Assembly: GCA_038882715.1 (NCBI GenBank)
Contig: JAVZNR010000012.1
Coordinates: 1 to 47,505 of the forward strand
DNA from: Candidatus Bathyarchaeia archaeon
Lineage (GTDB): Archaea > Thermoproteota > Bathyarchaeia > Bathyarchaeales > DTEX01
Direction of reading: 5' to 3'
DNA length: 47,505 nucleotides
This document shows, in pieces, positions 1 to 47,505 of this stretch. The first letter of the stretch is position 1, and each line of letters starts with the position of its first letter. A program made the position numbers and the translations under genes. The notes beneath the pieces were generated by a model that saw only the letters and a list, made by a program, of their open reading frames with translations, had not been told where the DNA came from and did not search any database.

Positions 1-108
1 ATAAATCGACTTAACGCATTCTGGCAAGCAGGGCTTAAGGCTATTCTTGGTGAGAAGAACGACATCAACCCTCAAAGAACGGTCGTCCTCCCTCATTTTA
101 TTTCTTAG
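1..108 (+). CDS. C-terminal end of an unidentified protein (5' truncated by window edge)
   Basis: Frame 1 is open from the first base to a TAG at 106-108 and encodes the last 35 residues of a protein, with the tail RTVVLPHFIS. I do not recognise the family. The only support is an uninterrupted frame reaching the edge, which can happen by chance over so short a stretch. Bases 109-210, between it and the histone gene on the other strand, show no gene. Confidence 0.35.
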   Translation: MNRLNAFWQAGLKAILGEKNDINPQRTVVLPHFIS

Positions 109-210
109 TTTCATTTTATAAGTGATTAATGCTTTATGCTCTTTAAAACTTTCTTCAGCCCCATTCTACTGATAAATAAGGGGGAGGGGTTATTAATGTA
201 GGGTCTGTTT

Positions 211-426
211 CTATCTGCTTAGGACTTTTTTGGCGGCTATTTCTATGTCTTCCGCTTTCACGGTTTTTCTGCCCGCGTGCATTGCGAAGTCTACTGCTTC
301 TCTACCGATTTTTATCCCTATCTCCTCCAGTACTTTAGCCAGCTGTATTGCTGCTGACTCGCTTACCCTTTCAGCGCCAGCTTTCTTACAGATCCTATGC
401 ATGGCTGCAATGGCTAATTCGCCCAT
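211..426 (-). CDS. Archaeal histone (HMf family)
   Basis: A 71-residue histone-fold protein that packages DNA. The fold is the usual three helices: a start MGELAIAAM, then KKAGAERVSESAAIQLAKVL, and the hallmark GRKTVKAEDIEIA near the end, which forms the last DNA-binding loop and helix. An in-frame ATG lies seven codons upstream at 447. The ATG at 426 is preferred because it has a GAGGG ribosome-binding sequence about eight bases ahead, gives the normal family length, and the TATA-like box at 463-470 would place the transcript start close to 440. It is transcribed away from the S17e gene. The residues match DNA-binding archaeal histones rather than a degenerate fold, so the call is firm. Confidence 0.95.
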   Translation of the reverse strand: MGELAIAAMHRICKKAGAERVSESAAIQLAKVLEEIGIKIGREAVDFAMHAGRKTVKAEDIEIAAKKVLSR

Positions 427-462
427 AATGTTTCCCTCTTTCAACATTTAGAGTTAAATACA

Positions 463-470
463 ATATTTAT
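463..470 (-). promoter_or_regulatory. TATA-like box of the histone gene
   Basis: On the minus strand this reads ATAAATATT within an A-rich run, about 40 bases ahead of the histone ATG at 426. The usual archaeal spacing of about 25 bases puts the transcript start near 440, giving a short leader that still holds the GAGGG motif. This is inferred from sequence and spacing only. Confidence 0.5.
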
Positions 471-585
471 TTTTGTTTTTTCCATTAGAAAAGCCTTTCT
501 GTAGTCTTTTACCCTAGTTTTCGACGTTGGTTTTTACGCGCATGTTTTCGGCGGAAACTGGCCTGGGGAATTTAACGATAACGTT

Positions 586-594
586 CATATATTA
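586..594 (+). promoter_or_regulatory. TATA-like box of the S17e gene
   Basis: CATATATTA lies about 45 bases upstream of the S17e start region, in the divergent spacer shared with the histone gene. The expected transcript start is near 615-620. Inferred from motif and spacing. Confidence 0.4.
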
Positions 595-636
595 GAGCGT
601 AATGTAATGTGAGTTAACGTAGAAAGGCTGATGCGC

Positions 637-867
637 TTGGGGAACGTGCGTCCAGAAAAGGTTAAGAGAATAGCGCGCGAATTAATCAGAAAGTATCCGG
701 ATAAGTTTACATCTAACTTTGAGGAGAACAAGAAGATTTTATCTAGCATGGCGTTCATCCCATCCACTAGGCTTAGAAACAGCATCGCAGGCTACATAAC
801 AAGGCTGGTCTCCATATATCATACGCAGACCCCGGAGAAACCTGAAAAACAGATGGGCGAGAAATAA
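637..867 (+). CDS. 30S ribosomal protein S17e
   Basis: A small-subunit ribosomal protein of archaea and eukaryotes, 76 residues from the preferred start. The family pattern is clear: VKRIARELIRKYPDKF, then FEENKKIL and IPSTRLRNSIAGYITRL. A TTG at 637 gives MGNVRPEKVKR, matching the MGNV or MGRV start usual in the family. The ATG at 631 would add only two residues, so the start is uncertain by two codons. The segment AAAGG at 623-627 can serve as a ribosome-binding site for either. The C-terminal tail is charged and rich in Pro, Glu and Lys. It is divergent from the histone gene and followed by a co-directional gene of unknown function. Confidence 0.93.
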   Translation: MGNVRPEKVKRIARELIRKYPDKFTSNFEENKKILSSMAFIPSTRLRNSIAGYITRLVSIYHTQTPEKPEKQMGEK

Positions 868-918
868 GGGGGCCCATTATTCCCCGAAAAATAGTCAACT
901 GCGTGATGAAAATTGTTG

Positions 919-1284
919 ATGGATGAGTACAGAAAAGGGTGGGCTCTACGCTGCTTAAGGGAGGCCATAGATGAAGTTAAGATAGCGAAGAGAGACAGCA
1001 GAGCGCTCAGCCTAGCCATCGACGCCCTAAGAAAAGCCCAAGCTGCAATATATTATAGTCTTGGGGAGCCATTTTTAATAGGGAGCATAGTGGAGGAAGC
1101 CGTTGAAAGCGAAACCCAGCCGGATGACCCGGTTCTAAGATGCCTAGTGAGCGTGGAGAAGTCAATAAAGCGGCTAGAACAGATGAGGGAGATTTATGGC
1201 GACGCTGCGGTTGTTGAGGAGACAGATAAGATAGTGTCTTTAGCCTCAAGAATAGTTAGCCTCTTGACCTCACTTGAAGACTAG
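919..1284 (+). CDS. Hypothetical helical protein
   Basis: A 121-residue protein that I do not recognise. It looks wholly alpha-helical and soluble: a first region LRCLREAIDEVKIAKRDSRA, a middle region with AIDALRKAQAAIYYSLGEP, and a final helix VEKSIKRLEQMREIYG followed by a leucine- and serine-rich tail. The spacing of helices recalls small HEPN-like or other helical bundle proteins, but the RxxxxH motif of HEPN nucleases is absent, so no function is claimed. ATG 919 is preferred over two TTG codons just upstream at 913 and 916. It lies 51 bases after S17e and is convergent with nucS, ending 13 bases from it. Confidence 0.7.
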   Translation: MDEYRKGWALRCLREAIDEVKIAKRDSRALSLAIDALRKAQAAIYYSLGEPFLIGSIVEEAVESETQPDDPVLRCLVSVEKSIKRLEQMREIYGDAAVVEETDKIVSLASRIVSLLTSLED

Positions 1285-1297
1285 CTCAGCACTCCTC

Positions 1298-2086
1298 TTA
1301 AAGAAAGTCCATTATTTTTCTCTCCCCGGCTTTCTCACCTACACCTGAAATTATCTGTGAGCACCTTCTCGGATCAACCCTTTTAAAGCTTAAGCCCAAA
1401 GAGATTAAGAGTTTACCGGCCTCTTTCGATACATCTGGTGCAGCCAGTATCCCCCTCACCTCGCGGCCCAAATCAGCCTTCAACGCTTCAACGTATCTGG
1501 CTAGCTGTAGTACGGCTTCTCTGCCAGCTGTTCTACGCTTTATTTCAACAACAACCATACAGCCATCCTTATCCACGCCGTAAACATCTATGAAGCCGGG
1601 TTCAACCTTCTTTTCGTACTCAATCGGCTTAAAGCCCTCCTCAATTATCGAGGGCTCCATGAGAATCGCCCTCCGCATGTCTTCCTCACTCGCATAGAGC
1701 GAGAACTCGCCCTCATCCTTCAGTTCCAGAACGGAGAGAAAGAATATTTTATCAAAAAATATTTTCACGGTTTCCTTTGGGCTCCTCTTCACAGACACGA
1801 TGGTGAGGAAATCTTCGCCTTTATATGCTTGGAGGATGCAGCCGGGAGGCTGCCAATTAACTGGCTCATACCCACTAGGTCTATGAACTAGGACTGAACC
1901 ATCCTCCTTAATTATCGTGATCCTCTCGCCCGGCTCGAGCTTCGAGCTCGCCCTACCCTGATACTCAACCCAGCAGTTTCCAACTACTATAACGGTTCTC
2001 CGCTCGCTGAAGGCCTTGTTGAGGATGTCGACGGCTTCATCTAGGCTTGGGTTCTCGCTTATAATGGCTGGCTTTTCGCGGCGCAA
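1298..2086 (-). CDS. nucS: Endonuclease NucS/EndoMS (mismatch-specific DNA endonuclease)
   Basis: A 262-residue nuclease that, in characterised archaeal relatives, cuts both strands at mismatches and binds the sliding clamp. The N-terminal beta-rich DNA-binding half (about 1-125) holds VNWQPPGCILQAY. The C-terminal RecB-like nuclease core has GFIDVYGVD (Asp167), VVVEIKRR (Glu181 and Lys183) and the following helix QLARYVEAL. The last eight residues, ERKIMDFL, resemble a clamp-binding PIP box with Glu in place of Gln. The start is TTG at 2086, right after AGCAATA. It is convergent with the helical unknown gene and divergent from the methyltransferase gene. NucS is the main alternative to MutS/MutL mismatch repair in many archaea, and no mutS-like gene is in the window. 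Confidence 0.93.
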   Translation of the reverse strand: MRREKPAIISENPSLDEAVDILNKAFSERRTVIVVGNCWVEYQGRASSKLEPGERITIIKEDGSVLVHRPSGYEPVNWQPPGCILQAYKGEDFLTIVSVKRSPKETVKIFFDKIFFLSVLELKDEGEFSLYASEEDMRRAILMEPSIIEEGFKPIEYEKKVEPGFIDVYGVDKDGCMVVVEIKRRTAGREAVLQLARYVEALKADLGREVRGILAAPDVSKEAGKLLISLGLSFKRVDPRRCSQIISGVGEKAGERKIMDFL

Positions 2087-2142
2087 TATTGCTCGCCAAA
2101 AATCTTTTAGGGTCTCCTTGAAATAAATAGTTTTAGTTAATT

Positions 2143-2772
2143 ATGGTCGGCTTAGAATACTGGAGAATAAAACGTGAGACGGCCAGATATTACGATAGAA
2201 TCGCAAGGATATATGATGCGTTGTATAGTTATGAGCAGAATCTAAAGATTAAGGAGATCCTAAAAAACGTTGATATTGAGCCGAGCGACATTGTTCTGGA
2301 CCTTGGCTGCGGAACCGGTCTCCTTTTTGAGCATATTGCCAGATTGTCTGGGCTGATGGTTGGAGTTGACATCTCCATAGGAGCTCTCAGGAGAGCAAAG
2401 AACCTCGTTAAGAGAAGCGGCTTAAATATGGTGCATTTAATTAGGGCTGACGCTGACTTCCTACCGTTTAAAGACCATTTTTTCAATAAGGTTTTCGCTG
2501 TAACAATGCTTCAGAACATGCCTAACCCCCAGCTAACTCTGAAAGAAATGTTAAGAGTGGCCAAAGAAAATTCGGAAATAATTGTAACTGGACTTAAAGG
2601 AGCGTTCACAAGAGAGCTATTCTCAAGAACTCTGGCGGAGGCCGGCTTATCCTTCTTCTTAGCGGATACTGAGGATAAGGTTAAGTGCTATATTGCAGTA
2701 TGCTGGTTGGGGGAAAAGCGTCCTATACCCGCTAAAAACATAAATAATGGAACCGTTGAAATAATATTTTAA
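2143..2772 (+). CDS. Class I SAM-dependent methyltransferase
   Basis: A 209-residue soluble methyltransferase with the Rossmann-type fold. Motif I is VLDLGCGTG (about 50-58), followed by the acidic end of strand 2 in MVGVDIS, motif DADFLPF and the post-motif VTMLQNMPNP. The layout matches the UbiE/COQ5-like small-molecule group, but the substrate cannot be read from sequence. The gene ends 19 bases before S30e and may be transcribed with it. ATG 2143 is used, about 56 bases from the nucS start on the other strand, so both share a short AT-rich promoter spacer. Confidence 0.85.
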   Translation: MVGLEYWRIKRETARYYDRIARIYDALYSYEQNLKIKEILKNVDIEPSDIVLDLGCGTGLLFEHIARLSGLMVGVDISIGALRRAKNLVKRSGLNMVHLIRADADFLPFKDHFFNKVFAVTMLQNMPNPQLTLKEMLRVAKENSEIIVTGLKGAFTRELFSRTLAEAGLSFFLADTEDKVKCYIAVCWLGEKRPIPAKNINNGTVEIIF

Positions 2773-2791
2773 ATGGTGGTGAGAATAATAT

Positions 2792-2956
2792 ATGCCGACC
2801 CACGGTAGCCTTTCAAAAGCCGGGAAAGTCCGTTCACAAACCCCGAAGATTGAACCTCTACCGAAGACTAGCAAACCGCCTAGAATAAGAGTTAAGAGAA
2901 ACTATGAGAAGAGGATAATGCTTCAGAGAAAACCGGGCCAAAACTGGATACTCTAA
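2792..2956 (+). CDS. 30S ribosomal protein S30e
   Basis: A 54-residue basic ribosomal protein. The family signature is nearly complete: start [20 protein letters not shown], a Pro/Lys-rich middle, then [19 protein letters not shown]. In eukaryotes the protein is made as a fusion with a ubiquitin-like domain (FAU), while archaea encode it alone, as here. ATG 2792 is preceded by GGTGAG about ten bases upstream. It follows the methyltransferase gene by 19 bases. The gene is below common length cut-offs and easily overlooked. Confidence 0.95.
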
Positions 2957-2983
2957 GAGATTTCAAGCATGTATACGCAAATC

Positions 2984-3049
2984 TAAATTCGGGCGATCAG
3001 AGACGGGTCTTTTCTCTAGCGCATTATCCTTAAGGCGAGTGCGAATTTA
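2984..3049. repeat. Inverted repeat after S30e
   Basis: TAAATTCG at 2984-2991 is the exact reverse complement of CGAATTTA at 3042-3049, enclosing 50 bases. Inside, AGAC-GG-GTCT at 3001-3010 is a smaller inverted repeat. A T6 run at 3070-3075 follows. This could be a transcript-end structure or a small RNA, but it lacks box C/D motifs and could be chance. The remaining 2957-3160 spacer holds only a possible TATA box just upstream of the glycosyltransferase. Confidence 0.3.
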
Positions 3050-3160
3050 AGAGAAAAAATAGCGCTCAGTTTTTTGTTGAAAATATTTTTCGGGATTTTA
3101 AGGATATTTTTAAAGGCTTGAAGGATTCAGCTGATAGTAGATGTGGAAAGATGAAGCGCT

Positions 3161-3871
3161 ATGGTGGAGGAAAAACCCTTAAGGGTCTCGGTGGTAATCC
3201 CAACCCTTCAGGAAGGGAAGTATATTGGCAGATTACTTGCGAGGATAGCCAGCGTTGATCCAAGCCTAGAAATAATCGTTGTTGACGGCGGCAGCACTGA
3301 TGGAACCGTTGAAGTGGCCGGAAAGTTTACGGATAAGGTTTATGTGTTTAATAGGCGCGGCATAGGTAGGGCGAGGAATTACGGTGCTTTAAAGGCGAGC
3401 GGCGACATAATAGTGTTTATGGATGCTGATGTTGAGCCTCCACCAGACTTTGTTGAGAAGGTTCTCTCAGCTTTTAGGGATAGAAGTGTTGTCGGGGTAA
3501 CATGCAACATTATGCCTAAGAGCTCAGGACCCTCTCTTATAGCCTTCTTTCTCTTCTATAATTTGTTGTTAAGGTTGCTCTCACATGTTAAGCCGCATTC
3601 AAGGGGGGAGTTCCTAGCTGTTAGGCGTGAAGCCTTCCTAAAAATTGGGGGGTTTGATGAGAGGCTTCCATGCTTAGAGGATCATGAATTAGCCTTTCGC
3701 CTCTCTAAGGTCGGCAGAATACTTTTTCTCAGCGATTTAACGGTTTACGAGTCTATGAGAAGGTTTAAGCGTATAGGTTTTTTAGGTGTGCTCAAGTTAT
3801 GGATAAGTAATTATATCTCACTTATCCTATTTAATAGAACGTTATCGGAATCCTGGGAGCCTATACGATGA
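3161..3871 (+). CDS. Family 2 glycosyltransferase
   Basis: A 236-residue GT-A fold enzyme that transfers sugar from a nucleotide- or lipid-linked donor. Visible parts are the N-terminal strand VVIPTLQEGKYI, DGGSTDGT (42-49), the metal-binding DAD at 88-90, the acceptor-site region GGFDERLPCLEDHELAFR (about 163-180), and a basic RRFKR near 200. Hydrophobic stretches at about 126-142 and 210-225 suggest membrane association but not clear spanning segments. It lies 19 bases before a radical SAM gene and probably shares its transcript. The acceptor is unknown. A polyprenyl-phosphate or lipid glycan acceptor is plausible. Confidence 0.88.
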   Translation: MVEEKPLRVSVVIPTLQEGKYIGRLLARIASVDPSLEIIVVDGGSTDGTVEVAGKFTDKVYVFNRRGIGRARNYGALKASGDIIVFMDADVEPPPDFVEKVLSAFRDRSVVGVTCNIMPKSSGPSLIAFFLFYNLLLRLLSHVKPHSRGEFLAVRREAFLKIGGFDERLPCLEDHELAFRLSKVGRILFLSDLTVYESMRRFKRIGFLGVLKLWISNYISLILFNRTLSESWEPIR

Positions 3872-3890
3872 AAGTTGAAAGGTTGATGCA

Positions 3891-4916
3891 ATGATATCGA
3901 AGTCTAAAATCTTGAGTCTGGCTAGGCGGGCAGTAAAGTCTCCTGGAACATACCATGCTCAATGGTTTATAACTAGGAGGTGTAATTACCGCTGTAGGGG
4001 CTGTACTGTTTGGATGGATCAGGATTCTGAGGAGCTGTCAACAGAGGATGTGAAGCGCGGTTTGGATATACTGCGCGATATAGGGGTCTTGGAGATAGTT
4101 TTTTCGGGCGGAAACCCACTTCTTCGCGAGGATATTGGCGAAATATTGAATTACGCGTCCAAATACTTCATTACAACCGTTTACGATAATGGGAGCGTTG
4201 CTGCCGGCAAGATTGAGGTACTAAGAAACGTTGACTTCGTGGCTATATCCTTGGACACGTTGGATGAGAAGAAGAACGACTACCTTAAAGGCGTGGACGG
4301 CGCCTGGAGGAGGGCCATGGATGCGATTGAGAAACTTAAGAGCGAAGGAATTCATGTTGGGGTCTCACCGACGATATCTCAAATGAACCTTTACGAGATA
4401 ATTGACTTCACAAAATATTTTTCGGAACGCGGCGTACCAGTATGGTATTGCCTATACTCGTATGATTATCAGCCGGATAGAGGCGCCTTCTCGATAGGTA
4501 GAAGGAACGATGAGTATGAGATAACTGATGGGAAAACGTTAGCCGCGATATGCGACGAGTTGATGGAGATGAAAAGGGAAAACGAGCACATATATATAAC
4601 TAGGAAAACCCTTGAGGCTGTAAGGCAATTGGCTTTAACAGGTCGGAGGATATGGAGATGTGCGGCTCTAGAGAGCTTCCTAGTGGTAGACCATATGGGT
4701 AGGGTTTCAGGCTGCCATTGTAGGGAGCCGTTGGTCTCGATATTTGATCTGCCGAGAGTTTGGAGGAGCAGTTGGATTAAAGGGCTTAGGGAGGAGTATA
4801 GCCGATGCACCAACTGCGTATATTTATGCTACATATTTTACTCAGTGCATAGAGGGCTATCCGGCTTATTAGAAATAATCTTAGATCAGTGGAAGAGCGT
4901 CAAAGATTACGTTTAG
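3891..4916 (+). CDS. Radical SAM protein with C-terminal Cys cluster
   Basis: A 341-residue radical SAM enzyme. The [4Fe-4S]-binding CxxxCxxC is at Cys31, Cys35 and Cys38 (CNYRCRGC), followed by the SAM-binding FSGGNPLLRED. The second half holds a Cys set (WRCAA, GCHCREP, RCTNCVYLC) resembling a twitch or SPASM-type auxiliary cluster region. Such proteins modify lipids, peptides or small molecules, and the substrate is unknown. It follows the glycosyltransferase by 19 bases and is likely co-transcribed, which points towards modification of a lipid, polyprenol or glycan, but this is only inference. The C-terminal stretch after the Cys cluster is hydrophobic and may be membrane-associated. Confidence 0.85.
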   Translation: MISKSKILSLARRAVKSPGTYHAQWFITRRCNYRCRGCTVWMDQDSEELSTEDVKRGLDILRDIGVLEIVFSGGNPLLREDIGEILNYASKYFITTVYDNGSVAAGKIEVLRNVDFVAISLDTLDEKKNDYLKGVDGAWRRAMDAIEKLKSEGIHVGVSPTISQMNLYEIIDFTKYFSERGVPVWYCLYSYDYQPDRGAFSIGRRNDEYEITDGKTLAAICDELMEMKRENEHIYITRKTLEAVRQLALTGRRIWRCAALESFLVVDHMGRVSGCHCREPLVSIFDLPRVWRSSWIKGLREEYSRCTNCVYLCYIFYSVHRGLSGLLEIILDQWKSVKDYV

Positions 4917-4983
4917 AAATGGTTAAGAGCGCCGATGACCATAAATTATCCATTAAGGCCTATAGCTATATTGGTGGATTAAC

Positions 4984-5469
4984 ATGGTTGAGATCAAAGT
5001 TGTGAGCATAGATATACCTGAAGACTGTAATGTGATTCTAGGGATGGCTCACTTCATAAAGACTGTTGAGGATATCTATGAAGCCATGGTTAACTCCGTC
5101 CCAGGCATAAAGTTCGGCTTAGCCTTCTGCGAAAGCAGCGGTGAATGCCTCGTTAGGGTTGAGGGAACAGATGAGGAGCTTAAGAGGGCTGCCGCCGAGA
5201 ACATGCTTAAGCTTGGCTGCGGCCACTCCTTTATAATACTTATGCGTGGAGCATACCCGATAAACGTGCTAAACGCAATAAAGAGGGTTCCGGAGGTCTG
5301 CACGGTTTACGCTGCGACAGCGAACCCTCTTCAAGTTGTTGTAGCGGAGACGGAGCAGGGAAGAGGCATATTAGGCGTTATAGACGGATTGAAGCCTAAA
5401 GGCATTGAAGACGAGAAGGGAGTTGAGTGGCGGAGAAGCCTTCTAAGGAAGCTCGGCTATAAAAAATGA
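4984..5469 (+). CDS. Adenosine-specific kinase family protein (PF04008)
   Basis: A 161-residue protein of a small archaeal/thermophile family named for adenosine-specific kinase. Conserved stretches are GMAHFIKTVEDIYEAM, VPGIKFGLAFCE, GCGHSFIILMRGAYPINVL and the C-terminal NPLQVVVAETEQGRGILGV. The family is distinct from ribokinase-type adenosine kinases, and the enzymatic assignment rests on few characterised members. It starts at ATG 4984. Its TGA overlaps the ATG of the next gene (ATGA at 5466-5469), so it is probably translated together with the ABC ATPase. The reason for that pairing is not evident. Confidence 0.85.
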   Translation: MVEIKVVSIDIPEDCNVILGMAHFIKTVEDIYEAMVNSVPGIKFGLAFCESSGECLVRVEGTDEELKRAAAENMLKLGCGHSFIILMRGAYPINVLNAIKRVPEVCTVYAATANPLQVVVAETEQGRGILGVIDGLKPKGIEDEKGVEWRRSLLRKLGYKK

Positions 5470-6296
5470 TCGTGGCGGATAAAGCGATGACACCTATCAT
5501 TGAAATGGTGGATGTATGGAAGTCTTATGATGGCGTTCAGGCGCTTAGAGGCTTAAATCTACAGGTTCAGAGGGGAGAGATCTTTGGGCTTATTGGCCCA
5601 AACGGCGCTGGGAAGACGACTACGCTTAAAATAATAGTTGGCTTGCTGAAAATGGATAGGGGCATCGTGAGGGTTAGCGGCGTAGATATAAGCGAAGAAC
5701 CATACGAGTATAAGAAGATTATTGGGTATGTTCCGGAGTCCGTTTCCCTGCCAGACTACCTAACCGTTGAGGAGTTCCTCATGTATTCTGGGAAGATTAG
5801 GGAAGTTCCGAACGAGGAGATTAAGGAGAGAATGAACCATTTCATCGATCTTTTTGAGCTTAGGGAGAAGAGAAGAGCGCTTATAGTTTCGCTTTCAAGG
5901 GGCATGCGGCAGAAGGTTGCGATAGCCTCGGCGCTCATACATGACCCATACCTGCTAATCCTCGATGAACCGTTCATCGGCATAGATCCCATGGGTCAGC
6001 ATGTTCTTAAAGAGCTGTTTAATGAGAGGGTTAAGGATGGTAAAACCATATTTATATCCACGCATATGCTGGACACAGCTGAGAGGCTGTGCAACAGGGT
6101 TGCAATAATCTATAGGGGGCAGAACATCGCTTCAGGAGACCTAGAAGACCTTAAACAAATGTCTAGAAGCGGCGAAAACGCAACCCTGGAGGAAGTCTTC
6201 CTCAAGTTAACGGAGGAAGCAAAAGAGCAGCCGATTGAGGAGACTGTTGAGAAGAAAAGGGGATTTTTCGGCCTTTGGGGGAGAAGGAGAACGTGA
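5466..6296 (+). CDS. ABC transporter ATP-binding protein
   Basis: A 276-residue cytosolic ATPase subunit of an exporter-type ABC system. Walker A is GPNGAGKTT, the signature is LSRGMRQKVAIASAL, Walker B with catalytic Glu is LLILDEP, and the switch His is in ISTHML. About 60 residues after the ATPase core are charged and end in GFFGLWGRRRT. It overlaps the preceding kinase-family gene by four bases and the permease start by four, so the three genes form one tightly coupled unit. An internal ATG at 5487 would remove seven residues and is a possible alternative start. The type (single ATPase, long-domain permease) fits ABC-2-like export, and the substrate is unknown. Confidence 0.92.
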   Translation: MIVADKAMTPIIEMVDVWKSYDGVQALRGLNLQVQRGEIFGLIGPNGAGKTTTLKIIVGLLKMDRGIVRVSGVDISEEPYEYKKIIGYVPESVSLPDYLTVEEFLMYSGKIREVPNEEIKERMNHFIDLFELREKRRALIVSLSRGMRQKVAIASALIHDPYLLILDEPFIGIDPMGQHVLKELFNERVKDGKTIFISTHMLDTAERLCNRVAIIYRGQNIASGDLEDLKQMSRSGENATLEEVFLKLTEEAKEQPIEETVEKKRGFFGLWGRRRT

Positions 6297-7870
6297 GACT
6301 AAGCGTAGTTGTAACTCTCTATAAGTTTAAGGTTAAATCTTTTTTCGGCACATTTAGGGCGTCTAAGGCCAACTTAGCCTTACTGCTCGTCTACATGTTT
6401 AGCCTGCTTCCAAGCGCGTTCGGCTTCTCGATAATGATTGTTGACGCAGTTAAGCAGAGCGGGGTTAATATTGAGACATATGTTGAGACTTTAGCGGCAA
6501 TGCTCAGCTTTCTCACGGCATTCATTCTTTTCTTAACTTTTAGGGGCTACACCGTGTTTGAGCACGAGCAAAACTTCATCTTCACGTCGCCCGTAAAGCC
6601 CATAGAGTTTTTAATTGCGAGCATTCTGGCCGATTTAACATCTATACTCGTCTTCATCTACCCGTTATTCGCCATCTACGCGCTGGTCGTATCATGGCTT
6701 AATTTACCGCTTAGCTCAGCCATAATCATTCTTTCAGCTATGCTCATCTTCGTCTTCCTTCTCTTCCTCCTGAAAACATCCCTATCGATAATAATGTCGC
6801 TTCAAAGGAACCTTTCCGCCAAGTTAACCGCATCAGCCCTAATTCTTCTTCTGCTTTTTCCATCGATAAGCTCAGCCCTAAACCTTCCATTAAAATACGG
6901 CTTACTCCCCTACCCCTCGACATTACTAGCTAAAATACTTGTTGGAGAAGTGTACGGTGTAGGTTTTCAACCACTAAATTTTCTTGGGCTATCACTATAC
7001 TTTCTGCTGTTAGCCGCCCTATTCGCAATACTTTCAAGAGAAAACTTCTTTCCCCTAACAACGCGAGTCCCGTTTGTGTCGCCCTTTGACGCCTCGATGC
7101 GGATGCAGACATTAAAGATGGAGAAGAGCATTAAAACGTTTTCTAGAATGGGGATGTTTCTAACATTAAACCTCGAATCAAAATCGCTGCTCGCCTTTCT
7201 AATGAAGAAGGAGTTTATCCGAATGATTAGGGAAGGAAGCCTATTCGCAGTCATATTCATGTACACCATAATATCGTTTGTGGTTGCTGTAAGCGGCATT
7301 CACTCTCCTCAAGAGACTCAGGGCGCACCCATTCAGCCAGCCCTATTCCTAATGTTTTTCATAGGCACCTACTCGCTGATAGTTCCGCTGATGCTGATCT
7401 CCAACTGGAGGGTATCAGACTTCGAGAACCTCTGGGTGCCAATGACCTCCGGCGCAAATATGCGCATAATGATTAGGGCTCTACTCTACGACTTTACACT
7501 GGTGTCCTCAGCTATACCAGCGGTGATAATACTGCTCCTATCAGCCATCTACGGAATTAACCCCTTAATGGCGCTAGTCCTAGTGGCCTCAACGTCGATG
7601 ATAGGCTGCCCGGTTAACTTCTACGTTATGATCAAGTTTCTTGCGAGAAAACGCCGTAGCGTATCCTCAGCGCTTGCAGGATGGACCTCAATGTTCCTTT
7701 CAGCACTGCTTTTAACGCCAACATACAGCCTAATCTTTCTAAACCAATACCTAAATTTAGGCGAAAATATAGGCGCACTGCTCTCGGCAATAATCCTGCT
7801 TTACTCAGCGCTTATGATGAGGTTTTTTTCAAGAAAGATTGAGAAAAACATAATTCACCTAGAAATTTAA
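6293..7870 (+). CDS. ABC exporter permease, multi-spanning
   Basis: A 525-residue integral membrane protein, partner of the upstream ATPase. It has roughly a dozen hydrophobic segments in two groups separated by a cytosolic region near 270-310. Examples are ALLLVYMFSLLPSAFGF, FLLFLLKTSLSIIMSL and LMALVLVASTSMIGCPV. The start GTG at 6293 overlaps the ATPase stop (GTGA) and is preceded by GGAGAAGGAG. A TTG at 6275 would add six residues but would place that ribosome-binding site inside the gene. No exact family name is offered beyond an ABC-2-like permease. Confidence 0.85.
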   Translation: MRLSVVVTLYKFKVKSFFGTFRASKANLALLLVYMFSLLPSAFGFSIMIVDAVKQSGVNIETYVETLAAMLSFLTAFILFLTFRGYTVFEHEQNFIFTSPVKPIEFLIASILADLTSILVFIYPLFAIYALVVSWLNLPLSSAIIILSAMLIFVFLLFLLKTSLSIIMSLQRNLSAKLTASALILLLLFPSISSALNLPLKYGLLPYPSTLLAKILVGEVYGVGFQPLNFLGLSLYFLLLAALFAILSRENFFPLTTRVPFVSPFDASMRMQTLKMEKSIKTFSRMGMFLTLNLESKSLLAFLMKKEFIRMIREGSLFAVIFMYTIISFVVAVSGIHSPQETQGAPIQPALFLMFFIGTYSLIVPLMLISNWRVSDFENLWVPMTSGANMRIMIRALLYDFTLVSSAIPAVIILLLSAIYGINPLMALVLVASTSMIGCPVNFYVMIKFLARKRRSVSSALAGWTSMFLSALLLTPTYSLIFLNQYLNLGENIGALLSAIILLYSALMMRFFSRKIEKNIIHLEI

Positions 7871-7961
7871 TGTTAAAAAGCTGATAATAATGACATGATG
7901 CTCAGCTACACGCGGCAGGGTTTTATAGACAATTTTTAATTTATATTTTTCTGGGCTGAAT

Positions 7962-8555
7962 ATGGCTTCAAGCATGGAGACCAAGCTTAAATTTTTCCAG
8001 CAGCTGACGCTTGAGGTTAACGCGTGTAAAAGATGCGGTCTATGGAGAAATCGCAGAAAACCAGTTCTAGGCGACGGAGACATAAACGCGTCGATAGTTT
8101 TCATCGGTGAAGCCCCGGGATACTGGGAGGATATTAAGGGAAAACCCTTCGTCGGCTCGGCTGGAAAGCTTCTGGACGAAATCCTCAGAGAGAACAGCAT
8201 TTCTAGAGATGAGGTCTACATAACAAATATTGTGAAGTGTAGGCCGCCCGAGAATAGAGACCCGCACCCTGATGAAGTCGCAGCGTGCAGCGGTTATCTC
8301 GAGAGGCAGCTGGATTTAATAAGGCCTAGGATAATTGTGACCCTTGGCAGGCATTCGACAGCGTATATTTTCTCTAGGGCAGGCATACCGTTTAAGTCTA
8401 TGAGTGAGGCTCAAGGAAAAATATACGAGGTGGATCTCTGGGGGAGAAAAGTACATGTGGTTCCATCATATCATCCGGCGGCGGCCCTCTACAACGTGAA
8501 ACTTAGAGACGAGATTAGAAGCGCAATAAAGCTTATTAGGAGATTAATGGGATAA
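7962..8555 (+). CDS. Family 4 uracil-DNA glycosylase with iron-sulfur cluster
   Basis: A 197-residue base-excision repair enzyme that removes uracil from DNA. The four cluster cysteines are Cys22, Cys25, Cys93 and Cys109. Active-site motif 1 is GEAPG (49-53) followed by GKPFVGSAG, and motif 2 is HPAA (171-174). The length and order match thermophile family 4 enzymes. It has its own upstream AT-rich region with a TATA-like ATTTATATT about 20 bases from ATG 7962, so the leader is very short. The ATG at residue 5 is an alternative start. Confidence 0.95.
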   Translation: MASSMETKLKFFQQLTLEVNACKRCGLWRNRRKPVLGDGDINASIVFIGEAPGYWEDIKGKPFVGSAGKLLDEILRENSISRDEVYITNIVKCRPPENRDPHPDEVAACSGYLERQLDLIRPRIIVTLGRHSTAYIFSRAGIPFKSMSEAQGKIYEVDLWGRKVHVVPSYHPAAALYNVKLRDEIRSAIKLIRRLMG

Positions 8556-8662
8556 AGCGCAAATCATGGTTTCCGGACGGGTTCATAAAAGTTTGAGATT
8601 TATAACCTTTAAGCATTATAAACATCTATTATCCAGTATTTAATATCTGGAGATGCACGCAT

Positions 8663-9496
8663 ATGTTTGTTGGTTTCCTCACAGCGCCATTAAGAGACTG
8701 GAGTCTAGAGAAGATTGTTAAGTGGGTTTCCGAAAATGGATTTAGAGGTCTAGAGGTTTCAGTTTCACCAGCCTTAAAGCACATTGAGGTCGATAGGGTC
8801 TTGGCTGGCGGAGCCGGCGAGATTAAGCGTCTATTCCATGAAAGAGACTTAAAGATATCGGGTTTAGCCTTCTATAGCATAAGAATACTTGAGGACGAGG
8901 GCGAACAGAAGTATCTGCTAAAGATTATTGAAGCCGCTTCAGCCCTAGACGTGAACGTGGTCTGCACCTTAGCTGGCGGCCCAATTAAAGGCAAGGATAA
9001 GATGCAGACTTTGAGGGAAGACTTCCCAAGGGTTTTCAGCCCGATTGTTGATGCCGCTAGAGAGCACGGTGTGAAAATAGCCTTGGAGAACTGGTATGCA
9101 ACCAATCTTCAGGGTTTAGATCACTTTCAAGCCGCCTTTGAGAGCATCCCGGATAGGACTTTAGGCTTAAACTTTGATCCATCGCATCTCTTCTGGCAGC
9201 AGATAGATTACATTGAGGCCGTCCATAAATTTGGCGACAGAATCTATCACACGCATGCCAAAGACACCGAGATACTGCCCTTCAAGCTTAGATACGTCGG
9301 TGTTTTAGGTAGGGGCTGGTGGAGATACCGGATACCTGGCTGGGGCGGGATAAACTGGCGCTCATACATTACGGCCCTTAAGGAGGTAGGCTACAACTAC
9401 GTGCTCAGCATCGAACATGAAGACCCATTCTTCAGCCCAGAGGACGGGTTAATTGATGGGCGAAGATTCCTTGAAGGCATACTATTTAATGCTTAA
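8663..9496 (+). CDS. Sugar phosphate isomerase/epimerase-like TIM-barrel protein
   Basis: A 277-residue protein of the AP endonuclease 2/xylose isomerase-like barrel superfamily. Typical pieces are the N-terminal GFLTAPLRDWS, WVSENGFRGLEVSVS, the metal-site strand KIALENW, GLNFDPSHLFWQ, and HTHAKDTEI with the last metal ligands. The final ISIEHED-like segment reads VLSIEHEDPFF. These features fit an active metal-dependent isomerase or epimerase, but the substrate is unknown. It is monocistronic, co-directional with the glycosylase and convergent with the ACT-domain gene. ATG 8663 follows a TATA-like region about 65 bases upstream. Confidence 0.85.
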   Translation: MFVGFLTAPLRDWSLEKIVKWVSENGFRGLEVSVSPALKHIEVDRVLAGGAGEIKRLFHERDLKISGLAFYSIRILEDEGEQKYLLKIIEAASALDVNVVCTLAGGPIKGKDKMQTLREDFPRVFSPIVDAAREHGVKIALENWYATNLQGLDHFQAAFESIPDRTLGLNFDPSHLFWQQIDYIEAVHKFGDRIYHTHAKDTEILPFKLRYVGVLGRGWWRYRIPGWGGINWRSYITALKEVGYNYVLSIEHEDPFFSPEDGLIDGRRFLEGILFNA

Positions 9497-9537
9497 AGGT
9501 TAAAGAGCAGCCGCACGCTCATTTCACGAGAGCAAAC

Positions 9538-10215
9538 CTAGCTGCGCGTGAAACCTAATCTTTTTCTGGCATCCAACACTAAATCAGCGAGTATACTGTA
9601 AACCCTCGTAGAATCCTCCATTTTAACCACTATCACCGTCTCAGTGTAGCAGCTTATTGTTTCCTCAATATTTATCCCCCTCCTCGATATGGCGTTATAG
9701 AACATCACGATGCAACCCGGCGTATCAACAATCTCCCTAGGGCTCTGAATTATCGCGGCCGCTAAATTCCTTTTCTCATCGAGTATCCCGGAAGCTTCGA
9801 GGTTTGAGCGGATGCCTTCAAAGATTCTCTGATCAGTTATCAGAGTCAGCGTAGTGGCGCCCTCAAGAACCTGAAAGAATGCTTCCGGAAACTCCGCTGA
9901 GATGAGCCTAGCCCTCTCAAGGTTTCTTCTAGTCTTCTCAAGAGAAATTTTCGCTAGGCTTGTTCTGATAGTTATGATGCTGTCGGCCACAACCTTCAGC
10001 TGCTCCCTTAGCGGCTTAAACTTCACCCTTGCACGCTTAACGGAGGTTATCATGCCCTCCAACGTCACTTTTCTCCCCAGTATCTCTTCGGCTTTAGGCT
10101 TAAGTAGGCGGGCTACCGCGCTTAGGTTCGCATAGCCTCTCTCAATGGCGTCCTGAATCGATGGATCGCCCTCTATGAGGTATTGAACGGTTTTTGCTAG
10201 GGATAATTCGACCAT
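9538..10215 (-). CDS. ACT-domain protein, possible amino-acid-responsive regulator
   Basis: A 225-residue protein. The N-terminal region (about 1-65) is helical and basic, with ERGYANLSAVARLLKPKAEE resembling a helix-turn-helix or a small DNA-binding unit. Residues about 160-215 form an ACT-like domain with DTPGCIVMFYNAISRRGINI and an aspartokinase-like SCYTET strand. ACT domains bind small ligands, often amino acids. No catalytic domain is present. It is divergent from argG with 110 bases between them, which suggests but does not prove a link to arginine or carbamoyl phosphate synthesis. An exact function is not assigned. Confidence 0.6.
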   Translation of the reverse strand: MVELSLAKTVQYLIEGDPSIQDAIERGYANLSAVARLLKPKAEEILGRKVTLEGMITSVKRARVKFKPLREQLKVVADSIITIRTSLAKISLEKTRRNLERARLISAEFPEAFFQVLEGATTLTLITDQRIFEGIRSNLEASGILDEKRNLAAAIIQSPREIVDTPGCIVMFYNAISRRGINIEETISCYTETVIVVKMEDSTRVYSILADLVLDARKRLGFTRS

Positions 10216-10261
10216 TTTTGGTCACTTAGAACCCATTTAAGCCATGTTTTTAGTCAAAAAG

Positions 10262-10275
10262 CACATATATTTAAC
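10262..10275 (+). promoter_or_regulatory. TATA-like box of the argG operon
   Basis: The segment CACATATATTTAAC, about 50 bases ahead of argG, fits an archaeal TATA box and predicts a transcript start near 10295, leaving a leader of about 30 bases with GAGGAG and GAAAGG motifs. It lies in the divergent spacer with the ACT-domain gene. No obvious operator palindrome is seen. Confidence 0.5.
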
Positions 10276-10325
10276 CCTTATCTCTTTCATCGGTTAAGAG
10301 CTTTGAGGAGTGGCTGAAAGGTTTG

Positions 10326-11525
10326 GTGAAGAAAATAGTTTTAGCCTATTCGGGCGGCTTAGACACGTCCGTGCTCATAAAGTGGCTTCAACAAAAGTAT
10401 AGCGCTGAGGTCATAACCGTAACGCTGGATGTCGGCCAGAAAGAGGATTTAAAGGCTATTGAGGAAAAAGCCTACAGGCTCGGCGTCCTAAAGCACTATT
10501 CGATCGACGCAAAAGACGAGTTCGCCAGAAACTATGTTTTCCCAGCGATTAAGGCTAATGCGCTCTATGAGGGTAAATATCCCGTCAGCACGGCTTTATC
10601 GAGGCCGCTGATAGCCTCAAAGCTCGTCGAGGTCGCCGAAAAAGAGCATGCGGACGCCGTTGCGCATGGGTGTACTGGTAAGGGCAACGACCAAGTCCGC
10701 ATAGAGGTCTCCGTTAAGGCGTTGAACCCGAACCTTAAGGTTATAGCGCCCGTAAGGGAGTGGAACATGACTAGGGACGCCGAGATAGATTTCGCGAGGG
10801 AGCATGGCATACCAGTCCCAGTCGATAAGGGTAAGCCTTACAGCGTAGACCAGAACCTTTGGGGCCGCTCAATAGAGTGCGGAATACTTGAACACCCCGA
10901 TGAAGAGCCGCCTGAAGATGCCTTCGAATGGACTGTTCCGCCGGAGAAAGCGCCTGATAAGCCAGAATACATTAGCGTAGAGTTTGAGGACGGTGTTCCA
11001 GTAGCCTTGAATGGCAAAGGCATGGAGCCCGTTGAACTCATAGACAGCCTAAATAATATTGCTGGGAAACATGGGGTTGGCCGAATAGACCATATGGAGG
11101 ACCGTTTAGTTGGAATAAAGTCTAGGGAGGTCTACGAGTGCCCTGCTGCAACGGCCATTATAGAGGCGCATAAAGATCTTGAGAAGATGGTTCTCACGAG
11201 ACATGAGGTTCTCTTCAAACATCATATTGACGCCGAGTGGGCTTACCTCGTTTACGCTGGATTATGGATGGATCCGCTTAAGGAGGATTTAGACGCGTTC
11301 ATCAACAAGACGCAGGAGAGGGTTAAAGGCGAAGTTAGGGTTAAGCTCTTTAAGGGTAATGCGCTGGTTGTCGGGCGTTCTTCGCCTTATTCGCTCTACG
11401 ACATACATTTGGCCACATATAACATTGACACAACCTTCGACCAGACCTCCTCAGCCGGGTTCATCGAGCTTTGGGGTTTACCAACAAGGGTTGCTAGAGC
11501 CCTTAAGAGGGTTAGGAAGGGCTGA
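10326..11525 (+). CDS. argG: Argininosuccinate synthase
   Basis: A 399-residue enzyme that joins citrulline and aspartate with ATP. The PP-loop is at the N terminus, AYSGGLDTS. Other family stretches are KYPVSTALSRPLIA, AHGCTGKGNDQVR, PVREW and GRSSPYSLYD near the C terminus. The length matches the family. The preferred start is GTG 10326, eight bases downstream of GAAAGG. A TTG at 10323 is one codon earlier. It is the first gene of an operon with argH (8 bases downstream), carA and carB, placing carbamoyl phosphate formation and the last steps of arginine synthesis together. Confidence 0.96.
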   Translation: MKKIVLAYSGGLDTSVLIKWLQQKYSAEVITVTLDVGQKEDLKAIEEKAYRLGVLKHYSIDAKDEFARNYVFPAIKANALYEGKYPVSTALSRPLIASKLVEVAEKEHADAVAHGCTGKGNDQVRIEVSVKALNPNLKVIAPVREWNMTRDAEIDFAREHGIPVPVDKGKPYSVDQNLWGRSIECGILEHPDEEPPEDAFEWTVPPEKAPDKPEYISVEFEDGVPVALNGKGMEPVELIDSLNNIAGKHGVGRIDHMEDRLVGIKSREVYECPAATAIIEAHKDLEKMVLTRHEVLFKHHIDAEWAYLVYAGLWMDPLKEDLDAFINKTQERVKGEVRVKLFKGNALVVGRSSPYSLYDIHLATYNIDTTFDQTSSAGFIELWGLPTRVARALKRVRKG

Positions 11526-11533
11526 GACCAAGG

Positions 11534-13030
11534 ATGTCCGAGCTGCTTCGGGGCGGTAGGCTCATAAGATCTAGGGCAGACATCATCAAGTTTACTTCCT
11601 CAATAGAGAGCGACATTAAGCTGCTTAAGCACGTTATGAACATTAATAGGGCTCATGTAATAATGCTAATAGAGAACAAGATAATACGCGCCGAGGAAGG
11701 CTCAAAGATTCTGGGAGCGCTAATCAGCCTAGAGGAGAGATTAACCCTTAGACCGGACATCGAAGACGTTCACATGCTAGTCGAGGAAGAGGTTATAAGA
11801 TGCCTAGGGATGGATGTTGGCGGAAACCTCAATTTGGCGAAGAGCCGAAACGATCAAGTCGCAACAGCCATAAGGATGGCTTTAAGAGAGGAGCTGCTCA
11901 ACATAATGGAGCTGACCGTCAACCTTCAAGAGGCGCTCATCGGGGCGGCTGAAAAGAACATTGACGCCATTATTCCCGGATATACGCATTTGCAGCCAGC
12001 TCAGCCGACAACCCTCGCCCATTATCTACTGGCGCAATCCGATATGCTAGGTAGAAGCCTAGAGAGACTGCTCAGCGCCTATAGCCATGTTAATCTATGC
12101 CCAATGGGCGCCGGAGCCCTAGCGACAACGAGCTTTCCAATAAGCCGCGAGAGGGTTGCGGAGCTGCTGGGCTTCGACGGGCTTGTTGAGAACTCGCTTG
12201 ACGCGGTTAGCTCAAGGGATTTTCTCCTTGAGGTTTTAGCAGCCCTATCCGTTATGGCTGTCGACTTAAGCCGCCTAGCCGAAGACTTAATTTTATGGTC
12301 TTCCATGGAGTTCGGCTTGATAGAGCTTCCAGACGAGTTCACATCAACGAGCAGCATAATGCCCCAAAAGAAGAACCCGGAGGTTCCTGAGGTTGTGAGG
12401 GCTAGAATGGGTTCAATAATAGGCGACTTTACGGCTGCCTCAATAATCTTAAAGGGTCTCCCATCAACATACAATCTAGACTTTCAGGAGGCAACGCCTA
12501 AACTCTGGGATGCATGCAGAATCATGAGTGAAACGCTGAAGATGCTTTCAGAGCTGATTGGAAGCATAAAGGTTAAGGAGGAAACCATCAAGAAGCCCCA
12601 TCTGAGCTTTTCGGCGGCTACTGAGCTCGCAAACATCCTTGTTAGAAACCATAATATTCCATTCAGGCTCGCCCATAAGGTTGTAGGAGCATTAGTTAAA
12701 GCCCTAATAGACGGGGGGAAAACCCTCTATGACGCTACGCCAGAAACTCTGGCGGAAATCTCAAGGGAGATTTTAGGCTCACCGATACATGTTAACGCTG
12801 AAGAATTGCGGAGAGCAATTGATCCAGCATGCTTCGTGGAATCTCACAGCGTTAGGGGAGGGCCTTCTAGAAGGGAGGTTGAAAGGATGATCTCCGCAAG
12901 AAGAGCAGCGCTCAGCCAGCGTAAAGGCAGCATAGAAGCGTTAAGAAGATGCATCGAGGAGTCAATTGACGCGCTTAACACCATAGCCAAATCCTATGCT
13001 GCGCAGGAATTCTCCCACCATAAAGTTTAA
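11534..13030 (+). CDS. argH: Argininosuccinate lyase
   Basis: A 498-residue member of the fumarase/aspartase superfamily that splits argininosuccinate to arginine and fumarate. The superfamily signature is SSIMPQKKNPEVPE. Also visible are LNLAKSRNDQVATAIRM and the PGYTHLQPAQPTTLAHYLL region. The enzyme is a little longer than the usual 450-470 residues because of a charged C-terminal tail ending in EFSHHKV. It starts at ATG 11534, eight bases after argG stops, and is followed by a 61-base gap before carA. No lysine-type amino-carrier protein (LysW) is encoded nearby. Confidence 0.96.
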   Translation: MSELLRGGRLIRSRADIIKFTSSIESDIKLLKHVMNINRAHVIMLIENKIIRAEEGSKILGALISLEERLTLRPDIEDVHMLVEEEVIRCLGMDVGGNLNLAKSRNDQVATAIRMALREELLNIMELTVNLQEALIGAAEKNIDAIIPGYTHLQPAQPTTLAHYLLAQSDMLGRSLERLLSAYSHVNLCPMGAGALATTSFPISRERVAELLGFDGLVENSLDAVSSRDFLLEVLAALSVMAVDLSRLAEDLILWSSMEFGLIELPDEFTSTSSIMPQKKNPEVPEVVRARMGSIIGDFTAASIILKGLPSTYNLDFQEATPKLWDACRIMSETLKMLSELIGSIKVKEETIKKPHLSFSAATELANILVRNHNIPFRLAHKVVGALVKALIDGGKTLYDATPETLAEISREILGSPIHVNAEELRRAIDPACFVESHSVRGGPSRREVERMISARRAALSQRKGSIEALRRCIEESIDALNTIAKSYAAQEFSHHKV

Positions 13031-13091
13031 ATTTCCGTTTAGCTTTTGCTTGAGGAAGGGTTCATTGGAGCGCGAAAAGAGCCCCGGAAAA

Positions 13092-14222
13092 ATGAAGGCC
13101 GGTAAGGCCGTTCTGGTTCTTGAGGATGGGACATTCTTCATCGGTAAGGGCTTCGGGGCTGTAAAGAAGGTTTCCGGCGAGGTTGTCTTCTCAACTGGGA
13201 TGGTTGGTTACCCGGAGTCCTTAACAGACCCATCATATTATGGTCAGATTCTAACTTTAACGTATCCGCTCGTTGGAAATTATGGTGTTCCAGCATACGA
13301 CTATAACGAGCTCGGCGTCCCCGTAAGCTTTGAATCCGTTGGGATTAAGGTTACCGGGCTCGTGATCCAAGAGCTATGCGTGAAGCCCCACCACTGGGCT
13401 TCTAGAAGAACACTTGATGAGTGGCTTAGGAGTGAAGGTGTCCCGGGAATATATGGGATGGACACTAGGCGCTTAACGAAGAAGCTCCGTGAGAGAGGCG
13501 TTATGCTCGGCATACTCCAAGTATGTGAGGAAGGCGAGGAGCCGGATATAGATAGGCTGCTTGAGGAGGTTAAGGGCGTTCCAGATCCAAATGAGCGCGA
13601 CTTGGTCAGCGAGGTCACAATTAAGGAGCCAATCTACTATGAGAGCGACGGAAATATTAGGATAGCCTTAATAGACTGCGGTGTAAAGGCTGGGATAATA
13701 AGATGCTTGCTTAAACGCCGAGTGGAAGTTATAAGGGTTCCCTACAATCTCCCGGCCGAGGAGATCCTTGAGTTTAAGCCGAACGGTGTCTTGATAAGTA
13801 ATGGGCCGGGAGACCCGAAGAAGTGCGTTAAAACTATAGAAGCCGTTAGGGTTCTTGCGGAGGAAGGGGTGCCTATGATGGGCATATGTTTAGGGAACCA
13901 GATTCTCTCGTTGGCTATGGGCGGCGACACGTATAAAATGAAGTATGGCCATAGGTCTCAGAATCAGCCGGCCTATGACCTTGAGACGGGACGCTGCTAC
14001 ATAACGATCCAGAATCACGGCTATGCTGTTAAGGCTGAATCCCTAGAGAAAACCAGTCTAAAATGCTGGTTTATAAACGCCAATGATAAAACTGTTGAGG
14101 GCATAAAATCTAAGGATGGTTTATCCTTCGCCATTCAGTGGCATCCAGAGGCTTCCCCCGGACCATATGACACAGAGTTCCTTTTCGATGAGTTTCTTAA
14201 GAGGGCTAGGAGGGCTGGGTGA
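13092..14222 (+). CDS. carA: Carbamoyl-phosphate synthase small subunit (glutaminase)
   Basis: A 376-residue subunit that hydrolyses glutamine and passes ammonia to CarB. The N-terminal CPSase domain has VLVLEDGTFFIGKGFG and STGMVGYPESLTDPSYYGQI. The glutaminase domain has the nucleophile Cys in MGICLGNQILSLAMG, and catalytic His and Glu in IQWHPEASPGP. The same frame is open upstream and into argH from 12996, but homology begins at MKAGKAVLVLEDG, so ATG 13092 is chosen. A TTG at 13062-13064 is less likely. The gene precedes carB by six bases. Confidence 0.95.
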   Translation: MKAGKAVLVLEDGTFFIGKGFGAVKKVSGEVVFSTGMVGYPESLTDPSYYGQILTLTYPLVGNYGVPAYDYNELGVPVSFESVGIKVTGLVIQELCVKPHHWASRRTLDEWLRSEGVPGIYGMDTRRLTKKLRERGVMLGILQVCEEGEEPDIDRLLEEVKGVPDPNERDLVSEVTIKEPIYYESDGNIRIALIDCGVKAGIIRCLLKRRVEVIRVPYNLPAEEILEFKPNGVLISNGPGDPKKCVKTIEAVRVLAEEGVPMMGICLGNQILSLAMGGDTYKMKYGHRSQNQPAYDLETGRCYITIQNHGYAVKAESLEKTSLKCWFINANDKTVEGIKSKDGLSFAIQWHPEASPGPYDTEFLFDEFLKRARRAG

Positions 14223-14228
14223 TAGAGT

Positions 14229-17200
14229 ATGCCGAAGTTTGAGTGGGTGCGTAAAGTTCTGATATTGGGCAGCGGCGCGATAAAGATTGGTGAGGCAGCT
14301 GAATTCGATTATTCTGGGAGCCAGTGCCTTAAGGCTTTAAGAGAGGAAGGTATCGAAACGGTTCTAGTTAACCCGAACATAGCGACGATTCAAACTGACC
14401 CTAGGCTTGCCGGCAGAGTCTATCTGCTGCCAGTTATCCCAGAATATGTGGAGAAGGTTATTGAGAGGGAGAGACCAGACGGGATAATGCTCGGCTTCGG
14501 GGGACAAACAGCCCTAAACTGCGGGGTTCAGTTAGCTAAAATGGGCATCCTAGAAAAATATGGTGTAAAAGTTTTGGGGACTTCCATTGAAGCCATTGAG
14601 AGAGCGTCTAACAGGGAGCTTTTTAGGCAGACCATGCTTAATGCCGGCATACCAGTTCCAAGAAGCAGGTCTGCAACATCCATTGAAGGGGCTGTCGAGG
14701 CGGCTGAGGAGATAGGCTACCCTGTTATGGTTAGGGTAGCTTACACGTTGGGCGGTAAGGGCACCGGCGTCGCCTATAATAGGCATGAGCTGGTCGAGAT
14801 CGTTAGCAGGGGCTTAACCCACAGCATGATCAGGCAGGTTTTAGTCGAAGAGTATATCGGGCACTGGAAGGAAGTCGAATATGAGGTTATGAGGGACTAT
14901 CGAGACAACTGTATAACCGTCTGTAACATGGAGAACTTTGACCCGATGGGCGTTCACACGGGCGATTCGATCGTCGTTGCGCCTTCACAGACTTTGACGA
15001 ACCGCGAATACCATATTCTGCGCTCAGCGTCTATTAGGGCGGTTCAAGCCCTAGGCGTAGTCGGCGAATGCAATATCCAGTGGGCGCTCCACCCGAGGTC
15101 TGAGGAGATGAGGGCTATAGAGGTTAACCCAAGAATGTCTAGGAGCTCAGCCCTAGCCAGCAAAGCCACAGGTTATCCGCTCGCTTATATAGCCGCTAAG
15201 CTGTCGATAGGCTACACGCTTCCAGAATTAATTAACAAGGTTACTGGCATAACAACGGCATGTTTTGAGCCAGCCCTAGACTACATTGTCGTTAAGATCC
15301 CACGCTGGGATCTGAAGAAGTTTAGGAACGCTGACCGCCATATAGGCACCCAGATGAAGTCCGTCGGCGAGGTTATGGCGATCGGGAGGACGTTTGAGGA
15401 GGCCTTGCAGAAAGCGGTTAGGATGCTTGACTTGGGCAAGATTGGGCTGGTCGCAAACAACGATGACGATGAGCCTGAGCCCCTAGAAGCCATAAGAGAC
15501 TGCCTAAAGAACCCGACGGATGAGCGGCTATTTAAGATAGTTAAAGCCATGAAGATGGGAATGCCCATTAAAGAGATTTACCGCCTAAGCGGGATAGACC
15601 CATGGTTCCTCCACAAGATTAAGAACATCATTAATATGGAGAAGAAACTTAGGAGGCTTAAGGTTAACGATGAAGATGCGCCCGAAATTATTAAAGAGGC
15701 TAAGCGCCTAGGCTTCTCAGACGCCCAGATTGCTAGATGCACTGGTTTAAGCGAAGAAGAGGTTAGGCGTTTCAGAAAAAAGCATGGGATAATTCCAGTT
15801 GTGAAGCAGATCGACACCTTGGCAGCCGAGTGGCCTGCTAAAACAAACTACCTCTACATGACCTATAATGGCGATGAAGACGACGTAAAGTTTGATGCTG
15901 GAAAGAGGAAGGCCATTGTTCTAGGCGCGGGGGTTTTCAGGATAGGTTCAAGCGTCGAGTTCGATTGGAGCGGCGTTAACACCATCTGGGCTTTAAAGAA
16001 GCATGGCGTGGATGAAGCCATAATGATTAACTATAACCCGGAAACCGTTTCAACAGACTACGACATATCGGATAAACTTTACTTTGAAGAGCTGACGTTA
16101 GAAAGAGTCCTCGACATATACGAGAAAGAAAAGCCTCTAGGGGTTATAGTCAGCGTTGGAGGACAGATCCCAAACAACCTAGCTCTTAAGCTCTCTAGGG
16201 CCGGCGTCAACATACTTGGGACATCTAGCGAAAGCATAGATGCGGCTGAAGACAGGTCAAAGTTCAGCGCCCTTCTAGACAAGCTAGGTATATCGCAGCC
16301 GAAGTGGAGCAAGCTGACGACCATCGAGGAGGCTGAAAAGTTCGCTGAGGAGATAGGCTACCCAGTTCTAGTCCGACCGAGCTACGTTCTATCCGGGTAC
16401 GCTATGAGGGTAGCATACAGCAGTAAAGAGCTTAGGGAATACCTTGAACTGGCCGCTAAGGTTTCGCCGGAGCACCCGGTTGTGATATCAAAGTTCATTG
16501 AGGGCGCTAAGGAGGTCGAGGTTGACGGCGTCTCAGACGGAGAAGACGTCCTTATAGGCGCAGTCATAGAGCATGTTGAGCAGGCTGGCGTTCACAGCGG
16601 GGACGCAGTCATGTGTATTCCACCCCAATCTCTGAGCAGCAGCGTCATAAAGAGGATTGAGGACTACTCACGTATGATCGCTAGAGCCCTCAAGATTAAG
16701 GGTCCATTCAACATACAGTTTCTCGTCAAAAATGATGAGGTTTCAGTTATAGAGTGTAACCTCAGGGCTTCAAGGTCACTTCCATACGTCAGCAAGAGCA
16801 GAGGCGTTAACCTCATAGATGTATCAACAGCCATAATGTTCGGCAAAACCCTTAAAGAGATGGGTTTACTTGAGCTGCCGCCAACGCCCTATGTTTCAGT
16901 CAAGGTTCCGCAGTTCAGCTTTATGCGTTTAAGCGGAGCAGACCCGGTTCTAGGCGTCGAGATGCTGAGCACTGGGGAAGCCGCGTGTATAGGCGAAAAC
17001 TTTGCTGATGCGCTCTTAAAGGCTTTACAGGCTGTTGAATTCACGTTTCCAAACGATGGCGGCGCGGTCTTAATCACTGTTGGCGGCGAGGAGATGAAGC
17101 GTAAAATAATACCGTTGGCTAAAAACCTGAACGATTTAGGCTTTAAGATCTGCGCAACTGAGCATACAGCTGACGCATTATATAGGGCTGGGCTTAAGGA

Positions 17201-17504
17201 TATCACTGTCCTCTATAAGGTTAGTGAGTCTTCTAGAAAACCGAATATAATAGATTACATAGTCCAGCGTAAAATAGACCTCGTCATTAATATTCCTGCA
17301 GCTAACCCGGGGGACGAGATGGCCGACATACTTAAAGACGAGTATATTATACGGAGATTAGCTGTCGAATACAACATCCCAATAGTTACGACGCTTGAGC
17401 TGGCTTCAGCGATAATCAAAGTCTTAAAGTATAGGAGGAAGAGCGAAATCATAATACGCTCATTAAACGAGTACATGGATAGCCTGCCATTAAAATTCTG
17501 GTAG
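14229..17504 (+). CDS. carB: Carbamoyl-phosphate synthase large subunit
   Basis: A 1091-residue enzyme making carbamoyl phosphate for arginine and pyrimidines. It is the expected tandem of two ATP-grasp halves. The first half has VLILGSGAIKIGEAAEFDYS, GFGGQTALNCG and VRVAYTLGGKGTG. The second has GAGVFRIGSSVEFDWSG, SVGGQIPNNLALKL and VRPSYVLSGYAM. A helical oligomerisation region lies between them (about 400-555) and a methylglyoxal synthase-like allosteric domain at the C terminus, with AEHTADALYR-like CATEHTADALYRAGL. No frameshift is seen. It is the last gene of the arg-car operon, followed by T-rich sequence. Confidence 0.97.
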   Translation: MPKFEWVRKVLILGSGAIKIGEAAEFDYSGSQCLKALREEGIETVLVNPNIATIQTDPRLAGRVYLLPVIPEYVEKVIERERPDGIMLGFGGQTALNCGVQLAKMGILEKYGVKVLGTSIEAIERASNRELFRQTMLNAGIPVPRSRSATSIEGAVEAAEEIGYPVMVRVAYTLGGKGTGVAYNRHELVEIVSRGLTHSMIRQVLVEEYIGHWKEVEYEVMRDYRDNCITVCNMENFDPMGVHTGDSIVVAPSQTLTNREYHILRSASIRAVQALGVVGECNIQWALHPRSEEMRAIEVNPRMSRSSALASKATGYPLAYIAAKLSIGYTLPELINKVTGITTACFEPALDYIVVKIPRWDLKKFRNADRHIGTQMKSVGEVMAIGRTFEEALQKAVRMLDLGKIGLVANNDDDEPEPLEAIRDCLKNPTDERLFKIVKAMKMGMPIKEIYRLSGIDPWFLHKIKNIINMEKKLRRLKVNDEDAPEIIKEAKRLGFSDAQIARCTGLSEEEVRRFRKKHGIIPVVKQIDTLAAEWPAKTNYLYMTYNGDEDDVKFDAGKRKAIVLGAGVFRIGSSVEFDWSGVNTIWALKKHGVDEAIMINYNPETVSTDYDISDKLYFEELTLERVLDIYEKEKPLGVIVSVGGQIPNNLALKLSRAGVNILGTSSESIDAAEDRSKFSALLDKLGISQPKWSKLTTIEEAEKFAEEIGYPVLVRPSYVLSGYAMRVAYSSKELREYLELAAKVSPEHPVVISKFIEGAKEVEVDGVSDGEDVLIGAVIEHVEQAGVHSGDAVMCIPPQSLSSSVIKRIEDYSRMIARALKIKGPFNIQFLVKNDEVSVIECNLRASRSLPYVSKSRGVNLIDVSTAIMFGKTLKEMGLLELPPTPYVSVKVPQFSFMRLSGADPVLGVEMLSTGEAACIGENFADALLKALQAVEFTFPNDGGAVLITVGGEEMKRKIIPLAKNLNDLGFKICATEHTADALYRAGLKDITVLYKVSESSRKPNIIDYIVQRKIDLVINIPAANPGDEMADILKDEYIIRRLAVEYNIPIVTTLELASAIIKVLKYRRKSEIIIRSLNEYMDSLPLKFW

Positions 17505-17521
17505 ACGTAGCCTAGAAGAGA

Positions 17522-17533
17522 TTTTTTGTTTTT
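17522..17533 (+). terminator. Oligo-T terminator of the arg-car operon
   Basis: T6, G, T5 lies 18 bases after the carB stop. Archaeal RNA polymerase often releases at such T runs without a stem-loop. The next gene begins at 17626. Confidence 0.5.
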
Positions 17534-17625
17534 AGGCTTAAGAAGCATTTCAATCTTTTGAAACGCGGCGTTTCACGGTGTTCCTTAACTAAGACTTTTG
17601 CGAAATTATAGCGTGGTGATCGAGC

Positions 17626-18981
17626 ATGATGTGCGGGTGTAAGAGGATTATCATATCAATGCTGCTCTTATCCTTAACGCTGGTGCCCCTGCTGGCTGCT
17701 GCAAAGCAAACGAGCACCGTGATGGTGGATGAACCCACCCTAGAGAAGAGGGCGGAGGCTATGCTCTCTTTGGCGGATAAGGCTAAAGCTAGGGTTGAGA
17801 TTCTGCTGAACTCTATCCTCGCAAACGAGACGTTGATGGAAATGATTGAAGACGCAAACCTGACGGATTATCTTAGGGCGGCGAATGAAACCTTCAATTT
17901 AGGCGTAAGTGTACTTGAAAGCGCCCATACATATTATAGCGATGGAAATTATACGGATGCAATATCGCTTGCGATGAAGGCTATGGGATATTTCCGCGAT
18001 GCCTACAGGGAGCTCAACAATATTCTATGTAAGCTGGGCGTCTTAAAGGATGAGGTTATTAGGGGGCAGGGTTTGCTCATAGCTATACAGTGCGCCCTAG
18101 AGAGAATAGAGATGACTGCTGAAGCCCTCGAAAGAATAGCGAACAGGAATGGCATAGACGTAACCAACGCCGCTGCTAAGCTGGCCGCTGCTAAGCTGAA
18201 TGAGGCAAAAGAAATTTTGGACATTGAGAAGGCTAAAGAGCTACTGCAGCGGGGTAATGTTTCAGACGTCGCTCACATGCTTGCCGAGGCGAACAGGCTT
18301 ATAGCTGAAGCCTTCAAGGATCTGAAAAACGCGATCAGGGAGAAAGTCAGCGAAAGGATAGAGCGCTTTAAGGGGAAACTTGAGAGATTACGTGAGAGGG
18401 TTAAGGAGAAACTTAGGGAAATGAATGTAGCTGAGCGCGAATTCTTCGAGCGCTGGAACTTCACTAACTCCGAGGAGTTCTGGAGGAAGCAGCTGGAAAT
18501 ACTGGAGAGGGTTAGGGAGCGCTTAAGACTGAGGGAGGGAGTTAACGCGACAGAGTTAGGGATCGTAGGCAGGAAGATGCATGAAGTCTGCCTAGAGCTT
18601 GAGCTTAGGCTTAGGGAGCATGAGGGGGAAAACGCTAAGAAAGCTAAGATTGAGGTGGATTTAGAGAAGATCGTTGAAGCACACGCTGGGCGTAGAGTAA
18701 CGGTGACCTTAAGGATAACCGTCAGAAACGCTGGCAACACTACAGTGACCTTTCCAAACTCCGCGTTTGGGATCATAATTGAAAGGGAGAGAAATGGAAG
18801 ATGGGAACTCTACGCGTCACCAATATCGGCGCAGGTTCTCCGGGATCTTAAGCCCGAAGACGTTGGGTGGGTAGAGATAAAGCTTACTGCCGCTGAACCC
18901 GGCAATTATAGGGTGGTGGTGCGCGCGTTGAGTAGAGAGGGGCTTCAAACTGTAGCCACGAAAGATTTTGAAATACCGTAG
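17626..18981 (+). CDS. Secreted coiled-coil protein with C-terminal beta-sandwich-like domain
   Basis: A 451-residue protein that I cannot place in a named family. Residues about 1-26 form a signal peptide (basic start, then MLLLSLTLVPLLAAA). Residues 30-340 are almost entirely charged helices, including FKGKLERLRERVKEKLREMN, consistent with a long coiled coil or helical stalk. From about 350 the composition changes to beta strands (VTVTLRITVRNAGNTTVTF), resembling the BsuPI/CARDB or other Ig-like extracellular adhesion domains. Candidate N-glycosylation sites (NET, NFT, NAT, NTT) fit an exported protein. No anchor is seen at the C terminus. It ends 26 bases from the membrane-anchored regulator on the opposite strand. 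Confidence 0.75.
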   Translation: MMCGCKRIIISMLLLSLTLVPLLAAAKQTSTVMVDEPTLEKRAEAMLSLADKAKARVEILLNSILANETLMEMIEDANLTDYLRAANETFNLGVSVLESAHTYYSDGNYTDAISLAMKAMGYFRDAYRELNNILCKLGVLKDEVIRGQGLLIAIQCALERIEMTAEALERIANRNGIDVTNAAAKLAAAKLNEAKEILDIEKAKELLQRGNVSDVAHMLAEANRLIAEAFKDLKNAIREKVSERIERFKGKLERLRERVKEKLREMNVAEREFFERWNFTNSEEFWRKQLEILERVRERLRLREGVNATELGIVGRKMHEVCLELELRLREHEGENAKKAKIEVDLEKIVEAHAGRRVTVTLRITVRNAGNTTVTFPNSAFGIIIERERNGRWELYASPISAQVLRDLKPEDVGWVEIKLTAAEPGNYRVVVRALSREGLQTVATKDFEIP

Positions 18982-19007
18982 GGGAATTTCCCCACATATT
19001 TTACCAT

Positions 19008-19883
19008 TTATTTTAATTCAACAACGTTTTGAAGCCCAACTTTTCTAACACGAACAATCCCTTGTTTTTCTAGGCGCTTCACTAGCCGCCACATACTTGT
19101 CCTCGGTATATGTGGGAAATTCTCCCTTAACTCGGCTTCCAACACTCTTCCGCCCCTCTCCCTGATGAAGCGAACAATCTCAGCCTCATCATCGCTTAGG
19201 GCTTCTCTAACCCTCCTCCGCCTTAAATGAATGATTGTTATGGCGATAATGATGACCACGCATATAATGACTATTGCAATTACCATGTATCCTATTGGTG
19301 AGACCCACGTTATAGGTGGCTGTTGCTGGTTTGGCGGCTGTGGTGGAGGCGGCGTTGGCGGCTGTATAGGCACCTCGTAGCTTATTTCCCAATCTCCGGG
19401 GCTTAAATCCATCTCAAGACGGCCATCGACCACCCTTATGGCTGATGGAACACCGCTGAGATACATTATTGTCGCGTTCTCCGGCAGGATGAGGGTTAAC
19501 TCAAAGGGCGCTGTGAAATTGATTGTCCAAAGACCAAACACCTTATATGTTAACCCATCTGTACTGTATTCCAGTGTTATCTTTGTGGAACCTAAAGAAT
19601 AGATAGTTATGTTGCCCTCGCTTAAATCATAGTCTAATAGGCTGCCATTCTCGTCCAGAACCATTATATCGCTAACCCTCTCCAGGGGAGATAATAGCGG
19701 AACCGATATTAACGGCTCATACTCGTTAACCAAGAGCACGATATCAACATGGACAACACCATCCCTATAGACGGTTAATGTAGCCTTCTGAACCACATAG
19801 TCTTCCTGTGCGCATAAAAGGGAAGAAATAAGAGAATTGGCGAAAAAGACTACTAATACTAAGATCATGCGCAATCTCTTCAA
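19008..19883 (-). CDS. Membrane-anchored winged-helix regulator with extracellular domain
   Basis: A 291-residue type I membrane protein. Residues 1-25 are a signal peptide. About 28-170 form an extracellular beta-rich domain. A short Pro/Gln-rich linker (about 175-190) is followed by a transmembrane segment (VIAIVIICVVIIIAITII), the basic stop-transfer RRRRVRE, and a cytosolic winged helix with LSDDEAEIVRFIRERGGRVLEAEL and IPRTSMWRLVKRLEKQGIV. The layout matches the archaeal family of membrane-associated transcription regulators (COG2512-like). It may sense an external signal and bind DNA directly. A TATA-like ATTAAATAC lies about 45 bases upstream of the start. It is convergent with the secreted coiled-coil gene. 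Confidence 0.8.
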   Translation of the reverse strand: MKRLRMILVLVVFFANSLISSLLCAQEDYVVQKATLTVYRDGVVHVDIVLLVNEYEPLISVPLLSPLERVSDIMVLDENGSLLDYDLSEGNITIYSLGSTKITLEYSTDGLTYKVFGLWTINFTAPFELTLILPENATIMYLSGVPSAIRVVDGRLEMDLSPGDWEISYEVPIQPPTPPPPQPPNQQQPPITWVSPIGYMVIAIVIICVVIIIAITIIHLRRRRVREALSDDEAEIVRFIRERGGRVLEAELRENFPHIPRTSMWRLVKRLEKQGIVRVRKVGLQNVVELK

Positions 19884-20100
19884 CAGCTTTGCACCAGCTG
19901 CCTACCGCAACTCTCGAAAACTATGTATTTAATCCCAACCCTCATAGACATAAGCATTTCCATACTCGCATCATCCAGACTCAAAAGCTTCTCAACTCTC
20001 AAAGATACCTTAGATCTTAAAAAAGAAAAAACATGGTATTAATAAAATGTTACACTTCATTTTTCAGAGTTAGATTAAGATCCCTCATATCGCCTTTAGG

Positions 20101-21303
20101 CTACTCGAAGAAGTCTTCCCCCTCAACCAAATATTTCCTTACAGCGTCCTCGTTAACCTCTATGCCTAGCCCTGGTTTCTCAGGAACATTCACGAAACCA
20201 TCCCTAATTAATGGCTTCTCTAACCCCTTGACGAAGTCTTCCCATTGGGCTACGTGCGCAGCATGATGTTCAAAAGCTATAAAGTTCTTCGGCATGGCTG
20301 CGGCGGCGTGAACGTTCGCCATGAAGGCTATCGGCAGCCCATAATTGTGTGGGGCTATGAGCACACCGTAGAGATCAGCGAACTCAGCTATCCATTTAAG
20401 CTCATATATGCCGCCAACATCGGAGACGTCTGGAGCCACTATATCAACAGCATGCTTACCTATCAGATCTCTGAAACCGTACCTCAAATAAATCTGCTCA
20501 CCGGTAAGTATGGGCGTAGTGGTTCTCCTCGAAAGGAGACCATAGAGGTAGACCTCAGTGTACGGCGAGTAATCTCCGGTAAGCAGATCCTCAGCCCACA
20601 TCAAATTATATGGTTCAAGAGCCTTCGCCAGCTTCAAGGCCGAGGGAAAACTTTGCCCGGGACCGCAGTCTAGCGCTAAGCCAACCTCGTCGCCCAAAAC
20701 GTCTTTTAAGGCTTTCACTATGGCTATCTCGGATTTAAGACCCCGCTCAGTTACGTGGCCTTTGGTTGGATAGGCTGGTTCTGCTTCGAAGGATCCGCCC
20801 TTAACATTTAGAAGCTGTCTGCCATGAAAACCTATGTCAAATTTCAGAATGGTGAAGCCTTCTGGCAGCGATTTCATGCGTTTAGCTTTCTCAGCGTAGG
20901 CTTCCGGCATATACATTGATGCTGGATCATTCGGATCCAGTGGCACCCCAACCCCACAATCACAGTAAACCCTAATTTTTTCACGGTTTTTACCGCCTAG
21001 AAACCTATAAACTGGCAGGCCGAACGCTTTTCCGGTTATATCCCATAAAGCCATTTCAACCGCGCTGACAGCTGATCCCCAAGGTTTAAAGCCGCCCATG
21101 TACTGCATACGCGACATAACTTTGCCAACATTAGTTGGATCCTGCCCGACCAAGAAATTTTTTAGGCGTAACACGTGGTCTCTTGGACAATGCGCTTCCC
21201 CATAACCGCAGATGCCCTCATCCGTGTCAACGCGTACAATTCCGATTCTCCCTAAACCTGGGACGTTGACAATCGCCACCTTTAAGTCTCTTATCTTTAC
21301 CAA
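20101..21303 (-). CDS. Enolase-superfamily sugar acid dehydratase (mandelate racemase group)
   Basis: A 400-residue enzyme likely to dehydrate an aldonic acid to a 2-keto-3-deoxy acid. The barrel motifs are KFD (154-156), metal ligands Asp212 (ALDCG), Glu238 (WAEDL) and Glu269 (TGEQ), and His319 in APHNYG. The N-terminal capping domain has GYGEAHCPRDH. The same frame is open to 21441, but TTG 21303 is chosen because GGAGGAG sits just upstream and the protein then begins with the family-like MVKIRDLKV. The neighbouring 2-keto-3-deoxy sugar kinase and RraA gene support a sugar acid role. Whether the substrate is gluconate, galactonate or rhamnonate cannot be told. The 217-base spacer downstream (19884-20100) shows no gene. 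Confidence 0.85.
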   Translation of the reverse strand: MVKIRDLKVAIVNVPGLGRIGIVRVDTDEGICGYGEAHCPRDHVLRLKNFLVGQDPTNVGKVMSRMQYMGGFKPWGSAVSAVEMALWDITGKAFGLPVYRFLGGKNREKIRVYCDCGVGVPLDPNDPASMYMPEAYAEKAKRMKSLPEGFTILKFDIGFHGRQLLNVKGGSFEAEPAYPTKGHVTERGLKSEIAIVKALKDVLGDEVGLALDCGPGQSFPSALKLAKALEPYNLMWAEDLLTGDYSPYTEVYLYGLLSRRTTTPILTGEQIYLRYGFRDLIGKHAVDIVAPDVSDVGGIYELKWIAEFADLYGVLIAPHNYGLPIAFMANVHAAAAMPKNFIAFEHHAAHVAQWEDFVKGLEKPLIRDGFVNVPEKPGLGIEVNEDAVRKYLVEGEDFFE

Positions 21304-21441
21304 TATCTCCTCCCTTCTAAATGATAGCAATATAGAATTACTCGCCGCAATAATTATTAAAGCGTTTTTCTTTTTCGGACAAAACTTAAAACTTAAATCG
21401 ATTATAGGTAAGAGTGAAGCCTGAAATAGGAGGATTTCCAC
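21304..21441. promoter_or_regulatory. Divergent promoter region of dehydratase and RraA genes
   Basis: This 138-base AT-rich spacer separates two divergent genes of the sugar-acid island. It holds ribosome-binding motifs at both ends (GGAGGAG on the minus strand, AGGAGG on the plus strand near 21430), and a direct repeat AAAACTTAAAACTTAAA near 21382, which could be part of a promoter or operator. The coordinated layout suggests shared control. Confidence 0.4.
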
Positions 21442-22092
21442 ATGTCTTTAAAAAACTATATTGAGGAGCTTAAAAAAACTCCGACAGCGTCGCTATCAGA
21501 CGCGTTAAATCAAATAGGCATAAATGGTACATTAAACGTTACTTTCCATCCTACTCTAGAAGGCGTTAGGATCGCTGGACCAGCTGTCACCATACTGCAC
21601 TCTTACTCCACTAGGCGGGTTATTCCAATTGAAGCCATAGACGCCATAGACAATGCAGAGAAGGGCTCCGTTATAGTGGCGGCTATAGAGGGCGGTGAAG
21701 CGCAGGATATAGCGCTCTTCGGAGGCCTAATGTCCCTTGCATCTAAGACTAGGGGTCTTGAAGGAGCCGTTATGTGCGGTGCAATAAGGGATCTTAGGGA
21801 GATTAAAGAGATGAGGTTCCAAGTTTTCTATAGGTTTCTCTCACCCAACACTTCAGTTGGGAGAACCGAGATAAAAGCCGTGAATCTTCCAGTGAAGTAT
21901 GGTGGCGTAGTAATAAATCCAGGCGACATTGTTGTGGGCGATGATGATGGGATAGTTATCATACCGAAAGACAAGCTGGTGGAAGTTCTAGAGAGAGCCA
22001 AGCGGATCGACGAATTGGAGAGGAAAGAATCTGAGGAGATAAAGAAGGGTAGACCGTTCTCTCAGGTTATAAGGGAGTACGCTAGAGTTTAG
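21442..22092 (+). CDS. RraA/HMG-aldolase family protein
   Basis: A 216-residue member of the family that includes RNase E inhibitor RraA and 4-hydroxy-4-methyl-2-oxoglutarate aldolase. The core has TASLSDALN, FGGLMSLASKTRG and CGAIRDLREI, in which Arg116 and Asp117 match the catalytic Arg-Asp of the aldolases. The VVINPGDIVVGDDDGIVIIP motif is typical. With RraA's usual target absent from archaea, an aldolase role on a keto acid, possibly the product of the dehydratase pathway, is more likely. Start ATG 21442 follows AGGAGG. It is convergent with, and overlaps by 11 bases, the sugar kinase. Confidence 0.85.
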   Translation: MSLKNYIEELKKTPTASLSDALNQIGINGTLNVTFHPTLEGVRIAGPAVTILHSYSTRRVIPIEAIDAIDNAEKGSVIVAAIEGGEAQDIALFGGLMSLASKTRGLEGAVMCGAIRDLREIKEMRFQVFYRFLSPNTSVGRTEIKAVNLPVKYGGVVINPGDIVVGDDDGIVIIPKDKLVEVLERAKRIDELERKESEEIKKGRPFSQVIREYARV

Positions 22093-23020
22093 CTTCCCTC
22101 AAAAAATCCTCAACTTCTCTTCTTTTTGGAATTGGTGCAACGGCTCCTAAACCAGTTGTAGTCAAGGCGCCGACAGCATTAGCGAATACGCCGACCTCCT
22201 CCAAGGGTTTTCCCTCCAGTAATCCGACTATGAAGGCTCCATCAAAGGCGTCGCCGGCGCCCGTCGTATCGACTACATTAACTCTAAAGCTGGGGACATG
22301 GATTCTCCTTTCTCCGTCAAATATTATGCAGCCCTCCCCGCCCATCTTCACTATGATGGATATTGGTTTAGCAAAACTGTATATTCTTCTAACCACTTTA
22401 TCTGCGTCCTCATTGTAGAGTAGATCCACGTCCTCTCTGCTTACAAATATTATGTCCGCTCTTCGCATAGCTTCCTCGATGAAGGGTCTAGCGCATTGAG
22501 GCGGCCATAATTTAGGTCTGAAATTCACGTCGAAGCTGAAAAGCCCGCCGTGTTCTTTAACTATGTCGGCTGCTTTTAAAACGGTTTCTCTGCAGCTTTC
22601 GCTTATAGCCATTGAGATCCCGCTTGAATGGAATACTTTCAAACCGCTTAAGTATTCCGGATTTAAATCCGTCGGCGAATAATGGCTTGCAGCCGAACCC
22701 TTCCTGAAATAGGTGAAGTCGTGTCCACCACCCGGCAGAAGCGATATGAAGTAGACGGCGGTGAAACCTCCCTTCTCAACTATAACCTGCGATGTATCCA
22801 CGCCTTCCCTGCGCCAAAGATCCAGAAACGATTCGCCGAACTCGTCGTCCCCGATGCGACATATGTAGCCTGCTTTTCCGCCAAGCCTAGCAACAGCAAC
22901 GATGAAGTTTGAGGTGTCCCCGCCCCAGCCCCTCTTAAATAACTGCACATCCTTGAGCTTACCTATCTCTGTAGCGCAGAATTCAACCATAGGTTCGCCG
23001 AAGCTGGCAATATCAACCAT
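22082..23020 (-). CDS. PfkB-family carbohydrate kinase (2-keto-3-deoxygluconate kinase-like)
   Basis: A 312-residue ribokinase-fold enzyme. Family signatures are GWGGDTSNFIVAVARLG at the N terminus and DTTGAGDAFDGAF with catalytic Asp257. The 2-keto-3-deoxygluconate kinase-type DVNFRPKLW is at 164-172. Its place between an aldolase-like gene and the URO-D-like gene, next to the sugar acid dehydratase, fits phosphorylation of a 2-keto-3-deoxy sugar acid in a semi-phosphorylative Entner-Doudoroff-type route. Other PfkB substrates cannot be excluded. ATG 23020 is preceded by GAGGTG. Its 3' end overlaps the RraA gene by 11 bases. Confidence 0.87.
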   Translation of the reverse strand: MVDIASFGEPMVEFCATEIGKLKDVQLFKRGWGGDTSNFIVAVARLGGKAGYICRIGDDEFGESFLDLWRREGVDTSQVIVEKGGFTAVYFISLLPGGGHDFTYFRKGSAASHYSPTDLNPEYLSGLKVFHSSGISMAISESCRETVLKAADIVKEHGGLFSFDVNFRPKLWPPQCARPFIEEAMRRADIIFVSREDVDLLYNEDADKVVRRIYSFAKPISIIVKMGGEGCIIFDGERRIHVPSFRVNVVDTTGAGDAFDGAFIVGLLEGKPLEEVGVFANAVGALTTTGLGAVAPIPKRREVEDFLREAKL

Positions 23021-23107
23021 TCTAAAGCACCTCGCCGCCTTAATCGCATTAACGTATCTTAGTAGAGACTAAAATAATAAATCTTTGAGGGTATTAATCT
23101 CATTTTC

Positions 23108-23665
23108 TCAATCTTTCTGCCTAATTATGTTTAGTGATGATTCAATTAAACATGAGGTGACGGAGATCGCGGAGATTATTTCGGGGATAGCTACACCCAT
23201 TTTATATATGTTGGCCCAGTAGAATAGCCAAGCCATTAAACCTGCTAAAAATGCCGCAAAGCCTAAGACCTTTTTCTTCTCTACGAAGTAAACTATGCAC
23301 GATATGCTGGCTGAAATGAAGAATAATACTGATACAATAAAGTGGATTCTACCATAGATTTCATCAAACGCTGCTACAGATTGCAGCATTAAGGCTGAGA
23401 ACACCACCGATATACTAGTGTATTTGGCGTATTCTGCCAGAGATTTAGACGCGTAGATCGCCGTCAAGAAGCCGGATACCAATAGACCAAAATTAAATAT
23501 GGGTGCAACAACGCTTTTCTGGGAATGGCCTAAATCGCTTAACGCATTCTCATACCAGCTGAATGAGGGCGACAAACATATTGATAGGCATATGAAGATA
23601 TATGCGACTCCAGGCCCGATGATCCCGAGGGAAGCGAAAAATTTACTTGTATCCAGCGTTCCCAT
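23108..23665 (-). CDS. DUF998 family membrane protein
   Basis: A 185-residue integral membrane protein with about six hydrophobic segments. The DUF998 pattern includes an N-terminal GPGVAYIFICLSI, then WYENALSDLG, a motif shared by most members of this family of unknown function. The start follows AAGGTGG. It is co-directional with the sugar kinase and 87 bases upstream of it, and divergent from the UroD-like gene. No sugar transport function can be claimed from sequence. Confidence 0.8.
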   Translation of the reverse strand: MGTLDTSKFFASLGIIGPGVAYIFICLSICLSPSFSWYENALSDLGHSQKSVVAPIFNFGLLVSGFLTAIYASKSLAEYAKYTSISVVFSALMLQSVAAFDEIYGRIHFIVSVLFFISASISCIVYFVEKKKVLGFAAFLAGLMAWLFYWANIYKMGVAIPEIISAISVTSCLIESSLNIIRQKD

Positions 23666-23753
23666 AACCAGCCACCTTTATTCTTAAAGCATCTAAGAAT
23701 TTAAATGGTTTCATGCTAATTAATTTTAGAAGCGTATCTTAGCGGGGGTTTTC

Positions 23754-24836
23754 ATGCTCTACAAGAAGGATTGGCATGAGGTTAAGGTTATATTTGAGGA
23801 ATGGTGGGGGCGAGAACTTAACCGTCCACTGATACAAGTCACTGTGCCAAAATATGGGGAAGAGGTCTCCATAGATTCGTGGGCTTTCCTAAGATATTAT
23901 CCTAACGTCGATGAAGCGCTGTATAGGGTTCTTGACCAAATGTCAAGAGTGGATTTTCTGATGGAAGCTTATCCAAATGTCTGGGTTAATCTCGGCCCCG
24001 GATCGCTCTCGGCTTACCTAGGTGCGGAGCTGAAATTTGATGGAAAAGTCAATACTGCTTGGTTTGAAGGTAACTTCAGCCTAGATGAGGTTTTGGAGGT
24101 CGAGTTTAACCCCAAAAATGAATGGTGGATTTATACCTGCCTAGCATATGAGGCTGCTAGGGAAAAATGTAGAGACAAAGCGATAGTCGCATTTACGGAT
24201 CTGCTGGATCCAGTAACAGTAGTGGGGCAGCTTAGGGGCCAATATCCAACTAGAATTTTAAGAGATATGTTTTTCGAGAAGCAGAAGTTGAAGAAGGCTT
24301 TAGATAAGGTTCAAAGCCTGTTCTTCAAATATTTTGAGGAATCATGTAGATTGATAAAAGTCTCAGAAAACGGTTATTCTACTTGGGCCGACATATGGAG
24401 CCGTGAGAAACATTTTGTCCTTCAATGCGACACAATAGTTTACCTATCGCCGAAGATTTTTAGGGAAACAGTGTATCCGCTCATCATTGAAGAATGCGAT
24501 TACTTCCAGAGAACCATATGGCATTTAGACGGCCCACTAGAACTAAAGCATCTCGACGACCTGCTAAACATAAATAGCCTTAACTGCATACAGTGGGTGC
24601 CCGGCGAAGGAAACCCGGACTGCGGAGAAGACTGCTGGATCCCATTATATAGGAAGATTCAGGAGAAGGGAAAACTGATCCAGATACCTTTCATACCGCC
24701 GGAAAAAATCGCCCACATATTAAGCAAAATATCTCCTAAAGGCGTCGCTTTAAAAACAAGCTTTAGGACAAAAGAAGAAATGAGGGAGACTGCCAATAAT
24801 CTGGAAAAGAAGTTTGGGCTCCAAATAGTCTACTGA
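23754..24836 (+). CDS. UroD-like barrel protein of the HxDG variety
   Basis: A 360-residue protein of the uroporphyrinogen decarboxylase/cobamide methyltransferase superfamily. Typical parts are GPGSLSAYLGAE near 81-92, FTDLLDPVTVVGQLRG (147-162) and WADIWSREKH. At the zinc-site position where MtaA- and CmuA-like methyltransferases have HxC, this protein has HLDG (257-260). The heme-synthesis enzyme motifs are absent. Members with HxDG are common in carbohydrate gene clusters, function unknown. It overlaps convergently the glycoside hydrolase by seven bases. A similar but divergent protein is encoded at 43602-44672. Confidence 0.8.
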   Translation: MLYKKDWHEVKVIFEEWWGRELNRPLIQVTVPKYGEEVSIDSWAFLRYYPNVDEALYRVLDQMSRVDFLMEAYPNVWVNLGPGSLSAYLGAELKFDGKVNTAWFEGNFSLDEVLEVEFNPKNEWWIYTCLAYEAAREKCRDKAIVAFTDLLDPVTVVGQLRGQYPTRILRDMFFEKQKLKKALDKVQSLFFKYFEESCRLIKVSENGYSTWADIWSREKHFVLQCDTIVYLSPKIFRETVYPLIIEECDYFQRTIWHLDGPLELKHLDDLLNINSLNCIQWVPGEGNPDCGEDCWIPLYRKIQEKGKLIQIPFIPPEKIAHILSKISPKGVALKTSFRTKEEMRETANNLEKKFGLQIVY

Positions 24837-27800
24837 TCTTGGCTTTCACCCGCCGGAAGCTCCTTGAACATTAAGAGTTTAATGTTTTTTACGCCGAAGG
24901 GCTTGAGCACGTACTCGTCAACCCAGTGCGCAGCATCCCTAAATGTTTCCGGACCTATGAATGCAGGATCCCCGCCCTCATAATGGAGTGGGCCGAGGGC
25001 GTTTCTTAAGTTTCCAACAAGCCGTATTTTTATCTCATTCTCTCCCGTTTTTAGGAGCTGGGTGACTTCGATCTCGTAGGGCGGCAACATGATTTTTCCG
25101 GCTTCTCTACCATTCACGTAGACTATAGCTAGCGATGAGTTAAGCCCGTCGAGTTGAAGCATGATTTTAACGTCTTCGGGTATATTTAGGCTTATGTTTC
25201 TGCTCAGTTCGATTTCACCAGCATAGAATGGGTAGCCCATCTGACACAGATCTCCAAGCTCCACAGATCCCGGCTCACTAATTATTTTTGAGGATCCTTT
25301 TGCTCCGGCTTTTACTCCGAAGTCGCCGAGCAGATATATGTTTTCCAGCTCGGGCTCTAATTCCACTACTCCATCCAGCTCCACGGTGTTTAATCCCTTC
25401 CCAATAAGCTCCGAAACATCTATCAATGGAAAACTCCAGTCTAACCAGTATCCATTAGGCTTACACTCAACCCTCACCCCATTAACGTAGATCTTAAAGC
25501 GCTCAGGTTTCTCGACGACCAGATATAGGCGTTTACCCTTGAGATCAATGTCGGATTCAAACTCAAATCTCAGTGAAAATCTTGCGCCTAATCCATTCTG
25601 CACTATGGAGTTATGCGCTTTCCAGACGGGCGTAAGCTCGCTCCAAGCCCCCTTAACACGGTACCTGCAGTAATCCAGCACAAGAATATTGGGGTTTAAT
25701 CTTCTAATCTTCCATGATCCACCTATAGTTTCCTCGCAGACCTTAACCAATTCCTTCGTCAAAGTCTCCGCTGCATGAGCGCTGGGACTTAGAACGAATA
25801 GAGCTGAACCAACCGGTTCAAGTCTTACACTCAGGCTGGTTCTTCCGTAAGCGGACTCCGATGGATAAACCCTTTTTTCTCCATTTATAGCATCCCATTC
25901 TTCAACCTTGAATAAACCATTTATAGACAGCCTTAGGCTGTGGGCGTTTTCTCTGCTAGCATTAGCCAGGAACAATATGAGGGAACCGCTTTCTTCATCT
26001 AACCTTAAATGATATAGGATGTCTCCCTCCTCATCCCCCTCTATTGCGATAGGTCTAGGAACATTTTTTAGAGCCTCGCCTATAGAAGCCTTGTCAATCT
26101 TTTCGATATTAACCGCTTTACTCAATAGATCTGCGATTTTCTCGCTCCGTTCGCCCCTCACTAAAAACGGCTTAGGTGATACGGCTATCAGCTTTCCGCC
26201 ACCCTCGACAAACTCCTGCAGCAGCTTAACGGTGCTTTCCTCCAGAGTTAGGCTTGGCGGTATTATAACCACGTCATACGGCATTTTTCCAACAAGGAGC
26301 TTCCCGTCCTTAACGCTGCCATGCTTCGCCATTAGAGTCTCGTCTCCCAAGTCGAAGTCTACGTGTAGTGAAATCAAGGTTCTAAGTAACGCCATTAGAA
26401 GATCATTTAGCTCCTTCACCTTGGATGTATTTAGGGGCGAGAAAGCCGCCCATGCGCTGCCTATAGGATGAATCACTAATACATTAACTATGCGCCTACC
26501 GATAGAAAGCATGTAGCTTAATCTAGCGAAATAATCTTCTATAATCCTATTGTATTTCCACCAAGGCTGGCTCCAGTGGAAGTTAAGCCCATAGTCCCGC
26601 TTCCTCCTACCACGCATCGAGTACGGCACTAGATGATGGTTTAATAGGTTGACGCCCATAGCATAAAGCCAGTCTCCAATCCACTTTCTATCTGCGAAAG
26701 ACGGGTAGTTGCCAGTGCAACCGTACGTTTCACATAGAACCCTCCCTTTCCCGAGCTGATTTGCAGCGCTTGAAACCTGCTTAGCTGTCAGCAGGCTTCC
26801 CCAAACATGCATGCCTAAGTGATCTATTCCAGGGACATGCTGGTACTCGTAATGGGGCATCACAGCGCCGCCGCATATCAGTTGACTGAGAAGGCTGTCT
26901 TCAGCCAGATAGTGGCCTGTGAACTTTAACCCGTTTTTATCGCACCAATCATATATCTGTTTGGAAAACGCTTCTAAAAATAGCATAGTTACGGTTTTCC
27001 AGAAGTCGTATCTGGTTTTCATATAGTTTCCAATGTCAAATAATAATTCAGGCAGCCTATCCAAAATGTTATATCCGCTCATTTCCCTAAAGCGCTCAAC
27101 AATCCCGTCAGTCCATGGAAGAGCAAAAGTTGGAAACCTAGGCCCTCTAGGCGGAACAGTAACATTTTCGCCGAAACCGAGCATTCTCGGCCTGCTGCTA
27201 GACGTGTTTGGCTCATCGGTGAAGACTCCCGGTATGCTTTTTCCAATCTCATCCCGGAACCTTTCAACATAAGGCGCATAGGCAACCTCAAGGAATTTTC
27301 TTACAACTTCAGCGTTTAACAGATCAACGTAGCTCATTCCGTTAAACCATGTTTCACCTAGAGGAGCCGTATAAGTCATAAAGGATAGATAGATGTAGTT
27401 GCCGCCCGATTCACCGGGTTTAGCGGGCACATACTCGCAGGGCAAACCCTCGCTATTCAATTTGCATTTGAAGGTGGCTAAAACCTCGTTGCCGCCATAG
27501 GCCCTTTCGCTCAGCACGGCGACTAAAGCCTTAGCCCGATATTTTGATCCAAGAGCCGGGATTATTCCGCCAGCAAAGCCTGAGGGCCAGCAAAGTTCAT
27601 CATATATCCATATAAACATGCCGCGTTTCTTCGCTTCTTTGAGGGCTGCTTCGAAAGATTTAAACCATTCATCGCTTAGAAAAGGTGTGGCTAACCCCTC
27701 CCTAGCGTGGAAGAAGGCGCCCCCGTATCCACCAGAGTCTAGTAAAGTGATTTGGCGGGCAACCTCCTCGGGGTCCAAATAGTCGTTTATCGACCAGAAG

Positions 27801-27853
27801 GGCGCCCCCCTGTACTCTGGCGGCGGATTCCTAAACAGCTCGTAGCTAACCAA
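24830..27853 (-). CDS. Large glycoside hydrolase (GH106-like, possible alpha-L-rhamnosidase)
   Basis: A 1007-residue enzyme. The N-terminal two-thirds appear to be a TIM-barrel hydrolase with a strand GGAFFHAREGLATPFLS, then WIYDELCWPSGFAGG, GVFTDEPNTSS and GHYLAEDSL. The C-terminal part has galactose-binding-like beta sandwiches with YVNGREAGKIMLPP near the end. The pattern (IYDELCWPSGFAGG) matches the GH2-related family around GH106, which removes L-rhamnose from plant or microbial glycans. No signal peptide is visible, so it may act inside the cell or on imported oligosaccharides. A GTG at 27862 is possible, but TTG 27853 is preferred as AAGGTGG lies at correct spacing. Confidence 0.65.
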   Translation of the reverse strand: MVSYELFRNPPPEYRGAPFWSINDYLDPEEVARQITLLDSGGYGGAFFHAREGLATPFLSDEWFKSFEAALKEAKKRGMFIWIYDELCWPSGFAGGIIPALGSKYRAKALVAVLSERAYGGNEVLATFKCKLNSEGLPCEYVPAKPGESGGNYIYLSFMTYTAPLGETWFNGMSYVDLLNAEVVRKFLEVAYAPYVERFRDEIGKSIPGVFTDEPNTSSSRPRMLGFGENVTVPPRGPRFPTFALPWTDGIVERFREMSGYNILDRLPELLFDIGNYMKTRYDFWKTVTMLFLEAFSKQIYDWCDKNGLKFTGHYLAEDSLLSQLICGGAVMPHYEYQHVPGIDHLGMHVWGSLLTAKQVSSAANQLGKGRVLCETYGCTGNYPSFADRKWIGDWLYAMGVNLLNHHLVPYSMRGRRKRDYGLNFHWSQPWWKYNRIIEDYFARLSYMLSIGRRIVNVLVIHPIGSAWAAFSPLNTSKVKELNDLLMALLRTLISLHVDFDLGDETLMAKHGSVKDGKLLVGKMPYDVVIIPPSLTLEESTVKLLQEFVEGGGKLIAVSPKPFLVRGERSEKIADLLSKAVNIEKIDKASIGEALKNVPRPIAIEGDEEGDILYHLRLDEESGSLILFLANASRENAHSLRLSINGLFKVEEWDAINGEKRVYPSESAYGRTSLSVRLEPVGSALFVLSPSAHAAETLTKELVKVCEETIGGSWKIRRLNPNILVLDYCRYRVKGAWSELTPVWKAHNSIVQNGLGARFSLRFEFESDIDLKGKRLYLVVEKPERFKIYVNGVRVECKPNGYWLDWSFPLIDVSELIGKGLNTVELDGVVELEPELENIYLLGDFGVKAGAKGSSKIISEPGSVELGDLCQMGYPFYAGEIELSRNISLNIPEDVKIMLQLDGLNSSLAIVYVNGREAGKIMLPPYEIEVTQLLKTGENEIKIRLVGNLRNALGPLHYEGGDPAFIGPETFRDAAHWVDEYVLKPFGVKNIKLLMFKELPAGESQDQ

Positions 27854-27920
27854 GAAGACCACCTTAAATACTTCATTTCCTGAAACAGCTTATAAGCCTT
27901 TAAGCCTTCTGAACATGCCC

Positions 27921-27926
27921 AAAAAA
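27921..27926 (-). terminator. T6 run following the candidate RNA
   Basis: On the minus strand TTTTTT comes eight bases after the closing stem of domain A. This fits archaeal termination and supports minus-strand transcription. It lies 67 bases ahead of the glycoside hydrolase start, which has its own TATA-like GCTTATAAGC near 27888-27897. Confidence 0.45.
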
Positions 27927-28150
27927 TAATTATCGTGGGCGCTTTGTGTTCCACGCGACTAACACCCAGCCTCACAGACGAGCGGTCTTTCGCTCCCCTC
28001 AGCTGGGCTCTCTCACACGTGGAATCTTAGCGCCCACGCCCGCCGTGTCCCGCATCTGGGTAAACTCTCCCTCATTGAAGGGGCTTTACGCCCATCTCGG
28101 TTGAGTCCGTCTCTGCGGGCCCCGCGAAAAGGGTTCCGGCGGGATTAAGC
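27921..28150 (-). ncRNA. Candidate structured non-coding RNA, class unknown
   Basis: This GC-rich block sits in an otherwise empty 417-base gap between the glycoside hydrolase and the VIT-like gene. It has two large nested hairpin domains. Domain A: GTGGGCGCT (27935-27943) with AGCGCCCAC (28029-28037), TTCCACG (27949-27955) with CGTGGAA (28018-28024), CCCAGC (27965-27970) with GCTGGG (28002-28007), and GAGCG (27980-27984) with CGCTC (27991-27995). Domain B: CCCGCC (28039-28044) with GGCGGG (28138-28143), CCCGCA (28049-28054) with TGCGGG (28114-28119), and TGGGTAAA (28057-28064) with TTTA (28085-28088) and CCCA (28091-28094). The minus strand is favoured because TATA-like sequence lies upstream and T6 follows the last stem. 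RNase P, SRP and 5S RNA motifs were not found. Confidence 0.65.
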
Positions 28151-28162
28151 TCGTATCATCGC

Positions 28163-28180
28163 TAAATTTATCGTATATAG
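28163..28180 (-). promoter_or_regulatory. TATA-like sequences upstream of the candidate RNA
   Basis: Minus-strand CTATATA (28180-28174) and TAAATTTA (28170-28163) lie about 25 bases ahead of the start of the paired region, as expected for an archaeal promoter reading the minus strand. Either could be the box. Confidence 0.45.
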
Positions 28181-28279
28181 AAAATGTAAATAAACTTTAC
28201 TTTAACCCAGCCCACCATTTTACCTTAGCGTATAACGCTCAGTGTTATGTGAGCCCTCCTCTTCAAGCGCTTCGGAACT

Positions 28280-29119
28280 CTAGATGTTGGCGCCTAAAAT
28301 CAGAGATATGGCTGCGGCTCCAATTATAACTGCTATGGTCTGTAGGAGCGTTATTTTCCAGTGTATTTTCATTTTGCGGGAGCGGTAGTAAACTAGGAAC
28401 AGACCGATCATTGCTGCGATGATTAGGAATGATAGGAAAACATCGATTGGTTGAGGCAGGATGAGGTAGATCGCTATCGGTACAGCGGCCGAAATAAACG
28501 TTGCTCCTCCACACGTTAGAGCTGATAAAACGTTCGTTCTACTCCTCTCCTTACGCAGTAAGTCAAGAAGCTCCTTAGCTAGATAAATCGCTTTCTCTTT
28601 CTCTACTTTGTCCGGGATATCGCTTAAACTATAAATTATTAGGTTCTGCAACGTTGTTAGATCCGCTAAATCCTCAGTCATTCCGCCCAGCAGAAAACTT
28701 GAAAAGTTTGTTATCGAAATTATTATGAGACTTAATATAGACGCTATCAGCGTCACTTTCACAGTCAACCCAGCTATAAGGGAGGACGCTATCACCACAA
28801 GGCTGGCAACTGTTCCATCCGCTATACCAGCTATAACCTCTAAGACAGGTTCGCTCCTAAAAAGGAATTTTCTCCATTCTCTGCCTATCTCAGCCCCCTT
28901 ATCAGTCAACTTAACGTGGTCGCCTGACGCGGATAAGAGACCCTCTTCAACCATGCTCTTTAAAGTCTCATTAAAATCCTTAGCATCAATGTTAAATCGC
29001 CCCTTGCAGAGGCGGCATATTCTATGCTCTAAACCACGCCTTGAAACAACTTTCTCACCGAGCTCTATTAGGGTGAGGATTCTTAAAATGTCTGCTAAGT
29101 CTTGTATTTCAAACGACAA
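28280..29119 (-). CDS. Winged-helix/VIT1-CCC1-like membrane transporter fusion
   Basis: A 279-residue protein with two parts. Residues about 8-85 look like a winged helix, with LEHRICRLCKGRFNI (one CxxC at 35-38) and a wing ending LTDKGAEIGREW. From about 93 the protein resembles the VIT1/CCC1 iron/manganese transporter family: EVIAGIADGTVASLVV has the DGxV of transmembrane helix 1, and FLLGGMTEDLADLTTLQ and the charged cytosolic loop EKEKAIYLAKELLDLLRKE follow. Five hydrophobic segments fit that fold. The fusion suggests that metal or DNA binding may control transport, or that the two halves act together, but no such activity is proven. Spacer 29120-29272 shows no gene. Confidence 0.7.
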   Translation of the reverse strand: MSFEIQDLADILRILTLIELGEKVVSRRGLEHRICRLCKGRFNIDAKDFNETLKSMVEEGLLSASGDHVKLTDKGAEIGREWRKFLFRSEPVLEVIAGIADGTVASLVVIASSLIAGLTVKVTLIASILSLIIISITNFSSFLLGGMTEDLADLTTLQNLIIYSLSDIPDKVEKEKAIYLAKELLDLLRKERSRTNVLSALTCGGATFISAAVPIAIYLILPQPIDVFLSFLIIAAMIGLFLVYYRSRKMKIHWKITLLQTIAVIIGAAAISLILGANI

Positions 29120-29272
29120 TTAACATTATTCACCCGGTTACCCAGAAATAGAAATGTAAGAATCTAATAAACTTTTCTAAGCCTACCGGTTGCCCAGATG
29201 CCAAAAATTTAAAAGATTAGATAAAATCATGCTTTTCCGATCCTCTCAACGAAAAAAGGATAGGAAAAAGAT

Positions 29273-30967
29273 TTACTTAGTCTTTAACAGGCTCCATATT
29301 TTGCTAAGGTTTATCTCGAAGGCTGCGGCTGGGTTCTCTAAGCCCCAGTTCTGGAGCACTTGTGGGTTTATCTCACCTATAAAACCGGTCTCCTCCCCAT
29401 TCACAATTATTTTTCCAACGCGTCCATCGATAAAGCTTCCGTGGCTCGTCTCTTCTAAACTGTATTCAAGCCCCAGGTTATATAATAGTGCTTCAAGAAC
29501 CGATTTAATTTCGGAGAACCCGGCTTCAGAATCTATTGTCACGCACGCTAATTTCTCAACGTCTCTGGTCTTATTGGGCTGCTTTTCGTCATGTATAGCG
29601 CAGTAGCCAACCTCAAAGATCCTTTGCGGATACTCGACATGAGTATTGTGGCTTAAAAACTCCATTAAGCTTGGCAGCAGCCAGCTCCTTAAGCAGGTCA
29701 TTGACGAAACTTTTGGGTTTGCCACCTCAACCACCCTCTCACGTTGAATGTTCATTTTCTCAAATAGCACGGTTTGATTTGTTAAAGTGAATGTGAGAAC
29801 CTCCTGGTAACCTAAGCCAATCATCAATTCCCTAACTAGGTTACGAAGCTGAGTTTCACGCGAGAGCCCACCGACGGTCGATATTTGAGGCCACCTTGGC
29901 TTTATCCTGTTTAAGTCGTAGGCTGTAGCTATGTCTTCAACAACGTCTATTGGATGCATTATATCTGGGCGATAACACGGTATCTCAACAACAATCTCGG
30001 CGCCTTCTACCTCTGAAACCCCGTATCTAGATCTCTCCAAAAGATCTATTATCTCGTTGAGACTTAACGGAACCCCTATAACTTTCCTCACATAGTCAAT
30101 GTTTATATGCATCTTTTCCGTTTTGAGGTCTGGCGTTGTAACTTCTCCTAGATCTTCGTAGGGATAGCGTATTTTAGCTGAATATATTCTTCCGCCTCTA
30201 TCTGCTAGGGCTAAAATAATGTTTGTCAGAGTGTATAGAACTGTTCTGTATAATGTGCCAGTCACCTCCACAAGAACGTTCTTTGTCTCAACTGTAACTC
30301 TCCCAAGGTCATTTGAGTTGATTATGGGTGGGAAAGATAAAACCTTGCTCCTAGAGTCTATGAAGATCGGCCAAACATCGAACTGTTTAACTATATGCCC
30401 GTACTCTATTCCTTTAGGATGCTTCTCAAGTATCTCGGCTAACGTTAACTCCTCATCAAAACCCAGCGGAATGAACCTCGTTTCATCCGGTCTAGAAACA
30501 GTGTAGCGTAATGGAGGGGTAACCAGATCAAAATCGTATAGCCCTATTGATGTTCTACGCCTACCGCGGCCATAGGTTTGATCCATTTTATCTTGGAAGC
30601 GCATTACGTGGCGTATCGCCGCATCACTTAGCTTCACATTTTTAACGACCGCGCAAGCGATATATGGACGTATATTTTTTAAGCGTGGGTCAACGGCGAT
30701 CTCAACCCCCGATTCGCCAGCAACCTCGTAGCGTTTAAGGCCCTTCTCGATGTTAAGTATTCCTTTCAAGGCACGCGCTATCCCCTCCACGCCCCATATG
30801 TCGGCGCGATTACTATCCTTAACATCTATATGGATCTCTTTCTCGTCAGCATACTTCACTTCGCCTTTTATGAACGACAATATTTCATCCAAGTCTTCAG
30901 GACTTTGCGGCAGCCTCATTCCTAGAAGCGACTCCAGATCCTCACGTTCAACCTCGATTGTCGGCAT
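29273..30967 (-). CDS. pheT: Phenylalanine-tRNA ligase beta subunit
   Basis: A 564-residue archaeal/eukaryotic-type beta subunit, shorter than the bacterial form, which has an extra N-terminal tRNA-binding domain. Visible pieces are the N-terminal MPTIEVEREDLESLLG, the B3/B4 editing domain region with AVVKNVKLSD and QDKMDQTYGRGRRRTSIGLYD, the B5 domain (KMHINIDYVRKVIGVPLS), and the catalytic-like domain with VVEDIATAYDLNRI and FTLTNQTVLFEKM. It begins two bases after the pheS stop, with GGAGATGAT at the end of pheS as the ribosome-binding site, so both subunits are made together. The stop is at 29273. Confidence 0.95.
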   Translation of the reverse strand: MPTIEVEREDLESLLGMRLPQSPEDLDEILSFIKGEVKYADEKEIHIDVKDSNRADIWGVEGIARALKGILNIEKGLKRYEVAGESGVEIAVDPRLKNIRPYIACAVVKNVKLSDAAIRHVMRFQDKMDQTYGRGRRRTSIGLYDFDLVTPPLRYTVSRPDETRFIPLGFDEELTLAEILEKHPKGIEYGHIVKQFDVWPIFIDSRSKVLSFPPIINSNDLGRVTVETKNVLVEVTGTLYRTVLYTLTNIILALADRGGRIYSAKIRYPYEDLGEVTTPDLKTEKMHINIDYVRKVIGVPLSLNEIIDLLERSRYGVSEVEGAEIVVEIPCYRPDIMHPIDVVEDIATAYDLNRIKPRWPQISTVGGLSRETQLRNLVRELMIGLGYQEVLTFTLTNQTVLFEKMNIQRERVVEVANPKVSSMTCLRSWLLPSLMEFLSHNTHVEYPQRIFEVGYCAIHDEKQPNKTRDVEKLACVTIDSEAGFSEIKSVLEALLYNLGLEYSLEETSHGSFIDGRVGKIIVNGEETGFIGEINPQVLQNWGLENPAAAFEINLSKIWSLLKTK

Positions 30968-30969
30968 AC

Positions 30970-32514
30970 TTATATCATCTCCTTTCTTCTAAGCCAATCA
31001 AGGTTGTGAGTGAATAGATAGCGTATATCGTTTATTCCAGCCTTCATCATGAAGAGCCTATCTACGCCTAAACCCCAAGCTAAAACTGGGACATCTATGC
31101 CGAGCGGCAGCGTCACCTCTGGGCGAAAGATTCCGGAGCCGCCGAACTCCATCCAGCCATAACCCTCTTTATAGGCTGACAACTCAACGCTCGGCTCGGT
31201 GAACGGGAAGTAGTCCGGTCTGAACCTAACCTTATCTGCTCCAGCTATATCTATTGCGAAGCGTTCAAGTATCCCAAGCAGATCGCGTAACGTTAAATCT
31301 TCACCTACAACTATGCCTTCAACCTGATTAAACTCGCTTAAATGAGTTTTATCCATGAGCTCAGGCCTATAGCAGCGGGCTATAGCGAAATATTTTCCGG
31401 GTATCTCAAGATCCTCGCTTATAAGCGTCCTTACGCTTACTGCTGTCGTATGACTGCGCAAAATCAGTCTTGCAGCCATGAGAAGCGAGAACTTGTATCC
31501 CCAACCCTTTGAGCCAGTCTTCCACCCATTTTCATGCGCCTCTTTAACCCGCTCAAGAAACTTCATATAGGGGGTTAAGTCGCCATACTCAGGATCCTTA
31601 ACAAGATACATGTCGTGAATCTCTCTGGCCGGATGGTCTTGAGGCATATAGAGCCCATCACAATTAAAGAAGCTTATTTCAACAATCGGCCCATTCATCT
31701 CCTTAAATCCTAAAGCAACAAGCTTCTCTCGAACCTCATCTAGGAAACGCAGGTATGGATGCTTTTTTCCAGGCCAAACTCTGGGCGTAGGAGCCCTAAT
31801 ATCATATTTTAGGATCCTCTTTTCACGCCATTTACCAGTCACTATGATCTCCGGAGTTAGCTGCGTTATCTCCTCAACCACCTCGACTCCCCTTTCAAGC
31901 AGGCTCAACCCATCATTAGTTAACTCAACCTCTTTAATGGATCCCTCACTAACGTTGATTATCTTTCTACCCTTAAGGACCTTAAAAGCCTCTTTCAGGT
32001 TATCGTCTAGCTCTTCAAGGGTTAAAACTCCAGCCATGTTAAGCATCGCCAAAAGCTTTTCATCGGATCCGGTCTCCGGCTCCCTTAAAATCTTAAGCCT
32101 CCGCTCCCTAGATTCCATCTTCGCCCAGCCTTTGCGGATAAGCCAGCCCAACGCTATAGTTGCAGTCTCGTTGTCCATTGAAGCAGCCCTAAAAACATCG
32201 TCTATTGATGCTTCACCACCCATTTTCATCAGTATCTCAGCTAACCGTCTCTCCGGCAACTTATCTTCAGCGTATTTCTTCCCCTCATCGTTAAGTGAAA
32301 AACGTGTCACCTTTTTCTCATTCATCTTCACAAGCTTTTTATCCTCAAGCGATAAAGCCGCCCGTATAACAGCCGCATGTGCGAGACCGGTCGCTTCAAC
32401 AATCTTCTCAATAGTAGCTCTCCCGCCAAAATTCTTTAATGCCATGAGGACTCTTCTCTCATTTTCACGCAGATCCACTGATCTCACCTTTTCCCTCTGC
32501 TTCCTTAAAGCCAT
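30970..32514 (-). CDS. pheS: Phenylalanine-tRNA ligase alpha subunit
   Basis: A 514-residue catalytic subunit. The N-terminal 220 residues are tandem winged-helix domains (for example ALKNFGGRATIEKIVEATGL) that bind tRNA in archaeal and eukaryotic enzymes. The catalytic core has motif 2-like ARCYRPE, RFRPDYFPFTEPSVEL and the ATP-binding motif 3 LAWGLGVDRLFM. ATG 32514 is chosen over a TTG one codon upstream. It is followed directly by pheT. Together they form a two-gene operon between fen1 and the VIT-like gene. Confidence 0.95.
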   Translation of the reverse strand: MALRKQREKVRSVDLRENERRVLMALKNFGGRATIEKIVEATGLAHAAVIRAALSLEDKKLVKMNEKKVTRFSLNDEGKKYAEDKLPERRLAEILMKMGGEASIDDVFRAASMDNETATIALGWLIRKGWAKMESRERRLKILREPETGSDEKLLAMLNMAGVLTLEELDDNLKEAFKVLKGRKIINVSEGSIKEVELTNDGLSLLERGVEVVEEITQLTPEIIVTGKWREKRILKYDIRAPTPRVWPGKKHPYLRFLDEVREKLVALGFKEMNGPIVEISFFNCDGLYMPQDHPAREIHDMYLVKDPEYGDLTPYMKFLERVKEAHENGWKTGSKGWGYKFSLLMAARLILRSHTTAVSVRTLISEDLEIPGKYFAIARCYRPELMDKTHLSEFNQVEGIVVGEDLTLRDLLGILERFAIDIAGADKVRFRPDYFPFTEPSVELSAYKEGYGWMEFGGSGIFRPEVTLPLGIDVPVLAWGLGVDRLFMMKAGINDIRYLFTHNLDWLRRKEMI

Positions 32515-32600
32515 CAACTCATATATTTTTCGCTAGGATTCAAATAAGCAATTTCTGGTTTAGGCTCCTTTTAGCCTTTTTCACCCAAGTTATACTAATG

Positions 32601-33632
32601 CTAGAACCATGATTCCAGCGTTCTTTTCGCCCTAGCTTTCCTCATCCCTTTGATGGCTTCCTCCAAAGCCTTTCGCACCCGGTCCTCCGAAAAATCTTTT
32701 TCACCGCAAAGGAAACTCAGCACGCCCTCTATATTCGGCTCACCCCATTTAATTTCATACTTATCTGTAACGTTCGGGTGAAGAAAAATTTCCCTTATTT
32801 TCGCTGGCTCAACTGGAAACTCGGCACCCTTTATCGCCGGCAGGGCTTTCTCTAAGCTCCCATACGTCTTTATGAGTTTAAGCGCTGTTTTAGGCCCAAT
32901 GCCCCTTACGCCATCGGGATTATAGTCTGTCCCAATGAGTATTCCCACGTCAATTAATTGTTCACGTGTAATGCCCAGCTCCCTAAGAATACGATCCAGC
33001 TCGACTATTTCGGGCGTAACTTCAACATAGACGTTCTTTCTGGGAAGCTTCCTCTTCCCAGATATAGTTAGGTTCCTTAGTAGGTGGGGCGCGCCAAAAA
33101 GCAAGCTGTCATAATCTTGGCTTGCACAGAAGTTAGCGTCTCCTTTCCTAACTATATGCGCTGCCTGGGCTTCACCTTCTGATGGGGCTTGAACCCATGG
33201 TACGCCCATAAGCGTTAACAGACGCTTAGCATCCTCAGCCATGTAGTCTTTTAGATGAGAGGTCATCTGCGCATATTTGCGGGCCTCCTCGATCTTACCC
33301 TCCCTTAACGCGGCTTCATACTTCTTTATTGCCTCTTCTTTCACCTTCATCCTACTCTTGATCTCAGCCTCTTTAAGGTCTGGCGGCTTACCATCAAAAA
33401 CATAAACGGGTTTTATCCCTAACTCAAGTAAATTGCATGTTCTATAAAATAGGCCGCTCAAGTGACTTGTAATTCTCCCCGAGTGATCCATGAGCGGTGT
33501 CCCATCAGGCTGCCTAATTATCGCGAGAAATTGGTATAGCGCGTTATATGCATCTATCGCCACAACCTTACCACTAAGGCTGCTTAAATCAGTCGGCGTT
33601 CTAGGAACCAAATCGCCTAAATCGACACCCAT
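32601..33632 (-). CDS. fen: Flap endonuclease 1
   Basis: A 343-residue structure-specific nuclease that removes Okazaki flaps. The N-terminal block starts [10 protein letters not shown] and has the metal ligand Asp27 ([11 protein letters not shown]), [10 protein letters not shown], the second metal cluster [10 protein letters not shown] and [10 protein letters not shown], and the H3[13 protein letters not shown]. It ends with the clamp-binding PIP box KRTLESWF. The same frame is open 14 codons further upstream, but the conserved N terminus of the family begins at this ATG, because residues after it coordinate the active site. It lies 62 bases downstream of the FtsX-type gene on the same strand. 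Confidence 0.96.
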
Positions 33633-33694
33633 AAACCCAACTCTCTTTAATAAGGTGTAATTTGAAATTCCCATTATTATTTTTTATTTTATCT

Positions 33695-36600
33695 TTAAAC
33701 CGCCCCCATTATCCTCTTTTTCTCTTTAATCCATCTCATCAATATCTCATGAACAAAATCTACGGTTCTTTCCATAGCGCTCTCAGGCATACCAGGCGAA
33801 ATTGGCTCCGAAACCAGTTTAACTCTATAATATTCTTCATCCCGCCTCTTCACTAAAGTTAAAGCATTATTTGTCCCACGCCTATTCTCTGGAGGGCCGA
33901 ACAGATACACAAATCTAATAGTCTTTATTATTTCACCTCTAACGCTCTCAGTCTCCGGCAGATCTTCAATATTTTCAACTCTCTCCACGTAACCATGCCT
34001 CAAGTCGCTTAAGCAGCTTAAAAAGTAGCCTACAAAGAACTCCTTTTCATTAATCAGCACTTTTATCGGCATGCTTAACTCTCTGACCTGATATACCCTG
34101 AATATCTCTTCTCTGCGCTTTCTCTCCTCCTCTTCAGGTCTTTTAACCCTCTTTATCCTTGATGGTGTATATGCGCTGACAGCCATGGCTGCCGGCTTCA
34201 TGGCGGATAATACTGAGATCAGTATGGCTAAGGCGAAGCCTAGGGCGCTCCACCACCATTCGAGCTTCTCCCTAACCATTAGATCGTGGCCGAAGAGCGT
34301 CATGATTCTGTAAAAGCTTAATCCGGCCAGGTAGCCTAAGCTGCCGCCAACCATGCCTATAACCGCGGCTTCGGCTACAAATGTTAATCCTATGTGTGTT
34401 GGATTTAATCCAACCGCCGATAAAACTCTAATCTCCTTTTCTCTCTCATAAGCGCTGTTAATCATCACCATGCTGACGTTAAGGACAACCATAATTATCG
34501 GAATTAAAAGCTCTAAAACCCCTTTAAACTCTATGAAAGAGCCGATATGGTAATATGTGACCACATTATTTGATGAAACAAATATGTCATAACCATACGT
34601 GAGAACAATACTTTTAATACTTGACTCCACGTTAGTGATGGAGGCTGGTTGAAAAACTATATCTGATAGTAACATGAGGTTTGGTACCCTATCAAGAATT
34701 TTTTCCGCGGTCTTCAGATTAATAACCATTATTTCTGTGGCATTGCACCTTCGCAAGGAGCCATCTTCAAGGAGCCTGTATGGGCCGAAAAATGAGCCGT
34801 CAATATCTTTTAAAGCCTCATATTTCTCATCGTTAATAAGCCCTTTCACAATAAAATTCTCTGTAAGGCCGCCTGTTATCCTTATGGTCACGTTACTGTT
34901 TTCCCTAACGCCCAACCTTTTAGCCAAGTTTGAACCTATAAGAACCTCGCCATAAGCATCATCGCCTAAATGCTCTCCGCTCTCAACGATTTCCCTTATC
35001 CCTGTATAGTACGCTTCAATACTGGGACATATAGCCATCATGCCGTAAATAGGTTGATTCTCATTGGTTTTCGGGTTTACTAGCAGGACTATGGGGTTTG
35101 CTTGAGGAAGGTTTCTCCATCTCTGTGCGACATTAACCATGGGGATTATTTCTGAGATAGTGATTATATCGCCGTAGCCTAATGGCGAAAAGAAAGCTGA
35201 GGAACCATTAACCATTCTCCTCACTAGAACACCTTCTTGTGGCGATGTAGAGTCAACTCTTTCAGAAACTACTCCAAAAACGGTTCCAAAAGATGTAAGC
35301 GACACAAACGCTAAAATAAGAATACCAACCGAGAAGATTGTAAAGAACCCGCGTATCTTTTTGCGTTTTATCTGGCGTTTACCCATAGAGAAGAGTAACA
35401 CGATTGCGCTTCTCCACGTAACCTCTCCTTCAACAGACCGCTCTTTCCAAATCCGCGGTATTATGAAAACTAAAGATGAGAAAACGATGAATGAGGCGAC
35501 GGCAGCGCATATGAAAAGCATGATGTTTCTGCTGATTATTACATGTGTACCTGGATGAGTATAGTAGAGGGCCGCTAAGAATAGCACATAAAAGATAATG
35601 TTTGACAATATTTTCCTTCTTTCATCCTCAAAAAAGAAGAAGGACACCGCGATACTAAAGACTGAAATAACAGCCGGGAGATAAACGGCTTGACTCTCGG
35701 CAAAAAACAATTTATCTCTGATTATCCTGTGAATACTATCTATTTCGTCAATGGCTTTTCTAAGAGTTAACCAAACTTTTCTGAAATCCTCGTCCTTTTG
35801 GGCGCCCTGCAAAAGTACTTCAGCTTCCACTATGTTTTGGCTTACGTGGCCTAACATTCTTCTTTCATCGAAAACGGTGAAACCAATAGCTTGCGCCCCA
35901 TCGATAATACGAGAAATCTCTGCGAATAGCGTTCTAGTATACTCCACGCCCCTCTTAAGGCTGTAGGCTGGAATCTTGATCGGCGGGAGAACCTCTCCTT
36001 GAGACGCTATAAATGGTAGAGACCCATTATATATGCGGAAGATCTCTTTCTCAAATGATAACCGCGAAAACTCCCTTCTTATATAGGATACTCCAACTTC
36101 AAGGAAGAAGGGAAAACCCGCTGGAACAATCACGATGCTGTCCGGTAAGCCTAAGAAGAAAGCGTCTAGAGAGGAACCATACTCACTAATAAATGAGTGG
36201 TTGAAAGGTTTTGTCTCCACCATGACCTTTACGCTCATGCGGCGTTTTTCCATACTCGGCGACTGAGCAATATAGGGGATACCTTCAATCTCAATTAATG
36301 CCCCTGGAAGCAACGTTAAAATCATGTTTTTAGCCTCCGCCCTCTCGAAATAAATCGTCGCTTTTACGGGAACATAATCAACCATTCTCGCATTGAAGTC
36401 GCCTCTAAAAGCATACAGCCAATATGTGCTTCTAAGTCTGATACGGTCTTCAGGTATTATGCATTCCCCGTTCTCGTCAGTGAAATATTTATATACAATT
36501 AAATTAGATATGTCCCACAATATTATTGTCGCATTCCGTACAGCTTTACCCGTCAGAGCATCAATGGTTTTTACATGTATCAATGGCGAGACATATGTCT

Positions 36601-36754
36601 GTTCTGCAACATCAATTACTTGCATGGATTGACGAGAAAGAGAAGCGCAGTTGACGATACATGATGAAGTTAAACAATAATGTATTAGCAACACTGCGAA
36701 AAAAATAACTGTAAGGTATTTTACATGCATAATTTTGCATACTCCTCCCCGCAT
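33695..36754 (-). CDS. FtsX/MacB-like permease with large extracellular regions
   Basis: A 1019-residue membrane protein. It begins with a signal-like segment (LTVIFFAVLLIHYC). An external part (about 50-350) starts with a carboxypeptidase-regulatory or Ig-like stretch VKTIDALTGKAVRNATIILW. Three transmembrane segments lie near 355-430, another near 470 (GFFTIFSVGILILAFVSL), then a MacB-like external domain to about 720 and the FtsX-type end ELLIPIIMVVLNVSMVMI, YEREKEIRVLSAVGL and GMVGGSLGYLAG. A 160-residue cytosolic tail follows. FtsX-type permeases normally need an ABC ATPase and none is adjacent. An internal ATG at 36730 may be the real start. It overlaps the upstream ParB-like gene. Confidence 0.8.
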   Translation of the reverse strand: MRGGVCKIMHVKYLTVIFFAVLLIHYCLTSSCIVNCASLSRQSMQVIDVAEQTYVSPLIHVKTIDALTGKAVRNATIILWDISNLIVYKYFTDENGECIIPEDRIRLRSTYWLYAFRGDFNARMVDYVPVKATIYFERAEAKNMILTLLPGALIEIEGIPYIAQSPSMEKRRMSVKVMVETKPFNHSFISEYGSSLDAFFLGLPDSIVIVPAGFPFFLEVGVSYIRREFSRLSFEKEIFRIYNGSLPFIASQGEVLPPIKIPAYSLKRGVEYTRTLFAEISRIIDGAQAIGFTVFDERRMLGHVSQNIVEAEVLLQGAQKDEDFRKVWLTLRKAIDEIDSIHRIIRDKLFFAESQAVYLPAVISVFSIAVSFFFFEDERRKILSNIIFYVLFLAALYYTHPGTHVIISRNIMLFICAAVASFIVFSSLVFIIPRIWKERSVEGEVTWRSAIVLLFSMGKRQIKRKKIRGFFTIFSVGILILAFVSLTSFGTVFGVVSERVDSTSPQEGVLVRRMVNGSSAFFSPLGYGDIITISEIIPMVNVAQRWRNLPQANPIVLLVNPKTNENQPIYGMMAICPSIEAYYTGIREIVESGEHLGDDAYGEVLIGSNLAKRLGVRENSNVTIRITGGLTENFIVKGLINDEKYEALKDIDGSFFGPYRLLEDGSLRRCNATEIMVINLKTAEKILDRVPNLMLLSDIVFQPASITNVESSIKSIVLTYGYDIFVSSNNVVTYYHIGSFIEFKGVLELLIPIIMVVLNVSMVMINSAYEREKEIRVLSAVGLNPTHIGLTFVAEAAVIGMVGGSLGYLAGLSFYRIMTLFGHDLMVREKLEWWWSALGFALAILISVLSAMKPAAMAVSAYTPSRIKRVKRPEEEERKRREEIFRVYQVRELSMPIKVLINEKEFFVGYFLSCLSDLRHGYVERVENIEDLPETESVRGEIIKTIRFVYLFGPPENRRGTNNALTLVKRRDEEYYRVKLVSEPISPGMPESAMERTVDFVHEILMRWIKEKKRIMGAV

Positions 36755-37527
36755 ACTTTTATATCGTCAATTCCTTTAAGACCCAACCTGTTAACTGTTC
36801 TGATAATTCCATATTCTAGATCCTTTTTTGGAGTTAAGAGGATGGCTCTAATGGTTTCTAAGTTCATTTCTTTAGCTCTTAGGGCTCTCGCATGTCCATC
36901 GAGAATATAATATTTCCCCCCGTATTTAATGCAGACTATTGGGACAAGCAACCTTTCTATCGACCTTACTTGCTCACCGCTGACCTGCGGCTGCGTAGGA
37001 ACAAGCTTTTCTAGAGGCACATTTTCAACTATTATGTAAAACGGCAAGCCGTACATTGCCTCATAATACTTCAGTAATGTGATTATTTGGCTCCACGCCT
37101 TTAAAATTGGATCATCTATAGGTGCTGGATCAATTATGGGCAGCGTTTCTATTGCGCGTTTCTGGGGAGCACGGTAGCTCACCTCTTCCGGAAAACGTAG
37201 TACGTAGGACTCTACGGTTTCCTTCATCATTTTTGTTAAGATGTAGGCTCTATGGTGACCATCCACAACGTAGTATTCTCCGCCCTTCCTAACGGTTATT
37301 ATAGGAACCCTATAGCCCTCGTCTATGATTTTCATGAGAATCATAGCTAATTTATCCTTCTCTAGAAAATCTTCTGTTGGGCAAAGTGATTTAACGGGCA
37401 GAACCTTAAACTCCATTCCCAGCTTAACGCCATAGATTCTCTCAAGACTTGATTTAATACTTTCAACTTTTACGGGCAAATCTTCTAGCGTTGTCAGCTC
37501 TATTTTACGCAATATTTTCAGCCTCAC
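36721..37527 (-). CDS. Tandem ParB/sulfiredoxin-fold protein
   Basis: A 268-residue soluble protein with two copies of the ParB N-terminal-like (sulfiredoxin-fold) domain. Copy 1 (about 40-112) carries VVDGHHRAY (88-96), and copy 2 (about 165-235) carries YILDGHARALRA (207-218). Such DGHxR loops bind nucleotide phosphates; family members include ParB CTPases, sulfiredoxin and the ADP-dependent serine kinase of Thermococcus. The second copy has Ala in place of the second His. No helix-turn-helix of true ParB follows, so plasmid or chromosome partition is unlikely. A kinase-like small-molecule role or a regulatory nucleotide switch is possible. GTG 37527 is the start. The gene overlaps the FtsX-type gene by up to 34 bases. 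Confidence 0.75.
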   Translation of the reverse strand: MRLKILRKIELTTLEDLPVKVESIKSSLERIYGVKLGMEFKVLPVKSLCPTEDFLEKDKLAMILMKIIDEGYRVPIITVRKGGEYYVVDGHHRAYILTKMMKETVESYVLRFPEEVSYRAPQKRAIETLPIIDPAPIDDPILKAWSQIITLLKYYEAMYGLPFYIIVENVPLEKLVPTQPQVSGEQVRSIERLLVPIVCIKYGGKYYILDGHARALRAKEMNLETIRAILLTPKKDLEYGIIRTVNRLGLKGIDDIKVCGEEYAKLCM

Positions 37528-37612
37528 TTTTTCAAGCTATTTTTAGAGAATGAAGAATATAAGTGTGACTTAGAGTAAACCATTTATTAACAGAATGGAT
37601 CTTAGGTGTAAT

Positions 37613-37620
37613 GTATTTAA
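37613..37620 (+). promoter_or_regulatory. TATA-like box of the aIF1A gene
   Basis: GTATTTAA lies about 60 bases upstream of the aIF1A start, with expected transcript start near 37640. It lies in the divergent spacer opposite the ParB-like gene. Confidence 0.4.
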
Positions 37621-37676
37621 GTAGGGCCCGTACTTTAATAGGTAGATGTAATCAGCGTAAATGATGAGGAGGGTAC

Positions 37677-37988
37677 TTGGGTAAAAAGAAAGTTGTTAGT
37701 GAAGAAGAGCTTGAGGAGGAATTAGTGCTTCCATCTGGAAGCGATGTTTTAGGAATAGCTGTCAAGTTGCTTGGTTATGACCGCGTGTTGGTTAAGTGTC
37801 AGGATGGACATGAACGCATATGCCGCATAAGGGGTAAGCTTAAACGTAGGTTTTGGATAAGAGTTGGTGACGTTGTTCTAGTTTCACCATGGGACTTCCA
37901 ATATGAAACGCGAGGAGACATAATTTGGCGCTACACGAAGGGTCAAGCGGAGCATCTGCGTAAAATGGGTCTTTTAACTATTCAATAG
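37677..37988 (+). CDS. eif1A: Translation initiation factor aIF1A
   Basis: A 103-residue OB-fold initiation factor that stimulates scanning and Met-tRNA positioning on the small subunit. Diagnostic parts are the acidic N-terminal tail, VKCQDGHERICRIRGKLKRRFWIRVGD in pieces (ERICRIRGKLKRRFWI), and the VLVSPWDFQ strand. The start is TTG 37677 with GAGGAGGG upstream. It opens a five-gene, same-direction block including RIO1, a KH protein and topoisomerase VI, which is an arrangement seen in other archaea. The first spacer (37989-38142) has its own TATA-like sequences, so the RIO1 genes may have separate transcription. Confidence 0.95.
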   Translation: MGKKKVVSEEELEEELVLPSGSDVLGIAVKLLGYDRVLVKCQDGHERICRIRGKLKRRFWIRVGDVVLVSPWDFQYETRGDIIWRYTKGQAEHLRKMGLLTIQ

Positions 37989-37999
37989 TAGTCTTTTCC

Positions 38000-38015
38000 A
38001 AAACTCGTGAGTTTT
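38000..38015. repeat. Interrupted palindrome after aIF1A
   Basis: AAAACTC-GT-GAGTTTT has seven-base perfect arms and a two-base spacer, 11 bases after the aIF1A stop. The spacing is too short to form an RNA hairpin loop, so a dimeric protein site is possible, but one occurrence is weak support. Confidence 0.3.
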
Positions 38016-38070
38016 AACAGGTGAGCTGGAATATCTATTTAAGCATCTTCTCAATAAATGTCAAGTAACC

Positions 38071-38078
38071 TATTTAAG
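38071..38078 (+). promoter_or_regulatory. TATA-like box of the RIO1 operon
   Basis: TATTTAAG, about 65 bases ahead of the RIO1 start, would place a transcript start near 38100. A second similar sequence, ATCTATTTAAGC, lies near 38035. GGAGGT lies 13 bases before the TTG start at 38143. Confidence 0.4.
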
Positions 38079-38142
38079 GAAACTTGCCTCATGGAAAAAG
38101 GTATTACAAGCATCTCTACCAGTAATCCGGAGGTATTTTTCA

Positions 38143-38943
38143 TTGTCACTTAAGGATAGATTGCGGAAGAAGCTGGAACGAGAGGAGAAGACCTATGAGT
38201 CGGAGCAACTGATGAAGGAGAAGCGAAGCGAAGAATACGAGGTTCTTGAAGAGGTCTTCGATAAATCGACTCTTATGACAATATACGATTTTATGAATGA
38301 TGGTACAATAAAGGAGATTTACGGCGTCGTGAATTCCGGTAAGGAGTCGCGGATATATTGGGGAATAGGTCCAAACGATGAGGAAATAGCCATAAAAATA
38401 TTTCTAACGGTTTCAGCCGAGTTTAGGAAGGGCAGACTCCCATATATTATTGGGGATCCAAGATTTAAGAACGTTAGGAAGAATTTGAGGAATCTAGTCT
38501 TCTTATGGGCTCAAAAGGAGTTTAAGAATTTGAATTCGGCGTACGAGGCTAAAGTCAGGGTTCCGCGCCCAATAGCTATAAAAAATAACGTTTTAATCAT
38601 GGAGTTTATAGGTAGAAATGGCGTAAGCGCGCCGCTTTTAAAGGAGGTTGATCTTAAAAATCCGGGGAGAATGTATCGTATGGTTCTTTTACATGTTAAG
38701 AGACTTTATAGGGGGGCTGGTCTAGTTCACGGGGATCTAAGCGAATACAACATTATGGTTTGGAGGGGCAGACCCGTTCTATTCGATCTCTCACAAGCTG
38801 TTCCAATAGAGCATCCTAGTTCAGATCAATTTCTTTTTAGAGATCTAGAGAACATAAATAGATATTTTTCAAGGATTGGTGTAAATGTTATTGATATCGA
38901 AGAATTATATAGGGTGGTGACAGGTGAAGCAGCTGTTCGTTAA
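38143..38943 (+). CDS. rio1: RIO1-type atypical serine kinase
   Basis: A 266-residue kinase/ATPase needed for late maturation of the small ribosomal subunit in archaea and eukaryotes. The nucleotide-binding loop is VNSGKESRIYWG (the RIO1-type STGKEA position). The catalytic loop is VHGDLSEYNIMV and the metal-binding strand is LFDLSQAVPIEHP. The N-terminal 35 residues are charged and helical. The start is TTG 38143. It overlaps the KH-domain gene by 20 bases, so translation of both proteins is likely coupled, and both act in 40S-like subunit assembly. Confidence 0.93.
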   Translation: MSLKDRLRKKLEREEKTYESEQLMKEKRSEEYEVLEEVFDKSTLMTIYDFMNDGTIKEIYGVVNSGKESRIYWGIGPNDEEIAIKIFLTVSAEFRKGRLPYIIGDPRFKNVRKNLRNLVFLWAQKEFKNLNSAYEAKVRVPRPIAIKNNVLIMEFIGRNGVSAPLLKEVDLKNPGRMYRMVLLHVKRLYRGAGLVHGDLSEYNIMVWRGRPVLFDLSQAVPIEHPSSDQFLFRDLENINRYFSRIGVNVIDIEELYRVVTGEAAVR

Positions 38944-39484
38944 GATACCTAGGGAGAGAATCGGTGTACTTATAGGACCGAACGGTAGCGTAAAAGATTA
39001 TATACAGAAGAAGCTACCGGTGAACCTTGACATTGACAGTGATACTGGTGACGTAACAATCACTTTAAGAGATGACGCCGACGACCCCTCGCTGCTTTTT
39101 AGGGCTAAAGATATAGTTTTAGCGATAGGTAGAGGTTTCTCTCCTGAAAGAGCCTTTAAACTTTTAGAAGGTGAAGACTATATGCTAGACATAATTGATT
39201 TAAGGGAGATCCTTGGGAAATCTGAGTCTGAAATGAGGAGAGTTAGAGGCAGAATAATTGGGAAGGAAGGAAAGTCTAGGGAAATGATTGAGGAGCTAAG
39301 CGGAGCCCTAGTATCTGTTTATGGGCATACAGTTGCGATAATAGGTGATATTGAACAAGTTAACGTAGCCCGCGAAGCAATAAATATGCTGATAAACGGT
39401 AGCCAGCACTCGACAGTCTACAGGTTTCTGCAGAGGAAGAAGCAAGAGCTTAAGAAGAGGCGACTTGAACTCTGGGAAGCGTGA
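38924..39484 (+). CDS. KH-domain protein, Pno1/Dim2-like ribosome assembly factor
   Basis: A 186-residue RNA-binding protein with two KH domains. The first has the GxxG-type loop in RIGVLIGPNGSVKDYIQK, and the second RGRIIGKEGKSREMIEELSG. The C-terminal tail is basic (RKKQELKKRRLELW). In eukaryotes the homologue Pno1/Dim2 helps in forming the 3' end of 18S rRNA, and the archaeal protein is thought to have a similar role. GTG 38924 follows GGTGGTGACAG. It overlaps the RIO1 gene. Spacer 39485-39568 before top6B has no other gene. Confidence 0.93.
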   Translation: MKQLFVKIPRERIGVLIGPNGSVKDYIQKKLPVNLDIDSDTGDVTITLRDDADDPSLLFRAKDIVLAIGRGFSPERAFKLLEGEDYMLDIIDLREILGKSESEMRRVRGRIIGKEGKSREMIEELSGALVSVYGHTVAIIGDIEQVNVAREAINMLINGSQHSTVYRFLQRKKQELKKRRLELWEA

Positions 39485-39568
39485 ACTCTATCACCCGGAT
39501 CTAGATGAACATAATATGAATTCAATAAGCTCATAACTAAGATATGCAATTTTAAGAGTTAGAGGGGC

Positions 39569-41092
39569 GTGAAAACAATAAGTCAAGTATTTCAGGAAAT
39601 AAGTCCAGCCGACTTCTTCTATAGGAATAGGGAGATAGCGGGTTTCGCGAACCCTGCAAGGGCTATTTTCTCAGCTATAAGAGAGCTTTTAGAGAATTCT
39701 CTTGACGCTACGGAACCCATGGGGATTTTACCGGAGATTTATATACGTTTATCGTCTACTAACGAGGGTGAGAATGAAAATATCTACTTTTTGAGAGTTA
39801 GAGATAATGGTTCAGGCATACCGGCAGACTATGTGCCATTAGCCTTCTGCCAATTCCTATTCAGCTCGAAATATAAGTTGCGGCAATCCCGTGGAACATT
39901 CGGTCTAGGCGGAACGATGACTATCCTCTATGGGCAGATAACGACTAATAAACCTGTAAAAGTTATCTCAAGCACCGGCTCCCAGAAGATATACGAGTAC
40001 ACCCTAATGATAGATATTGAGCGTAACCGCCCAATCATCTTAGATAGAAGAATACGTGAAAATGAGGGAGGATGGCATGGAACAATAGTTGAGCTGAGCC
40101 TTGAAGGCGATTATACCAAAGCGATGCCGAAGGTTCTCGAGTATTTAAAGCAGACGGCGATCGTTAACCCATACGCCAATATCACGTTTGTTGATCCAAG
40201 AGGTCGGCTATATAAGTTTGAGAGAGTTGTTTCAAGGCTTCCGCCCCAACCGAAAGAAACGTTGCCTCACCCCCATGGCGTGGACGTTGAAACATTATAT
40301 CGCATAATACGTGTAACACGGTGTAAGACCCTACTCGATTTTATGCAGGAGCACTTTCATAGGGTTGGCAAACGCATTGCCCAACGTTTCCTCGAGTTTG
40401 CCGGTTTCCCGGAGGACGCCGACCCTAAAAGCCTTAAGCCAGAGGAGATAGTTAAGCTTGTCCAAGCAATGAAGAGCTTTAACGATTTTCTGCCGCCTGA
40501 CGCCGATTGCTTATCGCCTTTAGGCGAAGAAATACTCAGGGCTGGGATACTGAAGGAGCTTGAACCCGAGTTTGTGGCTGTTACTCAGCGTAAGCCCTCA
40601 GCGTATTCTGGGCATCCATTCATTATTGAGGTTGGGATAGCGTACGGCGGCAAGGTTCCGATAAAAGACGACATACTTTTGTATAGGTTTGCAAACAAAA
40701 TACCTCTAGTTTACGATGAGTCAGGCGATGTTAGCTGGAGGATTGTTAAGTCTATTGATTGGAGGAATTATGGGTTGACTCTCGGCATGCCCTTTGCTGT
40801 TTTAGTTCATGTATGCAGCACAAAGATACCGTGGAAAACTGTTGGGAAGGAGATGATTGCTGATAGACCGGAAGTTAGCAGGGAGATTTTAAATGGGGTA
40901 AGAGAGGTTGCACGTCAATTAGGAGCCTATTTATCGAGAAAAGAAAGAGTTAAACGTGAGAAAGCACGCCTCTCGGTCTTCGCGAAGTATCTGCCCAAAA
41001 TAGCTGAGTTTTCGGCAAAACTGGCTGGAAAAGAGGAAATACCCAGTGTAGGGGAACTTTTAAGGAGGGCTAGGAAGCTTGAAGAAGATTAG
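39569..41092 (+). CDS. top6B: Type II DNA topoisomerase VI subunit B
   Basis: A 507-residue ATPase subunit of topoisomerase VI, which passes one duplex through another. The GHKL fold shows the N box RELLENSLDA, the ATP-lid DNGSGIP and the glycine loop GTFGLGGTM. A helix-two-turn-helix region and a transducer domain with AYGGKVPIKDDILLYRFANK follow. The start is GTG 39569. Its end overlaps top6A by 14 bases. This order (B then A) is common in archaea, and the complex is the ancestor of Spo11-like meiotic double-strand break enzymes. Confidence 0.96.
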   Translation: MKTISQVFQEISPADFFYRNREIAGFANPARAIFSAIRELLENSLDATEPMGILPEIYIRLSSTNEGENENIYFLRVRDNGSGIPADYVPLAFCQFLFSSKYKLRQSRGTFGLGGTMTILYGQITTNKPVKVISSTGSQKIYEYTLMIDIERNRPIILDRRIRENEGGWHGTIVELSLEGDYTKAMPKVLEYLKQTAIVNPYANITFVDPRGRLYKFERVVSRLPPQPKETLPHPHGVDVETLYRIIRVTRCKTLLDFMQEHFHRVGKRIAQRFLEFAGFPEDADPKSLKPEEIVKLVQAMKSFNDFLPPDADCLSPLGEEILRAGILKELEPEFVAVTQRKPSAYSGHPFIIEVGIAYGGKVPIKDDILLYRFANKIPLVYDESGDVSWRIVKSIDWRNYGLTLGMPFAVLVHVCSTKIPWKTVGKEMIADRPEVSREILNGVREVARQLGAYLSRKERVKREKARLSVFAKYLPKIAEFSAKLAGKEEIPSVGELLRRARKLEED

Positions 41093-42167
41093 CATCACAG
41101 CTAGGGAGAAGAGGAGAGAGGTTCTTTTAAAGCTTGAAAGGTTTGGATGCGACATATACAGCCAATTGGAGGAGGGAACGTTCCCGAACATTATTATGCC
41201 GAGCAGATCTATTGACAACATATACTACGACCCAGAGCTTAGGCAGTACGTCTTAGGTAGTAAGAGAGTTAAGAGAAGCGCGGGTAATATTAGGCATTTG
41301 AGACCCCTTACACAGCTGGTTTGGATGGCGTATTTCGTTCATGAGTTAACTTTAAATCAAAAGACTTCGACGCTCAGAGACGTCTTCTACTCAGCCCAAG
41401 CGTACGATGTATCTTTTAACACTCAGGATGAGTCCGACGACATTATAACTGATCTAGAAACAATATTGGGGTGTACAAGAGAAGACTTCAATGTTTTTCC
41501 AGAGGAGAGGTCGGCGGTTTTCGGCGACCTAACGATAGAATATACTGTCCCAAACTATGAGGGGAAGCGTCTTAATTTAACATCACATCCGGACGGCGTA
41601 ATGATCGGGCCAGCGTTAACTTCAGCGGAGTTTGTGGATACAAGCGCCGACAAGGTTATAGCTATTGAGAAGGGTGGTTTATTCACGAGATTTATTGAAG
41701 AAAGGGTTCATGAAAAATTTAAGGCCATCCTAGTCTTTTTGGGCGGCCAGGCTCCGCGTTCAACAAGATATTTTATCCGCAGATTAAACCGAGAGCTGGG
41801 GTTGCCAGTTTACGTGTTTACTGACGCTGATCCGTGGGGCATGCACATAGCTATGGTGATAATTTCCGGTTCAGCTAACGCAGCCCACGTGAAAGAGTTG
41901 ACGACACCTGATGCTAAATGGGCTGGTGTCTGGGCGTCTGACATAGTGAACTATAAGCTGCCAAGCGATAAGCTTGAGGACATAGACGTCAAGCGTCTAC
42001 ATGAACTTATGCGTGATCCGAGATATAAGGGGGAGATATGGCAGAGGGAGATAAACGTCTTCATGAAGATTCAGAGGAAGTGTGAGCTGGAAGCGTTCTC
42101 AAGGTATGGGTTAACCCACATTGTGGACAAGTATTTGCCGCAAAGATTAAAAGACGTTGGAGAGTAA
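41079..42167 (+). CDS. top6A: Type II DNA topoisomerase VI subunit A
   Basis: A 362-residue catalytic subunit. Tyr104 in TLRDVFYSAQAY attacks DNA. The Toprim domain has Glu197 in AIEKGG and the metal-binding pair Asp249/Asp251 in FTDADPWGMHIAM. The N-terminal winged-helix has FYSAQAYDVSFNTQDESDD. The TTG start at 41079 overlaps the end of top6B by 14 bases, so equal synthesis is likely. The C-terminal part ends THIVDKYLPQRLKDV. It is followed by a small membrane protein after 29 bases. Confidence 0.96.
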   Translation: MKKISITAREKRREVLLKLERFGCDIYSQLEEGTFPNIIMPSRSIDNIYYDPELRQYVLGSKRVKRSAGNIRHLRPLTQLVWMAYFVHELTLNQKTSTLRDVFYSAQAYDVSFNTQDESDDIITDLETILGCTREDFNVFPEERSAVFGDLTIEYTVPNYEGKRLNLTSHPDGVMIGPALTSAEFVDTSADKVIAIEKGGLFTRFIEERVHEKFKAILVFLGGQAPRSTRYFIRRLNRELGLPVYVFTDADPWGMHIAMVIISGSANAAHVKELTTPDAKWAGVWASDIVNYKLPSDKLEDIDVKRLHELMRDPRYKGEIWQREINVFMKIQRKCELEAFSRYGLTHIVDKYLPQRLKDVGE

Positions 42168-42196
42168 AACTTTTCTGGTTCAGCTGAGGGAGATGG

Positions 42197-42403
42197 ATGA
42201 GTAGAGGGAGAGAAGAGAAATCTTTAGGTTTAATGTTTATAGAAAGAATCTCCGGCTTAATCCTATTGATTGTGGGCGTAATACTGGCGCATCAAACAAA
42301 CATGAATTTAAGCAATATAGGCGGAGCTGGAGTCTTCTTTATGATCGTCAGCGCAATACTGGTTCTTCTAGGACTACTAATGATCATCGCTGAAACCACA
42401 TAA
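42197..42403 (+). CDS. Small two-helix membrane protein
   Basis: A 68-residue protein with a charged start (MSRGREEKS) and two predicted membrane helices: FIERISGLILLIVGVIL and VFFMIVSAILVLLGLLMII, joined by a short loop with ASN/Gly residues. I do not recognise a family. It follows top6A by 29 bases in the same direction, convergent with the hydrolase gene. It may be co-transcribed with the topoisomerase genes, but a functional link is not established. Confidence 0.65.
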   Translation: MSRGREEKSLGLMFIERISGLILLIVGVILAHQTNMNLSNIGGAGVFFMIVSAILVLLGLLMIIAETT

Positions 42404-42422
42404 AGCCACTCCAAGCTAAAAC

Positions 42423-43478
42423 CTAAGCGTTTTTCTCCATAAGGAATTTTTTGAAAAACTCGAAAGCTTTTCGTCCCGAAAAGCTGTGTTCTCCCGGAAA
42501 AACCTCTATCCAGAGATTTTCTGGGTGCCCGCTAACCTCATACGCCTTTCTAATGGTTTCATGTGCTTTTAGCGCTGAATGGATCCAGAAGCATGTGTCG
42601 GACGCACCGCTTTCTATTAGCAGTGGTTTAGGCGCTATTGCAGCTATCACATCAGGCACATCCATATACTTGTATAAATATGGCACGATTTGGGAGCCAC
42701 AGAAATTAGGTCTGCTAATAGCGTAATGCTCACCGGTTGTCGCATAACATATTATGTCCGCAGCTTTTATCCTATCGTCCAGCAGAGCTAAGAAAGTGGT
42801 CATTGTTCCTCCAAAAGAGAGACCCATGCAGCCTATTCTTTCCGGATCCACCTCTCTTCTCGTTAAAAGGAAGTCTATTACCCGCATTCCGTCAAATATG
42901 TTTGACCCAAGCAGGGTTCTACCTAAGATCAGATGCTGGAGAAAATGAACGTTACATATGTCTCTTCCAGGATATGGATTGTGATAGGCTATGCGCTCCC
43001 CAAAGCTTCTCCAATCAGGCGCAATGGTTATGAAGCCCGCCTCAGCCATCTGCTCCCCATAATTATAGTTGTGCCTTAAAATGTTAGCTTTTCTTTCAGG
43101 ATCATTAAAGTGAACTCCTGCTACGGGATCCTTGCCATAGGGGCCGTGCCCGTGAGCGCAAAGTATTGCTGGCTTCTTTCCTCCGCCGTTTTTCGGTATC
43201 AGTAGGTAGAGCGGAACATAGCAGTCCTCCTCGGATTGAATTAACCACTTCTCCCTTACAAATTTCTCAGTCTCTTCAGACGAAAGTAAAAGGGGCTCTA
43301 ATGGGGCTGGCTCAGGGAACTCCCCTAAAAGCTGTATAATTTTATTCTTCACCTCGGCTTTCCATTCCTCAAACTCCTCTCTGGAAGTTGCTTTAAAGGA
43401 CATGGAAGGTTTAATCCGCTTGTAAAGCTTTAAGATGAAGTTGTCCGTGATTTGAGGGGCATCAACAACATCAACCAC
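42423..43478 (-). CDS. Alpha/beta hydrolase (dienelactone hydrolase/acetyl-xylan esterase-like)
   Basis: A 351-residue hydrolase. The nucleophile Ser221 lies in GCMGLSFGGTMT, the oxyanion-hole region is CAHGHGPYG near 108-116, and the acid/His pair is probably in ESGASDTCFWIHSALKAH and PGEHSFSG near the C terminus. About 90 residues precede the core, as in esterases of the abhydrolase-7/acetyl-xylan esterase group. Function on plant or microbial esters is plausible given the sugar genes. GTG 43478 follows GGTGAT. No signal peptide is seen. A TATA-like box and a palindrome sit directly upstream. Confidence 0.85.
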   Translation of the reverse strand: MVDVVDAPQITDNFILKLYKRIKPSMSFKATSREEFEEWKAEVKNKIIQLLGEFPEPAPLEPLLLSSEETEKFVREKWLIQSEEDCYVPLYLLIPKNGGGKKPAILCAHGHGPYGKDPVAGVHFNDPERKANILRHNYNYGEQMAEAGFITIAPDWRSFGERIAYHNPYPGRDICNVHFLQHLILGRTLLGSNIFDGMRVIDFLLTRREVDPERIGCMGLSFGGTMTTFLALLDDRIKAADIICYATTGEHYAISRPNFCGSQIVPYLYKYMDVPDVIAAIAPKPLLIESGASDTCFWIHSALKAHETIRKAYEVSGHPENLWIEVFPGEHSFSGRKAFEFFKKFLMEKNA

Positions 43479-43501
43479 GAGCCATCACCTTAATACATAG
43501 A

Positions 43502-43513
43502 GCTAGCGCTAGC
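43502..43513. promoter_or_regulatory. Perfect palindrome beside the hydrolase TATA box
   Basis: GCTAGCGCTAGC is a 12-base perfect palindrome, 24 bases before the hydrolase start. A minus-strand TATA-like TTATTTAAG (plus 43516-43524) abuts it, so the palindrome covers the region between TATA box and expected transcript start near 43500. Archaeal repressors often bind at such positions. Confidence 0.5.
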
Positions 43514-43601
43514 GACTTAAATAATCTTAGGTAATAAAATGTGAGCAGAAACTTAAGATGGTACAGTAAGATGTTTACACGTATTCTTCCGCTTAGATTT
43601 A

Positions 43602-44672
43602 TTAGGATGTGGGAATTTCGATCGGCAGCTTCCCGTACTTATGTACCGTCTCCACCAGAGCCCTCAATCCTGATTTAAGGTAAATTGGATGTATATCCTC
43701 AGTTATGCTCATTATCAGTCTATCTCCCGGAGCGGATTCCCTCAAAAGGCTTATGGTGAAATCCCTCACCTTCTCCGGACCCTCCAATAAAACGGCTTCC
43801 GGGAAATTCATCCATATAACCTTGTTTTGCCAAGATTCTCTAGCCTCTTTAAGCGGCAAGTCCCCTCCCGGCGGCGGTGTGAAGGCTTCTATCGCGTCTA
43901 AACTGGTCAAAGATATGAGGTCTTTGAGAACTCTAAGCCTTCCATCCATGTGCGATATAACTTTCTTTCCACTCGCCTTAAGAATACTGCAATACTTGTT
44001 GTAGAATGGCAAGCAATATTTCTCAAAGAGTAACGGCGATATCATTACGCCATCTATGTTGTCTCCAATTCTCACTATCTCTGCCGGAGACCTAGCTATA
44101 ACAGCATACATTTCCGCGTATTTTTCGTCGATCGTTTGAACAAGATCATCTATAATATCCGGCCTCCTTTTAAACATCATAGCGAAATTCCTGAAGCCCA
44201 TGTATCTTAAGATGATCTTCATGAGCGGCGTATAATCGGAGCTCGCTGTAACTATACCGTCCCCCTCTAAATCTTCTTTAATCTGAATGTACTCTTCATA
44301 ATTAGCCTCATACACAGTATCCTCAATAATAAACTTTAAAGCCTTGACATCATCAATATTTTTGACGAGATACTCAACGATCCAGCTGCCGCCTGGAAGC
44401 TGAAATTTAAGATTAACTCTCGTAATCATCGAGAGACTGCCCTTAGGAGTATTATAAATAGTGTAAACGTAATGACCTGTTCTCCTCTCCTCCACTTTAA
44501 CATTGGGCATATACGATCTATAAACGCTGCATCTGACATCTAAACCTAAACCAATATTCCTTAAGTTTCGTTCAAATTCACCTCTTGGGAGATGATTTGA
44601 ATAAATTAATATTGGAACAGCGTCAGGCATTCTTCCATCTAGCACTGTTTTAACCCTTTCAGCAATATTCAT
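43602..44672 (-). CDS. UroD-like barrel protein, second copy of the HxDG variety
   Basis: A 356-residue member of the uroporphyrinogen decarboxylase/methyltransferase superfamily. Features include N-terminal VKTVLDGRMPDAVPILIYSN, a conserved-looking GDNIDGVMISPLLFEKYCLP, and HMDG at 241-244 in place of the Cys-containing zinc motif of MtaA-type enzymes. Then comes IEAFTPPPGGDLPLKEA, which shapes the barrel bottom. Like the copy at 23754, it probably does not make heme. It is divergent from a ThuA-like gene over a short spacer with inverted TATA-like sequences, and lies downstream of the hydrolase gene promoter. Substrate unknown. Confidence 0.8.
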   Translation of the reverse strand: MNIAERVKTVLDGRMPDAVPILIYSNHLPRGEFERNLRNIGLGLDVRCSVYRSYMPNVKVEERRTGHYVYTIYNTPKGSLSMITRVNLKFQLPGGSWIVEYLVKNIDDVKALKFIIEDTVYEANYEEYIQIKEDLEGDGIVTASSDYTPLMKIILRYMGFRNFAMMFKRRPDIIDDLVQTIDEKYAEMYAVIARSPAEIVRIGDNIDGVMISPLLFEKYCLPFYNKYCSILKASGKKVISHMDGRLRVLKDLISLTSLDAIEAFTPPPGGDLPLKEARESWQNKVIWMNFPEAVLLEGPEKVRDFTISLLRESAPGDRLIMSITEDIHPIYLKSGLRALVETVHKYGKLPIEIPTS

Positions 44673-44764
44673 CTCAACGCACCGATCAGAATTATTAGTC
44701 TTCAGCCTACAGATAATTTATCATTTAAAAAGATTTATCTGATAAAGTTTCTATTTTTCTACGT

Positions 44765-45502
44765 GTGATGCATATGGACAGCAATAGGATAAACGTAACT
44801 GTTTGGAATGAGTTTATTCATGAAAGGGAAGATAAGCGGGTTGCTGAAATATATCCCGAAGGAATGCACGCCGTTATCGCCAAATATCTTCGTGACCAAG
44901 GTTTTAATGCTCGGACGGCTACATTTAATGAGCCAGAGCATGGCTTAACAGAAGAAGTTCTTAACAACACGGACGTATTGATCTGGTGGGGGCATGTTGC
45001 GCACGATAAAGTGAGCGACACCGTAGTTGACCGAGTGTACAGGCGGGTAACGTCTGACGGAATGGGGCTAATAGTACTGCATTCAGGGCATTTCTCCAAA
45101 ATATTCAGGCGCCTACTTGGAACCTCATGCAACCTTAAGTGGAGGGAGGCTGCTGAAAAGGAGAGAATATGGGTTGTCGCTGGATGGCATCCGATCGCTG
45201 AAGGGCTTGGAGACTACTTTGAAATTGAGCATGAGGAGATGTACGGCGAACCATTCGATATACCGCCTCCAGACGAACTAGTATTCATAAGCTGGTTTAA
45301 GGGCGGCGAAGTTTTCCGCAGCGGATGCTGCTTTTACAGGGGGGCGGGCAAAATATTTTACTTTAGACCTGGCCACGAAACCTATCCAACTTACTATAAC
45401 CCCACTGTACTGAAGGTTATAGGCAACGCTGTTAAATGGTGTGCCCCAATAAGGAGACCTAAACCGATAATGGGTAATGTGAAACCTCTTGAACCCATTT
45501 AA
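44765..45502 (+). CDS. ThuA-like trehalose-utilisation family protein
   Basis: A 245-residue protein of the ThuA family (class I glutamine amidotransferase-like fold), named for trehalose use in rhizobia and frequent in carbohydrate clusters. Recognisable parts are [47 protein letters not shown], a helix-rich centre and the C-terminal [27 protein letters not shown]. No glutaminase triad Cys is seen. ATG 44765 lies close to the URO-D-like start (92-base divergent spacer). The second ATG (residue 3) is an alternative. The exact reaction of the family is unknown. Confidence 0.85.
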
Positions 45503-45569
45503 ACTAAAACTTCTTCAACACAATTATTTATGACCACCTTTCTAAATAGTTTTAATTTGGGTTCGAAAA

Positions 45570-46742
45570 TTGTTTAAAGCCCAGTCACATATATTTAAGG
45601 ATAGGAACAAGCTCTCGCCCTATTATGTTCCAAAGCGTTTACCTCATAGGGATCAGCAGATAAGCATGTTGCTCTCAATCTACGGCAACACGTTAAAAAA
45701 TGTTTGGGACGCCTACCCGCGTTTCACCCAGATTGTTGGGGCCGCTGGAACCGGGAAAACCTGCACCGCGCTTAAGTTTGGCGAAATCATCGTTGAGATG
45801 GCGCGTAGGGAGGGCATTAACCTTAAGCATGTTTATGTGAATTGTAAAGTTGATGGGGCGACACGTTATGTTCTCTTCAGCAATTTGGTGAGGAAGGTTA
45901 CACAAAAAATATCAACGAAAAGCTTAAGCCCTGAGGAAATGATTAGGCAGCTGATTGAATATTTAAGGTTTGAAGAAATCTTCCTCATAATAACATTTGA
46001 CGAAATAGATTATTTTGTTCAGATGAACCCGAGGGAGCGGGTTATATATGATTTGACGCGTATACCGGAAATGCGCCCCGGCGAACCTATACCAATAATT
46101 GGCGAGATATTTATCGCTAGGTCGCTTAAGTGGCATGATCTCCTTGAGTCAGGTGAGAGATCGACGCTTGGAATAGGCATAATAGAGTTTCCGAGATACA
46201 CGAGTAGTCAGATCAGAGATATACTTGAAGACAGGGTTGAAGAAGCTTTCCAGCCGGGCGTCGTCTTAGACGAGACGCTTGACTTAGCAAGCGATGTAAC
46301 CGCAAACCCGCCAGTCAACGGTGATGTTAGGATTGGTCTTGAACTCCTTTATTATTCTGGGATATTGGCGGAAAATCTTGGGTTAAATAGGGTTTTGCCT
46401 GAGCATGTTCGCAGGGTCTTCAGCGAGATAAATCCGACCATAACGACTGAAGACATTATGAACCTTGATAAAGACGGCAGACTAATTCTTTTAGCTCTTG
46501 TTAGGGGATTGAAAGCAAACAGGTCTGCGTACATAGGCTTAAGGGATCTAAAGCGATTCTACAATATTATCTGTGAAGAGTATGGTGTAAAACCAGTTGA
46601 GGATTTCGAAGAGCATGTTCAAGACTTGATTTATAGAGGAATAGTTGATATGAAATCCTTGATGGAGATCGGGATATCCGGCGCAACCCTAGTGGATTTG
46701 GAAAGATTTTTGAATAATCTGTTGAGACAGTTGGAAGCATAG
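45570..46742 (+). CDS. cdc6: Orc1/Cdc6-type origin-binding initiator
   Basis: A 390-residue AAA+ protein that marks replication origins and loads the MCM helicase. Walker A is GAAGTGKT (57-64), Walker B is in LIITFDEIDYF, sensor/arginine-containing stretches follow, and the C-terminal winged helix is at about 300-385. The start is TTG 45570 with no strong ribosome-binding sequence. A winged-helix gene follows after four bases. The upstream 67-base AT-rich spacer shows no ORB-like repeats, so an origin was not found here although initiator genes are commonly beside one. Confidence 0.93.
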   Translation: MFKAQSHIFKDRNKLSPYYVPKRLPHRDQQISMLLSIYGNTLKNVWDAYPRFTQIVGAAGTGKTCTALKFGEIIVEMARREGINLKHVYVNCKVDGATRYVLFSNLVRKVTQKISTKSLSPEEMIRQLIEYLRFEEIFLIITFDEIDYFVQMNPRERVIYDLTRIPEMRPGEPIPIIGEIFIARSLKWHDLLESGERSTLGIGIIEFPRYTSSQIRDILEDRVEEAFQPGVVLDETLDLASDVTANPPVNGDVRIGLELLYYSGILAENLGLNRVLPEHVRRVFSEINPTITTEDIMNLDKDGRLILLALVRGLKANRSAYIGLRDLKRFYNIICEEYGVKPVEDFEEHVQDLIYRGIVDMKSLMEIGISGATLVDLERFLNNLLRQLEA

Positions 46743-46746
46743 AGAA

Positions 46747-47073
46747 ATGAGAAAAGAAAATAAGAGAATTGAGAGCATATGGGAAGAGCTTGAGCTTGGT
46801 TTAGGTGGAGGAAAAAAGCTTAGAGTCTTAATTCATTTGGCTCTAAACCCAGATAAAGCTTTCACGAAGTACGCTTTAACTAAGTATACAGGTCTTAGAA
46901 CACCATCAGTTGACAGGAGACTTAAAATACTAGTTGATCTAGGTTGGGTTAAGGAGAACAGGTTCAAGCCAAAGACATATCAAATAAACACTGAGAATGA
47001 AGCAATTAAAGCCCTACTAGAGTTTCTTGCAGCAATAAAGAAGGTTAAAGGTCACCCCCCTCCCCCTACCTAA
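46747..47073 (+). CDS. Winged-helix DNA-binding protein
   Basis: A 108-residue protein, four bases after cdc6 and probably in its operon. The core LRVLIHLALNPDKAFTKYALTKYTGLRTPSVDRRLKILVDLGWV is a winged-helix, helix-turn-helix DNA-binding pattern with the recognition helix in TPSVDRRLKILVDLGW. The tail ends in prolines (HPPPPT). It lacks a ligand-binding domain. It could regulate cdc6 or nearby replication genes, but this is inferred from position. Confidence 0.75.
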   Translation: MRKENKRIESIWEELELGLGGGKKLRVLIHLALNPDKAFTKYALTKYTGLRTPSVDRRLKILVDLGWVKENRFKPKTYQINTENEAIKALLEFLAAIKKVKGHPPPPT

Positions 47074-47129
47074 TTTTTCACAGATTCCTTAAATAACTCT
47101 GAGACGCAAAATATTAAATGGTTGTGTGG

Positions 47130-47345
47130 ATGACTAGAATTAGGTTTGGGATTCAGGCTAAACCCGATAATTTATCGTCTATTAGCGTGGGGGTTAATTT
47201 GGAGCATTGCCTAAATCCATGGGATGATAAATGCAAGAATACTGACATAGCTGTATATATCGTGTACAAAGGTAAGAGAACCCCTTTGTGCTGGAAATGC
47301 TGGAGGAAAATCTCAAAAAATAATGTCGTGTGGGAGGCCTATTAA
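47130..47345 (+). CDS. Small Cys-rich protein before radA
   Basis: A 71-residue protein, not recognised. It has four Cys arranged as C-x7-C and, later, PLCWKCW (CxxC), which suggests a zinc ribbon or similar metal site. Beta strands SISVGVNLEHCL and IAVYIVYKGKR lie around them. ATG 47130 is preferred over 47118, which adds four residues. It ends two bases before radA, so the two are probably co-transcribed. A role in recombination or repair is only suggested by this position. Confidence 0.65.
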   Translation: MTRIRFGIQAKPDNLSSISVGVNLEHCLNPWDDKCKNTDIAVYIVYKGKRTPLCWKCWRKISKNNVVWEAY

Positions 47346-47347
47346 GG

Positions 47348-47505
47348 ATGGAGGATTTAGAGTCTCTTGATGGTGTCGGCCCATCAATAGCGTCTAAGCT
47401 TAGGGCTGCGGGTTACGTGACTATAGAGGCTGTAGCTGTTACGCCGCCGATGGAGATAGTTGAGAAGACCGGTATAGGTTTAGGGACTATACTTAAGATT
47501 CAAGA
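47348..47505 (+). CDS. radA: DNA recombinase RadA, 5' part (truncated at window edge)
   Basis: The first 52 residues of the RecA/Rad51-type archaeal recombinase. The N-terminal helix-hairpin-helix domain is evident in LESLDGVGPSIASKLRAAGY and continues TIEAVAVTPPMEIVEKTGIG, as in the DNA-binding N terminus of archaeal RadA. The ATPase core lies beyond the window. The start ATG 47348 follows the small Cys-rich gene by two bases. The rest of the gene cannot be checked here. Confidence 0.88.
   Translation, partial: MEDLESLDGVGPSIASKLRAAGYVTIEAVAVTPPMEIVEKTGIGLGTILKIQ

Follow-up and report, generated by a model that had tools for sequence, protein, structure and literature searches.

A GC-rich intergenic locus of Bathyarchaeia very probably encodes a two-hairpin box H/ACA guide RNA with candidate targets in two functional regions of 23S rRNA

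The window that we analyzed (the whole stretch of 47,505 nucleotides from a Candidatus Bathyarchaeia archaeon) contains, between two long ORFs, a gap at 27863-28279 in which there is no long ORF, and the question is what this gap encodes. The original prediction, made from the letters alone, was an unassigned stable RNA of two domains of nested stems, GC-rich against AT-rich flanks, with a TATA-like sequence on one side and a run of six T on the other. All these structural and compositional features are borne out: the G+C content is 0.60-0.64 over 27950-28149 vs 0.34-0.39 just outside, and a GC-rich element with two structured domains occupies the minus strand at about 28163..27930, with the TATA-like box ahead of it and T6 (27926-27921, minus strand) after the 3' end of the RNA. 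The predicted minus-strand fold has a free energy of -106.8 kcal/mol (z = -5.2), with none of 200 shuffled sequences folding as well; the plus-strand fold is weaker (z = -4.1).

Conservation of this fold is apparent from an alignment of 44 sequences (hereafter A1), which was scored against a structure of 52 base pairs in 9 helices. In this alignment, 91.3% of the cells are paired and 34 pairs have changed on both sides, and RNAalifold alone recovers 36 pairs, 23 of them with both sides changed; the compensatory changes that the original prediction proposed to look for in relatives are thus present. The covariation score is 0.342, compared to 0.195 for shuffled alignments (0 of 500 shuffles scored as high), and is at most 0.081 when the partners are slid. 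Every helix of both domains covaries, including the outer helices 1 and 6 that close the two ANA boxes. Cells with G-U outnumber those with A-C (153 vs 59), which indicates that the RNA is the minus strand, a point that the original prediction had left open; the promoter-like box, which sits on that side, points to the same strand.

In most relatives, a box resembling RAAA-nn-TTTATnT is located at a nearly fixed distance, -30 to -33, from the GCGATGA of the 5' leader. The leader is kept as GCGATGAnnnnGA in most Bathyarchaeia and is missing from some families; in three loci that lack it (L010, L012 and L015), the promoter-like box shifts along with the RNA start. It can also be observed that the leader GCGAUGAnnnnGAGC recalls box C (RUGAUGA) and that, a few bases past the RNA end, a motif (AA)CTTTTAAGT(T) is conserved in two families (L030-L034, L036, L039, L040, L042, L043, L045 and L046) and may be a promoter for the gene that follows. 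The inverted repeats in an intergenic gap could also be read as a feature acting at the DNA level, without any RNA function, such as a terminator, the ends of a mobile element or regulatory inverted repeats. The element, however, is single-copy and shows compensatory changes, a G-U bias on one strand only, a promoter at fixed spacing and invariant unpaired loops, so that we give this reading practically no credence.

A blastn search against 100 relatives places the element in 49 of the 101 genomes, usually once. A covariance model built from the 3' domain (R1; domain A below) reaches much further, matching 174 of the 189 Bathyarchaeia genomes (116 of the 120 best ones) and 84 of the 87 genera, as well as additional families of Thermoproteota with E-values down to 2e-11. 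The suggestion that this might be a new lineage-specific RNA does not stand, given that the element occurs well beyond one lineage, its 3' hairpin also in other Thermoproteota. Among 30 pattern matches with named hosts, 28 come from Candidatus Bathyarchaeota; the two non-archaeal ones (Mycobacterium and Omnitrophota) were taken as chance matches. Four genomes (G014, G050, G070 and G164; loci L018/L050, L040/L042 and L178) carry two copies of the RNA, the second of which has diverged in G070. The literature that we searched, which takes in a minority of the subscription papers, contains no account of such an RNA in Bathyarchaeia.

The gene neighborhood is conserved as well. In most relatives, and at many distant Thermoproteota loci, the C-terminus of PheT is encoded a short way upstream of the RNA, so the position downstream of pheT is common to Bathyarchaeia and other Thermoproteota. 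In the window, a gene for a VIT1-like membrane protein lies between pheT and the RNA, an arrangement shared only by L005 among the loci examined; the gene for the protein with the Glyco_hydro_106 match also adjoins the RNA in L003, L005 and L006. The features of the locus are collected in Table 1.

Table 1. Features of the RNA locus and its neighbors (positions are those of the window; all on the minus strand)
Feature	Coordinates	Strand	Sequence	Remarks
pheT and pheS	29273..32517	-		Upstream, same strand as the RNA; Pfam; syntenic anchor
VIT1-like membrane protein, 279 aa	28280-29119	-		Winged-helix-like part; between pheT and the RNA; Pfam
BRE/TATA-like promoter element	28188..28198	-	AAAGTTTATTT	Precedes the RNA start by about 25-35 nt
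5' leader	28145..28163	-	GCGAUGAUACGAGC (also given as GCGAUGAnnnnGAGC)	Predicted transcript start near 28163
Domain B	28039..28143	-		First (5') hairpin, putative H/ACA, within the closing stem; all five helices (1-5) covary
Domain B, closing stem	28143-28137 / 28045-28039	-	CCCGCCG / CGGCGGG	
Domain B, P1	28114..28119 / 28054-28049	-	CCCGCA / UGCGGG	6/6 pairs changed on both sides
Domain B, 5' guide	28107..28111	-	GACGG	Nearly invariant (44 sequences)
Domain B, P2, kink-turn and apical stem	28065..28105	-	CYC-AA-CC-GA / NNU-GA-GGGAGRG	
Domain B, 3' guide	28056..28061	-	ACCCAG	ACCCA invariant, 44/44
Domain B, ANA box	28046..28048	-	ACA	Directly after P1; ACA in 44/44
Domain A	27930..28038	-		Second (3') hairpin, putative H/ACA, with outer stem; 3' tail AUAA
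Domain A, outer stem	28038-28030 / 27942-27934	-	CGUGGGCGC / GCGCCCACG	Helix 6; covaries, e.g. U-A 22 / C-G 19
Domain A, P1	28016..28023 / 27957-27950	-	UCCACGUG / CGCGUGGA	Helix 7; 8 bp
Domain A, 5' guide	28008..28015	-	UGAGAGAG	Possible G.U pair at the last G, closing P2
Domain A, P2, kink-turn and apical hairpin	27965..28007	-		P2 = 28007-28001 / 27971-27965
Domain A, kink-turn	28000-27999; 27976-27972	-	GA; UGU-GA	UGA invariant
Domain A, 3' guide	27958..27964	-	UGUUAGU	
Domain A, ANA box	27947..27949	-	ACA	Directly after P1, inside the internal loop
Protein with Glyco_hydro_106 (alpha-L-rhamnosidase) match, 1010 aa	24830-27862	-		Pfam

As to the identity of the RNA, a search of both strands of the gap against Rfam, one of the checks originally proposed, yields no match even at an E-value of 5. 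The claim of a stable RNA distinct from RNase P RNA and SRP RNA holds: neither is matched here, and genuine copies of both are present elsewhere in the same genome. No tRNA and no phage DNA was found. Both domains, nevertheless, have the general plan of archaeal box H/ACA RNAs, namely a lower stem, an internal-loop pocket and an upper stem, with an ANA box that immediately follows the lower stem. The published rules call for 14-16 nt from the top of the pocket to the ANA box, a lower stem of 7-9 bp and a GA stem of 8-11 bp, which is 10 bp in productive folds (PMC4652768). With single exceptions, the spacing in both domains falls within this range. In domain A, the box lies 15-16 nt (17 in one sequence) from the C-G pair closing P2, or 14 nt in this sequence if a G.U pair closes it; P2 has 7 bp (8 with G.U), the GA stem 9 (10 with the closing G.U) and the lower stem 8. 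In domain B, ACA lies 16 nt (15 in one sequence) from the closing pair of P2; the stem lengths are marginal, with a GA stem of 9-10 bp that includes two non-canonical pairs and a lower stem of 6-7 bp. The domain A box is ACA, AAA, AGA or AUA in most relatives (exceptions include L027, L033 and L039), that is, it varies at the middle base, where the ANA rule allows change. In domain A, 5 of the 7 pairs of P2 covary; in domain B, which additionally carries a small variable side hairpin, both P2 and the apical stem covary and the UGA of the bulged strand is nearly invariant. Both domains contain a predicted kink-turn with tandem G.A pairs, a 3-nt NNU bulge and GA opposite GA/AG, so that the proposed fit to L7Ae is borne out, at the level of sequence.

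Taken together, these observations make it very likely that the RNA is a two-hairpin archaeal box H/ACA guide, and the label "unassigned" can be dropped inasmuch as both domains conform to the H/ACA rules and domain A is linked to HgcG/Pab40 (see below). One aspect of the architecture is unusual. An ANA box is normally located at the free 3' end or between hairpins. Here, both boxes lie in an internal loop or junction that an additional covarying helix encloses: past the functional ACA come the 3' strand of the outer stem and then GAYAA, and the outer helix around domain A is also present in distant Thermoproteota. The enclosing helices may serve as a processing stem or protect the ends, and ANA boxes in internal loops closed by further helices may represent a form of H/ACA RNA new to the literature that we consulted. 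These uncommon helices, along with the lack of an Rfam match, could be taken to indicate a novel structured-RNA class that has nothing to do with H/ACA; we regard such a class as very improbable, considering that two separate domains each comply with the kink-turn, ANA-box and spacing rules and that domain A is connected to HgcG. We also weighed, and rejected, the possibility that the pocket of domain A is its outer internal loop, the 5' side of which is variable in both sequence and length.

Under the H/ACA reading, the stand-alone minus-strand gene would be transcribed from its own archaeal promoter into a two-hairpin box H/ACA sRNA, each hairpin of which would be held by L7Ae at the kink-turn and by Cbf5 at the ANA box; the pocket strands would pair with 23S rRNA to either side of a single uridine, and Cbf5 would convert this uridine to pseudouridine. 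Cbf5 was detected above the cut-off in 32 of 41 relatives, including members of the same genus; this assembly yielded no full Cbf5 gene. In many genomes (G003-G007, G023, G024, G026, G033, G036, G038, G045, G055 and G057), cbf5 is in two pieces, with a break near model position 70 and a short stretch between them; this break resembles the known intron of the crenarchaeal cbf5 pre-mRNA and appears to be common in Bathyarchaeia.

To predict the targets, we searched 23S and 16S rRNA under a strict geometry (2 unpaired target bases and both arms of at least 4 bp). As no 23S gene was detected in the assembly itself, the sequence of a congener was used; the E. coli numbers were set by hand from conserved sequences. 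For pocket A, the strict geometry leaves a single site among 730-836 uridines, U1921, in each of 8 Bathyarchaeia species. At this site, CUGAC-UC-UCUC, GUUAG pairs with CUGAC (1916-1920) and GAGA with UCUC (1923-1926), with U1921 in the pocket. The pairing holds across the phylum, an rRNA CUAAC being matched by a guide GUUGG, and the (G)AGAG of the 5' guide is kept in nearly all distant relatives. In tests with shuffled guides, complementarity alone is weak (P 0.02-0.16), and shuffled guides find some site of strict-geometry strength with P 0.01-0.21; we therefore place the weight on the recurrence of the same unique site in all species and on its location in the helix targeted by the homologous guide. 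On this basis, domain A probably modifies U1921 at the base of helix 69. In the congener G010 (L062; TTCCAGCAAGTTCCCCCTTGCTGGAGGGAA) and in G003 (L068), the 23S gene carries an insertion of about 30 bases just 3' of the predicted helix-69 target; this insertion resembles an rRNA intron, so that interference between splicing and guiding is conceivable.

The site of HgcG/Pab40 hairpin 3, U1915, is six bases away, and a guide of the H/ACA type could instead direct modification of this uridine with extra unpaired bases. GUUA also pairs with UAAC (1911-1914), UGAGAGAG pairs with CUCUCUCA (1920-1927) over 8 bases, and published Haloferax models allow a third unpaired residue. U1915, however, fits pocket A only if five target bases are left unpaired, the fifth base of the 3' guide, G, is mismatched there and paired for U1921, and the 5' arm adjoining P2 fits only U1921 in the strict geometry. 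We hence consider U1915 an unlikely target and retain U1921 as the preferred one.

For pocket B, the best match in most species is CUGGGU-UUAGA-CCGUC (E. coli 2579-2594), where GACGG pairs with CCGUC (2590-2594) and ACCCAG with CUGGGU (2579-2584). The target region is identical in all 23S sequences where it was found, and the nearly invariant bases of the pocket are the paired ones, the variable bases being unpaired, among them the three that precede ACCCA in the 44 sequences. This target leaves five bases unpaired vs the canonical two, and other sites also fit the strict geometry. It is accordingly with some reserve that we name U2585/U2586 in the peptidyl-transferase center as the site on which domain B might act. 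Several other candidates were rejected. U1955 of 23S rRNA (UUUACCC / GGGUAAG) was dropped because the UUU is variable and the near-invariant ACCCA and GACGG are not fully explained; the remaining strict-geometry sites in 16S and 23S rRNA either have a guide that ends inside P2 or are not present in all species, and the good fit of pocket B to the 23S site CCUGGGGAGUGCCGU is confined to a few species.

The long complementarity to two functional regions of 23S rRNA, together with high conservation outside the guides and the extra helices around the ANA boxes, could also point to an H/ACA-type RNP whose main role is not that of a modification guide but that of a chaperone or assembly factor for helix 69 and the peptidyl-transferase center. 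All features required for pseudouridylation are nonetheless kept, at constant spacing, and to our knowledge only a few H/ACA RNAs, all of them eukaryotic, have such roles; a chaperone function accordingly appears quite improbable, and a guide function is the reading that we adopt. If correct, it supplies a function for an RNA gene that nearly all genomes of the uncultured class Bathyarchaeia possess and that the present Rfam models miss, and it yields testable predictions of pseudouridines in helix 69 and the peptidyl-transferase center.

Comparison with known systems connects domain A, in particular, to HgcG (Pab40, Pf7; RF00064), an H/ACA sRNA of Thermococcales. Hairpin 3 of HgcG (Pab40.3) acts on helix 69 (PMC2584109, PMC4652768); its target is position 2016 of P. 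abyssi, equated with H. marismortui 1956, and from the correspondence of G1950 to E. coli 1909, this target is E. coli 1915. Of 20 distant R1 matches that were searched against Rfam, 10 matched HgcG over the same hairpin, with best E-values of 3.7e-11 and 1.2e-10, although the best loci score 49.3 bits vs the HgcG gathering cut-off of 77. Given that these matches cover the same hairpin, domain A and HgcG hairpin 3 are most likely homologs that have diverged, to judge from profile matches that are chained and not direct. The two share the pocket layout with GUGUUA, the UGA kink-turn and, as predicted for domain A, the target helix 69. In contrast to HgcG, the Bathyarchaeal RNA itself gives no match, its relatives scoring below the gathering cut-off, and has only two guide hairpins, where HgcG has three hairpins, along with a small side stem that is variable; its ANA boxes are enclosed by outer stems; and in domain A the last base of the 3' guide is G, not C, and the 5' guide is different, and it is for the latter two reasons that U1921 rather than U1915 is predicted. 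As a tentative evolutionary scenario, in which we have less confidence than in either target, an ancient helix-69 guide might have been retargeted in Thermoproteota by six bases, from U1915 to U1921, via the UAAC/UGAC near-repeat within helix 69, with the ANA boxes moved into closed internal loops. The HgcG model of Rfam covers just a part of a far broader family of guides with a stable location beside pheT.

The haloarchaeal HP1+HP2 guides (Hvo1/Hvo2) likewise have two hairpins, which have been assigned to the same target regions in the same order, those of H. marismortui having been assigned Psi2621 (E. coli 2586) and Psi1956/1958 (E. coli 1915/1917). The haloarchaeal hairpins, however, are separated by a long spacer, whereas those described here are adjacent, and the guide registers differ; the likeness drawn here is one of target regions and hairpin order. 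Afu4.3 of Archaeoglobus and a Methanocaldococcus motif have been described as helix-69 guides related to Pab40.3, and it is by this description that they are likened to domain A. Finally, the Pyrobaculum H/ACA-like RNAs sR201-sR210 are also pseudouridine guides of Thermoproteota with kink-turns; sR203-sR210 are devoid of the lower stem, whereas the RNA described here has this stem in full and in an extended form.
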